Source of the DNA: Rubrivirga marina
GTDB lineage: Bacteria; Bacteroidota; Rhodothermia; Rhodothermales; Rubricoccaceae
Direction: 5' to 3'
DNA length: 64,000 bases
Assembly: GCF_002283365.1 (NCBI RefSeq)
Contig: NZ_MQWD01000001.1
Location: forward strand, 1,311,154 to 1,375,153
Shown in pieces: positions 1-64,000 of this stretch. Position numbers and translations under genes: made by a program. Every line of letters starts with the position of its first letter. Position 1 is the first letter of the stretch. The notes beneath the pieces were generated by a model that ran no database searches, had not been told where the DNA came from, and saw only the letters and a program-made list of their open reading frames with translations.

Positions 1-355
1 GCGGGGCTGGCGGCACCGCGATCGTCGCGGTCAGGTCGAGCTCGATCTCTTCGATCACCTCCTCCTCGATCGCCACGTCGTCGGGGACCTCTTGCGGCGG
101 CGGGAGCGCGGCCGGAGGGGGCGGCGGGGGAAGCGTCTGCTGCGTCTGCTCGATGTCTTGGAGCTCGATGACCTCCTGGACCTCGTCGATGACGGCGACG
201 TCCTGGCCGTCGGGGAGGGGCACCGTGAAGGCGCCGATCGTGACGCCGAGGGCGAGGATCGCGCCGAGTTCGCGGTGGATCGGGAGCCGGCGTCGGAGGT
301 CGGCGTGAGGGGCCTTGTGGATCGCCATGGCAGGAGGGGCGGGCGGAACGGTCAT
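1..355 (-). CDS. TonB-like energy transducer, N-terminal part (cut by window edge)
   Basis: Only the first ~118 residues are present. A basic N-terminus with the motif ADLRRRLPIHRELG leads into one hydrophobic segment (about residues 32-48), then an acidic stretch, a polyproline run (PPPPPP) and glutamate-rich repeats. This layout is typical of TonB-family energy transducers of Bacteroidota, which link the inner-membrane ExbB/ExbD motor to outer-membrane receptors. The C-terminal TonB domain that would prove it lies outside the window. A second in-frame ATG at 328 is an equally possible start, and neither start has a clear ribosome site. A GTAGGG-type palindromic motif lies about 80 bases upstream. 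Confidence 0.6.
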   Translation of the reverse strand, partial: MTVPPAPPAMAIHKAPHADLRRRLPIHRELGAILALGVTIGAFTVPLPDGQDVAVIDEVQEVIELQDIEQTQQTLPPPPPPAALPPPQEVPDDVAIEEEVIEEIELDLTATIAVPPAP

Positions 356-433
356 TCGCAACGTCGGCCGTCGCGAGCCCCCGGTTTGCCGGGTGGGCTG
401 CGTACGGCGGCCCGGGCGTCCCCGACACGCCGT

Positions 434-452
434 GTAGGGCGATCGCCTACCC
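434..452 (+). promoter_or_regulatory. Candidate operator, GTAGGG-type palindrome (site 1)
   Basis: The site reads GTAGGGCGATCGCCTACCC, a near-perfect palindrome. Related sequences occur only in the two other large promoter regions of the redox/stress block (near 5553, 5638, 12765 and 12778). It sits about 80 bases upstream of the TonB-like start. The binding protein is unknown. Confidence 0.35.
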
Positions 453-480
453 GGAAGCCCTTCCGCCCTGCACACGACGC

Positions 481-514
481 GGCCCCGGACGCGCCCACCG
501 ACGCGCCCGGGGCC
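481..514 (-). terminator. Hairpin after pyruvate phosphate dikinase
   Basis: The arms GGCCCCG and CGGGGCC are perfectly complementary, with partial pairing continuing inward around an ACCGA-type loop. It lies 25 bases past the ppdK stop on the minus strand. There is no T-run. Confidence 0.5.
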
Positions 515-538
515 GTCCGCCCCGCCGGGGCCATCCAC

Positions 539-3241
539 TCAGGCCTCCGGCGTGTCGGGGGAGTCGCGGAGGGCGGCCTGCGCCGCCGCCAGCCGGGCGA
601 CGGGCACCCGGAACGGCGAGCAGCTCACGTAGTCGAGGCCGGCCTCGTGGAAGAAGGCGACCGACTCGGGGTCGCCGCCGTGCTCGCCGCAGACGCCGAG
701 GTGGAGCGCCGGGTTGGCGTTGCGTCCGAGCGCCGCGGCGTTCCGCACGAGCAGGCCCACGCCCTCCTGGTCGATCGTCTGGAACGGGTCGTCCGGGAGG
801 ATCTTCGCGTCGAGGTACTGCGGGAGGAAGCCCGTGCCCGCGTCGTCGCGGCTGTAGCCGAACGTCATCTGCGTGAGGTCGTTCGTGCCGAACGAGAAGA
901 ACGCGGCCTCCTCCGCGATGGCGTCGGCGAGGAGCGCCGCGCGCGGGACCTCGATCATCGTCCCGACGAGGTACGGGACCGTCCGACCGCGCTCGGCGAA
1001 GACCGCCGCGGCGACCTCGTCGACGACGGCCCGCTGGTGCCGGAACTCGGCGACCGTCCCGACCAGCGGGACCATCACCTCGGGCCGGACGTCGGCGCCA
1101 GCCTCGGCCGCCTCGACAGCCGCCTCGAACAGGGCGCGCGCCTGGGTCTCCGTGATCTCGGGGTGCGTCACGCCGAGCCGGCAACCCCGGTGGCCGAGCA
1201 TCGGGTTCTGCTCGCGGAGCGCGGCGACCCGTCGGCGGACCGTGCCCACAGACACGCCGAGGCGGTCGGCCAGGGCCTCCACGCCCGCGTCGTCGTGCGG
1301 CAGGAACTCGTGGAGCGGCGGGTCCAGGAGGCGGACCGTCACGGGCAGCCCGTCCATGGCCTCGAAAAGCGCACGGAAGTCGCCGCGCTGGAGCGGGAGG
1401 AGGGCGTCGAGGGCCGCCCGCCGGTCGTGCTCGGTCTCGGCGAGGATCATCTCGCGGACCGCCTCGATCCGGCCGTCCTCGAAGAACATGTGCTCGGTCC
1501 GGCACAGCCCGATCCCCTCGGCCCCGAAGGCGCGCGCTTGCTCGGCGTCGGCCGGCTGGTCGGCGTTGGCGCGGACGCCCAACCGGCGGAACTCGTCGGC
1601 CCAGGCGAGGACTTCGGTCACGTCGTCGGAGAGGCCCGGGGGCACGAGCTCCGCCCGGCCGAGGAGGACCTCGCCGGTCGTCCCGTCGAGCGACAGCCAG
1701 TCGCCCTCGCGGACCGTGACCGTCCCGGTCGTGACGTGCCTCCGCTCCTCGTTGACCACGATCCCGTCGCACCCCGCGACGCACGGCTTGCCCCAGCCGC
1801 GGGCCACGACGGCCGCGTGGCTCGTCATGCCGCCGCGCGACGTGAGGATGCCCTCGGCCGCGTGCATCCCGCCGACGTCCTCGGGACTCGTCTCGACGCG
1901 CACGAGGATCACGGCGTCGCCCGCGGCCTTGGCCGCCTCGGCCGCCTCGGCGGAGAACACGGCCTTCCCGACGGCCGCGCCGGGCGAGGCCGGCAGGCCC
2001 TTCGCGATCGGCGTCGCGCCGTGGTCGCCGTCGGTGGCGAAGCGCGGGTGGAGCAGCTGGTCCACGTGGCCCGGCTCGACGAGGTCGCGCACGGCCCGGT
2101 CCTTCGTCACGACCCCCTCGCGGACGAGGTCGGTCGCGATCTTGACGGCCGCCGCGCCGGTCCGCTTGCCGTTGCGGGTCTGGAGGAGGTACAGCGTGCC
2201 CTCCTCGACGGTGAACTCGATGTCCTGCATGTCGCCGTAGTGGCGCTCCAGGCGCGTCACGGCCGCCTCGAGGTCGACGTAGACCTCGGGCATGGCGTCG
2301 CGGAGGGCCGAGAGCGGCTGCGGCGTGCGGATGCCGGCCACGACGTCCTCGCCCTGGGCGTTGGCGAGGTACTCGCCGAAGAGGCCCGGCGCGCCGGTCG
2401 ACGGGTGGCGCGAGAACAGGACGCCCGTCCCGCTCCCCTCGCCGTGGTTGCCGAACACCATGGCCTGCACGTTGACCGCCGTCCCGACGAGCCCGCGGAT
2501 GTGGTTGATCCGGCGGTACGTGATGGCCCGATCGCTCCGCCACGACCCGAACACGGCGTCGATGGCGAAGCGGAGCTGCTCGCGCGGGTCCTCAGGCGGC
2601 ATGTGGCCGGTGTGGCGGCGGTAGACCGCCTTGTAGCGGTCGACGAGGTCGCGGAGGGCGACGACGTCAAGGTCGGTGTCGTCGGTCACGCCGCGCTCGT
2701 CCTTGAGGCCCTGGAGCGCCGTCTCGAACCCGGCGTGCGGGACGCCCATCACGACGTCGCCGAACATGTCGAGGAACCGCCGATACGCGTCCCACGCCGA
2801 GCGCTCGTCGCCGTAGGCCCGGGCGAGCGCCTCGACGGTCCGGTCGTTGAGGCCGAGGTCGAGGACCGTGTCCATCATGCCCGGCATCGAGACGGCCGCG
2901 CCGGAGCGGACCGAGACGAGGAGCGGCCGGCGGGCGTCGCCGAAGCGGCGGCCCGTGGCGGCCTCGAGGTGGGCCACGCCCGCCTCGACCTCCTCGTCGA
3001 GCCCCCCGGGCCACTCACGACCGGCGTCGTAGAACGCGGCGCAGGCCTCGGTGGTCACGGTGAATCCCGGGGGCACGGGCAGCCCGAGCCGGCTCATCTC
3101 GGCGAGGTTGGCGCCCTTCCCGCCCAAGAGCGCCTTGAGCGAGCGGTCGCCGTCGGTGTGGCCGCCGCCGAAGCGGTAGACGCGGCGCGGGACGTCGGTG
3201 GAGGTGGGCTGGACGGTGAGGGTGTCGACGGAGGACGTCAT
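539..3241 (-). CDS. ppdK: Pyruvate, phosphate dikinase
   Basis: This 900-residue protein matches the normal PPDK length. It interconverts pyruvate + ATP + Pi and phosphoenolpyruvate + AMP + PPi in the cytoplasm. The N-terminal ATP-grasp region begins with YRFGGG. The swivelling phosphohistidine domain has GGMTSHAAVVARGWGKPC with the catalytic His at about residue 475. The C-terminal PEP-binding TIM barrel ends with GVCGEHGGDP. I chose the ATG at 3241, 19 bases after the upstream stop; an ATG at 3304 would overlap the DsrE-like gene and add an unconserved leader. It is the last gene of the SQR-TusE-DsrE-PPDK run and probably serves energy-saving glycolysis/gluconeogenesis under limited oxygen; that role is inferred. 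Confidence 0.95.
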   Translation of the reverse strand: MTSSVDTLTVQPTSTDVPRRVYRFGGGHTDGDRSLKALLGGKGANLAEMSRLGLPVPPGFTVTTEACAAFYDAGREWPGGLDEEVEAGVAHLEAATGRRFGDARRPLLVSVRSGAAVSMPGMMDTVLDLGLNDRTVEALARAYGDERSAWDAYRRFLDMFGDVVMGVPHAGFETALQGLKDERGVTDDTDLDVVALRDLVDRYKAVYRRHTGHMPPEDPREQLRFAIDAVFGSWRSDRAITYRRINHIRGLVGTAVNVQAMVFGNHGEGSGTGVLFSRHPSTGAPGLFGEYLANAQGEDVVAGIRTPQPLSALRDAMPEVYVDLEAAVTRLERHYGDMQDIEFTVEEGTLYLLQTRNGKRTGAAAVKIATDLVREGVVTKDRAVRDLVEPGHVDQLLHPRFATDGDHGATPIAKGLPASPGAAVGKAVFSAEAAEAAKAAGDAVILVRVETSPEDVGGMHAAEGILTSRGGMTSHAAVVARGWGKPCVAGCDGIVVNEERRHVTTGTVTVREGDWLSLDGTTGEVLLGRAELVPPGLSDDVTEVLAWADEFRRLGVRANADQPADAEQARAFGAEGIGLCRTEHMFFEDGRIEAVREMILAETEHDRRAALDALLPLQRGDFRALFEAMDGLPVTVRLLDPPLHEFLPHDDAGVEALADRLGVSVGTVRRRVAALREQNPMLGHRGCRLGVTHPEITETQARALFEAAVEAAEAGADVRPEVMVPLVGTVAEFRHQRAVVDEVAAAVFAERGRTVPYLVGTMIEVPRAALLADAIAEEAAFFSFGTNDLTQMTFGYSRDDAGTGFLPQYLDAKILPDDPFQTIDQEGVGLLVRNAAALGRNANPALHLGVCGEHGGDPESVAFFHEAGLDYVSCSPFRVPVARLAAAQAALRDSPDTPEA

Positions 3242-3260
3242 CGGGGGCCTCGGGGCTGGG

Positions 3261-3785
3261 TTAGATGAAGAGGATCTGCGTGCCGTCGCCGTCGGCGAGG
3301 CCATACATGTCGCCGACGGTGATGACGCCGGCGAGGTCGTCGATGAGGTCGGCCGGGTCGACCTTGAACATGTCGGCGGCCAGCTTGCAGGCGTAGATCT
3401 CGCCGCCGCCCGCCACGATCATCTCGAGGAACTCGGACACCGGCGGGATGTCGAGCGCGTCCATCTCCTTGCGCATCATGGCTGAGGCGAGCGCCTCGAA
3501 GCCCGGGAGCCCGCCGAGCATCGTCGGGAGCTTGGCCATGAACGCCGGGTTGCCGACGGTGGCGGTGTGGAGGTGGTCTTGGCGGTCCTTCCGAAGGGCC
3601 TCCAGGCCGAAAAAGGTGAAGAACATCTTAGCTTCGAGGCCCTCCATGAGGGCGCCGTTGGCCAGGATGAGCCCGGCGTAGACGTCCTCAATCGTCCCCT
3701 TCGAGACGATGACGAGGACCTTCTCGACCTTCCTGGGCGGCGCGGGGACGGCGGCCGGAGTGGGGAGTGGGGTGGTGAGTTCCAT
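3261..3785 (-). CDS. DsrE/DsrF-like sulfur-relay family protein
   Basis: A 174-residue cytoplasmic protein. After a proline-rich leader it has the DsrE fold pattern: a VLVIVSKG strand, an ANGALMEG helix region, FFTFFGLEAL, and a later strand with EIYACKLA that carries a cysteine in the usual place for this family. DsrE-like proteins pass persulfide sulfur to or from TusE/DsrC-like partners, and a TusE-like gene lies 84 bases upstream on the same strand. The sulfide:quinone reductase upstream completes a sulfide-handling set. The exact partner and the direction of sulfur transfer cannot be read from sequence. The closest annotation is the 'DsrE/DsrF/DrsH-like family'. Confidence 0.85.
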   Translation of the reverse strand: MELTTPLPTPAAVPAPPRKVEKVLVIVSKGTIEDVYAGLILANGALMEGLEAKMFFTFFGLEALRKDRQDHLHTATVGNPAFMAKLPTMLGGLPGFEALASAMMRKEMDALDIPPVSEFLEMIVAGGGEIYACKLAADMFKVDPADLIDDLAGVITVGDMYGLADGDGTQILFI

Positions 3786-3869
3786 GACGTACCTCGGTGG
3801 GGGTGGGGCCGACCTCCCCCGCCTCGGCGTCGAGGCGAGCGGGGCCGGAGGGTGTGCCGTCGCGACGGG

Positions 3870-4184
3870 CTAGACGCAACTGGCGGGCTTCGGAATGCCG
3901 GCGATCCGGCTCGACACCTTCAGCGGCCCGCCGGGGAAGAGGCCGTAGAACTCCTTGATCGTGACGACCCCGGACTTGCCGACGCGGCGGATCGTGAGGG
4001 GCGTCCCCTCGAAATGCCGCTCGCGGAGAAACTGGAGGACCTCGACGTGCTTGTCGGTCAACTCGATGCCGGCGTCGCGTGCGATCTCGCGGGCGATCTC
4101 GGGCGTCCACTGCGTGGCGTCCGTGAGGTAGCCCTCGGAGTCGACGTCCAGCGTGGTCAGGTCGATGGCGGACTGGATCTGCAT
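3870..4184 (-). CDS. TusE/DsrC-like sulfur carrier protein
   Basis: A 104-residue protein of normal TusE/DsrC size. It ends in PKPASCV, so the invariant penultimate cysteine (Cys103) that carries persulfide is present. The second DsrC cysteine, expected 11 residues earlier, is a serine here, which fits TusE-type carriers rather than true DsrC. Conserved core motifs include the FLRERHFEGTP region and LFPGGP. It follows the sulfide:quinone reductase by 19 bases and precedes the DsrE-like gene, suggesting an operon that takes up sulfane sulfur from sulfide oxidation. No DsrAB sulfite reductase and no other Tus genes are in view, so its acceptor is unknown. Confidence 0.92.
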   Translation of the reverse strand: MQIQSAIDLTTLDVDSEGYLTDATQWTPEIAREIARDAGIELTDKHVEVLQFLRERHFEGTPLTIRRVGKSGVVTIKEFYGLFPGGPLKVSSRIAGIPKPASCV

Positions 4185-4203
4185 GGGTCTGGGGGAGGAG
4201 GGG

Positions 4204-5454
4204 TCAGGCGGGGGCGGCGTCGAGGCGCTTGCCGAGCATCGACATCTCGGTCGAGACCGGGAGCGGCTTGCCGCTGAGGAGCCGGTGCCAGTAGATCCAC
4301 TCGAAGGCGAGCTTGCCGAGGTGGTTGGTGCGCGTCTCCTTGAGCAGGCGCATCGGGCCGAGGACCGGGAGCGGGAAGTCGCCCGGGAGCGGCTCCGTGT
4401 CGTAGTTGAAGTCGATGAGCGCCGCCTTGCCGTGCCCCGTCTCGATAAAGCAGTTGGCGTGGCCGTCGAACTCGGCTGCGAGCGGCTCCCCGGCGATCCA
4501 GTGGAGGACGTTCTCGGTCAGGATCTCGGCCTCGAAGTGGGCCACGGAGCCGGCCTTCGAGGTCGGCAGGTTGGTGGCGTCGCCGATCACGAACACGTTG
4601 TCGTGGTCGCGAGACCGAAGCGTGTGGCGGTCCGTCGGGACGTAGTTGAGGTCGTCGGCGTCGCCCATCCCGCTCGCGCCCACGAGGTCCGCGCCCATGT
4701 TGACGGGGACGGCCACGAGCAGGTCGAAGGGCACCTCGCGCTCGTCGTACGCCACGAGCGTCTTCCGCTCGGCGTCGACGCGCTCGGCGTAAAAGTCGGG
4801 CACGACGGCGATCCCCTTCTCGTCCATCAGCCCGCCGAGGAAGGCCCCAGCCTTGGGCTTGGTGAACGCGCCCGAGAGCGGCGTCACGTAGGTGATCTCG
4901 ACCCGGTCGCGGATCCCGCGCGCCTCGAAGAACGAGTCGGCGAGGAACGCGAACTCGAGCGGGGCGACGGGGCACTTGAAGACGCTCTCGGCCAGGAAGA
5001 CGACGAGCCGGCCGCCGTCCCACGTCGCCAGCCGGTCGCGGAGGGCCGTGGCCCCCTCGAGGGTGTAGAAGTCGAAGGCGTCGCGGTACCACAGCGGGCC
5101 GTCGAGGCCGGGCGTCTCGGCGGGGCGGGGCGCCGTGCCCGTGGCCACGATGAGGACGTCGTAGGCCACGGGCCGGCCGTCGGCGAGGAGCACGCGGTCC
5201 TTGTTGGGCTCGACCTCGGCCACTTCGGCGACGATCAACTCGATCCCGCCGTCGAGGACGTCGCGGCCGGGCCGCGTGAGCCGCTCGGGCTCGTAGACCC
5301 CGAACGGGACGAAGAGGAGGCCCGGCTGGTAGAGGTGGGTCTCGCTCTTGTCGATGACCGTGACGGACCAGGCGTCGGGGTCGAGTTCGCGGCGGAGCTT
5401 GTTGGCGGCCATCGTGCCGGCCGTGCCGCCGCCGAGGATGAGGAGGGTCTGCAT
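4204..5454 (-). CDS. sqr: Sulfide:quinone oxidoreductase-like flavoprotein
   Basis: A 416-residue FAD-dependent enzyme of the two-dinucleotide-binding fold. It would oxidise sulfide to sulfane sulfur or polysulfide and pass electrons to the quinone pool at the membrane. The N-terminal FAD motif is ILGGGTAGTMAA, and a second FAD motif is VFVIGDATNLP. Two cysteines sit where SQR redox cysteines are expected: Cys161 in FKCPVAPLEF and Cys335 in ANCFIETG. The ATG at 5454 starts the FAD strand directly; the open frame extends 39 codons upstream without conserved features. It leads the run sqr-tusE-dsrE-ppdK. Substrate assignment rests on the two cysteines and the neighbours. Confidence 0.85.
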   Translation of the reverse strand: MQTLLILGGGTAGTMAANKLRRELDPDAWSVTVIDKSETHLYQPGLLFVPFGVYEPERLTRPGRDVLDGGIELIVAEVAEVEPNKDRVLLADGRPVAYDVLIVATGTAPRPAETPGLDGPLWYRDAFDFYTLEGATALRDRLATWDGGRLVVFLAESVFKCPVAPLEFAFLADSFFEARGIRDRVEITYVTPLSGAFTKPKAGAFLGGLMDEKGIAVVPDFYAERVDAERKTLVAYDEREVPFDLLVAVPVNMGADLVGASGMGDADDLNYVPTDRHTLRSRDHDNVFVIGDATNLPTSKAGSVAHFEAEILTENVLHWIAGEPLAAEFDGHANCFIETGHGKAALIDFNYDTEPLPGDFPLPVLGPMRLLKETRTNHLGKLAFEWIYWHRLLSGKPLPVSTEMSMLGKRLDAAPA

Positions 5455-5552
5455 GGGAGCGGGGTCCGAGGTGCCCGAAGCGTAGGCCGTCGGCGGCCCC
5501 TCGTTCGCCCGGCCGGTGCCCGTCGGCGGGCGGGATTTCTCGACGGGGGCGA

Positions 5553-5638
5553 GTAGGCGATCCCCCCACACGAGCGCGGCGCCTCCACGCCGGGCCTCCG
5601 CGCCTGACCGTCTGGGGGCCTGCAGGGGGACGCCCTAC
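5553..5638. promoter_or_regulatory. Two GTAGGG-type motifs between divergent sqr and CoA-transferase genes
   Basis: Plus-strand GTAGGCGATCCCCC begins at 5553. A minus-strand copy, GTAGGGCGTCCCCC, is read from 5638 leftwards. Both lie in the 272-base divergent promoter region, about 90-100 bases from each start codon. They resemble the palindrome at 434 and the pair at 12765/12778. Confidence 0.3.
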
Positions 5639-5726
5639 ACCCGGGGCCGCACTGGCCCCTCACCCGCCGCGCCCCCCTGCGGTCACCTTCCGTCTATCGC
5701 TCGGCCCCAGGTCCCTCCCCCGTTCC

Positions 5727-7217
5727 ATGCCCACTCACCCGTTCCCCACTCTTTCGGCTGATGAGGCCGCCGCGCTCATCCCGGACGGAGCCTTCGTCGG
5801 GTTCTCCGGGTTCACGCCGGCGGGCGCGGCCAAGGCCGTGCCCGCCGCCCTCGCCGACCGCGCCCGCACGCTCCGCGCCGCGGGCGAGCCCTACCGGCTC
5901 CGCGTGCTCACCGGCGCCTCGACCGGCGACGACTTCGACGAGACCCTCGCCGAGGCCGACGCCATCGCGTGGCGCGCGCCGTACCAGTCGTCGCGGGCGC
6001 TCCGGCGGCGCGTCAACGCGGGGGAAGTCGAGTTCGTCGACATGCACCTCTCCCACGTGCCCCAGATGCTCGAGTTCGGGTTCTTCGGCGCCATGGACTG
6101 GGCCGTCGTCGAGGCGACGGAGGTCACGGCCGACGGGCGCGTCTACCTCACGACGTCGTCGGGCGTCTCGCCGAGCGTGCTCCGGCACGCCGAGCGCGTC
6201 CTGATCGAGGTCAACCGACATCCGTCGAAGCGGCTCTGGGAGATGCACGACGTCGCGATCCTCCCGCCGCCCCCATACCGGAGCCCGATCCCGATCCACC
6301 ACCCGCTCTCGAAGATGGGGGTCCCGTTCGCCGTGCTCGACCCGGCCAAGGTCGCGGGCGTCGTCGAGACCGACGCGCCGGACGACGTGGCGCCGTTCTC
6401 GGCCCCGGACGACGTGAGCCGCGACATCGCGGGGCACGTCATCGAGTTCCTCCTCCACGAGCTCCGGTCCGGACGGATCCCGCCGGACTTCCTCCCGCTC
6501 CAGTCGGGCGTGGGGAACGTGGCCAACGCCGTCATGGCCGGCCTCGGCGCCCACCCGGACGTCCCGACGTTCACGATGTACACGGAGGTGTTCCAGGACG
6601 CGCTCGTCGACCTCATGGAGGCCGGCCGGCTCACGGCGGCCTCGACGTGCGCCCTCACGCTGAGCCCGCCCCAGATCCAGCGGGTCTACGACCGGATGGA
6701 CGTCTTCGCGCCGAAGATCGTGGTTCGCCCGCAGGAGCTGACGAACAACCCCGGCGTCGTCCGCCGGCTCGGCGTGATCACGATCAACACGGCGCTCGAG
6801 GCCGACGTCTACGGCAACGTGAACTCGACGCACGTGGCCGGGACGCAGATGGTGAACGGGATCGGCGGGTCGGGCGACTACACGCGGAACGGGTACCTCA
6901 GCTTCCTCGTCACGCCGAGCCTCGCCAAGGGTGGCGCGATCTCGGCCATCGTCCCGATGGTCTCGCACGTCGACCACAACGAGCACTCCGTCCAGATCCT
7001 CGTGACGGAGCAGGGCCTGGCCGACCTCCGCGGGCTGGGCCCGATGGCGCGGGCCGAGGCGGTCATCGAGAACTGTGCCCACCCGATGTACCGCGACACC
7101 CTCCGCGACTACGTCCGCGACGCGCGTCAGGGCCACATCCGCCACGACCTCGGCGGGGCGTTCTCGCTCCACCGAAACCTGATCGAGCACGGTCACATGC
7201 TCCCGGCGGGCCGGTGA
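5727..7217 (+). CDS. Acetyl-CoA hydrolase/transferase family, probable succinate CoA-transferase
   Basis: This 496-residue enzyme has the size of the succinate CoA-transferase group (AarC/ScpC type). These move CoA between acetyl- or propionyl-CoA and succinate through a glutamyl-CoA intermediate. The likely catalytic Glu287 lies in MYTEVFQD. Strong family blocks are the LGVITINTALEADVYG region, VNGIGGSGDYTRNG and IVPMVSHVDHNEHSVQ. The gene is divergent from sqr. Its presence beside PPDK and stress proteins suggests acetate/succinate metabolism when respiration is limited (inference). A hairpin at 7226-7250 ends the transcript. The exact acyl donor cannot be fixed from sequence. Confidence 0.9.
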   Translation: MPTHPFPTLSADEAAALIPDGAFVGFSGFTPAGAAKAVPAALADRARTLRAAGEPYRLRVLTGASTGDDFDETLAEADAIAWRAPYQSSRALRRRVNAGEVEFVDMHLSHVPQMLEFGFFGAMDWAVVEATEVTADGRVYLTTSSGVSPSVLRHAERVLIEVNRHPSKRLWEMHDVAILPPPPYRSPIPIHHPLSKMGVPFAVLDPAKVAGVVETDAPDDVAPFSAPDDVSRDIAGHVIEFLLHELRSGRIPPDFLPLQSGVGNVANAVMAGLGAHPDVPTFTMYTEVFQDALVDLMEAGRLTAASTCALTLSPPQIQRVYDRMDVFAPKIVVRPQELTNNPGVVRRLGVITINTALEADVYGNVNSTHVAGTQMVNGIGGSGDYTRNGYLSFLVTPSLAKGGAISAIVPMVSHVDHNEHSVQILVTEQGLADLRGLGPMARAEAVIENCAHPMYRDTLRDYVRDARQGHIRHDLGGAFSLHRNLIEHGHMLPAGR

Positions 7218-7225
7218 CGTCCGGA

Positions 7226-7250
7226 CCGCCTCGGCGCGAGACCGAGGCGG
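7226..7250 (+). terminator. Hairpin after the CoA-transferase
   Basis: The arms CCGCCTCGG and CCGAGGCGG are perfect over 9 bp around the loop CGCGAGA. It starts 9 bases after the stop codon. Confidence 0.6.
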
Positions 7251-7395
7251 ACGGGGACGGCGTCGGGGCGGCAGTGTGAGGGGAGGCCCGGCACGACGGC
7301 GCGCAGCGCCCTCTCAGGCACGGGGCCGAGGAGGGGCCACCTTGCCGTTCGGCGGCGCTTCTGCCGTCCGTGTCCTTCCCTTCGTCCCCGATCCC

Positions 7396-8337
7396 ATGCT
7401 CCCGTACCAAACCGTCGTCTGCGCGCTCGACGTCGAGCCCGGCTCGGCCCGGGCGCTCGTCCGCGCGGCCGACCTCGCCGAGCGCTCGCACGCCGCGCTC
7501 CACCTCTTCCACGCCCGCCCGCTGTTCCGCGCCCGCCTGGCGCACGCGGGCGACGACACCGCCGCTGACCCATTCGAGGCCACCGTCCGCGACTACGTGA
7601 ACGAGGCGCTCGGGGCCGACGACGCGTTCGACGTACTCGCGCCGGTCGTCCACGTGGCGCACGGCGAGGCCGCGCCGGACGGCATCCTTCGTTACGCCGC
7701 CGCCGTCGGGGCCGACCTCGTCGTCCTCGGGACGCACGGGCGCCAGGGGATCGGGCACCTCCTGCTGGGCAGCGTGGCCGAGGAGGTTCTCCGCCGCTCG
7801 ACCGTCCCCGTCCTCGTCGTGCCCGACCGGGCCGCGCGGACGGCGCCGGGCCCCGATGCCCCCATCCTCGTCGGCGCCGATTTTTCGGCCCACACGGCGG
7901 AGGCCCTCGCCCACGCCCTCCGCGTCGCGGGCGCCTACTCGGCCCCGATCGCCCTCGCCCACGTCCGCGACGCCCCGGCCGACACGCTCGTCGACCCGCA
8001 CGCGCGCGGCCCCATGTCGCCGCCCACCGGGCTGAGCTCGCGCGAGGAGGCCCACGAGGCGCTCCGCGACCTGATCGACGCCCACGGCCTCGGCGACCGC
8101 GTCGAGCGCCACGTGATCCCGGGCCGCCCGGCCGAGGAGCTCGCCGCCCTCGCCCGTCGCACGCACGCCGGCCTCCTCGTCGTCGGGACGCACGGACGGC
8201 GCGGGTGGGACCGCCTCCGCCTCGGGAGCGTGGCCGAGGGGGTCGCGCGGCACGCCGAGTGCCCGGTCCTCGTGGTCCCGACGCCCTCGCTCCACCCGCC
8301 CGCCGAGGCGGTGGAGGTCGCCGCCGAGGCGGCGTAG
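7396..8337 (+). CDS. Universal stress protein, two tandem UspA domains
   Basis: A 313-residue protein with two UspA domains (about residues 1-150 and 155-305). Each carries the ATP-binding signature of the G-x2-G-x9-G(S/T) type: GTHGRQGIGHLLLGSVAEEV in the first half and GTHGRRGWDRLRLGS in the second. It is a cytoplasmic nucleotide-binding stress protein with no enzymatic role that can be read here. I chose the ATG at 7396 because the preceding 40 in-frame codons are low-complexity and unconserved, while YQTVVCALD is the normal first strand. It is one of three tandem USPs in 8 kb. A perfect hairpin separates it from the convergent gene. Confidence 0.93.
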   Translation: MLPYQTVVCALDVEPGSARALVRAADLAERSHAALHLFHARPLFRARLAHAGDDTAADPFEATVRDYVNEALGADDAFDVLAPVVHVAHGEAAPDGILRYAAAVGADLVVLGTHGRQGIGHLLLGSVAEEVLRRSTVPVLVVPDRAARTAPGPDAPILVGADFSAHTAEALAHALRVAGAYSAPIALAHVRDAPADTLVDPHARGPMSPPTGLSSREEAHEALRDLIDAHGLGDRVERHVIPGRPAEELAALARRTHAGLLVVGTHGRRGWDRLRLGSVAEGVARHAECPVLVVPTPSLHPPAEAVEVAAEAA

Positions 8338-8356
8338 TCAGATTTTCCACTCCCTA

Positions 8357-8387
8357 GACGTCGCCGGCCCCCTGGGCTGGCGACGTC
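8357..8387. terminator. Bidirectional hairpin between convergent genes
   Basis: The arms GACGTCGCC and GGCGACGTC are perfect, with further GCC/GGC pairing inside. It lies between the USP stop and the stop of the minus-strand DUF6544-like gene, so it can serve both. Confidence 0.6.
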
Positions 8388-8432
8388 GTTCGTTAAGAGC
8401 GGCGCCCGGCTCGGTCTCCCGCGCCACGCACG

Positions 8433-9290
8433 TCAAGGAGCAAACTCGTAGTCGATGCCGGTGATGTGTCCCCGCCAGTACGTCTGCTCGCCCTCCGGTG
8501 GCAGCCAGGCCACCTCGCCGTCGAGCGGCACCCGCATCCCGCCCCGCTCCTCGTAGTTCCAGTAGCGTCCGAGCCACCGGGTCGGCACGATTTCCCCGCC
8601 CACCATCCGACCTCGGGCCTCCGCTCGCACCGTGTCGATGAGGTCCCGCTCGTCGAACGTGAACAGCAGCGTGACGCTCGTGCCCCCGTCGGTCAACGTG
8701 CCGGAGGCCGAGCGGTCGTCCACGGCTGCCCACGTCACGCCCTGACTCGGCAGCAGAGCCGTCGGGTACCACGTCGCTTCGGCGAGGTACCGCATCAGTT
8801 CGCCCGCTGCCAACGCTCCATCGCCCCGCTCGTCGGCCACCGACACGAGACCTAACAGGGTGGCGTGGAGGATGCCTTCCCCTCCGACGTACGCGTCGTG
8901 GACTCGGGCGGGGACGCCAGGCAGTACGGCGACGCGGCCGTTCCAGACGAAGCCGGGCCGGTGGGGAGCCACCCACTGCTCCGAGGTGAACGGTTTCCAC
9001 CGGGCCCCCGACTCGCTCATGTTGAACCTGCCCTCGTGGCGCATGGCGACTCCTCGTACGACCGGCTGACCGTCTCTGAGCACCGTACGGAAGTACCGCT
9101 GGACCGGAGAGGGCAGTCCTTCGAGGTCTCGGAAGTCCACCCTCTGCTGCCGCGGCGGCGTGCGCGCTGAGTCAAGCTGCGATCGCAGCTCTCGTGTGTG
9201 GGCCTTCCACCGCTCGGCGCCGTACGTGAGCCCGACGGCATAGATGGCCATGGCCGCGAGCGCGAGGAGGGAGAGGAGCCACGGCCACAT
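8433..9290 (-). CDS. DUF6544-like membrane-anchored protein
   Basis: A protein of about 285 residues: one N-terminal membrane segment (LLSLLALAAMAIYAVGL), then an extracytoplasmic domain. Recognisable blocks are LPSPVQRYFRTVL, MRHEGRFNM, YLAEATWYPTALL, ARGRMVGGEIVPTRW and the tail WRGHITGIDYEF. They match my memory of the DUF6544 family (lipid/carrier-like beta-rich proteins of unknown function). The start is uncertain: ATG 9290 puts the membrane segment at the N-terminus, while ATG 9350 adds 20 polar residues. It stands alone between two hairpins. No function can be assigned. Confidence 0.75.
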   Translation of the reverse strand: MWPWLLSLLALAAMAIYAVGLTYGAERWKAHTRELRSQLDSARTPPRQQRVDFRDLEGLPSPVQRYFRTVLRDGQPVVRGVAMRHEGRFNMSESGARWKPFTSEQWVAPHRPGFVWNGRVAVLPGVPARVHDAYVGGEGILHATLLGLVSVADERGDGALAAGELMRYLAEATWYPTALLPSQGVTWAAVDDRSASGTLTDGGTSVTLLFTFDERDLIDTVRAEARGRMVGGEIVPTRWLGRYWNYEERGGMRVPLDGEVAWLPPEGEQTYWRGHITGIDYEFAP

Positions 9291-9441
9291 ACGGGTACCG
9301 GCTTTGGGGTGCGTGGGTTGTGGAACGGACACGTCTGTGACGCCGGGCATCTGCGTGACGAGGTGAGACGGCGGTCGAGCGCGTGGGCGCATAGGCCTTC
9401 GTCGGCCGACCCACCGAGGCGGGCGGAGCCCGAGCCAAACA

Positions 9442-9473
9442 GGGCGGGCCGGCGCCATCCCCAGCGCCGGCCC
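9442..9473 (-). terminator. Hairpin after the CBS-domain gene
   Basis: There is a perfect 12-bp stem, GCGGGCCGGCGC with GCGCCGGCCCGC, around an 8-base loop. It lies 27 bases past the minus-strand CBS gene stop. Confidence 0.65.
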
Positions 9474-9499
9474 GCTCGGCCGTCCCACATCGACTGCGT

Positions 9500-9916
9500 C
9501 TACGAGAGCTGGCGCTCCTGCCCGGCCGCGTGGCGGAGCACGTCGGCCGACGTCACGATCCCGACCAGCCGGCCCTCCTCCACGACCGGCAGCGACGAGA
9601 TGTCGTGCCGGAGCAGCGTGTCGGCGATCTCCTCGACCGACATGAGCGGGTCGGCCGTGATCGGGTCGGGCGACATGACCTCGCGGAGCGTCCGGTCGAT
9701 GCCCGGCCCCCCGTCGGCGTCCCACTCGTGGGTCCCGAGCGAGGGGCCCGCGGCGCGGAGGACGTCGCGGTCGGAGACGAGGCCGACGAGGCGGCCGCCC
9801 TCGACGACGGGGAGGTGATGGAAGGCCCCGTCGCGGAAGCGGTCGCGGGCCTGGAGGACGGTCTCGTCCGGGGCGGCGGCCTCGGGCTGGCGGGTCATCA
9901 GGTCGCGGGCGGTCAT
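9500..9916 (-). CDS. CBS-domain pair protein
   Basis: A 138-residue protein made only of a tandem CBS (Bateman) module. CBS1 is about residues 5-62 (LMTRQPEAAAPDE, HHLPVVEGGRLVGLVSDRDV) and CBS2 about 78-134 (VMSPDPITADP, SSLPVVEEGRLVGIVTSADV). Such modules bind adenine nucleotides and act as energy sensors; no effector domain is attached. It lies downstream of the porin-like and YceI genes on the same strand and may be their last co-transcribed gene, though a hairpin at 9945-9971 lies between. Stand-alone CBS proteins often accompany USPs in low-oxygen regulons, which fits the neighbourhood. Confidence 0.93.
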   Translation of the reverse strand: MTARDLMTRQPEAAAPDETVLQARDRFRDGAFHHLPVVEGGRLVGLVSDRDVLRAAGPSLGTHEWDADGGPGIDRTLREVMSPDPITADPLMSVEEIADTLLRHDISSLPVVEEGRLVGIVTSADVLRHAAGQERQLS

Positions 9917-9944
9917 GGCAGGCGGGGTCGGGAGGGAACGGAGC

Positions 9945-9971
9945 GGGGGCCGACCGCGAGAGCCGGCCCCC
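9945..9971 (-). terminator. Hairpin after the porin-like gene
   Basis: GGGGGCCG pairs with CGGCCCCC (8 bp) around an 11-base loop, 20 bases beyond the porin-like stop. It may attenuate read-through into the CBS gene. Confidence 0.5.
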
Positions 9972-9991
9972 GAGGTGCGGGCGGACGAGGC

Positions 9992-11413
9992 CTAGAAGGC
10001 CAGCGTGCCCTCGACCATGAAGCCGTTGAACGAGCCGCCGTTCAGGATGTCGCCCGTCGGGAAGTCGTTGTAGGCCTGGTCGACGTAGGACGCCTTGAGG
10101 AGCAGGTTCCGGGTCGGGAACCAGCCCGCGGCGACCTCATAGCGGTCGATCGAGACGGCGTCGCCGGCCGCCGTGATGGCGCCGTTCACGCGCGCGCCGA
10201 GCAGTTCGCCCGAGACCCGGTTGAAGCGGGCGCCGAGGTAGGCCTGCTCGTTGGGCAGGAAGCGGTAGACGGCGTCGGCGGCCAGCTGCGTCCAGGCGCG
10301 GCCGAGGTCCTCCGACTCGCCGCCGGCGAAGCCCGTCGTGTACTCGTAGGTCCCGAACAGCTCGAGGCCGTTGAACTTGACGAACGGGTTGACCATCACG
10401 CTCGTGACCGACTCGGTAAAGCCGGGGTTGATGCGGCCCGTCGTGAACGCGCTGCCGCCGGGGACGTCGAGCACGTTGTAGAACCGCGAGCCGGTCCGGT
10501 CGCCGCCGTAGAGCGTGTTGCGGCCGGCGTTGCGGTTGCCGTAGGCCGACCCCGTCAGGCGGAGGCGGAGCGCCTCCGTGACCTGGCGGTCGAGGCCGAG
10601 CTTGCCATAGAGCGAGTACGAGCGGCCCTCGGGGTCTGTGACGGACCCCTTGATCTCGCCGTTCGTGACGCCGAGCATAGCGATCGCGCCGTTCGAGCGA
10701 GCGTAGACCTCGCCGCCGATCTCGGTCGTGAACGCGTCCATGATGTTGTTGCCCACGAACGGGTTGTAGAACGCGTTGCCGTTGTCGGTCCGGCGGAAGT
10801 GGGCGTCGCCGTAGTTGATCTCCATGTGGCCGAGCCGGACGGTCGCGACCTCGAAGATCCGGTCGACGAGCGGACTGCCGAGCCACGGGGCGCCGTCGAC
10901 CTGGAGGTAACCGCCCTTCACCCACGTCTCCTGGTGGTGACGCGACGAGAGGTAGGTCTCGAGGTTGACCTGGACGCCGTCGGCGAGGAGGGCGTTCACG
11001 TTGAGGTTGGCCGTGGCGAGGTTGAAGCCCGGGCCGATCTCCGCGAGCGCGTTCACGTTCTCACCGTCGACCATGAACGCGTTGTTGCTGTGGTCGAGGG
11101 CCTGGAACTGCTGGGCGAAGGCGCCGCCGATGCGGAGCTGCGGGGTGGTGCCGCGGAGGCGCGAGGCCGTCTTCGGCGCCTCGAACGTGTTGAGGCCGCG
11201 GAAGTCGGGCGGGCGCTGGTTGGGGTACTGGACGAGCGGGTTGTCCGTCTCGTCGGGCGGCGTGGCGTCGTCGGTGGTGGCGTCACTCGCCGAGGAGTCG
11301 TCGGCGAGGACGGCGGGCGTGGCGCTGTAGGCCGGGTCGGTGGAGGCGACCTGGGCCGAGGCCGCGATCGAGAAGAAGGAAGCGACCAGCGCGAGGGCGA
11401 GGAGGCGTGTCAT
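9992..11413 (-). CDS. Porin-like outer-membrane beta-barrel protein
   Basis: A 473-residue protein. A clear signal peptide (MTRLLALALVASFFSIAASA) is followed by an acidic, Thr/Asp-rich linker (about residues 25-60) and alternating amphipathic strands rich in aromatic and glycine residues. The C-terminus ends in the hydrophobic strand VEGTLAF with terminal Phe, as in outer-membrane barrels. Blocks such as FRRTDNGNAFYNPFVGN and the GFTESVTSVMVNPF region look like a porin-type fold, but I cannot name a substrate. I chose the ATG at 11413 because the signal peptide starts there. It sits 31 bases downstream of a YceI gene. Confidence 0.75.
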   Translation of the reverse strand: MTRLLALALVASFFSIAASAQVASTDPAYSATPAVLADDSSASDATTDDATPPDETDNPLVQYPNQRPPDFRGLNTFEAPKTASRLRGTTPQLRIGGAFAQQFQALDHSNNAFMVDGENVNALAEIGPGFNLATANLNVNALLADGVQVNLETYLSSRHHQETWVKGGYLQVDGAPWLGSPLVDRIFEVATVRLGHMEINYGDAHFRRTDNGNAFYNPFVGNNIMDAFTTEIGGEVYARSNGAIAMLGVTNGEIKGSVTDPEGRSYSLYGKLGLDRQVTEALRLRLTGSAYGNRNAGRNTLYGGDRTGSRFYNVLDVPGGSAFTTGRINPGFTESVTSVMVNPFVKFNGLELFGTYEYTTGFAGGESEDLGRAWTQLAADAVYRFLPNEQAYLGARFNRVSGELLGARVNGAITAAGDAVSIDRYEVAAGWFPTRNLLLKASYVDQAYNDFPTGDILNGGSFNGFMVEGTLAF

Positions 11414-11444
11414 GACGGTGGGGGTATGGGGTGGGGATGGTGGG

Positions 11445-12011
11445 TTAGCGGGGCGCGGCGACGAGGTCGAAGCGCACCGTGATGGCGTCGTGGGCACGGA
11501 CCAGCCCGAGGGCGTGGGCCGGCGGCTCGACGCCGAAGTCGGTCATGCGGAGGGGCAGCCGGCCGCGGACGTCGACGCGGCCGTTGGACCGGCGGCGGCC
11601 CTCGGCCGTGACGGCCACACGGCGCGCGGTGCCGGCGAGCCGGAGCGTCCCGACGGCGCGGACGGGGACCCACTCGCCGGGCCGGGGCTCGGAGGCGAGC
11701 GCCTCGGCGCCGTCGAGGACGTACCGGACGTCGGGGTGGGCCGCGGCGCCGAGCGCGTTCCGGAGGTCGCGCGTCATCGGCCGAGATCCGCAGTCGAAGG
11801 CGCGGACCGGCACGACGACCTCGCCGTCGAGGTCGCGGTCGCCGACCCGGGCCTCGCCGCCGACCACGCCGGCCTCGCACGTCCAGGCGCCCGTCGTCGC
11901 GGTCCCGTCGATCCAGAACCGGCTGCCGTCGGCCACGGCGTAGCGCGTGGGCGGGGCGGGGGCGAGCCCGACGAGGGCGACCAGGGCGAGGGCGGAGGCG
12001 AGGCGGCGCAT
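11445..12011 (-). CDS. YceI-family periplasmic protein (divergent copy)
   Basis: A 188-residue protein with a signal peptide (LASALALVALVGLA) and the YceI lipocalin-like pattern: FWIDGTATTGAWTCEA, the Cys-containing FDCGSRPMTRDLRNAL block, GTLRLAGTARRV and MTDFGVEPP. YceI proteins bind long-chain isoprenoid-like lipids in the periplasm. The gene lies 33 bases after a second YceI gene with the same block order (CGNGTMNGKLRDAL there), so the pair are tandem paralogs that have diverged strongly. The true ligand is unknown. Confidence 0.87.
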   Translation of the reverse strand: MRRLASALALVALVGLAPAPPTRYAVADGSRFWIDGTATTGAWTCEAGVVGGEARVGDRDLDGEVVVPVRAFDCGSRPMTRDLRNALGAAAHPDVRYVLDGAEALASEPRPGEWVPVRAVGTLRLAGTARRVAVTAEGRRRSNGRVDVRGRLPLRMTDFGVEPPAHALGLVRAHDAITVRFDLVAAPR

Positions 12012-12044
12012 GGCGGCGGGGCGCTCAGGGAGACCGAGGCGGGG

Positions 12045-12617
12045 CTAGCGGGCGGCCGTGACGTCGAACTTGACGGTCACGCGGTCGCCGGTGCGGAGCG
12101 CGCCGGCCATCGCGCGCGGCGGGTCGACGCCGAACTGGCTCATGGTCACGGGCACCTCGCCGGTGAACTGGAACCGGCCGCCCGACAGGACGCGGCCGTT
12201 GGCCCGGACGGTCTGCGTCCGCGTGGTCCCGTGGATCGTGAGCTGGCCTGTGGCCTCGACGAGGAACCGGCCGTTGTTGGGCTGCCCGACGCGGGCGTTC
12301 GTGAGCGCGAACCGGATCGGCGCGGAGCCGAGCGCGTCGCGGAGCTTCCCGTTCATCGTCCCGTTCCCGCACTCGAGGCCGGCGACGGGGGTCGTGACGG
12401 TGAGCCCGCTGATGCCCGTAATCGCGGTGCCGGAGACGGCCGCGTCGAGGGCCGCCGAGACCTGCTCGGCCTCGCACTCCCAGTCGTGGACGGTGGAGGT
12501 GCCCTCGACCCAGACGCGGCTGCCGGACGTGAAGGAGTACCGCGGTAGAGCGCTCCAGCCGGCCAGGCCGACGAGCGCGACGAGGACGAGCGCGGTGAAG
12601 GAGGAACGAGCAGTCAT
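12045..12617 (-). CDS. YceI-family periplasmic protein
   Basis: A 190-residue protein with an N-terminal signal peptide (FTALVLVALVGLAGWSA). It has the canonical YceI blocks: VWVEGTSTVHDWECEA, LECGNGTMNGKLRDAL, GQLTIHGTTRTQTV and PVTMSQFGVDPP. Known relatives bind polyisoprenoid lipids; in other bacteria they are induced by acid, high pH or low oxygen. I chose the ATG at 12617, which begins the signal peptide; 11 further upstream codons are possible. It probably heads a minus-strand run yceI-yceI-porin-CBS. Its promoter region holds a GTAGGG motif pair. Confidence 0.93.
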   Translation of the reverse strand: MTARSSFTALVLVALVGLAGWSALPRYSFTSGSRVWVEGTSTVHDWECEAEQVSAALDAAVSGTAITGISGLTVTTPVAGLECGNGTMNGKLRDALGSAPIRFALTNARVGQPNNGRFLVEATGQLTIHGTTRTQTVRANGRVLSGGRFQFTGEVPVTMSQFGVDPPRAMAGALRTGDRVTVKFDVTAAR

Positions 12618-12951
12618 GGCCGTGAGGGCGGGTGGAGTGGATGACCCCAAGCAACCCCGCGGCGGGCCACCCCCTTGCCAGCGAGGGAGTGATCCGTTCC
12701 GTAAGCGGAGCCCAGCGAGCGGTCGCGGGGCCGCCCTCCGGTCCCCGTGCCGGGCGATCCCCTACGCCGACCGCGCTGTAGGGGCGGCCCCCGCACGGCG
12801 GGGAGGGGACGCACGCCCCGGCCCCGGGGGGCCGTCTGGCAGCGCGCGAGCCACCCCCGCCAGAACCTCCGTATGTCCCGGCCGGGCCTTCCACCTTGTG
12901 GCCCGCGGTGCCCCTATCGGTCCCCCACTCGCGCCCCCGACGCGCAGAGCC
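12618..12951. promoter_or_regulatory. Divergent promoter region with a back-to-back GTAGGG motif pair
   Basis: A 334-base region between divergent yceI and USP genes. A minus-strand copy GTAGGGGATCGCCC is read from 12765 leftwards, and a plus-strand copy GTAGGGGCGGCCCCC starts at 12778. The two motifs face away from each other, 12 bases apart. No gene-like coding was seen in this region. Confidence 0.4.
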
Positions 12952-13866
12952 ATGACTCCACTCCACACCGTCGTCGTCGCCGTCGACTTCTCGACCGGCT
13001 CCGAGGCCGCGCTCGCGTGCGCGGCCGACCTCGCGCGCCGCGCCGGCGCCGCCCTCCACGTCCTCCATGCCGACGTCTTGTTCCAGTCGTCGGGCGACGG
13101 GGCGCCTCCCGACGGCGCGCCCGGCGGGACGCTCCGCCTCCGCCTCGACCGTGCCGCGCGCGACGCCGGCGCCCCCGACGCGACGATCGCCGTCGTCCGC
13201 GACGTCAAGGCCGTCGCCGCGATCCAGCGCTACGCCGAGGACGTCGACGCCGACCTCCTCGTGGTCGGGACGCACGGGCGGACGGGCGTGGCGCGGCTGC
13301 TCCTGGGGAGCGTGGCCGAGGCGTGCGTGGCGTCGGCCCCGTGCCCGGTCCTGACCGTCCCCCGCACGGCCGCCCCGGTCGGCCCGTCGCCCGAGGCGGC
13401 TGTCCTCGTGGCCGTCGACTTCAGCGATCGGAGCCGGTCGGCCGTCGCGGCCGGCCGCCACCTCGCCGACCTCTACGGGGCCGGCCTCGAACTCGTCCAC
13501 GTCGTCCGCGACGGCGGGCCGTACCCGGGCCTCGCACCCAACATCCTGTCGCTCGTCGACTTCGACCCGGCGCAAGGCGAGGCCATGCGCGAGCGGCTGG
13601 CGCGGTTCGCGGAGACGGTCCCGGGAGCGGCGCCGGACGCCCTCCACGTCGGCCTCGGTGACCCGTCGCGGGTGGTCGCCGCGCTCGCCGCCGAGCGGGG
13701 CGCCAGGGCCGTCGCCCTCGGCACGCACGGGCGGCGGGGCCTGGCCCACGCGCTCATCGGGAGCGTGGCCGAGGCCGCCCTCCGCCGCTCGCCCTGCCCC
13801 GTTCTCACGCTCCGCCAGCCGCACCGCCTCGGCCGCGTCGAGCTCCCGGTCGCGCTGGCCTCCTGA
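12952..13866 (+). CDS. Universal stress protein, two tandem UspA domains
   Basis: A 304-residue tandem USP. It opens with HTVVVAVDFSTGSE, the usual first strand with its Asp. The nucleotide-binding signatures are GTHGRTGVARLLLGSVAEAC (first half) and GTHGRRGLAHALIGS (second half). The open frame extends far upstream, but similarity to USPs begins exactly at the ATG at 12952. A third USP gene follows after 12 bases, then a sensor kinase and response regulator, all on the same strand, so USP-USP-kinase-regulator probably form one operon driven from the motif-bearing region at 12618-12951. Confidence 0.93.
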   Translation: MTPLHTVVVAVDFSTGSEAALACAADLARRAGAALHVLHADVLFQSSGDGAPPDGAPGGTLRLRLDRAARDAGAPDATIAVVRDVKAVAAIQRYAEDVDADLLVVGTHGRTGVARLLLGSVAEACVASAPCPVLTVPRTAAPVGPSPEAAVLVAVDFSDRSRSAVAAGRHLADLYGAGLELVHVVRDGGPYPGLAPNILSLVDFDPAQGEAMRERLARFAETVPGAAPDALHVGLGDPSRVVAALAAERGARAVALGTHGRRGLAHALIGSVAEAALRRSPCPVLTLRQPHRLGRVELPVALAS

Positions 13867-13878
13867 CCCCCCCCGGCC

Positions 13879-15108
13879 ATGCTGTCCCTCCAGACGATCC
13901 TCTTCCCGACCGACGGCTCCCCGCGTGCCGAGGCTGCCCGCCCCCTCGCCGACCGGCTCGCCCGCCGGACCGGCGCCACCCTCCACGTCCTCCGTGTCGA
14001 GGTCATCCCGCCCGTGGCCGACCTCCGGTTCGACCCGGCCCCCCGTCCGCCCGGGAAGGCCGAGGCGGGCGTCCTCGAGGTCCACCGCCGGTTCCCGACC
14101 GCGGGCGACGCCATCGCCCTCTACGCCGAGGAGGCTGCGGTCGACCTCATCGTGATGGGGACGCACGGGCGGACCGGCGTCGACCGGCTCACGCTGGGCT
14201 CGACGGCCGAGCGCGTCCTCCGCCAGGCGCCCTGTCCCGTTCTGACCGTCGGCCCCGACGCGACGCCGCACGCGGAGGGCCCGGTGCTCGCCCCCCTCGC
14301 CTTCGACTCGGCGTCGGACCTCGTGCTGGAGACGGCCGCGGCCCTCGCCGAGGACGAGGGCGTTCCGCTTGTGGCCGTCCACGTCATCGAGCCGAGCACG
14401 TTGCCGCTGCCGTACGCCATGACGCTCCCGCCGTTCGACCCGGCCGAGCTGATCGGGCGCGTCGAGGCCACGCTCGGGCGGTGGACCGCGGCCGTCGCCG
14501 AGCGCGTCCCCGTCACGATCGAGGCGCGCGTTGGAACGCCGGGCTCGGAGGTCGTCGGGGCCGCCCGGGAGTCCGGCGCCGGCCTCGTGGTCCAAGCCAG
14601 CCACGGTCGCCGCGGCCTCAGCCGGTGGCTGCTGGGGAGCGTGGCCGAGGGCGTCGTGCGTCACGCGCCGTGCCCCGTCCTCACGCTGCGGATCGGGGCC
14701 CGCGGGCTCCGTCTCGGCGCCGAGGCCGACCTCCGCCCGGTCCCGCGCGACGAGTGGGCCGACCTGTTCGACGCGCTCTCGGAGCGGGCCGCGCGGTCGC
14801 CGCACACCGTCTCGCTCGCCGTCGTCTCGCCCGATGCCGAGGGCGCGGTCTACGATGCCGCCCCTCTCATCGGGATCACGTACGACCCGCACGACGACGC
14901 CGTCGAGGTGCTCGTCGAGGGCGGCGGCCACCACGCGCTCCGGCCGTTCGCCGTCCGTGCCGAGGCCGGAGCCTGGGCCCCCGACGCCGCGCGCGACGCC
15001 GGGGCCCGCGGCCCGTGGGCCGTCGAGGTCGTCCGCGCCGACGGTACCCGCGAGCGGCTCGTGATGGCCGAGCGCGCGCCCGAGGCGGCCGGAGCCGTGC
15101 ACGCATGA
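13879..15108 (+). CDS. Tandem universal stress protein with C-terminal DUF5335-like domain
   Basis: A 409-residue protein in three parts. USP domain 1 (about 1-135) has GTHGRTGVDRLTLGSTAERV. USP domain 2 (about 138-275) has an altered signature ASHGRRGLSRWLLGS. The C-terminal ~125 residues start near DEWADLFDALSERA and contain GITYDPHDDAVEVLV. I take this last part as the small DUF5335 family, otherwise found as separate short proteins; the fusion is unusual. The stop codon overlaps the start of the histidine kinase (ATGA), so translation is coupled. A role linking stress-protein nucleotide binding to the kinase is possible but not shown. Confidence 0.85.
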   Translation: MLSLQTILFPTDGSPRAEAARPLADRLARRTGATLHVLRVEVIPPVADLRFDPAPRPPGKAEAGVLEVHRRFPTAGDAIALYAEEAAVDLIVMGTHGRTGVDRLTLGSTAERVLRQAPCPVLTVGPDATPHAEGPVLAPLAFDSASDLVLETAAALAEDEGVPLVAVHVIEPSTLPLPYAMTLPPFDPAELIGRVEATLGRWTAAVAERVPVTIEARVGTPGSEVVGAARESGAGLVVQASHGRRGLSRWLLGSVAEGVVRHAPCPVLTLRIGARGLRLGAEADLRPVPRDEWADLFDALSERAARSPHTVSLAVVSPDAEGAVYDAAPLIGITYDPHDDAVEVLVEGGGHHALRPFAVRAEAGAWAPDAARDAGARGPWAVEVVRADGTRERLVMAERAPEAAGAVHA

Positions 15109-16706
15109 TGCTCCCGCACCGCTCCGCGCCCGCCGCGGCGGCCTCGCTGCCCCCCGCACTCAAGGCCGCCGTCGCCGAGCTCGCCCTCCGCGAGCTGACG
15201 CAGGCGGCCTTCGGCGGCGTCGACGCCACCGGCCGGACCGAGGCCACGATCGTCGCTGAGGCCCTCGACGTGTCGGCCGCCCTGTTCTCGCTCGTCGACG
15301 ACGAGCGCGCGCTGCGGGCCGGCGCCGTGGCCCGCTGGGACGGCCTCCCGGCGGAGCTCGCGGTCGAGGGCCCGATCGCCGAGGCGCTCGGCACGCCCGC
15401 CTGCGTCCGCCTCGACCCGCTCCCGGAGCCCCTCGCCGGGGCCGGCGAAGCGGTCGCGATCCGCGTCGGGACGGACGACCGACCGTTCGCGCTCCTCGTC
15501 GTCGCCGGGGCGACGGGCGAGGACGCCCGTGTCCGGGCCTTCCTCCACGCCGTCGCGAGCGCGGTCCACGCGCGGATGGCGCTCGACGCCACGCGGCGGG
15601 CGCTCGAGGAGAGCCAGGCCCGCGCGATCTCCGTCCTCGGCACGACCGTCGACGGCGTCATCACGATCGACGCGAACGGCACGATCGAGAGCTTCAACGC
15701 CGGGGCCGAGCGGATCTTCGGGTACGCCTCGGCCGACGTCGTCGGGCGGAACGTGTCGGTGCTCATGCCCGAGCCGTACCGCTCCGAGCACGACGGCTAC
15801 CTCGAGGCCTACCACGAGACGGGCGTCGGGCGGATCATCGGGGTCGGGCGCGAGGTCGTCGGGCGGCGGAGCTCGGGCGAGACGTTCCCGATGGACCTCG
15901 CCGTGAGCCGGGTCGAGCTGCCGGACGGCACCACGATCTTCACCGGCGTCATCCGCGACATCACCGAGCGGCGCGTGCTGGAGCGCGAGGTGCTCCGCAT
16001 CGCCGAGGCCGAGCGCCGGCGGATCGGGCAGGACCTCCACGACGGGCTCGGGCAGGAGCTCACGGCCATCGGCCTGTTCCTCCGCGGCCACGTCAAGGCG
16101 CTCGAGCGCGACGGGTCCGAGCGGGCCCCCGAGGCCGCCCGCCTCGTGGGGCTCGTGGACGAGGCCGACGCCCACGCCCGCGGCCTGGCCCGGTCGCTCG
16201 TGCCGGTCGAGCTGGAGCAGAACGGGCTCGAGACCGCGCTCGCCCGCCTCGCCGAGCGGGCGACGGCCCTCTACGGGACGGCCGTCCACTCCGAGACGAC
16301 GGGGTCGGGCCCGGCCGAGGCCTCGGCCCTCCGCGCCGACGCCGCCACCAACCTGTTCTGGATCGCACAGGAGGCCGTCTCGAACGCCATCCAGCACGGC
16401 CGTGCCGCCCACGTCCGCGTCGTCCTCGTCCGCGGGGCCGACCGGCTCCGCCTCCGGGTCGAGGACGACGGCGTCGGCTTCGACCCTGCCGGCCTCGACG
16501 GCCAGTCAGCCGAGGCCGCCGCCCGCGACGTCAGCGCGCCGGCCCGGCCGGCCGACCAGCGCGGCATGGGCCTCCGCATCATGCACTACCGCGCCCACCT
16601 CGCCGGGGGCGCCCTCGAGATCCGCCCCGGCGCCGAGGGCGGCACCGTCGTCACCTGCGCCGTCCCCCTCCGCAGCTCCGGATTCCACGCCTCGCCCTCG
16701 CCATGA
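15105..16706 (+). CDS. GAF-PAS sensor histidine kinase (NarL/HisKA_3 type)
   Basis: A 533-residue soluble kinase without membrane segments. It has a GAF-like domain (about 25-165), a PAS domain (about 175-290, containing GVITIDANGTIESFNAGAE), a HisKA_3 dimerisation domain with RRRIGQDLHDGLGQ (phosphorylated His312), and an HATPase domain with N box EAVSNAIQHG, G1 DDGVGFDP and G2 GMGLRIM. It should sense a cytoplasmic cue, possibly a redox or gas ligand, but no heme ligand can be proven. It starts inside the stop of the USP-DUF5335 gene and ends inside the start of the regulator gene (both ATGA), so all three are co-translated. The kinase/USP/CBS/PPDK company recalls DevS/DosT-type systems. 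Confidence 0.94.
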   Translation: MMLPHRSAPAAAASLPPALKAAVAELALRELTQAAFGGVDATGRTEATIVAEALDVSAALFSLVDDERALRAGAVARWDGLPAELAVEGPIAEALGTPACVRLDPLPEPLAGAGEAVAIRVGTDDRPFALLVVAGATGEDARVRAFLHAVASAVHARMALDATRRALEESQARAISVLGTTVDGVITIDANGTIESFNAGAERIFGYASADVVGRNVSVLMPEPYRSEHDGYLEAYHETGVGRIIGVGREVVGRRSSGETFPMDLAVSRVELPDGTTIFTGVIRDITERRVLEREVLRIAEAERRRIGQDLHDGLGQELTAIGLFLRGHVKALERDGSERAPEAARLVGLVDEADAHARGLARSLVPVELEQNGLETALARLAERATALYGTAVHSETTGSGPAEASALRADAATNLFWIAQEAVSNAIQHGRAAHVRVVLVRGADRLRLRVEDDGVGFDPAGLDGQSAEAAARDVSAPARPADQRGMGLRIMHYRAHLAGGALEIRPGAEGGTVVTCAVPLRSSGFHASPSP

Positions 16707-17359
16707 CGCGCCTCCTCCTCGTCGACGACCACCCGCTCCTCCGCCAGGGCATCGCCATGACCATCGAGGCCGAGCCGGACCTCTCGGTCGTCGCCCAGGC
16801 CGGCGACGCCGACGAGGCCCTCGCGCTCTTCGCCGAGGCCGCGCCGGACCTCGTCATCACGGACATCTCACTGCCGGGCGCCAACGGACTGGAGCTGATG
16901 AAGAACCTCCTCACGCTCCGGCCCGACCTCCCCGTCCTCGTCGTCTCGCGCCACGACGAGGACCTCTACGCCGAGCGGGCCGTCCGGGCCGGCGCTCGCG
17001 GCTACGTCTCGAAGCTGGCGGCCGGCGACCAGATCGTGACGGCCATCCGCCGCGTGCTCCGCGGCGGCATCCACCTCTCGGAGGACTTGAAGGACCGGAT
17101 GCTGTTCGGGGCGGCGGCCGGCGTCAAGGACGCGACGCAGACGCCGCTCGAGGTCCTCTCCGACCGCGAGCTCGAGGTGTTCGAGATGACGGGCCGGGGG
17201 ATCCCGACGCGCGAGATCTCGGAGCGGCTCCACCTCTCGATCAAGACGGTCGAGAGCTACCGCTCGCGGCTCAAGACGAAGTTGGGGCTATCGAACGGGA
17301 CCGAGCTCATCAAGCACGCCGTGGCGTGGGTCGAGGGCGAGGGGGCTGGACGGTCGTAG
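16703..17359 (+). CDS. NarL/FixJ-family response regulator
   Basis: A 218-residue regulator. The receiver domain (1-125) has acidic residues D8/D9, the phosphoacceptor Asp54 in VITDISLPG, and the late lysine in YVSKLAAGD. The LuxR-type HTH (about 152-210) contains LSDRELEVFEMTGRG and the recognition region HLSIKTVESYRSRLK. It is the cognate partner of the kinase it overlaps by four bases. A plausible but untested target is the GTAGGG-type motif repeated in the promoter regions at 434, 5553-5638 and 12765-12794. Confidence 0.95.
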   Translation: MTRLLLVDDHPLLRQGIAMTIEAEPDLSVVAQAGDADEALALFAEAAPDLVITDISLPGANGLELMKNLLTLRPDLPVLVVSRHDEDLYAERAVRAGARGYVSKLAAGDQIVTAIRRVLRGGIHLSEDLKDRMLFGAAAGVKDATQTPLEVLSDRELEVFEMTGRGIPTREISERLHLSIKTVESYRSRLKTKLGLSNGTELIKHAVAWVEGEGAGRS

Positions 17360-17449
17360 CGTCGCTCACGCGCCCGGCCCCTCGCGAGGTCGGACGTCGG
17401 GAGGCCGCGCTCAGGCCCCCGAGGTCTCCGCCCGCCTCCCTAGGCTGGC

Positions 17450-17471
17450 CGCCGGCGTCGAGACGCCGGCG
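17450..17471 (+). terminator. Hairpin after the two-component system
   Basis: CGCCGGCGTC pairs perfectly with GACGCCGGCG (10 bp) around a two-base GA centre. It lies in the 296-base gap between the regulator and ugd. The rest of that gap shows nothing recognisable except a weak TTGACT at 17564. Confidence 0.45.
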
Positions 17472-17655
17472 ACGCCCGCGAGCGCCTGGCGGGCCGGTCG
17501 AGCCGTTCGGGGCGAGACGTTCCACGTCGTCCGATCTCAGCTGGACCCAGGGCCCTTCGGGGCTTGACTTTCTGCAGAGCCGCTCCGGCGCGTGGAATGA
17601 GAGGCCGGTGGGCACTCTGTCTGAGCGCCCCGCCTGCACCACACACGGTCGCTAC

Positions 17656-19140
17656 ATGCACATTGCTGTCGTCGGAACCGGATACGTCGGCCTCGTCTCG
17701 GGCGTCTGCTTCGCCGAGATGGGCAACCAAGTCACCTGCGTCGACATCGACGCCCGGAAGGTCGAGAGCCTCCGCGACGGGCGCCTCACGATCTACGAGC
17801 CCGGGCTCGAGGTCTACTTCGACCGGGGCCGCCGCGAGAACCGGCTCCGGTTCACGACGGACCTCGCCGAGGCCCTCGCGCCGGCCGACGTCGTGTTCCT
17901 CGCCCTCCCGACGCCGCCGGGGGAGGACGGCTCGGCCGACCTCCGCTACGTCCTCGGCGTCGCCGATGACGTCGGCCGGCTTCTCGCCGAGGCCCGGCGA
18001 GGCCTCGCCGGCGCCGAGGCCGGCGGGGACGGCGCCGCCAGCAGGCCCTGGGGCTACAAGGTGATCGTCGACAAGAGCACGGTGCCCGTCGGCACCTCGG
18101 CCCGCGTGACGGCGGCCATCGAGGCGCACGGGCTCGAGGCCGGCGAGGACTTCGACGTGGTGTCGAACCCCGAATTCCTCCGGGAGGGCGCGGCCGTCGA
18201 CGACTTCATGAAGCCCGAGCGCGTCGTCGTCGGGACCGACTCGGAGAGGGCGGCCGAGCTCATGACCCGGCTCTACGAGCCGTTCGTCCGGAGCGGGAAC
18301 CCGATCCTCGTCATGGACGAGGCGAGCGCCGAGATGACGAAGTACGCGGCGAACGCGATGCTCGCGACGAAGATCACGTTCATGAACGAGGTCGCGAACC
18401 TCTGCGACCGGGTCGGCGCCGACGTCGACAAGGTCCGCCGCGGGATCGGGACGGACAGCCGGATCGGGCCGAAGTTCTTGTACGCCGGGATCGGGTTCGG
18501 CGGGTCGTGCTTCCCGAAGGACGTCCAGGCCCTCCACCGGACCGCGGGGCAGAACGGCTACGACTTCCGCATCCTTCAGGCCGTCCTCGACGTGAACGAG
18601 GACCAGAAGCGGGCACTCGTCCCGCCCGTCCTCGACGCGCTGGCGGATGACGCCGGCCGCCTCGACGGCAAGACGATCACGGTGTGGGGCCTCGCGTTCA
18701 AGCCGCACACGGACGACGTCCGCGAGGCGCCGGCCCACGTGCTCATCCGCGAGTTCGTCGGCCTCGGGGCCGACGTCGTCGCGTTCGACCCCGAGGCCGT
18801 CGAGACGACGAGGGCCACGTTCGAGCGCGAGCCTCTCGAGGGGTCCGGCTCGCTGTCGTACGCCGAGACGGCCTACGACGCGGCCGCCGGCGCCGACGCG
18901 CTCGTCGTGGCGACGGAGTGGCCCGAGTTTCGCCGGCCCGATCTCGCCCGCGTCCGCCGGTCGCTCAAGCCGGGGCCCAACGGCGCCCCGCTCCTCTTCG
19001 ACGGGCGGAACGTGTTCGAGCCGGGGGAGATGGCCGAAGCGGGATTCGCCTACCGGTCCATCGGCCGTCCGGCCGTAGAGCCGCTGCCGATCGACGACGG
19101 AGCCGGCGCGACCCCCGTCGTCACGCTCCCCGGTTCCTAG
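17656..19140 (+). CDS. ugd: UDP-glucose 6-dehydrogenase
   Basis: A 494-residue enzyme that oxidises UDP-glucose to UDP-glucuronate with two NAD+. The Rossmann motif [17 protein letters not shown] lies at the N-terminus, and the catalytic nucleophile is Cys285 in [10 protein letters not shown]. Lys/Asn ligands occur in [11 protein letters not shown]. The protein is longer than the usual ~440 residues because of an Ala/Gly-rich insertion near residues 110-135 and a loose C-terminal tail. The next gene is UDP-glucuronate decarboxylase, which uses its product. The start at 17656 is fixed by the first strand MHIAVVG. Confidence 0.96.
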
Positions 19141-19192
19141 GCGTGAGCCCCCACTCGTCGCGCTGAATCCGGCGACCGCACCCTCTCCCCGC

Positions 19193-20179
19193 ATGCCCCG
19201 CACGCTCATCACCGGCGGCGCCGGCTTCCTCGGCTCCCACCTCTGCGACCGGTTCGTCGCCGAGGGCCACGACGTCGTCTGCGTCGACAACCTCGTCACG
19301 GGGAACCCCGACAACGTCGCCCACCTCGTCGGGCACCCCCGGTTCGAGTTCGTCCGCCACGACGTCTCGACGTTCGTCTACGTCGCGGGCGACGTCGACC
19401 ACGTCCTCCACTTCGCGAGCCCGGCGAGCCCGATCGACTACCTCCGGCTCCCGATCCAGACGCTGAAGGTCGGGTCCCTCGGGACCCACAACGCGCTCGG
19501 CCTGGCCAAGGCGAAGGGGGCCCGGTTCCTCCTCGCCTCGACGAGCGAGGTGTACGGGGACCCCCAGGTCCACCCCCAGCCCGAGTCGTACTGGGGCCAC
19601 GTGAACCCGGTCGGGAGCCGCGGGGTCTACGACGAGGCCAAGCGGTTCGCCGAGGCCATGACCATGGCGTACCACCGGTCCCACGGGGTCGACACGCGGA
19701 TCGTCCGGATCTTCAACACGTACGGCCCGCGGATGCGGCTCGACGACGGGCGGGCCCTCCCGGCGTTCATGGGCCAGGCGCTGAGGGGCGAGCCGATCAC
19801 GGTCTTCGGCGACGGGTCCCAGACGCGGTCGTTCCAGTACGTCGACGACCTCGTCGAGGGGGTCTGGCGGCTGCTCCACTCGGGCGGGCCCTCGGCCTCC
19901 GACCCGGTCAACGTGGGGAACCCGGACGAGGTGACGATCAAGGAGTTCGCCGAGGAGGTCGTCGCGCTCACGGGGTCGTCGTCGTCGATCACGTACGAGC
20001 CGCTCCCGTCGGACGACCCGAAGGTCCGCCAGCCCGACGTCACGCGGGCGCGGGAGGTCCTGGGCTGGGCGCCGACGGTGGACCGGGCCGAGGGGCTCCG
20101 CCGGACCCTCGACTACTTCCGAAAGCGCGTTCCCGAGTTCCACGATCGGATCTCGGAGCCCGCCAGATTGGTGGTCTAG
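19193..20179 (+). CDS. UDP-glucuronate decarboxylase (UDP-xylose synthase)
   Basis: A 328-residue extended short-chain dehydrogenase. The NAD-binding motif is [12 protein letters not shown], and the catalytic pair is Tyr146/Lys150 in YDEAK. UXS-type blocks include [34 protein letters not shown] and [15 protein letters not shown]. It converts UDP-glucuronate to UDP-xylose in the cytoplasm. It lies 52 bases downstream of ugd and so forms a two-step donor pathway for the polysaccharide assembled further along the window. Related dTDP-glucose dehydratases lack this ASP motif, so the UXS call is strong. Confidence 0.92.
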
Positions 20180-20727
20180 CGAACGGGCGGCCTCGCCGGT
20201 ACGCAGCCCTCGGACAGAGGAGCCGAGCCCCGTCGCGGTCGGCTCTCGGTCCAGGTTTCCGCAAGCGGTCCCGGACTGGACGACTGGACACGGTGGCTTC
20301 TCCCGATCCCTCCTGCCCCTGAGCCCGCTGCCTCCCCTCGAATCGACGGCCGTTTCGCCTATCCCGCTCACGCACATGGGGCGGGCATCGGAGGCGCTGC
20401 GACTCGACGTGGGCGCGGCGGTGTGCCGCGCGGACTCGGGGCTCGGGTCCCGCCTCCTCGCGGCGGGCCGAACGTGCCGCTCCGAGCGGGCGGCCCCCCG
20501 ACTCCATCGCTGGACCGTCCTAGAGCTCCACCGCCCTGTCCGCGCTTCCAGGAGCACCCACGCGGCGGTGCCCCTCGTCGAGCACGAGCGGGCGGGTCAC
20601 CGCGGCGGCCTCCACCGGCTGACCCTTCCACTCCCCAGCGACTCCGGCCGCCGCGTCGCGCGGGGCCATGTACGGGGGGCGCCGTCCGCGGCGTGACGCA
20701 CACCCTCCGCCACCGGCGGCCTCGGCC
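20180..20727. other. 548-base gap without a recognisable gene
   Basis: The short open frames here have low-complexity, arginine-rich products typical of shadow reading in GC-rich DNA. A modest hairpin (GAGCCGA/TCGGCTC, 20220-20245) could terminate the ugd-uxs transcript. No other signal was recognised. Confidence 0.5.
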
Positions 20728-21675
20728 ATGACCTCGCCGACCTACGACGCCGACTACTTCGACGAGCTCTCCGGCTTCGCCCGGTCGTCGGCCGCCGCCG
20801 TGGTCCCGCTCGTTCGTGAGCTCGTCCGGCCGGAGACCGTGGTCGACGTCGGGTGCGGGTCGGGGGCCTGGCTGGCCGCCTTCGCCGAGGGCGGCGCCGA
20901 GGTGGTCGGGGTGGACGGCCCATGGGCGGAGGGGGCCGCGTTCCCGGGGCCGTTCGTCGCGTGCGACCTCGAAGACGAGGTCCTGGCGTTGGGCCGCCGG
21001 TTCGACCTCGCCGTCTCGCTCGAGGTCGCCGAGTACCTGTCGGAGGACCGGGCCGAGCCGTTCGTCGCCGCGCTGGCGGACCTCGCCGACGTCATCCTGT
21101 TCGCCGCGGCAGTCCCGGGTCAGGGCGGTCGCGACCACCGGAACGAGCAGTGGCCCGCGTATTGGGCCGACCACTTCGGCGTGCACGGCTACCTCGCCGT
21201 GGACGTGCTCCGCCCTCGGATCTGGGACCGGCCCGAGGTGGCGTGGTGGTACCGTCAGAACGCGCTCCTCTTTGCCACCGAGGCGGCTCTCGACCGGCTC
21301 CCCGACCTCCGCCCCAGCGTCGCGACCCGCGGTCCCCTTGCCCTCGTCCACCCCGAACGGTTCCAATACGTGCTGGCCGACCTCCAGGCCGCGCGTGAGG
21401 AAATTCGCTGGCACCAGGCGGAGGCCGAGCGATACCAAGAGGTGGTGGAGCGATACCGAGAGTGGGCGGGGCACCTCCAGGCCGAGGGCAACGACGCGCA
21501 CGACCGAATCGAGGAGCTCGCGGCATGGGGCCGGCAGCTCGAACGCGACATCGACCGACTCCGCCGGCTGGAGCCCGGAACCGTCCCGCTCCGGACCGTC
21601 CTCCACGCCCTCCCGTCCCTAGCGGTCCACGCCCTGGGGCGCCGCGTCGCCGAGGGGGAGGGGGCGCCGCATTAG
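20728..21675 (+). CDS. Class I SAM-dependent methyltransferase with C-terminal coiled coil
   Basis: A 315-residue protein. The SAM-binding motif I is VVDVGCGSGAWLAAF, followed by acidic VVGVDGPW and the DLAVSLEVAEYL block of class I methyltransferases. The last ~85 residues are charged and heptad-like (AAREEIRWHQAEAERYQEVVERY and beyond), predicting a coiled coil, as seen in many polysaccharide-locus methyltransferases. The substrate could be a sugar of the exopolysaccharide, but nothing in the sequence fixes it. I chose the ATG at 20728; the open frame before it is proline/arginine-rich. It stands between donor-sugar genes and the initiating transferase. Confidence 0.85.
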   Translation: MTSPTYDADYFDELSGFARSSAAAVVPLVRELVRPETVVDVGCGSGAWLAAFAEGGAEVVGVDGPWAEGAAFPGPFVACDLEDEVLALGRRFDLAVSLEVAEYLSEDRAEPFVAALADLADVILFAAAVPGQGGRDHRNEQWPAYWADHFGVHGYLAVDVLRPRIWDRPEVAWWYRQNALLFATEAALDRLPDLRPSVATRGPLALVHPERFQYVLADLQAAREEIRWHQAEAERYQEVVERYREWAGHLQAEGNDAHDRIEELAAWGRQLERDIDRLRRLEPGTVPLRTVLHALPSLAVHALGRRVAEGEGAPH

Positions 21676-22122
21676 CTCGCCGGAGGGCTTTCCAGTGCAG
21701 TGTAGGAGGGCGTAGACCCACCGCCAGCGCCGTTCCCGGACCCGGTCGTAGGCCCGCGACGGATGCTCCCACGGGGACGTCCACGGGGAGCCGGCCCAGG
21801 CGAGGTCGACGTTGGGAAGAGAGACCCGAGCGGGTCACCGCTGCGCCGGGCCTCGGGCACCCAGCGCGCCATCTCCTCACCTGCTCCATCCGGCTGACCT
21901 GGCGGCCAGGTCGCCGGGGTACCAGAGGTCGCCGGTGTCGAGGGGGCGACGTCAACATCATGGCGGCGATCCCGGCGTTCCGCGCCGCGACCCCGCCCAC
22001 GGTTGCCTAGCGGATCAGCCAGACGCGCGGGCCCCGCTCCGAGATCGCCTCGACGGTCACCGTGCGCCGGCCGGCGGAGCCCTCGTCGAGCAGAGGGGCG
22101 CACTTCGGCCGACGACAGGTGC
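21676..22122. other. 447-base gap between convergent genes; possible decayed gene end
   Basis: No intact gene was recognised. On the minus strand, bases about 22007-22105 read as a natural-looking protein end (GSAGRRTVTVEAI, then a stop after VWLIR). This could be the leftover C-terminus of a lost gene. The rest has only shadow-like reading frames. Confidence 0.4.
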
Positions 22123-22890
22123 CTAGTCGACTGGAAGGACGGCGGCGGCGGTGTCGGGGCTCGCGTCGAGAGGGAGCGGCTCTGGGGGGGCGGACGGCGT
22201 CCACGACCCGCCTTCACACCCCGGTCGGGCGAAGGTCTCCGCGGTGAACGTCGGCGGGTTGCCCGGGGTGGCCACGATGCGGACGGCCTCCTCGCCGTCG
22301 CGTCCTGCGGCACACCCGCTCCGGTACACCGAGGCTCCGGGGCGCTCGATCAGACCGGACGCCCCGACGGACACGAGCCGCACGCTCTCCTCGACGTCGC
22401 CGCCCATCCCGAACGCGCTCCGGAGCGCGAGTTCGTCGAGCCCGTCGCCGTCGATGTCGGGGACGGTCGTCACCCCGATGGTTGGCCCCTCGAAGGCCAC
22501 GTTCCGGACGAGCCGGCCAGGTCCGCCCACCTCGGGTGTGCCCTCGACGATGCCGAGGCCGACCTTCGGGCAGCACCGCGGCCACAAAGCCATGAGGTAC
22601 AGGACAGCGTGCTCCTCGGCGCCGGGTCGGGTGAACGCGCCATCGGCGACGGCGAGAACCCGGACCTCCTCCTCATACCCGGGGTCCTGGGCCGTCCAAT
22701 GAGCGCGGGCGGCTCGGACGGCGGCCTGGACGGCCGGCCGCGTGGCCCACTCGGCCAGCGCCCCGGCATCGTCGGTGGGAGGGGCGTCCACGTCGCGACC
22801 GTCGGCGACGACGGCGGCGGGCGCGTCCTGAGCGTCGGCGCAGGCGATCAGAGTGAGCGAGCCGAGGGCGAAGACGACACGGAGGAACAC
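22123..22890 (-). CDS. Predicted lipoprotein with an FG-GAP-like DxDxDG motif
   Basis: A hypothetical secreted protein of about 255 residues. With a GTG start at 22890 the product begins with a compact lipoprotein signal: hydrophobic FLRVVFALGSLTL then the lipobox LIAC, which would lipidate the Cys at the mature N-terminus. The open frame runs on to an ATG at 23034, but that would bury the signal behind 48 charged residues. The mature part has an Ala/Asp-rich linker and a domain containing VPDIDGDGLDEL, a calcium-binding DxDxDG motif like those in FG-GAP repeats. It is divergent from wbaP. Function unknown. Confidence 0.65.
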   Translation of the reverse strand: MFLRVVFALGSLTLIACADAQDAPAAVVADGRDVDAPPTDDAGALAEWATRPAVQAAVRAARAHWTAQDPGYEEEVRVLAVADGAFTRPGAEEHAVLYLMALWPRCCPKVGLGIVEGTPEVGGPGRLVRNVAFEGPTIGVTTVPDIDGDGLDELALRSAFGMGGDVEESVRLVSVGASGLIERPGASVYRSGCAAGRDGEEAVRIVATPGNPPTFTAETFARPGCEGGSWTPSAPPEPLPLDASPDTAAAVLPVD

Positions 22891-23150
22891 GGCGAGGACC
22901 TGAAGCAGAGTGCGCCCAAGGTCTGTCGCCCGCGCTCGCCCGCCTAGAGGTGCGTCCGATGAGCCGGCCCGCTTTTGTCGGGTCTCGCTCTCGCGCGCTC
23001 GGTGGAGAGCCGCGGCTACGGATGGCTTCCGCACCCGGGACGAGCCGGGACGACAGAAGGGCGGGCCGGAGCGTGGGCGATGACCGCGGGCCTGCCCTCC
23101 CGATGAATCGCTCAGACGGCGGCCGTCGGCTGCTTCTCACCCGGGGTCCC

Positions 23151-24620
23151 ATGAGTTCCGTTGATCGCGTCCTTGACGTCTCGCTCGGTGGCGTCCCATC
23201 CGTCGCTGCCTCTGCCGATGAGGCGCCGTCTTGGAAGCGCGCGTTGTCGAACTCGCTCGCCCTCGGCACCGGCGACCTGCTGTCGATCAGCGTCTCGATC
23301 CTGCTCGCGCAGACCGTCGTGTACTGGGGGCTCGGCGGGAGCTACGGGGTGCCGGTCTGGGCGTCGTCGCTCGTCGCCCTCTGGTTTGCCGGGGCCGCCC
23401 TGCTCCACCTCCTGCCGGGCTGGGGCCTCGGCCCCGTCGAGGAGCTCCGGCGTGTGACGACGCTCTTGGTGGGCGTCTTCGGGACGCTCATCGTCACGAC
23501 GTTTTACGGCAACGCCCTGGCGGGGCTCTACCTCTCGACGGCCGCGGCCAGCCTCCAGAGCGCGCTGCCCGAGGTCGCCGGCCTCGCCGCCGCTGGGGTG
23601 ACCTGCGCGGTCACGGTTCCGCTCATGCGGACGTGGGTCCGCCGGGCGCTTATCGAAGCCGGGCAGTGGGGGATCCCCGCCGTCGTGTTCGGCGCGGAGC
23701 CGGCGCGAGACACGGTGGCCGGGTTGCTCGAGAGCGAGCCCGGGATGGGCTACACCCCTGTTCTCCGCGGCGACCTCGCCGATCTCGCGGGCGCCCCGTC
23801 GCGAACGCCCCGCCAGTCCGTCGCGGTCCTCGCCCTCGAAGGCCTAGGCCGGGCCGACGCGTCGCGCATGCTGGAAGGGCCACTCTCGGCGTATCGGACG
23901 GTCATCGTCGTCCCAGACCTCATGACGTCGCCGTGCCTGTGGGTCCGGCCCCGCGACCTCCGTGGGGTGCTCGGGCTCGAGATCACGCGGAACCTCTCGA
24001 GCGTCACGGCGCGCGTCACGAAGCGGACGACGGACGTGTTCCTGGTCCTGGCCGCCGCGCCGGTCTGGTTCCCGATCTGCCTCGTCCTCAGCGCGCTCAT
24101 CTGGCTCGAGGACCGCCGCTCGCCCCTGTTCCTGCAGGAACGCGTCGGGTCGGCCGGCCGGGCCTTCCAGACCTTCAAGTTCCGGACGATGCGGCCGGAC
24201 GCCGAGGCCGTCCTGGCCGAGGCCCTCGCCACCGACGCCGCGCTGCGAGAGGAGTGGGAGGCGAACTACAAGCTCCGCGTCGACCCACGGATCACGCGCG
24301 TCGGCCGGCTGCTCCGGGCCGTGAGTCTCGACGAGCTGCCCCAGCTCCTGAACGTCCTGATCGGCGACATGTCGCTCGTCGGGCCGCGCCCCCTCCCGAG
24401 CTACCACCACGTCACGCTCTCCCCGGGGGCCCAGATGCTGCGCCAGCAGGTCCGCCCGGGCATCACGGGGCTATGGCAGGTCTCGGGCCGGAGCGACATC
24501 GGCAACGAGGGGATGGAGCTCTGGGACCCGTACTACGTGCGGAATTGGTCGCTCTGGCTCGACGCCGTGATCCTCGTCCGGACGGCGCGGGCGGTGATCG
24601 CCCGGTCCGGGGCCTACTGA
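23151..24620 (+). CDS. Undecaprenyl-phosphate sugar-1-phosphate transferase (WbaP type)
   Basis: A 489-residue polytopic enzyme that starts polysaccharide repeat assembly by moving hexose-1-phosphate from a UDP-sugar to undecaprenyl phosphate. The N-terminal part (about 30-160) has several membrane segments. The middle has a Rossmann-like CoA-binding-type region (about 165-265). The C-terminal catalytic domain (about 285-489) has KRTTDVFLV, FKFRTM, RLLRAVSLDELPQL, GDMSLVGPRPLP and RPGITGLWQVSGR. An upstream ATG at 23103 is possible. The minus-strand beta-helix gene ends inside it, overlapping by 7 bases tail to tail. Whether the sugar is galactose or glucose cannot be told. Confidence 0.93.
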   Translation: MSSVDRVLDVSLGGVPSVAASADEAPSWKRALSNSLALGTGDLLSISVSILLAQTVVYWGLGGSYGVPVWASSLVALWFAGAALLHLLPGWGLGPVEELRRVTTLLVGVFGTLIVTTFYGNALAGLYLSTAAASLQSALPEVAGLAAAGVTCAVTVPLMRTWVRRALIEAGQWGIPAVVFGAEPARDTVAGLLESEPGMGYTPVLRGDLADLAGAPSRTPRQSVAVLALEGLGRADASRMLEGPLSAYRTVIVVPDLMTSPCLWVRPRDLRGVLGLEITRNLSSVTARVTKRTTDVFLVLAAAPVWFPICLVLSALIWLEDRRSPLFLQERVGSAGRAFQTFKFRTMRPDAEAVLAEALATDAALREEWEANYKLRVDPRITRVGRLLRAVSLDELPQLLNVLIGDMSLVGPRPLPSYHHVTLSPGAQMLRQQVRPGITGLWQVSGRSDIGNEGMELWDPYYVRNWSLWLDAVILVRTARAVIARSGAY

Positions 24621-26506
24621 GCCACGCCGGCGCCCACGTCGGCCGAGGCAGGGCGGGGGCGTCCCCAGGCGTCGTGGGTGAGGTGATAGGCGGCCGCGTC
24701 GCGGCGGCGTCCGGCGTCGAACAGCGAGAGGACGGTAGGGGGGACCGGGACGGCTGAGCCTCGAGCCGGCGACCTGGTCGCAAGACGGAAGGTGCCCTCT
24801 CGATTCGTCGTCCCCTCGAAGACGGCCAGCGGGTCGGGGACGGCCCGGCCGGTCCTCTCGGCCCTCGGCGAGGGCCAGACGAGATTACCGCCCCACGTTG
24901 ACGCCGAGGCGACGGCCGCCGGGACGCGGATCGCGCTCGCCGCGCCCGAGCGCGCCAGGAGCACGTTGTTGAGGACGACGAGGTCCCTTGAGCGCACGGG
25001 GCGCCCATCGGCGTCCGGCGCGCGCGGGTTCTGGCCGGACCGGGCCTCGTTGGGGCCGCAGGCCGGATCGCCGTCGTGGTCGCACGGCCAGAGCGATCGG
25101 TCGTCGATGACGACGACGAGCGCCGCGTTCGTGGCCTCGACGACCGTGTTGAAGGCGACGACGATCCCGGCGGCGTCGGTGAGCCGGACGCAACCTGCGA
25201 GCCGGGCCCCCTCGGGCGGGTCGTTCGGCCGGGGGCGGTTGTCGACGCACACGTTGTCGACGACGAGGCTCGAGTCGCTGAACAGCTCGAAGAAGAGACC
25301 CGTGTTCGCGTTCCGTTCGAACAGGTTGGCCGCGACGATGGCGTTCCGGTTGTTGATGTCCAGCCACAGACCGTTGATCTCGTTGTCGGCGAACACGTTG
25401 TGGTGCGCGACGAGCCCACGCGACCGCGTGACCTTGCCCGCCCCGCCGTGCCCCCGCACGTTCGGATCGGCCCACCCATTCCCGCGGACGTCGTTGAAGG
25501 CGAACACGACGTCGGTGGCCCCGGTCCCGCCCGCGCCCTCGATCCCGTTGTCATGAATCCAGTTGCCCGTGACGGTGTGGTCGCGGCCGGAGAGGTCGAC
25601 CCCGCCGCCGTTCTGCCAGCCCACGTCCGAGTCGAGGAGGGTGCCGTCGGCGGCGCCGAGGCAGACGGCGAACCGCTGGCGGGGGCTCGTGCCGTGGCGG
25701 AATGCCATGCCGGCCACGAGAGAGCCGGCTTGGCGAGAGGTCCCGCAGCGTCCGCCCGCGGCGTCGGCGGGCACGAAGAGGAACGGGCGCTGGCCGACCT
25801 CGATCACCGCCACGTTGGGGTCGACGTCACCAGGCGGGTTGAGGTAGACGGCCTTGGGCGTCGCGGGCGGCCCCTCGACCCAGAACCGGCCGTCGGGGAG
25901 CGCGGGCCGCCGGTCCCCTCCCACACCCCGCATCACGACGCCGTCGACGACGAACAACTCGCGGCGGCGACCCGGGCTGAGGTCACCGTTCCTGTTGTCC
26001 TGCGCTTCCCACGCCCAGACGTGCCGCCAGACGTCATCGTCGACCGGAGTCCACGCGCCAGACGGGATCACGTCGGCTCCGCTCACGACCGGGTGGTGGC
26101 CGGGGTAGGCCACCAGCGCGACGCGGTCGGCCGTCGGTCGGACGGCCTCGCGGTACGTCCCCGCCCGGACGATGATTGCGTGCCCCTCCGCGAACCCGCA
26201 CCCGGCGATGGTCGTCGCGTCGGCCGTGCCGTTGGGGTCCACGGTGCAGGTCGAGGTGAAGCCCCGGGTCGCGAGCCAGGCCTCGATCGAGACGCACCGC
26301 CCCTCTTCTGAGACGGACCCGTCGGGGCACGCATCGGAGTAGGTCGCCTCATAGAGAGGCGAGGCGGGACCCCACGGTGCGGTGTCGGCGGAGGAGTGGG
26401 AGGGAGGCGCGGGTTCGAATGGGACCGCCGCCAGGGCCAAAAGGAGCAAGGCGGCGGCGCCCATTTGCCTGCCGCCGGCCCGTCGACCGCTCCGAGTAAT
26501 TAACAT
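24614..26506 (-). CDS. Secreted right-handed beta-helix protein (no sorting domain)
   Basis: A 630-residue protein. It has a signal-like N-terminus (GAAALLLLALAAVPF) and a Cys-containing head. The parallel beta-helix (about 110-560) has many Asn-ending rungs such as VTGNWIHDNGIEGAGG, VAHHNVFADNEIN and VAANLFERNANTG. Pectate-lyase-like opening motifs (IIVRAGTYREAVRP, VVSGADVIPSG) suggest binding or cleavage of a uronic-acid polysaccharide, but no catalytic set can be proven. It is a paralog of the protein at 27577-30765, sharing RRRELFVV and VEVGQR blocks, but lacks malectin repeats and a C-terminal sorting domain. The ATG at 26506 lies in an unusually AT-rich patch. Confidence 0.8.
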   Translation of the reverse strand: MLITRSGRRAGGRQMGAAALLLLALAAVPFEPAPPSHSSADTAPWGPASPLYEATYSDACPDGSVSEEGRCVSIEAWLATRGFTSTCTVDPNGTADATTIAGCGFAEGHAIIVRAGTYREAVRPTADRVALVAYPGHHPVVSGADVIPSGAWTPVDDDVWRHVWAWEAQDNRNGDLSPGRRRELFVVDGVVMRGVGGDRRPALPDGRFWVEGPPATPKAVYLNPPGDVDPNVAVIEVGQRPFLFVPADAAGGRCGTSRQAGSLVAGMAFRHGTSPRQRFAVCLGAADGTLLDSDVGWQNGGGVDLSGRDHTVTGNWIHDNGIEGAGGTGATDVVFAFNDVRGNGWADPNVRGHGGAGKVTRSRGLVAHHNVFADNEINGLWLDINNRNAIVAANLFERNANTGLFFELFSDSSLVVDNVCVDNRPRPNDPPEGARLAGCVRLTDAAGIVVAFNTVVEATNAALVVVIDDRSLWPCDHDGDPACGPNEARSGQNPRAPDADGRPVRSRDLVVLNNVLLARSGAASAIRVPAAVASASTWGGNLVWPSPRAERTGRAVPDPLAVFEGTTNREGTFRLATRSPARGSAVPVPPTVLSLFDAGRRRDAAAYHLTHDAWGRPRPASADVGAGVAQ

Positions 26507-26678
26507 TTTATGAACAACCAGCCGGTGAGGGGCCGAGGCTAATGGGGTGGGAGTGGGAGCGCGAGGAATTCCCGAGGCCCGCACCTCGTCCTCTCCGCCG
26601 GGCCTCGAGTTGAAGCCCGGGCCCCATCAGAGGCGCGGGGAAGAGGATCTCGATGGCCTGGGCTCCTGAAGTGGCGAC

Positions 26679-27170
26679 TCACAAATTCGTAGGCTGCCAG
26701 CGGTCCTCGTTCTCGGCCGCACCGAAATCGAGCCACGTCGCCTCGACGAGGGGGACCGGGGGGGCGAGCGATCGGGAGCCAGCGACGAGCGGCCGTGGCC
26801 TACGAACGGTCGGAGCAGTCTTTTTTTTTGACCGAAGGCCGGCGTCACGGATCGCGCGATTGACTGTCGAGCGACTCACTTCGACGTCGCGCTCTCGCGC
26901 GAGCCGGTCGGCCAGGTCGGCTCCGGTGGCGTCTGGGTCCTGGTCGAGCCACCGCTCGAGGGCGTCGAGGTCCGCCTCGGTCAGGCGCGGCCGGGGCCCG
27001 CGGCGGGCGCGGGACGGGGCGATGGAGCCCTTCGTACGGTGAAGCCGCTTCAGCTTCTGGACGAACGACCGGCTGACGCCGAACCGATTGGCGACGGCCT
27101 GTTCGGTGGCGTCGCCGCGGAGCGCGGCATTGAGGACGCGCTGGCGGAGGTCGTGGGAGTACGCGGACAT
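26679..27170 (-). pseudogene. IS630-type transposase N-terminal ORF (OrfA remnant)
   Basis: The first ~115 residues match the helix-turn-helix half of IS630-family transposases: SAYSHDLRQRVLNAALRG, VANRFGVSRSFVQKL, PRPRLTEADLDALERW and VSRSTVNRAIRDAGLRSKKK. At that KKK there is a run of nine A's (26821-26829 on the complementary strand), a typical slippage site where the second ORF with the DDE catalytic domain should start. Neither shifted frame encodes DDE-like protein; they stop or run into low complexity. The in-frame tail continues unconserved and stops inside the left terminal repeat. The catalytic half has apparently been lost, so this is a dead or non-autonomous element. Confidence 0.75.
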
Positions 27171-27199
27171 GCGACGTGGCGGAGCTGCCGGCTTACGAA
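26686..27199 (-). mobile_element. Short IS630-derived element with terminal inverted repeats
   Basis: The left end TTCGTAGGCTGCCAGC (26686-26701) and the reverse complement of 27184-27199, TTCGTAAGCCGGCAGC, match at 13 of 16 positions. They enclose only the OrfA remnant, ~514 bp in total; complete IS630 elements are about 1.1 kb. This looks like an internal deletion derivative (MITE-like). No clean TA duplication could be fixed at the ends. Confidence 0.6.
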
Positions 27200-27576
27200 A
27201 ACTCTAGCCCATCATTACCGCCCGGCCCAAAATGAACGGGGCGCGTGTGTGCTAGCGAGGGGACGGCAGCCCCCTGCTGATCAGCGATTCGTTCCGACCA
27301 GCGGGGACTGCTGGAACGCGTGGCGTCTGCAGGGGCGGTCAACTGAAGCGAGTCTCTATCACCTTTCCCTTTTGACAAGGCAGCCCCCCATCTCACCATC
27401 AGGCTGGCCCGATCTTGGACGGGAGGGCACACTGTTGTCCCCGGGGATCCTCCTAGATAAATTCCCCAGGTCGGCGGCCGATAGAGGACTCGGCCCCGGC
27501 ACGAGGCCGCGTTCTGCTCTGGGAGTCCGGAGCGATGGGCCCTCAACCCCCACCACCACACCTGTCCCCTGTCGTT
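27200..27576 (+). promoter_or_regulatory. Upstream region of the T9SS beta-helix gene
   Basis: A 377-base gap between the IS remnant and the beta-helix gene. It is less GC-rich than its surroundings, with TTGACA at 27372 and an AT-rich TAGATAAATT at 27454. The spacing of these elements does not make a convincing promoter. No gene was seen. Confidence 0.3.
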
Positions 27577-30500
27577 ATGCGTCATCTTGCCGCTGGGAGG
27601 ACCAGCCGCACGCTCGTCCAGTTCGCCGTCACGGCGTTCATCCTCCTCCTCGTCCCGTCGTCTCAAGCCCAAACCTTCCACCGCGACTGCGGGACGGGCC
27701 GGCTCTACGACGACGTGACGGGGGGGTGTAACAACGTAGAAACCGTCCTCTCCAGGAACGGCACCCTGTACTGGGTAGACCAGGCCACCGGGAACGACAG
27801 CGACCCCGGGACGAAGAGCAGACCGTGGAAGACGATCTCGAGGGCCAACCGGGCCGGCCAGCTCTTGCCCGGCGATGCCGTCCTCATCCGGTCGGGGACG
27901 TACCGCGAAGAGATCCGCCCCCGCACCGCGGGGCAGGCCGGCCGCCTCGTCACCTTCTCCGCGTACCCCGGCGAGACCGTGACGGTCTCGGGCGCGGACG
28001 TCGTCAACCGGCCCGGCAGCGGGTACGCCGGGTGGGTCCAGCAGAGCGACGGCTCGTGGCGACACGCCTGGACCTGGGACGCGCTCCCGTCGGAGGGCAC
28101 GCACCTCGCCGACCGGCGCCGCGAGCTGTTCGTCGTGAACGGGACCGTGCTCCGGCAGCTCAGCGGGACGTCGAAGCCGTCCATCGCGCCCGGCCAGTTC
28201 TGGGTCCAGGGCTCCGACTCGAACCCCACCGCCGTCTACATCAAGACGCCCGACGGCGCCAACCCGAACACCCAGCTGGTCGAGGTCGGCCAGCGCGACC
28301 TGCTCTTCCAGCCCGAGAGCCGCGACGTCTGCACCCGGTCCGACGACGGGTACTACCGCGTGCTCCTGCTCCGCTTTATGCACTCGACGGCGAAGCGCCA
28401 GCGGATGGCCGTTTGCACGGGCGCCCGCGGGAGCCGGATCGAGGAGGTCGAGGTCGTCTGGAACAACGCCGGCGGCATCCAACTCACCGGCCGCGACCAA
28501 CTTGTCCGCGGAGTGATTTCGAGCCACAACGGCATCGAGGGGATCGGCGTGCAGGGGTGCGACAACTGCACCGTCGAGTACTCCGAGGTCCGCGGCAACC
28601 ACTGGAAGTGGTGGCAGGACGAGGGCGGCCGGTCGCACGGCGGCGGCGGCAAGATCACGGGCACCACGAACTCGACGATCCGATACAACACGTACGCGGA
28701 CAACGACGGGGCCGGGATCTGGCTCGACGAGAACGCCAGCGGCAACGAGATCTACGGCAACCGGGTCGACCGCAACCTGAAGCAGGGAATCCAAATCGAG
28801 CTCCACTCCGACGGCAACCGGATCTACAACAACGTCGTCACCCGGACCCGGCACTACAGCTCGATCTGGAACGGCATTGGGATCTCGCTGTCGGTGAGCG
28901 ACGGCAACCTCGTCGCCTACAACACGGTCCTTGGCAACCAGGGGTCCGGCCTCCGGGTCGGCGGAGACAACCGCGGAACGTCCACCGGGAGCGTCGTCTA
29001 CAACAACCTCTTTCTGTACAACGCGCTCGCGGCCGACGCGGGCCGCGAGATCATGATCCTCGGGAGCGGGCCGGCGTCGGACCCCGGCTCGCCGTGGCAG
29101 CGCGTGCAGACGAACCGGGTCGACGGCAACGCCTACACGTTCCGGAACCCGCTCGAGATCCTGCGCAACGAGGCCAACTTCATGGTGTCGCCGTCGTGCA
29201 ACGGGTGCGACGCGCTCTACGCGAACGCGCTCGACGAGTGGCAGGAGCCGGTCGGTTTCGACGGGGGGGGGCACGTCACGCAACTCCTGCAGCCGACGAT
29301 CCAGAACCCGCTCGACCCGGTCAACGGGTGGCGTTTGAGCCTGGGGAGCCAGTACGCCGGGCGGGCCGTCGCCCTCCCCTCGGGCGTGGCCCCGATCCTG
29401 ACGGACGCGTTCGGCGCGACCCGGCCGGCGTCCGGCGGATCCATCGGGGCGCACGAACTGGGTGGGAGCCCGCCGCCCGCGTTCACCGCGAAGACCACGC
29501 CGCAGCCCGGTCCGCAGCCGGGCCCGACGGGCGGCGTGGTCTTCGCGGTGAACGCGGGCGGCGGAGCGTTCACGGCGGCCGACGGGACGGCGTACCAGGC
29601 CGACCGGCTCTACACACGCGGGCGGACCCGATCGACGAACGCGCCCATCGCCGGGACGACGGATGACGCGCTGTACCAGACGGCCCGGGCCGGCCAGTTC
29701 GCCTACAGCGTCCCCGTCCCCGACGGGACGTACGAGGTGACGTTCCGGTTCGCCGAGTTCGTCTACGACGGGCCGGGCCAGCGCCGCTTCGACATCGAGG
29801 CCGAGGGGACTGAGGTCCTCTCCAACGTCGACGTGTTCGCGGCGGCCGGGGCGAACCGGGCGTACGACCTCACGGCGACCGTGGCCGTGGCCGACGGGAC
29901 GCTCGACCTCCGGTTCCTCCAAGACACCAAGGGGCCGTTCGTTTCCGCCATCGTGGTCCACGCCCCGACGGCGTCCCCGGCGGGCCCCATCGCGTTTGCA
30001 GTGAACGCGGGAGGCGACGCGTTCACGGCGGGCGACGGGACGGCGTACGAGGCCGACCGCCTCTACACGAGCGGGCGGATCAAGTCGACCGACGCCCCGA
30101 TCTCTGGGACGACCGACGACGCGCTGTACCAGACGGCCCGGGCCGGCCGGTTCGCCTACAGCGTCCCCGTCCCCGACGGGACGTACGAGGTGACGTTCCG
30201 GTTCGCCGAGTTCGTCTACAACGGAGCCGGGGACCGCCGCTTCGACATCGAGGCCGAGGGGACTGAGGTCCTCTCCAACGTCGACGTGTTCGCAGCGGCC
30301 GGGATCCGCCGGGCGTACGACCTCACGGCGACCGTAGTCGTGGCCGACGGGACGCTCGACCTCCGGTTCCTCCAGGACACCAAGGGCCCCATCGTCTCCG
30401 CCATCGTCGTCCGCCATGCGTTGGACGCGTCGCTGGCAGAGGAGCCCCCGGTCGCCCTGACCGCCCCGGAGACGATCGTGGCGCGGAGCAGCGCGCTCCC

Positions 30501-30765
30501 CGACGTGGTGACGCTCGAGCGCCCGAGCCCGAACCCCACGCACGGGCGGGCCGTGCTCCGGTACGCCCTGCCTGAGGCCTCCGACGTGCGGATCGACGTG
30601 CTCGACCTGCTCGGCCGGCCGGTGGCCGTCCTCGAGGACGGGAGCCAGTTCGCCGGGTGGCACGAGGTCGCGTTCGAGGGGGCCGGGCTCCCGGCCGGGG
30701 TCTACGTGGTCCGGCTGCTGGCGGATGGCCAGGCTGCCGTGCAGCGGCTGACGCTGGCCCGCTAA
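27577..30765 (+). CDS. Secreted beta-helix protein with two malectin domains and T9SS sorting domain
   Basis: A 1062-residue secreted protein. The signal peptide (LVQFAVTAFILLLVPSSQAQ) leads into a head and a right-handed beta-helix (about 60-620) with rungs such as IRYNTYADNDGAGIW and IEGIGVQGCDNCTVEYSE. Two nearly identical malectin domains follow (about 650-790 and 800-945), each starting FAVNAGG and containing GTTDDALYQTARAG. The C-terminal ~80 residues are a type IX sorting domain: SPNPTHGRAVLRYALPEASD, VLDLLGRPVAVL, LPAGVYVVRL. It is probably exported across the outer membrane and binds or processes polysaccharide at the surface. I chose the ATG at 27577 for the signal peptide. Confidence 0.88.
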   Translation: MRHLAAGRTSRTLVQFAVTAFILLLVPSSQAQTFHRDCGTGRLYDDVTGGCNNVETVLSRNGTLYWVDQATGNDSDPGTKSRPWKTISRANRAGQLLPGDAVLIRSGTYREEIRPRTAGQAGRLVTFSAYPGETVTVSGADVVNRPGSGYAGWVQQSDGSWRHAWTWDALPSEGTHLADRRRELFVVNGTVLRQLSGTSKPSIAPGQFWVQGSDSNPTAVYIKTPDGANPNTQLVEVGQRDLLFQPESRDVCTRSDDGYYRVLLLRFMHSTAKRQRMAVCTGARGSRIEEVEVVWNNAGGIQLTGRDQLVRGVISSHNGIEGIGVQGCDNCTVEYSEVRGNHWKWWQDEGGRSHGGGGKITGTTNSTIRYNTYADNDGAGIWLDENASGNEIYGNRVDRNLKQGIQIELHSDGNRIYNNVVTRTRHYSSIWNGIGISLSVSDGNLVAYNTVLGNQGSGLRVGGDNRGTSTGSVVYNNLFLYNALAADAGREIMILGSGPASDPGSPWQRVQTNRVDGNAYTFRNPLEILRNEANFMVSPSCNGCDALYANALDEWQEPVGFDGGGHVTQLLQPTIQNPLDPVNGWRLSLGSQYAGRAVALPSGVAPILTDAFGATRPASGGSIGAHELGGSPPPAFTAKTTPQPGPQPGPTGGVVFAVNAGGGAFTAADGTAYQADRLYTRGRTRSTNAPIAGTTDDALYQTARAGQFAYSVPVPDGTYEVTFRFAEFVYDGPGQRRFDIEAEGTEVLSNVDVFAAAGANRAYDLTATVAVADGTLDLRFLQDTKGPFVSAIVVHAPTASPAGPIAFAVNAGGDAFTAGDGTAYEADRLYTSGRIKSTDAPISGTTDDALYQTARAGRFAYSVPVPDGTYEVTFRFAEFVYNGAGDRRFDIEAEGTEVLSNVDVFAAAGIRRAYDLTATVVVADGTLDLRFLQDTKGPIVSAIVVRHALDASLAEEPPVALTAPETIVARSSALPDVVTLERPSPNPTHGRAVLRYALPEASDVRIDVLDLLGRPVAVLEDGSQFAGWHEVAFEGAGLPAGVYVVRLLADGQAAVQRLTLAR
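29548..30413 (+). repeat. Tandem malectin-domain duplication (two ~413-bp units)
   Basis: Bases 29548-29960 and 30001-30413 are direct repeats at an exact offset of 453 bases. They have long identical tracts, including the stretch coding SVPVPDGTYEVTFRFAEFVY, which indicates recent duplication or gene conversion. Confidence 0.8.
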
Positions 30766-30786
30766 GGACGGGCGTTGAGAAGGAGT

Positions 30787-30820
30787 CGGGGCCCGCCGGA
30801 CGGAAGTCAGGCGGGCCCCG
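30787..30820. terminator. Bidirectional hairpin between convergent genes
   Basis: A perfect 11-bp stem, CGGGGCCCGCC with GGCGGGCCCCG, around a 12-base loop. It sits between the stop of the beta-helix gene and the minus-strand small gene. Confidence 0.65.
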
Positions 30821-30825
30821 GCGCA

Positions 30826-31038
30826 TTACCCGGGCGTCGGTCCTTCGCCGGGCCCCGTCGGGCCGTGCCCATCGGGGACGCCGTCCAGGTCGGCGTAGAA
30901 CGCGGTGTAGAACGCGGCAAGCTCGCGGGCGGTGACGTCCTCCTCAATGAGGCGGGCGATCGCCTCCCGCTCCTCAGGTCGGAGCGTGTCGGGGTAGCGA
31001 ACGAACCGTTCGACGGCGTCTTCGAGGGATGGGGACAT
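30826..31038 (-). CDS. Small hypothetical protein
   Basis: A 70-residue acidic protein that I do not recognise. The sequence is mostly helical, with RPEEREAIARLIEEDVTARE and an aromatic AFYTAFYADLD segment, then a Gly/Pro-rich tail. The ATG at 31038 gives the compact product; an upstream ATG at 31104 adds 22 unlikely residues. It is divergent from the orphan gene at 31296 with a shared 257-base promoter region, so the two may be functionally paired. No Cys or His metal motif is present, so there is no direct sign of a zinc-finger anti-sigma factor. Confidence 0.55.
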   Translation of the reverse strand: MSPSLEDAVERFVRYPDTLRPEEREAIARLIEEDVTARELAAFYTAFYADLDGVPDGHGPTGPGEGPTPG

Positions 31039-31295
31039 GCGGCGGGGTACGTGGCGGGGGCGGAGTACGCCAACGGAGTGGACGAGGGGTGAGAATAGAC
31101 GCACTGATGCGTCCGGAACCGCGCCAAAAACGCAGGCCGAAGCGGGGGTTAGGCGGGCATTCCGCTAACGGCCCACGGCTCTATGATGGTCGTTACATCC
31201 CGGCCCGGCCCAATAACGACGAGGGCCGCGCTCTGGACTTCCCCAAAGTCTCGCTGGCCCCCGACTACGAGACTCGGTCCCCTTCCCCGCTGACC

Positions 31296-32333
31296 ATGTC
31301 TCTTGCTCCTGCGTCACTCCGGCGCACCTTCGCCGACCTCGTCGGCGACCAGCCGTCTCGGCTGGCGACCGACGCGTTCGTTGAACACAGCCGTCAGATC
31401 GCGACGGCCTACCTCTTGCGCCGAACCCACTCGGGGCGGCTTCGCCTTGACCAGTTCGACCTTCGGGTCGAGGACCTCGCCCTCGACTGCTTCGCCGACC
31501 TCTTCCGCCGCGACGACGAGGGCCGCCTGGTCCGCCTCCGCGGCTACGCCCAGTCGATCGGCTGGGAGTCGCTCGACGACGCCGGCCTCGCGATCGCGGT
31601 GCGCCGGCTCGTGTTCAGCGTGGTCAATGAGGGGCTCTTCCGGCGATACCGCGAGAGCGACCCCACCGTGGGGCGCCTGATCCGGACGCTGAAGCAGCAC
31701 GTCGGCGAGCACGATCGACTGAGCCTCCACCGCGTGCGCGGGACGTACCTCGTCGAACTCCTCGACGCGACGCCGGACCAGAAGGCGAGGCCGCTGATGC
31801 CGCCGGAGGTGCTCGAGGCCCACCTGCACGGGTTGCTCGGCTCAAGCGGGCCAATGCGTGACGTCGTCGGCGAGCTCGCGGAGCTGTTCGCGTCGCACCC
31901 CCTCTACGCGCCGGCGGTGTCGCTCCCGGACCTCGCGCTGTGCATCCGGAACGTGCTCGCGCGCCGGGGCGAAATCTCCGGCGAGGCCACGGCCGACGCC
32001 GACGACGTCGACGGTCGAAATCTGACGGTGCTGGTCCAGTCGTATATCGAGCACGCACTCGCGCGGGTCCGACACGATATGGAGGGGCTCTACGTCGGCC
32101 GTCGTGGGATCAGCCCGAACCTCTACCTGGCCTACTTCAGAGCGGTCGGGGACATCTTACGGGACCAGCTCACCGGGGCGGGGACACCCGACCTGTCCTT
32201 CCGTGAGGCGCTCAACGGTCACATCGCGGCCGTGAGCAGCAAGGAGTACCGGCGGACGCACCAGGCCGTCCTCGAGTACCTCGTCAACCTGACCCGGGCG
32301 CGCGTCCTGGCCCAGGCCGCGCCGCTGGTCTGA
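31296..32333 (+). CDS. Hypothetical protein, helical, weak sigma-factor-like N-terminal region
   Basis: A 345-residue soluble, helix-rich protein. I do not recognise the family with confidence. The stretch VEDLALDCFADLFRRDDEG followed by RLRGY faintly resembles sigma-70 region 2 (DLVQE..L.L.RRD), but no region 4 helix-turn-helix can be seen. Further blocks are VGRLIRTLKQHV, GRRGISPNLYLAYFRAVGDIL and the end YRRTHQAVLEYLVNLTRARVL. It has no signal peptide or membrane segment. It is divergent from a 70-residue protein and terminates at a strong hairpin (32360-32388). A regulatory role is only a guess. Confidence 0.7.
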   Translation: MSLAPASLRRTFADLVGDQPSRLATDAFVEHSRQIATAYLLRRTHSGRLRLDQFDLRVEDLALDCFADLFRRDDEGRLVRLRGYAQSIGWESLDDAGLAIAVRRLVFSVVNEGLFRRYRESDPTVGRLIRTLKQHVGEHDRLSLHRVRGTYLVELLDATPDQKARPLMPPEVLEAHLHGLLGSSGPMRDVVGELAELFASHPLYAPAVSLPDLALCIRNVLARRGEISGEATADADDVDGRNLTVLVQSYIEHALARVRHDMEGLYVGRRGISPNLYLAYFRAVGDILRDQLTGAGTPDLSFREALNGHIAAVSSKEYRRTHQAVLEYLVNLTRARVLAQAAPLV

Positions 32334-32359
32334 CGCCCCCGTCGTTGGGACGCTCTGAG

Positions 32360-32388
32360 GCGAGCGCGCGACCACGGCGCGCGCTCGC
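32360..32388. terminator. Bidirectional hairpin between convergent genes
   Basis: GCGAGCGCGCG pairs with CGCGCGCTCGC (11 bp perfect) around a 7-base loop. It lies between the orphan gene at 31296 and the minus-strand malectin gene. Confidence 0.65.
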
Positions 32389-32405
32389 CCCACGGCTCCG
32401 GCCCG

Positions 32406-33332
32406 CTAGCGGGCGACGGACATCGTTCCGGACGCAGCCGCGTCGCCGTGGGCCATGACGGCTCGGAGACGATAGGCGTAGGCCCCCGTCGCGAGGCCCC
32501 GAACGTCGACCGGCAGGGGCCGGTCGGTCCCGGCCGAGAGCGCCGTCGTGGACGACCAGACGCGGCGGCCGAGCACGTCGTAGAGGGCGAGCTCGATGGT
32601 GGCCGCCTCGGGCAGCGTCAGGCGCAGCGTCGCCGTCGCGGCCGAGGGGTTCGGCACGGGCGGGCCGACGGTGAGCCGCGACGGCGGCGGGGCGGCGGCC
32701 GTGGTCCGGGCGACGGGGCGGGAGACCTCGATGGCCGCCACGTGCGGCTGGTCGACCGAGGCGAAGAACCCGACGTCGAGCGTGTCGTCCTCGGCCACGT
32801 ACACCGTGAACTGCTTGACGACGGCCGTGGCCGGGCCGGCCTCGGCCGTGATGTCGAAGTCGTCGATGATCGTCTGGCCCTCGGCGTCCACGTCGAACAC
32901 GCGCGAGCCGACGCCGCCGGGCTCGCCGCCGGGGACGCCCCAGTAGATCTCGGCGAAGTGGAGGCGGAGGATGTAGAGGCCGGCCTCCGGGACGGCGATC
33001 CGGTAGGCGAACCGCTCACGGCGGCCCGTCGAAGTCCGGCCGGTGAGGTAGAGGCTGTCCGCGTCGGTCCCGGCGATCTCCGTCAGGACGCGGTTCACCG
33101 ACGGCCGGCCGTCGTCGGCCGACGTGTCGGCCGCCCACTCGGCGCCGTTCGCCATGAGGGCGGGACCGCCCGCGTTGATTCGTGCGATGACCTCCTCGAC
33201 GGGGTCGTCCTCCGGGGACGACGACTGGGCCTGGGCGGGGCCGGCGAGGAGACCGACGAGAAGGAGACCGAGGAGCGCGCACCGGAGGTGAGCGAGCCCG
33301 ACCGAAACCACAGGCAAGGAAGCCGTAGGCAT
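32406..33332 (-). CDS. Secreted malectin-domain protein with T9SS sorting domain
   Basis: A 308-residue protein. It has a signal peptide (LRCALLGLLLVGLLAGPAQAQ), then a malectin-like carbohydrate-binding domain (about 50-205) with INAGGPALMANGAEWAADTS, LYILRLHFAEIYWG, VFDVDAEGQ and the closing strand HVAAIEVSRP. A C-terminal sorting domain (about 225-308) follows: PPVPNPSAATATLRLTLPEA, LALYDVLGRRVW, LATGAYAYRL. It is probably a small surface lectin delivered by type IX secretion. It lies 82 bases downstream of cysNC on the same strand, with a hairpin between. Its domains also occur in the larger proteins at 27577, 55203 and 58478. Confidence 0.88.
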   Translation of the reverse strand: MPTASLPVVSVGLAHLRCALLGLLLVGLLAGPAQAQSSSPEDDPVEEVIARINAGGPALMANGAEWAADTSADDGRPSVNRVLTEIAGTDADSLYLTGRTSTGRRERFAYRIAVPEAGLYILRLHFAEIYWGVPGGEPGGVGSRVFDVDAEGQTIIDDFDITAEAGPATAVVKQFTVYVAEDDTLDVGFFASVDQPHVAAIEVSRPVARTTAAAPPPSRLTVGPPVPNPSAATATLRLTLPEAATIELALYDVLGRRVWSSTTALSAGTDRPLPVDVRGLATGAYAYRLRAVMAHGDAAASGTMSVAR

Positions 33333-33380
33333 GGGGGTGGGAGGTGGGGAAGGAGATGATTCCCAATCGTTCCACGAGCC

Positions 33381-33399
33381 CGCCGATGCAGGATCGGCG
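33381..33399 (-). terminator. Hairpin after cysNC
   Basis: CGCCGAT pairs with ATCGGCG around the loop GCAGG, with further G/C pairing outside. It lies just past the cysNC stop on the minus strand. Confidence 0.45.
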
Positions 33400-33414
33400 C
33401 GGGGCCCGTCGGCG

Positions 33415-35463
33415 TTACCCCGGGGCGATGCCGGCCTCGACGAGTCGCCGCCAGAGCGTCTCGACCGACGCCTCGATCGAGGCCGACGCGGTGGGGAGGA
33501 CCACGTCGGGAGCGGGCGGCGGCTCGTACGGGGCCGAGACGCCGGTGAACCCCTCGATCTCGCCGCGGTCCGCGCGGGCGTAGAGGCCCTTCGGGTCACG
33601 CGCTCGCGCGGTCTCCACGTCGACCTCGACGTAGACCTCGAGGAAGCGGCCCTCCGGGACGAGCGCCCGGACCCGGGCGCGGTCGGCCGCCGACGGCGAG
33701 ACGAGCGCGCACAGGACGACGAGCCCCTGGTCCACCAGCAGACGGGCGACCTCGCCCGTGCGGCGGACGGCCTCGGCGCGGTCGGCCGCGTCGAAGCCAA
33801 GGTCGCCGTTGAGCCCGTGGCGGAGGGCGTCGCCGTCGAGCCGGACCGTCTGGACGCCGGCCGCCTGGAGACGCCGCTCGACGTGTCGGGCGATCGTCGT
33901 CTTGCCTGAGCCCGAGAGGCCCGTGAGCCAGACGACCCCCGCACGCCAGCCATTGTGCGCCTCGCGTTCCGCCAGCGGCACGTCGTCCGCCTCCCACACG
34001 ACGTCCGGGGAGGACGGCCTCGCGAGGACCGGCGAGCCCGCGCCGCGCCCGTCGCCGCTCGGGGGCGCCACCGGGGGTGCCTGTCCGTCGAGGCGCGCGG
34101 CCTCCCGAGCGACGTCGTCGGGGTCTTGCGCAGCGCCGCGGATCATGCCGGCCGCGACCGTCCCGTTCGAGTAGGGGTCGATGAGGATGAACCCGCCGGT
34201 CTTCCGGTTGATGGCGTAGGGGTCAAAGAAGATCGGGGCCGCCGTCGTGAGGCGGACGCGCGCGATGTCGTTGAGCCCGAGCGCGGCGGCCGGCTGGCGG
34301 TGCAGCGTGTCGACGTCGACCCGGTAGACGATCTCGTCGACGAAGACCTTCACCTCGCGGGTCGTGTGGCGGAGGAGGTAGTGGCGGCCGGGCTCGAGGG
34401 GCGTCTCGCTCATCCAGCACACCATGGCGTCGACGGCGCTCGCGACCGTCGGGAGGTTCCCCGTGCGGACGAGCATGTCGCCGCGCGAGACGTCAAGGTC
34501 GTCCGTCAGCTCGATCACGACGGGCTCGCCGGCGGCCGCCCGAGGCTGCTCGCCGTCGAAGGTGGTCACGCTCAGGATCCGGCTCTCGCGGCCCGACGGG
34601 AGGGCGAGGACGGCGTCGCCCGGCCGGACCTCTCCCGACGCGACGGTCCCAGCGAGCCCGCGGAAGTCCTGGTGCGGCCGGATGACGGTCTGGACGGGGA
34701 ACCGGAAGTCGACGAGGTTGCGGTCGGCCGCGACGTTGATCGTTTCGAGGAGGTAGAGCAGCGTCGGGCCCTCGTACCAGTCCATGTGCTCGCTCCGCTC
34801 GACGACGTTGTCGCCCTTGAGCGCCGAGACCGGCACGAACCGGACGTCGTGGACGCCGAGCTTGGCCGAGAACGCGGTGTACTCCTCCACCACGGCGTCG
34901 TAGGCCTCCTCGGCGTAGTCGACGAGGTCCATCTTGTTGATGGCGACCACGAGGCGGGGGATGCCCAAGAGCGACGCCAGGAAGCCGTGCCGCTTCGACT
35001 GGGTCTGGACGCCGCGTCGGGCGTCGACCAGGATGATCGCGAGGTCGGCCGTCGAGGCCCCCGTGACCATGTTCCGCGTGTACTGGACGTGGCCCGGCGT
35101 GTCGGCGATGATGAACTTCCGCCGCGGCGTCGCGAAGTACCGGTACGCCACGTCGATCGTGATCCCCTGCTCCCGCTCGGCCCTCAGCCCGTCCGTCAGC
35201 AGCGCGAGGTCGGGGACCCCGTCGTCGTCGGTCCCCCGGGCCCGCGAGGCCTCCGAGACGGCCTCGAGCTGGTCCTCGAAGATCGACTTCGAGTCGTAGA
35301 GGAGCCGGCCGATCAGCGTGCTCTTCCCGTCGTCGACGCTCCCGGCCGTCGTGAACCGGAGGAGGTCCATGTCGAGGTACCCGTCGGAGGGGTCGACCGG
35401 GGGGCCGTCGGGGGCGCCGGCCTCGGCGGCGAGGCGGGCGGGGTCGGTGCCGTTGGTCTGCAT
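33415..35463 (-). CDS. cysNC: Bifunctional sulfate adenylyltransferase GTPase subunit / APS kinase
   Basis: A 682-residue fusion. The CysN half (about 30-450) is a GTPase that drives ATP sulfurylase: G1 AGSVDDGKST at 40-49, G3 DTPGH, G4 NKMD, and a switch region with EREQGITIDVAYRYF. The CysC half (about 505-680) has the APS kinase P-loop GLSGSGKTT near residue 515 and the RLDGDALRHGLNGDLGF block. Together with CysD it makes APS and then PAPS. No PAPS reductase (CysH) is in the window, and sulfotransferases share the operon, so PAPS here most likely feeds sulfonation of a polysaccharide rather than cysteine synthesis (inference). Confidence 0.96.
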   Translation of the reverse strand: MQTNGTDPARLAAEAGAPDGPPVDPSDGYLDMDLLRFTTAGSVDDGKSTLIGRLLYDSKSIFEDQLEAVSEASRARGTDDDGVPDLALLTDGLRAEREQGITIDVAYRYFATPRRKFIIADTPGHVQYTRNMVTGASTADLAIILVDARRGVQTQSKRHGFLASLLGIPRLVVAINKMDLVDYAEEAYDAVVEEYTAFSAKLGVHDVRFVPVSALKGDNVVERSEHMDWYEGPTLLYLLETINVAADRNLVDFRFPVQTVIRPHQDFRGLAGTVASGEVRPGDAVLALPSGRESRILSVTTFDGEQPRAAAGEPVVIELTDDLDVSRGDMLVRTGNLPTVASAVDAMVCWMSETPLEPGRHYLLRHTTREVKVFVDEIVYRVDVDTLHRQPAAALGLNDIARVRLTTAAPIFFDPYAINRKTGGFILIDPYSNGTVAAGMIRGAAQDPDDVAREAARLDGQAPPVAPPSGDGRGAGSPVLARPSSPDVVWEADDVPLAEREAHNGWRAGVVWLTGLSGSGKTTIARHVERRLQAAGVQTVRLDGDALRHGLNGDLGFDAADRAEAVRRTGEVARLLVDQGLVVLCALVSPSAADRARVRALVPEGRFLEVYVEVDVETARARDPKGLYARADRGEIEGFTGVSAPYEPPPAPDVVLPTASASIEASVETLWRRLVEAGIAPG

Positions 35464-35524
35464 GGTCGAGAGCGGGGTGCGGGATCGGGGATGTGGGATG
35501 GGTGAGGACGAGCGATGGGCTCAT

Positions 35525-35560
35525 CCCTCGACGTCCCTCTTAGAAATGGCCCTGGTTCTA
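35525..35560 (-). repeat. Imperfect tandem repeat at the cysD 3' end
   Basis: Two ~17-base copies of (C/T)TAGAAAT(A/G)GCCCTG lie next to each other. One encodes the last codons of cysD (QGYF and stop); the other, just after it, would encode QGHF and a stop. It looks like a small slippage duplication. Confidence 0.5.
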
Positions 35561-36508
35561 GAAATAGCCCTGCTTCTTCCGGTCCTCCATGGCCGCCTCC
35601 GACCGCTTGTCGTCGTGGCGCCCCCCCCGCTCCGTCTGCCGCGCCGCGGCCACCTCCCGGATGACCTCCGGGAGCGTCGACGCCGTGCTCCGGACGGCCC
35701 CCGTGCACGTCGCGTCGCCGACCGTCCGGAACCGGACGGTCTCCCGCCTCACGGCCTCGCCGGCCTGGGGCCCGGCGAACTCCGTCACGGCGAGGAGCGT
35801 CCCCCCCCGCTCGAACACGTCCCGCTCGTGGGCGAAGTAGAGCGCGGGGAGCCCGACGCCCTCGAGCGCCACGTACTGCCACACGTCCATCTCCGTCCAG
35901 TTCGAGAGCGGGAACACCCGGAACGTCTCGCCGACGTGGCGGTGCCCGTTGTAGAGGTCCCAGAGCTCGGGCCGCTGGTTCTTCGGGTCCCACTGGCCGA
36001 ACCGGTCGCGGGCCGAGAAGAACCGCTCCTTCGCCCGGGCCTTCTCCTCGTCGCGCCGCCCGCCCCCGAACGCCGCGTCGAACCGGTGCTCGGCGAGGGC
36101 GTCGAGGAGCGGGACGATCTGGAGCCCGTTCCGGGAGGCCTCCGGCCCCGTCTCCTCGACGACGCGGCCGGCGTCGATGGCCCCCTGGACGGAGGCGACC
36201 TCGAGCCGGAGCCCGAGCCCGGCGACGAGGGCGTCGCGGAAGGCGAGGGTCTCGGGGAAGTTGTGGCCCGTGTCGACGTGGAGGAGCGGGAACGGGACGG
36301 GCCCGGGGTGGAACGCCTTCCGGGCGAGGTGGACCATGAGGATCGAGTCCTTCCCGCCGGAGAACAGGAGGGCCGGCCGCTCGAACTGGGCGGCCACCTC
36401 GCGCATGACGTGGATCGCCTCCGCCTCGAGCGTCCGGAGGTGGGAAGACGGCGAGGCCGCCAAGCGGGCGGGCGCGGACGGGGCGGGAGCGAGCATTTCC
36501 AGGGGCAT
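35558..36508 (-). CDS. cysD: Sulfate adenylyltransferase subunit 2
   Basis: A 316-residue PP-loop ATPase that adenylylates sulfate to APS with the CysN GTPase. Its motifs are LLFSGGKDSILMVHLARKAF (PP-loop near residues 47-62), LLHVDTGHNFPE, AFGGGRRDEEKARAKERFFS, FPLSNWTEMDVWQY, and the C-terminal GDATCTGAVRSTASTLPEVI block. It is followed by cysNC after 94 bases and preceded by the SLC13 permease by 11 bases. An in-frame ATG four codons further in is also possible. It is part of the minus-strand set sulfotransferase-cysQ-like-permease-cysD-cysNC. Confidence 0.96.
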   Translation of the reverse strand: MPLEMLAPAPSAPARLAASPSSHLRTLEAEAIHVMREVAAQFERPALLFSGGKDSILMVHLARKAFHPGPVPFPLLHVDTGHNFPETLAFRDALVAGLGLRLEVASVQGAIDAGRVVEETGPEASRNGLQIVPLLDALAEHRFDAAFGGGRRDEEKARAKERFFSARDRFGQWDPKNQRPELWDLYNGHRHVGETFRVFPLSNWTEMDVWQYVALEGVGLPALYFAHERDVFERGGTLLAVTEFAGPQAGEAVRRETVRFRTVGDATCTGAVRSTASTLPEVIREVAAARQTERGGRHDDKRSEAAMEDRKKQGYF

Positions 36509-36519
36509 GGGAGTCGGGG

Positions 36520-38295
36520 TCAAAACCAGAGCAGCTTCATGGTGAGGAGAGCGGTCGCGCTGTAGACGAGCGAGACCGGCGCGCCGGCGCGGACGTAGTC
36601 GGCGAAGCGGTAGCCGCCGGCGGACATGACCATGAGGTTGGTCTGGTAGCCGAACGGCGTGAGGAAGCCGGACGAGGCCGCGAGCGCGATGGCGACGCCG
36701 AAGACGGTGGGCGAGACGCCCGCCTGAGCGGCCGCCTCCAGACCCATCCCGATCATGAGCGCGGCGGCGGCGTTGTTCGTGATGAGCTCGGTCAGGACGA
36801 CCGTCACCAGGTAGAGCGCCATGAGGACGCCGAACGGGCCGGCAGGGCCTGCCACCCCGACGACGGCGTCGGCGAAGGTGACCGCGAGGCCCGTGGTCTC
36901 GAGGGCCTTCCCAACCCCGAGCGCCATCGCGATGACGACGAGCGTCGGGAGTTGGACGGCCTCGCGCGCGTCGCGTCCTCGGAGGCATCGGGTCGCGATC
37001 ATGGCGAGGGCCCCGACAAACGCCGCCCGGTCGATGGGGACGATGCCGGCGGCGGCCAGCGCGATGACGGTGCCGAGAATGGCCAGCGCCAGTGGGGCCT
37101 TCCGGGGCTGAGGTCGTGGGCGCTCGGGCCGGCGGGGGGCCACGAGGTAGAACTCGTCGCGGCGCGCGTTCCACTCCTTCTCGAACCCGTTCGCCGCCTC
37201 GACCACCAGGAGGTCGCCGGAGTGGAGCGGCGTGCGGCCGAGGCGGCCCGTGAGGGCGTCGTCGGCCCGCTGGATGGCGAGGACCACGCCGCCGTAGCGC
37301 TCGCGGAACTCGGCCTCCCGGAGCGTTCTCCCCACGAGCGACGACGACTCGGCGACGACGGCCTCGTAGAGGGGGAGCGTCTCGAGGAGCGGGGTGGAGA
37401 CGGGCTCGACAGCGCGGGCGAGGCCGGGCCGGTCGAGGAGCCCGTCGAGCGCCCGCGCGCTCCCCTGGAAGGTGAGGGTGTCGCCGGCACGGAGGGCGGA
37501 CTCGGGCGTCGCGGGGACGAGGTCGTCGTCGCGGCGAAGGTGGACGAGGTAGGCCGTCTCGAGCGAGCGGAGCCCGGCCTCTTCGATCGTCTGGCCCACG
37601 AGAGGCGAGCCCGTGGGCACGCGAACCTCGAAGAGGCAGCGGCCGAGTCCGTCGCCGACGGGGCCGTCCCCGGCCCGGCGGCCGGGGAGGAAGCGGTGGC
37701 TGACGAGCGCCATCACGGCGAGGGCGGCGAGGGCCGCCGGCAGGGCCACTGGCGTCTGAGTGAACATGCCGAGGGGCTCGAGGCCGGCCTCGGCCATCCG
37801 ACCGGTCACGACGAGGTTCGTGCTCGTACCGATGAGCGTGAGCGTCCCACCGACGGTCGTGGAGTAGGCCACGAACATGAGAACCTTCGAGGGCGGGATG
37901 CCCGCCCGTTCGCACCACGCCTGCGCACGCGGCGTGACCATCGCGACGATCGGCGTGTTGTTGAGGACGGCCGACATGACGCCGAGGAGGCCTCCCATCT
38001 GGGCGACGGATCGCGTCAGGCCGCCCTGCCGCGGGAACAGGGCCCGATCGGCGAAGCCAAGGGCACCGGTGTTCTGGACGCCTGCCGCCAGGACGAACAG
38101 CGAGGCCACGGCGATGACGGCCGGGTTGGCGAACCCCGCGAAGGCGTCCTGCGGGGAGAGCACGCCGAGGGCCACGAGGACGCCGACGGCTCCGACGAGG
38201 ACGAGGTCGGCCCGGGCGAGGTCGCGGACGAGCGCGTAGAGCATGGCCCCGACGACGGCGAGCGTCGCCCAGGCCGCCCAGGTCAGGCCGCCCAT
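36520..38295 (-). CDS. SLC13-family permease with two TrkA-C domains (probable sulfate transporter)
   Basis: A 591-residue inner-membrane transporter of the divalent-anion:Na+ symporter family. About ten membrane segments are split by a cytoplasmic loop (about 205-395) with two TrkA-C-type regulatory domains: LFEVRVPTGSPLVGQTIEEA and YEAVVAESSSLVGRTLREAE. Family signatures are NNTPIVAMVTP, STTVGGTLTLIGTSTN and, in the second half, ELITNNAAAALMIGMG and SSGFLTPFGYQTNLMV. Position directly before cysD and cysNC makes sulfate the likely substrate. Its start lies 13 bases inside the end of the cysQ-like gene, so translation is coupled. Confidence 0.92.
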   Translation of the reverse strand: MGGLTWAAWATLAVVGAMLYALVRDLARADLVLVGAVGVLVALGVLSPQDAFAGFANPAVIAVASLFVLAAGVQNTGALGFADRALFPRQGGLTRSVAQMGGLLGVMSAVLNNTPIVAMVTPRAQAWCERAGIPPSKVLMFVAYSTTVGGTLTLIGTSTNLVVTGRMAEAGLEPLGMFTQTPVALPAALAALAVMALVSHRFLPGRRAGDGPVGDGLGRCLFEVRVPTGSPLVGQTIEEAGLRSLETAYLVHLRRDDDLVPATPESALRAGDTLTFQGSARALDGLLDRPGLARAVEPVSTPLLETLPLYEAVVAESSSLVGRTLREAEFRERYGGVVLAIQRADDALTGRLGRTPLHSGDLLVVEAANGFEKEWNARRDEFYLVAPRRPERPRPQPRKAPLALAILGTVIALAAAGIVPIDRAAFVGALAMIATRCLRGRDAREAVQLPTLVVIAMALGVGKALETTGLAVTFADAVVGVAGPAGPFGVLMALYLVTVVLTELITNNAAAALMIGMGLEAAAQAGVSPTVFGVAIALAASSGFLTPFGYQTNLMVMSAGGYRFADYVRAGAPVSLVYSATALLTMKLLWF

Positions 38296-39125
38296 ACGGG
38301 AGGGGGAGGAGCTAGAGAGGTGGCCTGCACGGGGGCCGAGACGTACTGATGCCAGTCGAGGTCGGGATCGCCTGACCCGACGATGGCCGGGGCGGACGGG
38401 GCCGACATGGAGTACGCCAGGGGCCGGCCGGCGAGGTCCGTGAGCCGCCCACCGGCCGCCTCCAGAATCGCCTGGGCCGCGGCCATGCCCCAGGCCGGCG
38501 TCTGGGCCGCGCGGGGGGCGAGGTCGGCCGCCCCCTCGGCGACGAGGCAGAACGGGAGGGACGAGCCCGCGCGGCGCGACGTGACGCGGACGCCGCCCAT
38601 GTAGAGCCGGAGGGCCAGGTCGGCGGCAGGCGGTCGCTCTGAAGACGAGCCCACGGCGACCGTGAGCCGGCGCGGATCGGCGTGGCGAATGCGGATGGGT
38701 ACCGGCGGGCCGTCGCCGTCGACGCGGTGGGCGCCCCGCCCGCGCGCCGCGGCATAGGCGCGTCCCCACGCCGGGGCGACCACGACGCCGAGGACGGGCC
38801 GGCCTCGTTCGATAAGGGCGACGTCGACGGTGAACGCTCCCGTCCGCTGCAGGAACTCGGCGCTCCCGCCGAGCGGGTCGACGCACCACCACTGGTGGGC
38901 CGACTCGTGCCGCTCCTGGACCGCGTCGGCCGAGACGACCGGGACGCCGGGGGGGAGCCGGGCCAGCCGATCCCGGAGGTAGGCCTCGGCGGCGGCTCGG
39001 GCCGCCGCGAGGGCGTCGTCCCCGAGCGGCGCGGCATGGCCGTAGTGGGCGAGGGCGATCGCGCCGCCGGCCGTCGCGAGGCGGCGGACGAGTTCGACGG
39101 GCGGCCCCGGGCGGCGGTCCGTCAT
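38283..39125 (-). CDS. CysQ-like inositol-phosphatase-family protein lacking metal ligands
   Basis: A 280-residue protein whose body clearly aligns with CysQ (3'-phosphoadenosine 5'-phosphate phosphatase): GAFTVDVALIERGRPVLGVV and AILEAAGGRLTDLAGRPL. Yet the metal-binding residues of the IMPase superfamily are missing. The DPLDGT motif reads DPLGGS (Asp83 kept, Gly86 and Ser88 replace Asp and Thr). The SEE motif reads SADA near residue 65. The late WD motif reads WG (Trp212-Gly213). It should therefore be inactive or use another mechanism. It overlaps the sulfotransferase stop (ATGA) and the permease start, placing it where a PAP-recycling enzyme is expected. Confidence 0.88.
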   Translation of the reverse strand: MTDRRPGPPVELVRRLATAGGAIALAHYGHAAPLGDDALAAARAAAEAYLRDRLARLPPGVPVVSADAVQERHESAHQWWCVDPLGGSAEFLQRTGAFTVDVALIERGRPVLGVVVAPAWGRAYAAARGRGAHRVDGDGPPVPIRIRHADPRRLTVAVGSSSERPPAADLALRLYMGGVRVTSRRAGSSLPFCLVAEGAADLAPRAAQTPAWGMAAAQAILEAAGGRLTDLAGRPLAYSMSAPSAPAIVGSGDPDLDWHQYVSAPVQATSLAPPPPVWAA

Positions 39126-40003
39126 TGGTCCGGGTGGGGCGGGGCCGTGCGGTGACCCGGGGCGGCAGAGCCCCGAGGCGGGCTCCGTCGGGTCATGGCC
39201 CAAGCGACACGACCGGCCGCGCCGTCCCCACGGGAGGCCACGGAGAGGGAGGCGGGGGCCTGTACCAGCGCGTGGTAGAGACGGTAGGCCTCGTCGCGGA
39301 GCGCGCGGTGGCTCGGGAGGTTGAAGGCCGTGCGGAGCACGTCCTTTCCGACCTGCCGCTGCCCAGAGGGCCGCGCGACGGTCCGTCCGGGCTCAGGCGC
39401 CGTGCGTCGGTAGAACTCGTCGATGACGGCGAAGCACCGCTGGACCTCGGCGTCCGTGTGGTCGAAGGGGGCGAAGTCTGTCCCGAAGCGGGCGTTGACG
39501 GCGCCGACGACGGCGCCGAAGTCGCTCGTGACGTCCTGGAAGTCCGCCACGACGACGTGCTCGCGGTACGGGAGCACGCGGCGGTAGAAGAGGACGTAGT
39601 CGCGGAGGGCCGTCTTCAGCGGGTACCCGAAGGACCGCGCGTTGGAGACGACGGCCTCCTCGGGGTCGCGGATGAGGAGGATGGTCGGGATGCCGGCCGC
39701 GGCCGCCCCGACGATCTGGGCCTCGGCGTGGAGGTGGTGCGCGGCCTCGACGGGCGTCCCCTGCGCCAGTTGGAAGGCGACGGTGGCGAACGTGTTGCCG
39801 CACCGCGGGTACCCCTCGATCACGATCCGCGTCCGGTCGTGGACGACGCCGGTGTGAACCATGCGAACGCCGTTGATGAGCATGTACGGCCGCTTCTTGT
39901 GGCGGATCAATGGGAAGTAGACCCTCGGAAAGTGCCGGACAGCCTGCCGGAGGTAGAAGCGCACGCGGCGTTGGGCGGTCCAGTCCCAGGAAGACGATGC
40001 CAT
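39122..40003 (-). CDS. Sulfotransferase-family protein
   Basis: A 293-residue protein with the P-loop-like PAPS-binding motif VIEGYPRCGNTFATVAFQ (5'-phosphosulfate loop) and the 3'-phosphate-binding block ILLIRDPEEAVVSNARSF. It would move sulfonate from PAPS to a sugar hydroxyl. No membrane segment is evident. It leads the minus-strand operon for PAPS supply and overlaps the cysQ-like gene by four bases (ATGA), so making PAP and the CysQ-like protein are tied together. I chose the ATG at 40003 because the upstream residues are unconserved. It is divergent from the WecG-type gene. The acceptor is inferred to be the locus polysaccharide. Confidence 0.87.
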   Translation of the reverse strand: MASSSWDWTAQRRVRFYLRQAVRHFPRVYFPLIRHKKRPYMLINGVRMVHTGVVHDRTRIVIEGYPRCGNTFATVAFQLAQGTPVEAAHHLHAEAQIVGAAAAGIPTILLIRDPEEAVVSNARSFGYPLKTALRDYVLFYRRVLPYREHVVVADFQDVTSDFGAVVGAVNARFGTDFAPFDHTDAEVQRCFAVIDEFYRRTAPEPGRTVARPSGQRQVGKDVLRTAFNLPSHRALRDEAYRLYHALVQAPASLSVASRGDGAAGRVAWAMTRRSPPRGSAAPGHRTAPPHPDQ

Positions 40004-40160
40004 CGGGGAAGCGGGGCTAGGAGAGCTCACACGCCAGTCTCGTCTCGGCCACGGCGGGGCGCGGAAATCCGAACGAGGCCCGGTTCCGCCGAGGGGCGTG
40101 TCTGCACAGGCCGGGGCCCGCGACGAAGGGGCCCACAGACGCTCTCCTCGTTGAGTCCGC

Positions 40161-40967
40161 ATGGACCTGGCCCTCTCCCCCTCCGCTCCCCCTCCCGTGT
40201 CCGTCCCGGCGCCGCCGTCGAGGCGTGTCCTCGGGGCGCGCGTCGACGCGACGAGCTACGACGGCGCGACCCAACTCGTCATGCAGTGGGCGCGCGAGCG
40301 GCGCTCCGCGTACGTCTGCGCCACGAGCGTCCACGGCGTGATTGAGGGGAGCGAGGACCTCTCGTTCCGGGACGTCTTGAACGAGGCCGACCTCAACACG
40401 CCGGACGGGATGCCCCTCGTGTGGGCGCTCCGCCGGCTCGGCATTCCCGAAGCCAGCCGGGTCTACGGCCCCATCCTGACGCTCCGGCTCTGTGCCGCCG
40501 CCGAGACCGCCGGCACGCCGATCGGGCTCTACGGCGGGACGCCCGAGAGCCTCGAGGCGTTTCAGGCCTTCCTCACGCGGACCTTCCCTCGGCTCCGCGT
40601 CGCCGTCGCGATCTCGCCCCCGTTCCGCCCTCCGACACCGGAGGAGGACGAGGCCGACACGGCCGCTATCGTCGCGTCCGGCGCCCGGATCGTGTTCGTG
40701 GGGATCGGCTGCCCGAAGCAGGAGCGGTGGTGTGCCGCCCACCGCGGGCGGATTCCGGCCGTGATGGTCGCCGTCGGGGCCGCCTTCGACTTCCACGCCG
40801 GCCGCGTCCGGCAGGCCCCGCCGGCGCTCCAGCGCGCGGGGCTCGAGTGGGCCTTCCGCCTGGCCGTCGAGCCGCGCCGACTGTGGCGCCGCTACGCCCG
40901 GATCGTCCCCCGCTTCGTCGTCCGCTTCGGGCACCAGCTCGCGCGGCACCAGCTGCGCGCGGCGTAA
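40161..40967 (+). CDS. WecG/TagA/CpsF-family glycosyltransferase
   Basis: A 268-residue GT26 enzyme. Family blocks: RRVLGARVDATSYDGA, ADLNTPDGMPLVWALR, SRVYGPILTLRL, IGLYGGTPESLEAF, VFVGIGCPKQERW and AVGAAFDFHAGRVRQAP. The conserved TPDG and CPKQE motifs are intact. Such enzymes add the second sugar (often N-acetylmannosamine or a uronic acid) to the lipid-linked primer on the cytoplasmic face. It opens the plus-strand half of the polysaccharide locus and is divergent from the sulfotransferase operon. Donor sugar unknown. Confidence 0.93.
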   Translation: MDLALSPSAPPPVSVPAPPSRRVLGARVDATSYDGATQLVMQWARERRSAYVCATSVHGVIEGSEDLSFRDVLNEADLNTPDGMPLVWALRRLGIPEASRVYGPILTLRLCAAAETAGTPIGLYGGTPESLEAFQAFLTRTFPRLRVAVAISPPFRPPTPEEDEADTAAIVASGARIVFVGIGCPKQERWCAAHRGRIPAVMVAVGAAFDFHAGRVRQAPPALQRAGLEWAFRLAVEPRRLWRRYARIVPRFVVRFGHQLARHQLRAA

Positions 40968-40993
40968 CCCTCTTCCCCTCCCCTCTACGCATC

Positions 40994-42058
40994 ATGAACG
41001 AACGCGTGCTCGTCACCGGGGCCGGTGGCTTCATCGGCCACCACCTCGTGACCTACCTCAAGAACCGTGGCTACTGGGTCCGCGGCGTCGACCTCAAGCA
41101 CCCCGAGTACGAGCCGACGGCCGCCGACGAGTTTGACATCCTCGACCTCCGCCGCTGGGACGCCTGCCTGGAGTCGCTGCGCCCGGCGCCTGACGGACGC
41201 AAGATCGACCACGTCTACGCCCTCGCGGCCGACATGGGCGGGATGGGGTTCATCTCGGCCAACCACAGCCTGATCCTCCACAACAACGTCCTCATCAACA
41301 CGCACACGATCGAGGCGGCGCGGAAGGCTGGCGTGGAGCGCTACTTCTACACGTCGAGCGCGTGCGTCTACCCGGAGCACCTCCAGACCGAGGCGAACGT
41401 GACGCCGCTGCGGGAGAGCGACGCGTACCCGGCCGCGCCGCAAGACGCCTACGGCTGGGAGAAGCTGTTCACCGAGCTCCTCTGCCACTACTACGCCGGC
41501 GACTACGGCATGGAGACGCGGACCGTCCGGTTCCACAACGTCTACGGTGAGTTGGGGACGTGGGAGGGCGGCCGGGAGAAGGCGCCGGCCGCGATGATGC
41601 GGAAGGTGGCCTACGCCAAGCTCCTCGGCGGCAAGGAGGGCGCCCCCGGCGGCCCGCCGACCGTCGAGATCTGGGGCGACGGCGAGCAGACGCGGTCGTT
41701 CATGCACGTCGACGACTGCTGCGAGGGGGTCTACCGGCTGATGATGAGCGACTATCGGGAGCCGCTGAACCTCGGCCGGGACCGGATGGTCACGATCAAC
41801 GAGCTGTGCGACATCGCCGCCGAGGCGGCCGGTGTCGACGTGGTCCACGAGCACATCGACGGGCCCCAGGGGGTCCGTGGGCGGAACTCGGACAACACGC
41901 AGCTCCGTGAGATCCTTGGGTGGGAGCCGGGCATCCCACTTGAGGAAGGCGTCGCGCGGACGTACGAGTGGATTGAGGGCCAGCTCCGGGCCAAGCTCGA
42001 GGCGGTGGGGAAGCTGCCTTCAGGCGATGGCGCCCTCGTCGACATCTTACCCGCGTGA
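40994..42058 (+). CDS. GDP-mannose 3,5-epimerase
   Basis: A 354-residue extended SDR that matches plant-type GDP-mannose 3',5'-epimerase block by block: GAGGFIGHHLV, AADMGGMGFISANHS, SSACVYPE, PQDAYGWEKL, RFHNVYGELGTWEGGREKAP, GDGEQTRSFMHVDD and GPQGVRGRNSDN. Catalytic Tyr153/Lys157, Cys124 and Lys196 are present. The enzyme makes GDP-L-galactose (and GDP-L-gulose) from GDP-mannose. In this locus the product is probably a donor for the polysaccharide, pointing to L-galactose or L-gulose units (inference). It lies 26 bases after the WecG-type gene and ends at the clearest intrinsic terminator in the window. Confidence 0.93.
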   Translation: MNERVLVTGAGGFIGHHLVTYLKNRGYWVRGVDLKHPEYEPTAADEFDILDLRRWDACLESLRPAPDGRKIDHVYALAADMGGMGFISANHSLILHNNVLINTHTIEAARKAGVERYFYTSSACVYPEHLQTEANVTPLRESDAYPAAPQDAYGWEKLFTELLCHYYAGDYGMETRTVRFHNVYGELGTWEGGREKAPAAMMRKVAYAKLLGGKEGAPGGPPTVEIWGDGEQTRSFMHVDDCCEGVYRLMMSDYREPLNLGRDRMVTINELCDIAAEAAGVDVVHEHIDGPQGVRGRNSDNTQLREILGWEPGIPLEEGVARTYEWIEGQLRAKLEAVGKLPSGDGALVDILPA

Positions 42059-42063
42059 CGCCA

Positions 42064-42116
42064 ATCGTCGTTGGGGCGGCCTCGGGACTGAGAGGCCGCC
42101 CCGACGATGTTTTTTG
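42064..42116 (+). terminator. Intrinsic terminator after the epimerase
   Basis: GGGGCGGCCTC pairs with GAGGCCGCCCC, with further ATCGTCG/CGACGAT pairing across a 3-base bulge, followed by a run of six T's (42110-42115). This is the only hairpin here with a proper T-tract. Confidence 0.8.
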
Positions 42117-42215
42117 GGCGAGATAGCGCCCAGTAGAACGGCAAGGGCGCGCCACGGACTCGCCGGCGGTTCGACCGCGCGGTGACCTACGACCCAGCCG
42201 AGTTCAGGGTGTCCC

Positions 42216-43846
42216 TCAGTGGGGCGAGGCGGAGAGGAAGGCGCGAGCTTCGGCCAGCCCCTCTCGTGTGGACCCGTCGGCGCTGCTCTCCACGAGCTCG
42301 GTGTAGAACGCCCGCGCCGCGGCCGGCTCTCCGAGCTCACGCGCCGCACGCGCCGCACCCAGCAGGCCGTTAAAACGGCGCGGGTAGAGGTCGAGCGAGC
42401 GCTCGTATGCCTCGAGGGCCTCCCCGGGTCGGCCCTGCTCCATCATGAGGTGCCGAGGAGTTCGGACGCGGGAAGCGTGGGCCCGGGCGTAACCGGGGGC
42501 TTGGGCGTGGATGCCTCGAGGTCGGCCGCCTGCGTCATCTGCTCCACCGCCAGGGCCTCCTCCCCTCGGGCCTGGGCGGCCCAGGCCGCGACGCCCAGCC
42601 GCAGGATCCGGATCTGCCGCGCGAACAGCGTCTCCCCGGCCTCCTCCGCGACGCCTTCGAGCGCCTCCAGCCGGTCGAGCGCTTGCACGGCGCCGTCGAG
42701 GCGGCCCAGGCGGGCGGTGCCGAGCCCCCGGGCGAACCACGTCACCGCCTCCGGCCAGGGGAAGCGGTCCCAGTCGATCGCGTCGGACGGGCGCGGCGTG
42801 AGCGCCGCCGCGTCGTCCCACGCGCCGCGTTCGAGCGCGTACCGGGCCGGGATCGAGGCTAGGTGGAACGCCGTCTTCGACGACGGCTCCAGGTGCGGCG
42901 TCGCACGAAGTCGTTCGATCTGGACGGCCGCCGCGTCGTCGTCGCCCCGCTGGAGGTCGGCGTAGACGAGGTACTCGATGGCGTGCGGAAACTCGTCCCA
43001 GACGTACTGGCCCTCGTCGCCGGCGGGGTAGCGGAGGGCCGCGTCGGCGGCGCGGAGGTTCCCCTCGACGACGGCCTCCCACTCCCCGAGCCGGGTGTAG
43101 ATGTGGGTCGGCATGTGGAGCGCGTGGGGGTTGTCGGGGGCGACCGCGGCGTAGTGGCGGACGACGTCGGGCGACTCGTGCTCGCGCCCCGGCGTGTCGT
43201 TGGCGTGGAGGAGGTAGTGGCTCGCGCCGGGGTGGAGCGGGTAGTCGCCGAGGACGCCCAGCAGGAGGGCCGCGGCGCGGTCCTGCCGCTCGTGTGCGTC
43301 GGCGACCGCCGGGGCCGTCGCGAGGAGGGACAGGGCGTAGAAGACGGTCGCCTCCGGATCGTCGGGGAACGCCAGGGAGAGCGCCTCCGAGGCCCGTCCC
43401 CACCGGCCGATCCGGTCCCAGTAGTCCCCGGCCTCGGGGCCGTCGAAGAACGCGGCGGCCGCGGCGACGAAGAGCCGCTCGTGCTCGGTCGCCAGGGCGA
43501 GCGCCTCCGCGCGTCGGACGGCGGCCCATCCCCGTTGGAGGTCCGCCGGGCCGGGACGGGTGGGCCAGAGCGGCTGGAAGAGGGTCATCGCCACACCCCA
43601 ATGGGCCATCGCGCAGTCCGGGTCGATCTCGGCCGCCCGCCCGAATGCCTCCCGCGCCAGCGGGTAGGTCATGTGGTGGAGGAGGAGAAGACCCTGGTCG
43701 AATGCCCGCTGCCCCCCGTCGGTGCAGGAGACGGGAAACAGGACCTCGCCGAGCGGTGCGCCCGCCTCGGCCGAGTCTTGTGCGGAGGCGCCGCCGGCCA
43801 CGAGGAGGGCGACGAGGGAGACGAGTCGCGCTCGAGGAGGGCGCAT
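42216..43846 (-). pseudogene. Secreted TPR protein, single frameshift near the C-terminus
   Basis: The frame from ATG 43846 gives a signal peptide (LVSLVALLVAGGASAQ) and ~465 residues of tetratricopeptide-like helices: LLLLHHMTYPLAREAFGRAA, CAMAHWGVAMTLFQPLWP, GREHESPDVVRHYAAVAPDN and ALHMPTHIYTRLGEWEA. It then stops at 42443. The expected C-terminal TPR continues in another frame (MMEQGRPGEALEAYERSLDL and on to FLSASPH, stop at 42216). Restoring one missing base near 42450 joins them to a normal ~543-residue protein. It is either a recent mutation or a sequencing error. It lies 82 bases downstream of the O-antigen ligase on the same strand. Function unknown. Confidence 0.8.
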
Positions 43847-43928
43847 GGGGGCTCGGAGAGATGCCGAGGCCACCGGCGGCCTCGGCCGGGGAACAGGGGG
43901 CGCGGGCCGCCTCGGCCGAGCGCCGGCC

Positions 43929-45236
43929 TCAGTCGGTCGCCGTGAGGACCTCGGGGCGTTGCGTGTGGATGACCATCGCCGCGACGCCGGTCCCGAACAG
44001 GGTCCACATCCAGATCGCCCCCATCGGGCTCTCGAGGACCACGTCGAAGCTGGCGTTGACCATGAGCGCGGTCCAGTAGGCGATGAGGAAGGCGAAGACG
44101 GCCATCCAGGTCCGGTCGCCCGCGCGACGGCTCCGGGCGTAGTGGACGAGCATCGAGGCGAGCCAGCCGAGGTGGAGGGCCGCCCAGAGCAGGAAGCCCG
44201 GCACACCGCTGCGCGCGAGCACGGTCATGTGGCTGTTGTGCGGGCTCCGGAGCGACTCGCCGGCCGCCGACATGAAGCCGTCGTCGACGGACAGGTTGAC
44301 GCCGTAGCCCTTGCCGGCCCAGAAGTAGGGCCCGCCGACGGTGTACCCAACGATCTTCGACCACCACTCGAGGCGCCACTCGCGGGTGTTGCTGAGCCGC
44401 CCGGTGTCTTCGGGCGCGACGATGCTCTCGATCTTTTCCACCACGATGTCGCCTGAGACGGTCCGGTCGCCGAGGGTCACCGTCGGCTGGAAGAGGGCCA
44501 GCGCGACGAGCGCGACGAGACCGAGGTAGACGAGCCGGGCGGGCTTGCTGGCGAACGGGGTGAGCGCCACGGCGATGCCGACGCCGACGGCACACGAGAG
44601 CATCCCGGCCCGGTTGGCGAGGAGTGGCGTGACGGCGAGGAGCGCGATGAGGACGAGGCGGGGGCGCCCCAGCCCGACGAGCAGGAAGGCCGCCGCGCCC
44701 GCCACGTGGACGAGCGTGTCGCCGCTCTTGACCTCGACGATCGCAATGTCGGTGCCGGGCACGCGCGGCAGCGCGAGGCCCTGCCCTTTGATCGCGAGCA
44801 CGAGCCACGCCAGCGCCCCGAACACGACGACGAAGCGGCGATAGCGAAGGATGACGTCCCGGAGCCGCTCGGGGTCCTCGAGGAGCAGGGCCGCGACGAC
44901 GATGGCGAAGCACCCGTAGCCCCAGAGCGCTGCGTCCCGGAGGGCGGCGACGCCGTACGTCGAGAGGTAGGGGGCGGTACACGCGGCGCCCCAAAGCATA
45001 AAGACGACGAGGAGTTGGACCAGCGGGGTCCGGGCGGCGAGACTGAGGCGCGCGCCGGCCGTGATCAGCCCGATCCCCATCGCCAGCTCGCCGACGTAGA
45101 CGGGCGGCACGCCGAGGTAGGCCGCCCCGCGCCCGAGGAGGGCGTAGGCGAGGAGGAGCCACCCCAGACCGACGAGGTAACGGTCGCCGGTGCGAGCCGG
45201 GGCGGAGGGGAGCGCGAGGGCGGTGGCAGAGGGCAC
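43929..45236 (-). CDS. O-antigen ligase / Wzy-type polymerase family protein
   Basis: A polytopic inner-membrane protein of ~435 residues with 10-12 hydrophobic segments. The O-antigen ligase signature lies in the long periplasmic loop: RSPHNSHMTVLARSGVPGFLLW, with the catalytic-type His. The loop before it (about 270-340) contains EDTGRLSNTREWRLEWW. It would polymerise or ligate undecaprenyl-linked repeat units. I chose a GTG start at 45236 because the only in-frame ATG (45428) would overlap the divergent kinase gene and add a non-membrane leader. Whether it is a polymerase or a ligase cannot be told; with a flippase and Wzc-type kinase in the locus, Wzy is more likely. Confidence 0.85.
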   Translation of the reverse strand: MPSATALALPSAPARTGDRYLVGLGWLLLAYALLGRGAAYLGVPPVYVGELAMGIGLITAGARLSLAARTPLVQLLVVFMLWGAACTAPYLSTYGVAALRDAALWGYGCFAIVVAALLLEDPERLRDVILRYRRFVVVFGALAWLVLAIKGQGLALPRVPGTDIAIVEVKSGDTLVHVAGAAAFLLVGLGRPRLVLIALLAVTPLLANRAGMLSCAVGVGIAVALTPFASKPARLVYLGLVALVALALFQPTVTLGDRTVSGDIVVEKIESIVAPEDTGRLSNTREWRLEWWSKIVGYTVGGPYFWAGKGYGVNLSVDDGFMSAAGESLRSPHNSHMTVLARSGVPGFLLWAALHLGWLASMLVHYARSRRAGDRTWMAVFAFLIAYWTALMVNASFDVVLESPMGAIWMWTLFGTGVAAMVIHTQRPEVLTATD

Positions 45237-45417
45237 GAGCGAGGCGGACGGGTGGTCATGGGGTCGTCGCGCCCCGGGCGCTGCGCAGAATCGATCGGGG
45301 TGGGCGCCCTTTCTGCACCCCCGGGCCCTCGAGACGAGGAACCGACAGCCGATGGGAAGCAGGAGGCCCGCCGCTCCGCCCTGGCTCCTGCCCTGACCTG
45401 GTCCGCGACCCCCGCCG

Positions 45418-47685
45418 ATGTCCATCACGCCTACCTCCTCGTCCCGCGACCCGCTCCTCTACGCCCCGGCGCCCGGTGGCGGGCTCCGGTCCGGCCTCCA
45501 GTCCCTGTCGAGGCTGCTCCGCCGCCATTGGCTGATCGTGGCCGGAAGCATCGCGCTCGCCCTCGCGATCGCCGGGGCGTACCTCTATTTCACGCCCGAC
45601 ATGTACCGCGCCGAGAGCGTGCTGTTGTCGGAAGAGTCCGACCCCAACGACCCCGACGACGCGCTCTCCCTCGGGTTCGTCCCCGGGCCGACGGAGGAGG
45701 GGCCGGACGAGCAGCTCCTGATGCTCCGGGAATCCTCTGCGCTGGCACAGGAGGTGGCCGCGCAGCTCCTCGGTGGGTCCGGCACGGCGGCCGGGCCCGC
45801 CGGGGCAGAGTCGCCCGAGGCCCTGGCGCGGCAGCTCCGCGCGACGGTCGAGTTCACGGCGTACGAGCCGAACGCCATCGGGATCGCGGCCACGAGCACC
45901 GACCCGCGCGAGGCGGCCCGGATCGCCGACGTCTACGCCGAGGTCGCCATCGCGCACGCCCGCAACGAGAGCAAGCGCCGCCTGGCCGAATCCCGCGCGT
46001 TCGCTGAGGAGCGGCTGGCGTCGGCCGAGGCCGACCTCCGCGACGCCGAGGGGGCCCTGGCGGGCTTCATGAGCCGAGAGGGCACGGCGGGGCTCGACGC
46101 CGAGGCGGCCGCCGTCGTCAATGACGGCGCGCGGCTGGCGTCGTCGGTGCGCGAGGCGGCGGCCGCGCTCCAGGCGCGCCGGGCCTCCGTGCGGGCGACC
46201 GAGACGGAGCTCGGGCGGATCCGGCCCGGGCTCGCGCGGCGCGTCGCCTCGGGCGTCGACCGCGAGATCGAGGCGGCCCAGACCCAGATCGCCACGCTTG
46301 AGACCCGCCTTGAGCAGTTCTACCAGAACACCCCCGAGGCGCGGTCCGACCCCAGCGACCCCCGGGCGCGGCCGCTCCGCGACGAGATCGCCCAGTGGCG
46401 GCAGCGCGTCGACGACCTCTCCGCCCAGTACGTCCAAGAGACCCTCGCCGCAGGCGGGTCGAACGCGGGCGACGCCAGCTCCGGGATCAGCTACGCGACG
46501 GAACTCGAGCGCCGGCTCATCGACGACCGGATCGCGATCACGGGGCTCGAGGCGCAGATCGCGGCGCAGCGGGGCCAGCTCGGCTCGTACGCCGCTCGCC
46601 GCCAGTCCATCCCGCGCCAGTCCGTGGCCGTGGGCCAGCTCGAGCGGAAGCGGGCCTCGGCCGAGCAGCTTTACCTATACCTCGCGAACACGCTCCAGGA
46701 GATCACGATCGCGGAGAACTCCGAGATCGGGTCGCTCCAGCTGCTCCGCCGCGCGACCACGCCCGACGCGCCCCTGAACCGGGGCCCGGTCCAGGTGCTC
46801 GGGCTGGCGGCCCTGCTCGGGCTCCTGCTCGGGTTCGGCACGGCTCTCGCCCGCTCCCGCATCGACGCCCGGGTCCACACGCCAGAGGACATCGAGGCGC
46901 TGGGAATGCCGCTGCTTGGGGTGATCCCGAAAGTGGAGGACCACGCCGCCGCCGCCGAAGGCGGGCCGATGGGCAACGTCGTCGCCGTGCTCGACGCGCA
47001 GTCGGCGGCGGCCGAGGCGTACCGGCACCTCTACTCGCGGATCCAGTTCAGCCGCCCCGACCGCGTCGTGGAAGTCGTCCTCGTGACGAGCCCCGAGGTG
47101 GGGGCCGGCAAGAGCACGACGGCGCTCAACCTCGCCGCGACGATGGCCCGCGCGAACCGGCGCACGCTCGTGATCGACGCCGACCTCCGGCGCCCGTCCG
47201 TGGGCCGCTACCTGGGCGTCGACGGAGGGCCGAGCCTCCAGAGCCTGATCGACCGAGACGGGTCGCTCGAGGACGCGGAGGCCCTCGTCGAGGGCGCGTT
47301 CACGCCCGTCTGGAACCTCTACGCGCTCGCCACCAGCACGCCCGTGGAGGTCCCGATGGAGCTCCTGACGTCGGAGCGGCTCCGCGAACTCCTCGGCGCC
47401 TTCCGGTCTCGGTTCGACACGATCGTGATCGACACGCCACCCATGATGGTCGCCTCCGACGCGGCCCTCCTCGCCTCGCAGAGCGACGCCTGCCTGCTCG
47501 TCGTGTCCTCGGGCCAGACGGACACCGAGGCGCTCGCCCAGTCGCGCCGCGAGCTCGAGGACGCGGGCGGGCACGTCATCGGCGTCGTCCTCAACCAATT
47601 CGACCCGGCCGAGGCTCGCTACAAGAGCACCTACGGCTACCGGGAACGGCACTACGCCTCCTACCACGACCTCCGAGTCAACTGA
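45418..47685 (+). CDS. Wzc-type polysaccharide co-polymerase / tyrosine autokinase
   Basis: A 755-residue inner-membrane protein. It has a Wzz domain with a first membrane segment (IVAGSIALALAIAGAYLYF, about 40-60), a long periplasmic coiled-coil region (about 180-420) and a second membrane segment (VLGLAALLGLLLGFG, about 460-478). The cytoplasmic BY-kinase domain has Walker A GAGKST (Lys565), Walker A' DADLRRP and Walker B VIDTPP. The tail has a tyrosine cluster (Tyr735, 739, 741, 746, 749) for autophosphorylation. It controls chain length and export and starts a tightly packed operon running to 55067. Confidence 0.95.
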   Translation: MSITPTSSSRDPLLYAPAPGGGLRSGLQSLSRLLRRHWLIVAGSIALALAIAGAYLYFTPDMYRAESVLLSEESDPNDPDDALSLGFVPGPTEEGPDEQLLMLRESSALAQEVAAQLLGGSGTAAGPAGAESPEALARQLRATVEFTAYEPNAIGIAATSTDPREAARIADVYAEVAIAHARNESKRRLAESRAFAEERLASAEADLRDAEGALAGFMSREGTAGLDAEAAAVVNDGARLASSVREAAAALQARRASVRATETELGRIRPGLARRVASGVDREIEAAQTQIATLETRLEQFYQNTPEARSDPSDPRARPLRDEIAQWRQRVDDLSAQYVQETLAAGGSNAGDASSGISYATELERRLIDDRIAITGLEAQIAAQRGQLGSYAARRQSIPRQSVAVGQLERKRASAEQLYLYLANTLQEITIAENSEIGSLQLLRRATTPDAPLNRGPVQVLGLAALLGLLLGFGTALARSRIDARVHTPEDIEALGMPLLGVIPKVEDHAAAAEGGPMGNVVAVLDAQSAAAEAYRHLYSRIQFSRPDRVVEVVLVTSPEVGAGKSTTALNLAATMARANRRTLVIDADLRRPSVGRYLGVDGGPSLQSLIDRDGSLEDAEALVEGAFTPVWNLYALATSTPVEVPMELLTSERLRELLGAFRSRFDTIVIDTPPMMVASDAALLASQSDACLLVVSSGQTDTEALAQSRRELEDAGGHVIGVVLNQFDPAEARYKSTYGYRERHYASYHDLRVN

Positions 47686-47688
47686 ATC

Positions 47689-48549
47689 GTGCGCGTCCTT
47701 CTTCTTCCCCACTCGCGCCTTCTCCTCACCGTCGTCCTCTCCACCCTGGCCCTCGCGCCCGGTGCGGGGGCGCAGTCCGTGATCGGCCGGGCTGAGTCGA
47801 TGGCGTCGAACGCCGAGGCATACTACTACGTCCGCCCGGGGACGGCGTCGGTCCGGGTCCAGGTCCTCGGGGCCGTCCGGTCGCCGGGGCTCTACGAGGT
47901 CAGCGAGGGGACCGGCCTCGGCCCGCTCCTCGCCCTCGCCGGCGGGCCCGCCCTCGGCACGACGCCGTCCGGGACGCGCGCCGAGACGGCGGTCAAGCTC
48001 TACCGGTCGGGCGCGGCGGGCCAGGAGCTCGCGTTCCAGGCCCCGCTCGAACAGCTCGTCGGGAGCGTCTCGACGCCCCCGGTCCTCGACGGCGACGTCC
48101 TCCTCATCGAGGTCGCGAGCGGTCGGATCGAGAGCGCCGACACGAACGCGAGCTCCTTCTACTACGTCCGCCCGGGGACGGCGTCGGTCCGGGTCCAGGT
48201 CCTCGGGGCCGTCCGGTCGCCGGGGCTCTACGAGGTCAGCGAGGGGACCGGCCTCGGCCCGCTCCTCGCCCTCGCCGGCGGGCCCACCCTCGGCACGATG
48301 CCCGCCGACACCCGGACGGTGGTGACGATCCGGCTGCACCGCCCGCGCGGTGGGAGCACGGAGCTCGTCTATGAGGGCTCGTTCGAGCCGACGGCGGGCG
48401 TCGTCCTCCCGACGCTCCAAGACGGCGACGTCGTGGTGACCGAGGCCCGGTCGCGGCGGACCATCAGCTGGCGCGACGCCATCCAGGTCATCAGCGCGGT
48501 CGGCGTTGTGGCTCTCGCCATCGACCGGCTCTCCGGGACCGGCAACTAG
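47689..48549 (+). CDS. SLBB-domain polysaccharide export protein, duplicated, without Wza-type N-terminal domain
   Basis: A 286-residue protein starting with GTG three bases after the kinase stop. A signal peptide (RLLLTVVLSTLALAPGAGAQ) is followed by two SLBB domains (about 45-145 and 157-265). Each begins YYVRPGTASVRVQVLGAVRS and continues GLYEVSEGTGLGPLLALAGG. A C-terminal hydrophobic stretch (VISAVGVVALAI) could be a membrane anchor. The Poly_export domain that forms the periplasmic ring of Wza is absent, so the protein is short and unusual for an exporter; another outer-membrane pore may be needed. The two halves share a 127-bp perfect DNA repeat. Confidence 0.87.
   Translation: MRVLLLPHSRLLLTVVLSTLALAPGAGAQSVIGRAESMASNAEAYYYVRPGTASVRVQVLGAVRSPGLYEVSEGTGLGPLLALAGGPALGTTPSGTRAETAVKLYRSGAAGQELAFQAPLEQLVGSVSTPPVLDGDVLLIEVASGRIESADTNASSFYYVRPGTASVRVQVLGAVRSPGLYEVSEGTGLGPLLALAGGPTLGTMPADTRTVVTIRLHRPRGGSTELVYEGSFEPTAGVVLPTLQDGDVVVTEARSRRTISWRDAIQVISAVGVVALAIDRLSGTGN
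47823..48285 (+). repeat. 127-bp perfect direct repeat inside the SLBB gene
   Basis: Bases 47823-47949 recur exactly at 48159-48285, an offset of 336 bases (112 codons). Identity continues past single mismatches for another ~12 bases. It encodes the core of each SLBB domain, while the flanking parts of the two domains differ. Confidence 0.9.
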
Positions 48550-48572
48550 CCCTCTCCCTTCGGACCGACGCC

Positions 48573-49478
48573 ATGCCCACCTCCACGCCGCCCCCGAGGC
48601 CGACCCTCGGGGCCCGCGACCGCCTTCCGCCCCCCATCCGCTCGGCCCTCTCGGCCGGGAAGCGGGCGGCGTGGTTCTCGATCGGCCGGATGACCCCGGT
48701 GCCGACGCGGCCGGTCCTCGTGCTCGGCAACCAGAAGGCCGGGACGACGGCGGTCGCCGCGCTCCTCGCGCAGTACGCCGGGCTCTCGGCCACGCTCGAC
48801 TTCCGCTACCTCACGTCGAGCTGGCTGAAGGGCGTCCACGACGGGAGCATCCCCTTCCAAGCGTTCCTCCGGCGTCACGCCCTCGACTTCTCGCGGGGCC
48901 TGGTGAAGGAGCCGAACCTGTCGCTGCTCTACCCCCACCTCGTCCGGGCCTTCCCCGAGGCCGAGGTGGTCCTGATCGTCCGCGACCCCCGCGACAACAT
49001 CCGGAGCGTGCTGAACCGGCTGGGCCTCCCGGGCGACGCGCCGCCGCCGGAGGGCTGGGCCGACCGCGTCAACCCACTGTGGCGTCTCGTCGTCGACGGG
49101 GCGTGGCTCGGGCTCGAGGGCGGGACGCACGTCGAGGCCCTCGCCAGCCGCTGGAGCGCGATCGCCGACGTGGCCCTCGACCACGCCGACCGCGTCCGCC
49201 TCATCCGTTACGAGGACTTCATGGCCGACAAGGAGGGCGCCGTGGCCGACCTCGCCGCCCGGTGCGGGCTCGAACAGAAGGCCGACATCGCCGACCGGCT
49301 CAACGTCGCGTTCCAGCCGCGCGGCGACCGAGCCGTCTCGTGGACGTCGTTCTTCGGCGACGACGCGCTCCGGCGCCTCGACACTCGCTGCGGGGACCGC
49401 CTCGCCGCGTTCGGCTACCCCTCCAGCATCGAGGCCGGTCCCCCGGCCGATCCCGCCCCCTCGCCCCCCCTCCGATGA
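48573..49478 (+). CDS. Sulfotransferase-family protein
   Basis: A 301-residue protein. The PAPS 5'-phosphosulfate loop is LVLGNQKAGTTAVAALLAQ (about residues 49-67), and the 3'-phosphate-binding block is VVLIVRDPRDNIRSVLNRL. A late VRLIRYEDFMADKEG motif is typical of the family. It lies 23 bases after the SLBB gene and shares an ATGA overlap with the flippase gene, so it belongs to the export/assembly operon. It would sulfonate a sugar, probably on the lipid-linked repeat before export (inference). It is only distantly similar to the other two sulfotransferases in the window, suggesting a different position or sugar. Confidence 0.87.
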   Translation: MPTSTPPPRPTLGARDRLPPPIRSALSAGKRAAWFSIGRMTPVPTRPVLVLGNQKAGTTAVAALLAQYAGLSATLDFRYLTSSWLKGVHDGSIPFQAFLRRHALDFSRGLVKEPNLSLLYPHLVRAFPEAEVVLIVRDPRDNIRSVLNRLGLPGDAPPPEGWADRVNPLWRLVVDGAWLGLEGGTHVEALASRWSAIADVALDHADRVRLIRYEDFMADKEGAVADLAARCGLEQKADIADRLNVAFQPRGDRAVSWTSFFGDDALRRLDTRCGDRLAAFGYPSSIEAGPPADPAPSPPLR

Positions 49479-50947
49479 GCCTCCGCCAGCAGGCCGTTTC
49501 CGGGGTGCTCTGGTCGGCGCTGGAGAAGTGGGGTGGCAAGCTGTTCTCCCTCCTCGTCTTCCTCCTCCTGGCGCGGCTCCTGTCGCCGGAGGACTTCGGG
49601 CTCGTCGCGCTCGCGGGCGTGTTCGTCACGTTCGCCCAGGTGGTGGTGGCGCAGGGGCTCGCCGAGGCCATCATCCAGCGTGACGAGCTGGAGCGGGGCC
49701 ACCTCGAGACGGCGTTCTGGATCAACGTGGCGACGGGGCTCGCGGCGACGGCGCTCACGCTCCTGCTCGCGAAGCCGATCGCCGCGGGCCTCGGCACGCC
49801 GGCGCTCGAGCCGATCCTCCGCGCGCTCTCGCCGCTGTTCTTACTGAACTCGCTCAACGCGGTCCAGACGGCACTGATGCGGCGGGACCTCGCCTTCCGG
49901 TCGCTGGCCGCGCGGACGATCGGGGCGAACATTGCTGGGGGCGTCGTCGGGATCGGGATGGCCGTCGCCGGGTACGGCGTCTGGAGCCTCGTCGGCCAGC
50001 AGCTCGCCGCCAAGGCGGCTGAGGTGGCCCTGCTGTGGTCGATGAGCCAGTGGCGCCCCGGCCTCGGACCGTCGGGCCGCCACGCCCGCGACCTCTTCGG
50101 GTTCTCCGTCCACACCGTCGGGATCAGCCTGTTGACGTTCCTGAGCCGGCACTCGGACGACCTCCTGATCGGCTACGTCCTCGGGCCGGTCGCGCTCGGG
50201 TATTACACGGTGGCGTACCGCGTGCTCTCGACGCTTCTCGACGTGCTCACCGGGGTGACGCGGCAGGTCGCGTTCCCCGTCTTCTCTCGGCTCCAGCAGG
50301 AGCCCGAGCGCCTCCTCCGCGCGTTCTACAGCGCGACGCGCTACACCGCGTTCGCCTCGTTCCCGACCTTCTTCGCCCTCGCGGCGCTAGCGCCGGAGGT
50401 GATCCCGGTCTTCTTCGGGCCGCAGTGGGGGCCGAGCGTGCCCGTGATGATGTGGCTGGCCGTGGCCGGGGTCCTCTCGTCGGTCACGTTCTTCAACGGG
50501 AGCGTGCTGGTGGCCGTCGGGAAGCCGTCGTGGAGCCTGTTCGCGATGGCCCTGAGCGTTGTGGCGGCCGTGGTCGGGTTCGCCGTCGCCGTGCAGTGGG
50601 GGATCGTGGCGGTCGCCGCGGCCGTCGCCGTCCGGGCCTACGTGTTCTCGCCGGTGAGCCTGTGGCTGATCGGGCGGGTCCTCCCACTGAGCGGCAGGGC
50701 CTACGTCCGTCAGTTCGTCCCGGCCGCAGCTGGGTCCCTGGGGCTCGTCGCCGCCGTCGTGGCCCTCCGGCTGGCGCGACCGCCTCTTCCGGACGTGGCC
50801 TTCCTGGCGCTGGCGGGCGTGCTCGGCAGCGCCGTCTACCTCGGCACCGTCCAGCTCCTGGCGCCGACGGCACGGACGGAGGCCCTCGGGTTGCTCCGGT
50901 CGATCCGTGGGCCCCGGGAGGCCGTCACGCCCGACCCCCAGACCTGA
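49475..50947 (+). CDS. Polysaccharide repeat-unit flippase (Wzx/WzxC-like, MOP superfamily)
   Basis: A 490-residue polytopic inner-membrane protein with about 14 hydrophobic segments. The N-terminal signature AVSGVLWSALEKWGGKLFSL and LARLLSPEDFGLVALAGVF is characteristic of the WzxC-like flippases, as are ALMRRDLAFRSLA, FLSRHSDDLLIGYVLGPVALGYY and VTRQVAFPVFSRLQ. It moves undecaprenyl-linked repeats across the membrane for polymerisation. Its start overlaps the stop of the sulfotransferase gene (ATGA), and the next glycosyltransferase starts one base after its stop. Confidence 0.94.
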   Translation: MSLRQQAVSGVLWSALEKWGGKLFSLLVFLLLARLLSPEDFGLVALAGVFVTFAQVVVAQGLAEAIIQRDELERGHLETAFWINVATGLAATALTLLLAKPIAAGLGTPALEPILRALSPLFLLNSLNAVQTALMRRDLAFRSLAARTIGANIAGGVVGIGMAVAGYGVWSLVGQQLAAKAAEVALLWSMSQWRPGLGPSGRHARDLFGFSVHTVGISLLTFLSRHSDDLLIGYVLGPVALGYYTVAYRVLSTLLDVLTGVTRQVAFPVFSRLQQEPERLLRAFYSATRYTAFASFPTFFALAALAPEVIPVFFGPQWGPSVPVMMWLAVAGVLSSVTFFNGSVLVAVGKPSWSLFAMALSVVAAVVGFAVAVQWGIVAVAAAVAVRAYVFSPVSLWLIGRVLPLSGRAYVRQFVPAAAGSLGLVAAVVALRLARPPLPDVAFLALAGVLGSAVYLGTVQLLAPTARTEALGLLRSIRGPREAVTPDPQT

Positions 50948-50948
50948 C

Positions 50949-51962
50949 ATGGACGCCCTCGCCGCCTCCGTCGTGGTCCCGTGCTACAACGCCGCCGAGA
51001 CCGTCGAGCGGGCCGTCCGGTCGGCCCTCGGGCAGTCGCGTCCGCCGGCCGAGGTGATCTGCGTCGACGACGGGTCGACCGACGGCACCCTCGACGTGCT
51101 GCGCCGGCTCGCCCGCGAGGCGCCCGGCCGGGTCGAGGTGATCGCGCAGTCGAACGCCGGCGCCTGCGCCGCGCGGAACCGCGGCCTGGCGCGCGCCACG
51201 GCCCCCTACGTCCAGTTCCTCGACCACGACGACTGGCTCCACCCCGACAAGCTGGCCCGCCAGCTCGCGCTCGTCGCGTCGTTCGGGGGCGAGGGGCCGG
51301 ACCTCGTCGCGAGCAGCTTCACCCGGGTGCGCCTCGACGGAGAGCACGTCCTCCACGTCGCCGAGCCCGACGACCCGTGGGTCGCCCTCGCGTGGGTCCG
51401 CCTCGGGATCACGTCGGCCAACCTGTTCCGCCGGGAGGCCGTCGAGCGCGCGGGGGGCTGGAACGAGGCGTTCGCGAGCAGCCAGGAGTACGAGCTGATG
51501 TTCCGGATGCTGCGGCGGGGGGCGATCGTGGCGTTCGACCCGGAGTCCCTGACCGTCCTCTACCAGCAGGCCGGCTCGATCACACAGTCGACGCCTGAGG
51601 CGAACTGCGTCCAGCGGATCGAGCTGACGGCGGCGATCCGCGACCACGCGCGGCGGTACGGGAGCGCGCGGGCGGTCCGGGCGGCCGACGCGGCCCTGTT
51701 CTTCCTCGTCCAGATGCGCTGCGGGTTCAGCGTCGAGCGGGGCGTGGCGAGCTACCGCACGCACTTCGCGCCCGGCTACGTCCCGCCCATCGGGCGGGGC
51801 GTCGGCCGGGCATACTACCACCTCCACCGGGCGCTCGGATTCGAGCTCGCGCAGCGGATCCGGGTGGCCAGCCGACGGGCGGCGGGCTGGCGGCAAACGG
51901 GCCTCCCCGCCCGTCCGCGCGGGCCGCAACGCCTGCGCGCTCTTCAACCCTCGCAGTCATGA
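50949..51962 (+). CDS. Family 2 glycosyltransferase
   Basis: A 337-residue GT-A enzyme. The nucleotide-sugar fold begins ASVVVPCYNAAETVERAVRS, with VICVDDGSTDGT and the metal-binding FLDHDDW (DXD-like) near residue 90. The acceptor region has ASSQEYELMFRML, where the E/D base is expected. The C-terminal ~100 residues are basic and variable. It adds one sugar to the growing lipid-linked repeat in the cytoplasm. It starts one base after the flippase stop and overlaps the next glycosyltransferase (ATGA). Donor and acceptor unknown. Confidence 0.92.
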   Translation: MDALAASVVVPCYNAAETVERAVRSALGQSRPPAEVICVDDGSTDGTLDVLRRLAREAPGRVEVIAQSNAGACAARNRGLARATAPYVQFLDHDDWLHPDKLARQLALVASFGGEGPDLVASSFTRVRLDGEHVLHVAEPDDPWVALAWVRLGITSANLFRREAVERAGGWNEAFASSQEYELMFRMLRRGAIVAFDPESLTVLYQQAGSITQSTPEANCVQRIELTAAIRDHARRYGSARAVRAADAALFFLVQMRCGFSVERGVASYRTHFAPGYVPPIGRGVGRAYYHLHRALGFELAQRIRVASRRAAGWRQTGLPARPRGPQRLRALQPSQS

Positions 51963-53149
51963 CCGCTCCTCGCACCGCCCTCCTCTACTCGAACGCGCTC
52001 CTCCCGTACTCGGAGACGTTCATCCGCGACCACGGGGCGTCGCTCACGCGGTACCGCCCCGTGTACGCCGGCTGCCGCCGCGTCGAGGGGCTCGAGCTGG
52101 ACGCCCCGGTCGAGGTCCTCAACGCCGGGAGGCTGGACGGGGGGGCGAACGAGGTCCGGTTCAAGATGACGGGCCACGCGCCGGCCTTCGTCGAGCGGCT
52201 CCGGGCCCACGACCCCGCCCTCCTCCACGCCCACTTCGGGGGCTGCGCAGCCGTCGCGCTCCCCCTCGCCGACACGCTCGGGATCCCGTTCGTGGTCACG
52301 TTCCACGGGGTCGACGCCACGCGGACGCTCCGGGACCGGCTTCGCGCGCCGACCCTCACGTCTCAGTTGTACCTCCTCCGCGAGCAGCGCCTCCAGAAGC
52401 GTGCCGACGCGGTCCTCGTCGTCGCGAACTACATGCGCGACCTCCTCCTCGCGCGGGGCTTCCCCGAGGACAAGGTCCGCGTTCACTACCTCGGGATCGA
52501 CACGGAGGCGTTCGCGCCGGACCGGTCGGGCGTCCCGCCGCCGCTCGTCCTGTTCGTCGGCCGGATGGTCGAGAAGAAGGGGGCGACGTACCTCCTGCGG
52601 GCGATGGCAAAGGTGCGGGCGGACGTGCCCGAGGCGGAGCTGGTCGTCATCGGCGACGGGCCGCTGCGGGCGTCGCTGGAGCGGGAGGCCGCGGCGCTGG
52701 TCCCCGGCGCGCGGTTCCTCGGGCGCCGCCCGCCGGCCGAGGTCCGGGAGTGGATGAACCGGGCCCGGGTGCTCAGCGTGCCTAGCATCGTGGCCAAGTC
52801 GGGGGACCGTGAGGGGCTGGGGATCGTGTTCCTCGAGGCCCAGTCGGTCGGGACGCCCGTCGTGACGTTCCCGACGGGCGGCGTGCCCGAGGCGCTCGAC
52901 GACGGGGCGTCGGGCTTCCTCGTCCCGGAGAAGGACGTCGAGGCCCTGGCGGCGCGGATCACGTCCCTCCTCACGGACGACGCGCTGTGGGCGTCGATGA
53001 GCGAGCGCGGGATCGCCTGGGTCCGCGAGCGGTTCGACATCCGGCGGCAGGCGCGCGCGCTCGAGTCGCTCTACGACGAGCTCACGGAGCGCCAGCCCGC
53101 GACTGCCGTCCGCGCGTCCCACCGGCCGCTGGTGGCCTCCGAGCTATGA
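51959..53149 (+). CDS. Family 4 glycosyltransferase
   Basis: A 396-residue GT-B enzyme. The N-terminal acceptor domain has LLYSNALLPYSETFIRDHG and LHAHFGG. The C-terminal donor domain has LFVGRMVEKKGATYLLRAM, ELVVIGDGPLRASLE, and the EX7E-type motif EGLGIVFLEAQSVGTPVV. It transfers an alpha-linked sugar from a nucleotide donor (retaining). It overlaps both neighbours by four bases (ATGA), so it is translationally locked between the GT2 and the third sulfotransferase. The sugar donor is not determined. Confidence 0.93.
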   Translation: MTAPRTALLYSNALLPYSETFIRDHGASLTRYRPVYAGCRRVEGLELDAPVEVLNAGRLDGGANEVRFKMTGHAPAFVERLRAHDPALLHAHFGGCAAVALPLADTLGIPFVVTFHGVDATRTLRDRLRAPTLTSQLYLLREQRLQKRADAVLVVANYMRDLLLARGFPEDKVRVHYLGIDTEAFAPDRSGVPPPLVLFVGRMVEKKGATYLLRAMAKVRADVPEAELVVIGDGPLRASLEREAAALVPGARFLGRRPPAEVREWMNRARVLSVPSIVAKSGDREGLGIVFLEAQSVGTPVVTFPTGGVPEALDDGASGFLVPEKDVEALAARITSLLTDDALWASMSERGIAWVRERFDIRRQARALESLYDELTERQPATAVRASHRPLVASEL

Positions 53150-54120
53150 CCGCGACGGCGCCCCTGCTCCACATCGGCTACATGAAGACCGGCAGCACGT
53201 GGCTCCAGCGCCACGTGGCGTCGGACGCGGCGACCGGCCTGGGGCTCATCGCCGAGCGCGAGGACCTCACCGAGCTCCTCGTCCGGCCGACCGTGCTCGG
53301 CTACGACGCCGGCGTCATCCGTGCCCTCGTCGCCGGCCCGCTGCGGGAATGCGAGCGCCGCGGACTCGTGCCCTTCATCTCGCACGAGCGGCTCTCGGGC
53401 AACCCGATCTCGGGCGGCTTCGACAGCACGATCGTGGCCGACCGCCTCGCCGACCTGTTCCCCGAGGCGCGGGTGGCCATCGTGATCCGGGAGCAGCGGT
53501 CGTTCCTCGCTTCGTTCTACAACGAGTACGTGTGCGGCGGCGGGGCGTGCTCGCTCCGGGCGTTCCTCCACCCGCCGCCGGGGGCGAAGCTGCCGCTCTT
53601 CACGGCCGGCTTTCTCGAGTACGACCGGCTCATCGGCTACTACCAGGAGCGGTTCGGGCGGGACCGCGTGCTGGTCCTCCCGTACGAGTCGCTCCGTCGC
53701 GACCCGCTGGCCTTCTGCAACCGCCTGATCACGTTCGGCGGCGGGCGCCCGCTTGCCGCCGTGCCGACGGAGGCGACGCGGCGGAGCCGGTCGTGGGCCG
53801 TCCTCGGCCTCCAGCGGGGCCTCAACTTCGCCCTGTTTCGCGACAGCTCGAACCCCGCCGCGCCAGTCCGCATCCCCAACATTAACCGGGTCGCGGACGT
53901 GGCCTCGCGCGCCACGCCCGCCTCGGTGGACCGCTGGGCCAAGCGCCGCGCCGCCGCGCTCATCGCCGACTTCGTGGGCACCCGCTATGCCGAGAGCAAC
54001 CGGCGGACGCAGGCGTCGGTGGAGGCCTCTTTGGGCGAGCTCGGGTACGACCTGGCCCCGGAGCAGACCGTGCCTCTGGCGCCGGTCCGGGACGCGGGCG
54101 CAGAGGTCTTGGTGCCATGA
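53146..54120 (+). CDS. Sulfotransferase-family protein
   Basis: A 324-residue protein. The PAPS-binding loop is LLHIGYMKTGSTWLQRHVA (about residues 7-25), and a late block is VAIVIREQRSFLASFYNEYV, where Arg and Ser bind the 3'-phosphate. VLVLPYESLRRDPLAF follows. This is the third sulfotransferase of the locus and the second in the long plus-strand operon. It overlaps its neighbours by ATGA at both ends. The mix of sulfotransferases and glycosyltransferases suggests several sulfate groups per repeat unit (inference). It resembles the KTGST-type carbohydrate sulfotransferases. Confidence 0.87.
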   Translation: MTATAPLLHIGYMKTGSTWLQRHVASDAATGLGLIAEREDLTELLVRPTVLGYDAGVIRALVAGPLRECERRGLVPFISHERLSGNPISGGFDSTIVADRLADLFPEARVAIVIREQRSFLASFYNEYVCGGGACSLRAFLHPPPGAKLPLFTAGFLEYDRLIGYYQERFGRDRVLVLPYESLRRDPLAFCNRLITFGGGRPLAAVPTEATRRSRSWAVLGLQRGLNFALFRDSSNPAAPVRIPNINRVADVASRATPASVDRWAKRRAAALIADFVGTRYAESNRRTQASVEASLGELGYDLAPEQTVPLAPVRDAGAEVLVP

Positions 54121-55067
54121 GTGTCCGCGTCTCCGTCATCGTCCCCGCCTACAACGTCGAGCCGTACCTCCGGCGGGCCGTGACTTCCGCCCTGGGACAG
54201 ACCGAGCCGTCCGTCGAGATCCTCGTCGTCGACGACGGGTCGACCGACGGGACGCTCGCCGTGGCGCGGTCGCTGGAGGGGCCCCGCGTCCGGGTGTTCG
54301 AGAGCGAGGGCAACCTCGGCCCGAGCGCCGCGCGGAACCGAGCCATCGAGGCCGCGCAGGGGGAGTGGGTCGCCGTCCTCGACGCCGACGACTGGTACGC
54401 GCCGGTCCGCCTCGCGCGGCTCCTCGCCGTCGCCTATGAGGAGGCGGCCGACCTCGTCATCGACGACCAGCACATCGTAGCCGACGGCGACGACCGGCCG
54501 TTCACGACCCAGTTCGAAACGTCGGGGACGCCGCTCACCGAGCGCCAGATCGTGGACCCCGTCGCGTTCGTGCGCTCGAACCGCCCAGGGTTCGGGAGCC
54601 TCCGGTATGGGAGCGGGAAGGCGCTCATGCGACGGGCGTTCCTCGACGCCCACGTGCTGCGGTACGACGAGCGAGTCCGCGGCGTGGAGGACTCCGTGCT
54701 GTACGTGCGGTGCCTGGCCCGCGGCGCGCGGTTCGTCGTCGTGCCCGAGGCCTACTACTACCGGCGGAAGCGGGAGGGCTCGATCACGGCCGGGCTCATC
54801 CGGATGATCGAGAACGACGTGGACGTGAACGCCCTCGTCCTGGAGGAGCCGGAGATTCAGGCGGTCCCCGAATTGGCGGAGGCGCTCCGCGAGCGTCTGG
54901 CCGAGGCCCGGAGCCACCTCGCGTACCAACGCCTGCTGGCGGCGGCCCGGTCGGGCGCCTTCGGCGAGGCCGTGGCCGTCGCGGCGGGGCACCCCGCCGT
55001 GGTCCCGTTCGGGGTCCGGAAGCTGGCGCACCGGCTGGTCGGGCCCGGTCGGCTCGGGGCGGACTGA
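54117..55067 (+). CDS. Family 2 glycosyltransferase
   Basis: A 316-residue GT-A enzyme. It begins VSVIVPAYNVEPYLRRAVTS, with ILVVDDGSTDGT and the metal-binding VLDADDWYAP (DXD). An acceptor-side block GVEDSVLYVRCLARG holds the likely general base. It is the last gene of the operon that began with the Wzc-type kinase at 45418; a hairpin at 55118-55140 follows. A helical C-terminal region (about 235-300) follows the catalytic domain. Sugar donor unknown. Confidence 0.93.
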   Translation: MSVRVSVIVPAYNVEPYLRRAVTSALGQTEPSVEILVVDDGSTDGTLAVARSLEGPRVRVFESEGNLGPSAARNRAIEAAQGEWVAVLDADDWYAPVRLARLLAVAYEEAADLVIDDQHIVADGDDRPFTTQFETSGTPLTERQIVDPVAFVRSNRPGFGSLRYGSGKALMRRAFLDAHVLRYDERVRGVEDSVLYVRCLARGARFVVVPEAYYYRRKREGSITAGLIRMIENDVDVNALVLEEPEIQAVPELAEALRERLAEARSHLAYQRLLAAARSGAFGEAVAVAAGHPAVVPFGVRKLAHRLVGPGRLGAD

Positions 55068-55117
55068 CCGGGCCGCAGTCTGCAGGGCCGCCCGCGCGGA
55101 ACGAGGAGGGGCACACG

Positions 55118-55140
55118 CCACGGGGCTCTTAGCCTCGTGG
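55118..55140 (+). terminator. Hairpin after the polysaccharide operon
   Basis: CCACGGGGCT pairs with AGCCTCGTGG (9 of 10) around a very short CTT loop, 50 bases after the last glycosyltransferase. Confidence 0.4.
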
Positions 55141-55202
55141 GCCCGCACTTCCCCCGCGTTCGATCCCACTACCTGGCTTCGGCGCGCCGCGAGCCCCTCC
55201 CC

Positions 55203-58175
55203 ATGTCCCGACTGATCCACCTCACGAGTGCGGCCGTCCTGGTCGCATCGTTCCTCGTCGCCCCCATCACCCTCGGACAGGCCCCCCTGCTCCGGTTCGA
55301 GAACCTCGACGGGGCGCCGTTCCCGGACCGCCTCGTCATGAGCCGGATCGGGACGCTGGCGAGCCCGCCGCCCGCCAACGGCGTCCACGACGTCTCGAAG
55401 GTCCGGCTCCACAACGACGGCACGGGCCCGCTCACGGTCTCGTCCCTCTCGGTGTCCGGCGCGTTCGAACTGGCCACGTCGCCGACGCTCCCGCTGACCG
55501 TCGCCGCCGGCGGGTCGACGGACGTCTCAGTCCGCTTCATCGCCGAGAGCGGGACGCAGAGCGGCGGTACCCGCGGGCCGCACCTCGGATACCTCACGAT
55601 CGGTTCCGACGACCCGAGCACGCCGAGCGCCGTCGTCACGCTCCGGGGGTACTGGCAGAATCTCTCAGAGAACAACAAAGAACCGAGCCTGGTCCAACTC
55701 ATCGAGCAACTGTTCGGGTACGGGACGAAGATTCTCCGGTCCGGTGAGAGCGTCGTCAGCCAAGGCCGGATCGAGCGGGTCGGGGACGAAGTGATCTCGC
55801 CGTTCTGGCGCGCGGCCGACCCCGACCAGCCGGTGTCCGTCCAGCAACTCGCGGCATACCACGTGTGCTGCACCGACGGCGACCCCCTGTTCTGGTACGA
55901 GCGGGGGACGACCGCGACGACCCAGATCGTCCGCCACAACGCGGCCGATGGGCAGACCGTCCTCCCCCGCCGCGCCGGGAGCAGTGTGGCCCTCGCCATC
56001 GGCACGTTCACCCCTGGCCTGACCGAGTTCGGGTTCCGTACGGGCAACGAGTGGAGCGACCCGTTCAAGAACGACGCGACGCCCGATGACTGTTCAGGAG
56101 GGATCGGCACGTGCGGCCAGCACGTTCGGTTCTGGCCAGCTAAGGACCCCTCGGGGACGGTGATCCCTGACTCGTATTTCCTGACGATGGACTTCGCGGG
56201 GATCAACTACGACTTCAACGACAACGTCTACCTCATCTCGAACATCGCCCCGGTCACTCCGGTAGCCACGTCCGGGACGGTCCGCCTGAACGCCGGCGGC
56301 CCGGAGGTCACGACCGGAGAGAAGACGTTCGGGGCGAACGCGTTCGCGACGAACGGCCAGAGCTACACGCCGACGTGCGACCTCGGCGACATCGCGGGGA
56401 CGACGGACGACGACCTCTACCGGACGGAGCTCGAGCCGGTCCCGACGGGGCCCCGGGCCTTCGCCTACAACGTCCCGGTCTCGAACGGACCGTACACGGT
56501 CCGGCTCCACTTCGCCGAGATCTACTGGGGGAGCTGCGAGGCCCCGGCGGCGACCGTCGGGAAGCGCGTGTTCTCGGTGACGGTGGAGGGCCAGTCGGTC
56601 CTGACCAACCTCGACATCTTCGCCGAGGTCGGGGTCCGGGCGGCCCTCGTCAAGACGTTCCAGACGACGGTCACGGGGAACATGCTCAACGTGTCGTTCC
56701 TGGCCAGCGCGAACAACCCGATGCTCTCGGCCATCGAGATCGTCCCGGGCGGGCCCACCGACCCGTCGATCGTGGTCGATGGCAACCGCGGGTTCCGTTA
56801 CCTCGGCACGCCGTCACTCGGCGTGACCGTCGACGACCTTGCGGCGCAGAACCTCGTCCGTGGCGTTCCGGGGTATTACCCGCCCGCCATTCCGCCGAAC
56901 CTCTACACGAGCTACGACGCCACCTCGGCCTCGTGGAACGTGTCGGCCGGCACCGGCGAGGTCCTCACCCCGGGCCAGGCCTTCCGGTGGTTCATGTACG
57001 ACCGGAACGTCGGCAACCCCGCCGTCTCGCGCTCGGTCGAGCTCCCGTTCACGCTCTCGACCGACTTCGCCCCCAACGCGGCCGACGTGACGGTCGAGCT
57101 CCAGACGGGCGGGTCCCGGTTCAACTACCTCGCCAACCCGTTCGGGGTCGATCTCGACGTGACGGGCATCTTCGGGTGGCCCGGCGGCGACAACGTCGCC
57201 CCGATCTTCGGTGTCGAAGTCTTCGACGACCTCACGCTCTCGTGGAAGCCGGCGGTCGGCTCGATCGCCCCGTGGGCGGCGTTCCGGATCCGGGCCAAGG
57301 GCCCGTTCCTCAACGGCGACCCGCGGACGCTGACGATCCCAGCCTCGGCCACGCTCTCGGGCGCCCAGCAGGCCGACCGCCAGGTGGTGGCCACGGCGGA
57401 CCGTGAGGCCGGCGTCGTCCGCCTCGCGTTCGCCCTCGACGGCCGGTCCCTCGACGGCCAGCCCCTCGCCGACCGGTCGTTCGCCGTCGCGTTCACCGAC
57501 GACGCCCGGACCTCCCTCGACGAGGCCGACGCGCCGAAGTCCGCGCCGCTCGCCGAGGCCTCCCTCACGCTTGGAGCCCGAATCGACGGCCGGCTCGTCG
57601 GCGTCGACGCCCGGCCGTTCGTGGCCGGCGAGGTCCCGCTCGCCCTCGACGCCCGCGGGGCCGCCCGCGAGCTCACGCTCTCATGGGACGCCACGGCCCT
57701 CCCGGCCGGGCTCCCCGTCACGCTCGTCGACCTCGCGACCGGCGCCGAGGTCGACGTCCGCACTCAGACGAGCTACGCGTTTCAGGCAGCATCGCGCCCG
57801 GCTCTCTCGGAGGACGAGGTCGCCGGCCTCGGCGAGCTTGCCGACGGGGCCGCCGCGATGGACCGGTTCGTCCTCCGGATCGGGACCGTCCTCACCGACG
57901 CCGAGGCGGTCAGAGCCCTCGCGCTCACGACCATCGCGCCGAACCCGCTGTCCTCGACGGCCCGCGTCGCGTTCGATGTCCCGACATCGGGCCGGGCCCG
58001 CGTGTCGGTCGTCGACGTCCGGGGCCGGGAGGTCGCCGTGCTCGTCGACGGGGTCGTCGAGGCGGGCCGTCACGAGGCGGTCCTCGACGGGTCGGGCCTG
58101 GCGGCGGGGGTGTACCTCGTCCGGCTCGAGGCCGACGGGCGGGTCGTGACGCGGCAGGCCGCCGTCGTTCGGTAA
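55203..58175 (+). CDS. Large secreted malectin-domain protein with T9SS sorting domain
   Basis: A 990-residue protein. The signal peptide (LTSAAVLVASFLVAPITLGQ) leads into a HYDIN/choice-of-anchor-like beta domain (about 25-150: VRLHNDGTGPLTVSSLSVSG, LTVAAGGSTDVSVRF). A conserved ~200-residue region with paired cysteines (YHVCCTDGDP, CSGGIGTCGQ) follows, then a malectin domain (about 360-505: VRLNAGGPEV, LHFAEIYWG). The middle part is beta-rich (about 515-720). The C-terminal sorting domain (about 900-990) reads IAPNPLSSTARVAFDVPTSG, DVRGREVAVL, LAAGVYLVRL. It is a likely type IX cargo that binds glycans at the surface, and a paralog of the next gene. Confidence 0.87.
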   Translation: MSRLIHLTSAAVLVASFLVAPITLGQAPLLRFENLDGAPFPDRLVMSRIGTLASPPPANGVHDVSKVRLHNDGTGPLTVSSLSVSGAFELATSPTLPLTVAAGGSTDVSVRFIAESGTQSGGTRGPHLGYLTIGSDDPSTPSAVVTLRGYWQNLSENNKEPSLVQLIEQLFGYGTKILRSGESVVSQGRIERVGDEVISPFWRAADPDQPVSVQQLAAYHVCCTDGDPLFWYERGTTATTQIVRHNAADGQTVLPRRAGSSVALAIGTFTPGLTEFGFRTGNEWSDPFKNDATPDDCSGGIGTCGQHVRFWPAKDPSGTVIPDSYFLTMDFAGINYDFNDNVYLISNIAPVTPVATSGTVRLNAGGPEVTTGEKTFGANAFATNGQSYTPTCDLGDIAGTTDDDLYRTELEPVPTGPRAFAYNVPVSNGPYTVRLHFAEIYWGSCEAPAATVGKRVFSVTVEGQSVLTNLDIFAEVGVRAALVKTFQTTVTGNMLNVSFLASANNPMLSAIEIVPGGPTDPSIVVDGNRGFRYLGTPSLGVTVDDLAAQNLVRGVPGYYPPAIPPNLYTSYDATSASWNVSAGTGEVLTPGQAFRWFMYDRNVGNPAVSRSVELPFTLSTDFAPNAADVTVELQTGGSRFNYLANPFGVDLDVTGIFGWPGGDNVAPIFGVEVFDDLTLSWKPAVGSIAPWAAFRIRAKGPFLNGDPRTLTIPASATLSGAQQADRQVVATADREAGVVRLAFALDGRSLDGQPLADRSFAVAFTDDARTSLDEADAPKSAPLAEASLTLGARIDGRLVGVDARPFVAGEVPLALDARGAARELTLSWDATALPAGLPVTLVDLATGAEVDVRTQTSYAFQAASRPALSEDEVAGLGELADGAAAMDRFVLRIGTVLTDAEAVRALALTTIAPNPLSSTARVAFDVPTSGRARVSVVDVRGREVAVLVDGVVEAGRHEAVLDGSGLAAGVYLVRLEADGRVVTRQAAVVR
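55290..55409 (+). repeat. 120-bp segment repeated at 58565-58684 (one mismatch)
   Basis: This segment codes for the first ~40 mature residues (RFENLDGAPFPDRLVMSRIG and on). It recurs 3275 bases downstream in the paralogous gene with a single C/T difference, while the flanking coding sequence is clearly more diverged. Confidence 0.85.
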
Positions 58176-58477
58176 CAGCGAGGAGTTCGGGGCCCGTGGC
58201 GACCGGTAGGGCCTCGCCCGCGTCTGCGATAGACGTGGGCGAGGCTAACGCGCAGCATGGTCGACGAGGGCGCCCAACGTCCCGTCTGGGTTCCTGAGGC
58301 CGACCGCTCAGCCCTCCCGGAGGAGACGGTCTCCAGGGAGCGGATAGCGCGCTCGGACCACGCTCACTAGGTCTTCTGCACCACCCCGGCTGCGCGACGA
58401 CATAGGAGCGCACAGCGGCACCTGGCAGTCCCCTCGCTCGCTCCCTCTGGTCGTCACGCACGTCGTGAACCCGCCCC
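58176..58477 (+). other. 302-base gap between paralogous giant genes
   Basis: It holds a strong terminator at 58211-58245. Beyond that there is only presumed promoter sequence for the next gene; no gene or clear promoter motif was recognised. Confidence 0.5.
58211..58245 (+). terminator. Hairpin after the large malectin gene
   Basis: GCCTCGCCCGCGTCT pairs with AGACGTGGGCGAGGC (14 of 15) around the loop GCGAT. No T-run follows. Confidence 0.7.
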
Positions 58478-61400
58478 ATGGCCTCTTCCTACTGCATGAG
58501 GGCGTTTGCCTTCCTGTTGGTCGCGCTCCTCGTCGCCCCAGCGGCTCTCGCTCAGTCCCCGCTCCTCCGGTTCGAGAACCTCGACGGGGCGCCGTTCCCG
58601 GACCGCCTCGTCATGAGCCGGATCGGGACGCTGGCGAGCCCGCCGCCCGCCAACGGCGTCCATGACGTCTCGAAGGTCCGGCTCTCCAACGACGGCACGG
58701 CCGCGCTCACGGTCTCGTCGCTGACGCTCGCCGGGCCGTTCCAACTCGTCACGACGCCGGCCCTCCCGTTCTCTCTCCCCGCCGGCGGCTCGACCGACCT
58801 CTCGGTCCGGTTCGTCGCCGAGACCGGCTCGCTCCAGAGCGGGACCCGTGGGTTCCACTCGGGGACGCTGACGGTGGGCTCGAACGACCCGACGAGACCG
58901 AGCGCCGCTGTCGCACTCCGGGGCTACTGGCAGAACCTCTCCGAGAACAACCGGGAGCCCAAGCTGAACGAGATGGTCGGATCGCAGCTGTTCGGGTACG
59001 GAACGCAGATCTTGGGCTCGGGCCAAGTCATCAACAGCCGGGGCCGGATCGAGCGGGTCGGCGACGAGGTCGTCTCGCCGTACTGGCGCCTGGCGGACGC
59101 GGGCCAGCCCGTCACCGTCCGCCAACTCGCGGCCTACCACGGGTGCTGCACCGACGCGGCCCCGCTCTACTGGCATGCGCGGGGATCGACGGCGACCACC
59201 CAGGTCGTCCGCCACAACGCGACGGACGGACAGACCCTCCTCCCGCGCCGGGCGGGGAGCACGACGGCCCTCACCGTCGGCACCTTCGCGCCGGGCGCCG
59301 GGACCGTCTTCGGGTTCCGGGTCGCGGGGAACGAGTGGAGCGACCCGTTCCGCAACGACCCGACGCCCGACGACTGCTCCAGCGGCGTCGGCACGTGCGG
59401 CCAGCACGTCCGGTTCTGGCCCGCCAAGGACCCGAGCGGCGCCCCCATCCCCAACACGTACATCATGGGGATGGACTACGCCGGGATCAACTACGACTTC
59501 AACGACAACGTGTACCTCGTCTCGAACGTCACGCCGGCCGAGGCCGTCGCGACGTCGGGGACGGTCCGGCTCAACGCCGGCGGCCTCGGGGTCACGACAG
59601 GCGGGGTCGCGTTCGGGGCCTCCCAGTTCGCGACGAACGGGCAGGGCTACACGCCGACGTGCGACCTCGGCGACATCGCGGGGACGACGGACGACGACCT
59701 CTACCGGACCGAACTCGAGCCGGTCACGGGGAGCAGCCCGAAGGCGTTCGCCCTGAACGTCCCGGTCCCGAACGGGGAGTACACCGTCCGGCTCCACTTC
59801 GCCGAGATCTACTGGGGGAGCTGCGGGGCCCCGGCGGCGACCGTCGGGAAGCGCGTGTTCTCGGTGACGATGGAGGGCCAGTCGGTCCTGACGGACCTCG
59901 ACATCTTCGCCGAGGTCGGGGTCCGGCGGGCCCTCGTCAAGACGTTCCAGACGACGGTCACGGGGAACATGCTCAACGTGTCGTTCCTCGCGAGCAAGGA
60001 CAACCCGATGCTCTCGGCCATCGAGATCGTCCCGGGCGTGACGGACCTCCCGCCGGCCAGGCCGACGGCGCTCGTGGCGACGGGATCGACCGGCGGCGTG
60101 GCCCTCGACTGGGCCGACAACACCGAGTCTGACCTCGTGGGCTACACGGTTCACCGCAGCGCGATCGCGGGCGGCCCTTACGTGGCCCTCACTTCGACGC
60201 CCGTCACGACGTCGGCCTTCTCGGACGGCACGCTCGCCAGCGGCGAGCGCGCGTTCTACGTCGTCCGCGCCGTCGACGTCGGTGGCAACGTGTCTGACGC
60301 CTCGGCCGAGGTCCACGCGACGCGCCAGGTGCCCGCGACGACGTTCACGACCGTCAACTGGGGGACCGTCGCGGCTCAGCCGCTCGGCAACTCCGAGGCT
60401 CAAGCGGCCGTCGTTGGCGGCAAGCTGTACTCGTTCGGTGGGTTCGACGTCGAGAAGAAGAACGGGGCGTGCAACTGCTTCACCCCGACGCCCCGGGCGT
60501 ACGTCTACGACCCGGCCGCGGGTACGGGAGGGACGTGGACGCCGCTCGCCCCGCTCCCCCACACCAACGGCGGCGGCGTGACGCACGCCGGCATCACCAC
60601 CGACGGCGTCGACGTCTTCTTCGCGGGCGGGTACATCGCCAACGCCGCCCGCACGGGGCAGATCTTCGGGACCAACCAGGTCTGGCGATACAACACGGCG
60701 ACCAACACGTACACCGCGCTCCCGAACCTGCCGGCCGAGCGCGCCAGTGGCCAGCTCACGTACTTCGGCGGGAAGCTCTACTTCATCGGTGGGGCCAACA
60801 AGGCCCGGACCCAGGATGTCGGGAACGTCTACGTCCTCGACTACGCCGCCTTCAAGGCAGGCCAGACCGTCACGTGGGGCTCGGCAGCAGCGCTCCCCAA
60901 CCCGCGGACTCACATGGGTGGGGTGGTGCTGAACAACCTGATCTACGCCGTGGGCGGCCAGCACGGAAGGGACGAGGAGCTCGTCACCCAGGCGTCGGTC
61001 CACGCCTACGACCCCGCCAGCAACACGTGGGCCCCCGTGGCGAGCCTTCCGCAGGCGCTGAGCCACATCAGCGGGGCGACGTACGTCCACGAGGGGCGGA
61101 TCATCGTGCTCGGCGGTGAACGGGCCCACACCTCGTTCGTCAACACGGCCTACGCCTACAACCCCGCGACGAACGCATGGGCCACGCTCACGCCGCTCCC
61201 CGTCAGCCGCGCCTCCGGCGTCGGCGGGAGCCTCGGTGGGAGCCTCTACTACTCGACGGGCAACTTCAACCGGCCGACGTACCAGGGCACGCCGGGGACG
61301 CCCAACCAGCCGCCCACCGCCGCGTTCACGGCCACCCCCGACGGCGCCTCGCCCCTCACGATCCACTTCAACGCGGGCACCTCCTCGGACCCGGACGGCG

Positions 61401-64000
61401 CGATCGCCAGCTACGCGTGGAGCTTCGGCGACGGCACGCCCGATGGGACCACCGGCCCGACGATCGACCACACGTATGCGACGAACGGGACGTACACCAT
61501 CGTGCTGACGGTGACCGACAACAACGGGGCGACGGCGACGGCGAGCCAGACGCTCACGGTCCTCGCCTCGGCCTCGCGTCCGTTCGTCACGGGGACGTTG
61601 CCGGCGAGTGGGGCGACGGGCGTCCTCCGCAACGCCTACGTCGCCGTCGACGTGAGCCTGCCGAACGTCGGCTACGGCATCGACGCGGCGACGCTGACGG
61701 CCGCGACCGTCCGGCTCTACCCGACGGGCGACCCGGCCTCGGCCGTCGTCGCCCAACTCAACACGAGCGCCGGCGGTGACGCCGTCGTGCTCCAGCCGAC
61801 GACGCTGCTCGGCGCGAACGTGGCCTACACGTTCGAGGTCACCGAAGGCCTCCGCGACCTCGCCGGCCAGCCGTTCCTCCCGTTCACGTCGACGTTCACG
61901 ACGGGCTCGCTCCCCACGGGCGCGCCCCCATCGAACGTCCAGTTCCAGCGGGTCTCGCTGAGCGCGGCGACGCCGAGCGTGGTCGGCCAGCACTCGTCGC
62001 TGGCGATCGGCCCCGACGGGCGGCTCTACGCCACGACGATCCAGGGCAGCATCAAGCGCTGGGACATCGCCGCGGACGGGTCGCTCTCGAACCTCCAGAC
62101 GTACAACACCGTCCGGACGATGAACGGGGGGACCAATCGGCTCTTGGTTGGCCTCGCGTTCGACCCGGCCTCGACGGCGGCCGACCCGATCCTCTGGGTG
62201 ACCCACTCCACGTTCGGGTTCAACAACGTCCCGGACTGGGGCGGCAAGCTGACGCGGCTCTCGGGGGTCGACTTCGCGACGGCCCAGGACGTCCTCGTCA
62301 ACCTGCCGCGGTCGATCCGTGACCACGCGACGAACAGCGTCGCGTTCGGCCCGGACGGGGCGCTGTACCTCCTCCAGGGCAGCAACTCGGCCATGGGCGA
62401 CGCCGACACGGCCTGGGGCAACCGGCCCGAGCGGCGGCTCAGCGCCGCTGTCCTCCGCGTCGACGTCGCTGGGCTGATGGCGGGCTCGCTCCCGCTCGAC
62501 GTCAAGACGTCGGAGGGCGGCACGTATGACCCGGCCGCGCCCGGCGCGCCCGTGCGCGTCTTCGCCTCGGGCGTCCGGAACGCCTACGACCTCGTGTGGC
62601 ACACGAACGGGGACCTCTACGTCCCGACCAACGGGTCGGCGGCGAACGGGCGCGCGCCGGCCAGCGTCGCCGGGACGATCCGCCCCGACGGCCTGCCCTA
62701 CAACGGCCCGGCCGTCCCGGCCATCGACGCCGTCGAGACGCAGAACGACTACCTCTTCCGCGTGGCGCCGCCGAGCGGGGGCACGTGGGGCTACCACTAC
62801 TACGGCCACCCCAACCCCACGCGCGGCGAGTACGTCCTCAACGGCGGCAACCCGACCGACGGCCTCGACCTCGCGCAGGTCGACCGGTACCCCGTTGGCG
62901 TCCAGCCGGACGCGGCGTGGGGCGGTTTCGCCTACAACTTCGGCCGCAACATCTCGCCGAACGGAGTTGTCGAGTACAAGAGCAACACGTTCGGGGGCGC
63001 GCTCAAGGGCAAGCTCCTCGTCGTCCGCTACAGCGGTGGAGACGACATCGTCGTGCTCACACCGGGCGCTTCGCGTGACATCGCGCCGGACGGGGACTCC
63101 CGGCTTCTCGTTCAAGGGTCCGAACTGTTCTCCGACCCGCTCGACCTGATCGAGAACCCGGCGACCGGGGACCTCTACGTCTCCGAGTACGGCGGCGGCG
63201 GGCAGATCTTGCTCCTCCGCCCGACCGTCAACCAGCCGCCGGTGGCGTCCTTTACGGTGACGCCTGACCCGGGCAACCCGCTCGCGTTCACGTTCGACGC
63301 CAGCGGCTCGACGGACAACGGCACGATCACGGGGTACGCGTGGGCCTTCGGGGACGGGACCATGGGGACCGGCCTTACGACCAGCTACACGTACGCGTCG
63401 GGCGGGTCGTACACGGTCGTCCTCACCGTGACCGACAACGAGAACGCGACGGGGACGGCCCAACAGACGGTCTCGGCCGGCAGCCCGGGGAACGGGCCGT
63501 TCCTCGAGGCTGGTGGGCTCGTCGTCGTCGAGGCGGAGAACGCGCACGAGTCGATCGCACGAGGTGGGCAGAGCTGGACGCAGACGCCGGCGGCGGGCGC
63601 CGTCGGGACGGCCCTCGGGGCGCTCCCGAACACGGGCGTCAACCGGAACGCTGGGTTTGTGGGCACGGCCCCGGAGCTCCGCTACCGCGTCCAGTTCTCG
63701 ACGCCCGGTACGTACTACGTCTGGGGCCGTGTCCTCGCCGCGTCCAACGACGACGACTCGTTCCACACCGGGATCGACGGGACGGGCCCGGCCTCGGCCG
63801 ACCGCCTCTTCACGGCGGTCCGGAACGAGATGGCGTGGACGAACACGACGATGGACTCGAACTCGCGGGCCACGATCACGGTCGGCTCGGCGGGCGAGCA
63901 CGTCATCAGCGTGTGGATGCGGGAGGACGGCATGATCCTCGACCGACTCCTCCTGACGACCAACGCCGCGCTCACCCCGACCGGGAATGGCCCGGCTGAG
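58478..64000 (+). CDS. Giant secreted multidomain protein, partial (runs off the right edge)
   Basis: At least 1841 residues with no stop before the window end. A signal peptide (FLLVALLVAPAALAQ) is followed by the same HYDIN-like, Cys-paired and malectin regions as its paralog at 55203 (about 25-525). Then come a fibronectin-III-like domain (about 530-610: DLVGYTVHRSAIAGGPY), Kelch-like repeats (about 630-940: KLYSFGGFD, KLYFIGGANKA, NLIYAVGGQHG) and a PKD domain (about 955-1040). A Big_5-like domain (about 1045-1145) precedes a sorbosone-dehydrogenase-like beta-propeller (about 1155-1585: HSSLAIGPDGRLYATT, SVAFGPDGALYLLQG). A second PKD (about 1590-1665) and a CBM-like domain (about 1675-1830) finish it. 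Carbohydrate oxidation or binding at the surface is inferred. Confidence 0.85.
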   Translation, partial: MASSYCMRAFAFLLVALLVAPAALAQSPLLRFENLDGAPFPDRLVMSRIGTLASPPPANGVHDVSKVRLSNDGTAALTVSSLTLAGPFQLVTTPALPFSLPAGGSTDLSVRFVAETGSLQSGTRGFHSGTLTVGSNDPTRPSAAVALRGYWQNLSENNREPKLNEMVGSQLFGYGTQILGSGQVINSRGRIERVGDEVVSPYWRLADAGQPVTVRQLAAYHGCCTDAAPLYWHARGSTATTQVVRHNATDGQTLLPRRAGSTTALTVGTFAPGAGTVFGFRVAGNEWSDPFRNDPTPDDCSSGVGTCGQHVRFWPAKDPSGAPIPNTYIMGMDYAGINYDFNDNVYLVSNVTPAEAVATSGTVRLNAGGLGVTTGGVAFGASQFATNGQGYTPTCDLGDIAGTTDDDLYRTELEPVTGSSPKAFALNVPVPNGEYTVRLHFAEIYWGSCGAPAATVGKRVFSVTMEGQSVLTDLDIFAEVGVRRALVKTFQTTVTGNMLNVSFLASKDNPMLSAIEIVPGVTDLPPARPTALVATGSTGGVALDWADNTESDLVGYTVHRSAIAGGPYVALTSTPVTTSAFSDGTLASGERAFYVVRAVDVGGNVSDASAEVHATRQVPATTFTTVNWGTVAAQPLGNSEAQAAVVGGKLYSFGGFDVEKKNGACNCFTPTPRAYVYDPAAGTGGTWTPLAPLPHTNGGGVTHAGITTDGVDVFFAGGYIANAARTGQIFGTNQVWRYNTATNTYTALPNLPAERASGQLTYFGGKLYFIGGANKARTQDVGNVYVLDYAAFKAGQTVTWGSAAALPNPRTHMGGVVLNNLIYAVGGQHGRDEELVTQASVHAYDPASNTWAPVASLPQALSHISGATYVHEGRIIVLGGERAHTSFVNTAYAYNPATNAWATLTPLPVSRASGVGGSLGGSLYYSTGNFNRPTYQGTPGTPNQPPTAAFTATPDGASPLTIHFNAGTSSDPDGAIASYAWSFGDGTPDGTTGPTIDHTYATNGTYTIVLTVTDNNGATATASQTLTVLASASRPFVTGTLPASGATGVLRNAYVAVDVSLPNVGYGIDAATLTAATVRLYPTGDPASAVVAQLNTSAGGDAVVLQPTTLLGANVAYTFEVTEGLRDLAGQPFLPFTSTFTTGSLPTGAPPSNVQFQRVSLSAATPSVVGQHSSLAIGPDGRLYATTIQGSIKRWDIAADGSLSNLQTYNTVRTMNGGTNRLLVGLAFDPASTAADPILWVTHSTFGFNNVPDWGGKLTRLSGVDFATAQDVLVNLPRSIRDHATNSVAFGPDGALYLLQGSNSAMGDADTAWGNRPERRLSAAVLRVDVAGLMAGSLPLDVKTSEGGTYDPAAPGAPVRVFASGVRNAYDLVWHTNGDLYVPTNGSAANGRAPASVAGTIRPDGLPYNGPAVPAIDAVETQNDYLFRVAPPSGGTWGYHYYGHPNPTRGEYVLNGGNPTDGLDLAQVDRYPVGVQPDAAWGGFAYNFGRNISPNGVVEYKSNTFGGALKGKLLVVRYSGGDDIVVLTPGASRDIAPDGDSRLLVQGSELFSDPLDLIENPATGDLYVSEYGGGGQILLLRPTVNQPPVASFTVTPDPGNPLAFTFDASGSTDNGTITGYAWAFGDGTMGTGLTTSYTYASGGSYTVVLTVTDNENATGTAQQTVSAGSPGNGPFLEAGGLVVVEAENAHESIARGGQSWTQTPAAGAVGTALGALPNTGVNRNAGFVGTAPELRYRVQFSTPGTYYVWGRVLAASNDDDSFHTGIDGTGPASADRLFTAVRNEMAWTNTTMDSNSRATITVGSAGEHVISVWMREDGMILDRLLLTTNAALTPTGNGPAE

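Follow-up and report, generated by a model that had tools for sequence, protein, structure and literature searches.

The gene designated cysQ* occupies positions 38283..39125 on the minus strand of a 64,000-nt stretch of the Rubrivirga marina genome (GCF_002283365.1, contig NZ_MQWD01000001.1, forward-strand positions 1,311,154-1,375,153), which is referred to below as the window. The reading frame begins with an ATG at 39125, remains open for 280 codons and closes with a stop that ends at 38283, and the 280-aa product is treated here as a candidate CysQ-like pseudoenzyme on the basis of profile, alignment and model evidence. On the same strand, the operon runs from a gene for a sulfotransferase-like P-loop protein (39125..40003; GYPRCGNTF ... 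RDPEEAVVS) through cysQ* to a CitMHS/DASS-type permease with two TrkA-C domains (36520..38295), cysD for the small subunit of sulfate adenylyltransferase (35558..36496), and cysNC for its large subunit and APS kinase (33415..35463), the last three being assigned by profile matches. The sulfotransferase-like gene overlaps cysQ* by 4 nt (ATGA), its stop falling on the cysQ* start codon, and the ATG of the permease gene sits inside the final codons of cysQ*, in agreement with the preliminary description, in which cysQ* was translationally coupled to both neighbors. The gene set cysQ-permease-cysD-cysNC has been reported in capsule clusters of Cobetia (PMC11766843), and in its position cysQ* resembles a true cysQ.

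The product of 39125-40003 (-) carries a PAPS-type P-loop, and five genomes of the order have homologs with motifs of the DGFQGSGNSF or DGFPRSGNTF type. The protein itself matched no family in Pfam or NCBIfam, a sequence search gave no relative in the PDB, and just one homolog reaches Sulfotransfer_1 (E 0.0026). The name sulfotransferase given to it earlier is therefore supported by the P-loop but not by any family match in Pfam or NCBIfam, and the protein possibly belongs to a sulfotransferase family that has not been described. Further sulfotransferase-domain genes were found in the same polysaccharide cluster at 48573-49478 (+) and about 53146-54120 (+). With these two additional genes in the window, production of PAP in the cluster is likely.

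The genome holds three PF00459 genes, namely cysQ*, an IMPase/SuhB-like gene, and a canonical cysQ at 3.841 Mb (L034 7345-8148); the last of these is the second, canonical copy that the preliminary description had proposed to look for. It is adjoined by UGD and UXS and then by a permease gene, cysD and cysNC (operon B), so that its product is a paralog of the cysQ* protein in a parallel operon, 41-43% identical to it. The two operons lie ~2.5 Mb apart and share an exactly identical tract of 1395 bp covering cysD and the start of cysNC (35051..36445 in the window, no strand assigned; L034 3945-5339), whereas the flanks are much less alike; this tract probably reflects recent gene conversion, to judge from the sequence comparison. 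The permeases of the two operons align over their full length and are of the same protein type, with about 49-50% identity, but with 57% identity the window permease is closer to another permease, the third in the genome, which indicates that the operon is mosaic. The site of cysQ* is thus a polysaccharide-sulfation gene cluster to which a duplicated, mosaic sulfate-activation operon is attached. The presence of a canonical CysQ elsewhere in the genome means that PAP removal does not need cysQ*.

Membership of the cysQ* protein in the IMPase superfamily was indicated by a PF00459 match of 126 bits against a Pfam cut-off of 27. The match to TIGR01331 (CysQ) scored 151 bits, under the equivalog cut-off of 228.8, compared with 256 bits for the canonical paralog and 303 bits for one relative. 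An AlphaFold2 model of the protein reached a mean pLDDT of 86.3 and a pTM of 0.87 (pLDDT 91.5 for the model of the canonical paralog). In a Foldseek search with this model, the top match was CysQ 3b8b (TM 0.75), and VIA-align superposed the two over 248 residues with a Z of 31.1 and an rmsd of 2.5, the next entry having a Z of 28.5; because the model was built from an alignment of canonical CysQs, this likeness of fold is partly expected. The cysQ* protein is confidently predicted to adopt the CysQ/IMPase fold. The CysQ-like backbone noted in the preliminary description is borne out by PF00459, TIGR01331 and the predicted fold alike. Compared with CysQ, the 3′(2′),5′-bisphosphate nucleotidase (TIGR01331; PDB 3b8b, 5djf-5djk), the protein has the same fold, length and structural motifs, but three of the four metal ligands are missing from it, as are the residues of the catalytic loop and most substrate contacts, and its score is below the cut-off.

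The metal motif of the superfamily is D...EE...DPxDxT...D (PMC7948987). When aligned with 37 canonical CysQs, the cysQ* protein has SAD in place of SEE, DPLGGS in place of DPLDGT (the codons for G86-G87 lying at 38865..38870 on the minus strand), and WG in place of WD, so that A66, G86 and G213 stand at metal-ligand positions and only D83 is retained, while S88 replaces the T of DPLDGT. The positions A66, G86, G213, D83 and S88 are those that we take to correspond to E70, D93, D220, D90 and T95 of IMPA1. The T and D of SPLTxAD and the K of the catalytic loop are also replaced; this mobile loop, VDYKADDSPLTQAD in relatives, is shorter and rewritten as LGDDALAAAR, and its strand pair, present in the canonical model, is missing from that of cysQ*. 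The substrate residues of the Hal2-type PAP phosphatase are H, K, R, E and D (PMC3857206), which we mapped by motif, the position of E being not clearly mappable. By this mapping, the H of SRDH is S162, the K of SSLK is P191 and the D of WD is G213, whereas the R of YPR is retained as R205; three of the four mappable PAP contacts are consequently lost, and the pocket still has R205, S188 and S189 as well as D83. The loss of at least three of the four metal ligands stated in the preliminary description is confirmed as three replaced and D83 kept, and, on the alignment, that account of the site is right and somewhat understated.

Relatives of cysQ* were sought at several depths. The 114 genomes searched in the order yielded no ortholog, and a phylum sample of 395 genomes, of which 49 had matches, yielded no close relative; the matches that were fetched and read for motifs all had canonical DPxDGT. 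Ordinary cysQ-permease pairs are carried by relatives in the family and order. A scan of 84,980 species genomes with octapeptides of the cysQ* protein gave no relative, and a plasmid collection gave partial matches to CysQs and nothing more. The same 84,980 genomes were also searched with a DNA pattern for the loss of D93, W-x-[VIM]-D-P-x-(not D)-G-[ST-like]-x-E-F, which catches only cases with the flanking W and EF intact, so that other dead CysQs may escape it. It matched six stretches, three unrelated and three CysQ-like, the latter being one from a Bacteroides MAG and two truncated remnants, from Streptomyces and from a Gallionellaceae MAG; none of these three shares the set of changes seen in cysQ*, and no clade carrying these substitutions next to sulfotransferase genes, as the preliminary description had suggested looking for, emerged. 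In the CysQ of the Bacteroides MAG (L084 6818-7630), D93 alone is changed to G with the other motifs intact, which may be an error in sequencing or a mutation of recent origin. One match on a viral contig was unrelated and was set aside.

The pattern of losses was analyzed over 63 columns that are 95% conserved in canonical CysQs, comprising 31 hydrophobic, Gly, Pro, Ala or Cys positions (structural) and 32 polar positions. The canonical paralog keeps all 63 and each canonical relative 90-100%, whereas cysQ* retains 38 (60%), divided very unequally between structural (28/31) and polar (10/32) positions (Fisher p 2e-6). A sequencing error was rejected as an explanation, since 25 separate conserved positions are lost with the frame intact. 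As a neutral model, stop-free decay of real canonical genes was simulated at an equal rate across sites, with a high equilibrium GC (0.6 to 0.9) because the genome is GC-rich. With losses fixed at 25, the simulations lost a mean of 10.5 to 11.5 structural positions, and 0/600 lost three or fewer. At 45% identity, the observed structural retention occurred in 0/3000 runs, whether Ala and Gly were counted or left out; at 60% identity, a setting that leaves room for divergence preceding decay, 0/3000 runs matched the full structural set, and 0 to 1% matched smaller subsets. Retention beyond the neutral runs suggests that the fold, unlike the active site, went on being useful; by these counts, selection seems to have preserved the fold but not the active site. 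This conclusion rests on a single sequence from one genome, and with no ortholog sharing the substitutions, selection on cysQ* cannot be measured directly by dN/dS.

Taken together, these observations somewhat favor the reading that cysQ* encodes a folded but catalytically dead, lineage-restricted paralog of CysQ, kept for its fold or for contacts with partners. In line with this, the frame is open over 280 codons at a GC3 of 0.90, and the gene retains its overlaps within the operon. The PAP made by the sulfotransferases of the cluster would be hydrolyzed in trans by the canonical CysQ, and the cysQ* product would have a non-catalytic role, in the simplest case one based on contacts with other proteins, for instance as a subunit or by pairing in a heterodimer with the canonical CysQ or with a neighboring gene product. 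More tentatively, such a non-catalytic subunit might regulate or scaffold the use of PAPS in polysaccharide sulfation, e.g., as a heterodimer with the canonical CysQ or the sulfotransferase-like protein. That an IMPase fold can act through protein and RNA contacts is illustrated by SuhB, a transcription factor for rRNA synthesis in E. coli (PMC6614801); cysQ* shares this fold, but SuhB is not a CysQ, and the comparison extends to the fold and not to RNA or NusA binding.

A less probable but substantial alternative is that cysQ* is under relaxed selection and heading for loss, with an idle product and a frame that is open since it is co-translated with two overlapping genes. The gene is redundant beside the canonical cysQ, the order-wide search gave no ortholog, and its branch is accelerated, at 3.74 changes per column where the median end branch has 0.12. 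Its residue composition is abnormal, and GC1 is raised, as is GC2 (0.62, against 0.44-0.56 in the other genes compared), as expected under relaxed constraint, which counts against a selected pseudoenzyme. Moreover, stop codons are rare at 73% GC, making the open frame a weak sign of function. Against decay, the losses are concentrated on polar and active-site positions, a pattern that unconstrained decay does not reproduce, and the model is confident across the whole domain, although selection against toxic misfolding could account for part of the structural retention.

It is unlikely that the protein is a PAP- or PAPS-binding sensor controlling the permease or the sulfotransferase, as the preliminary description had envisaged. 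The placement of cysQ* between the two genes and the retained pocket residues would suit this role; however, the substrate pocket is eroded as well, with the Hal2-type H, K and D contacts replaced, and metals by the scissile phosphate cannot bind normally. The proposed action on the TrkA-C permease is further weakened since the canonical cysQ adjoins the same permease type. A phosphatase that retains activity by means of a rearranged metal site, or toward a different substrate, is highly improbable. One metal might in principle be held by D83, S88 and the adjacent D67, but neither the two-metal site nor the catalytic loop with its strand pair is left, and the conserved E90 is the sole acid near G86 or G213.

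No paper pairing "CysQ" or "inositol monophosphatase" with "pseudoenzyme" was found in the open literature searched, and the lithium-sensitive phosphatase superfamily seems to have few described pseudoenzymes. If the reading of cysQ* as a folded, dead CysQ is true, its presence in a sulfation operon would suggest that PAP/PAPS metabolism is also controlled at a non-catalytic level; if the gene is decaying, it is a record of how some parts are lost from duplicated sulfation operons and others homogenized by gene conversion. Two other tracts of the window also resemble L034, the locus that holds operon B: 17656-20130 is 89% identical to L034 8242-10634, a region like UDP-glucose dehydrogenase / UDP-xylose synthase in L034, and 56766-58179 is 78% identical to L034 13148-14534, the C-terminal part of a 1246-aa ORF for a probable secreted protein.
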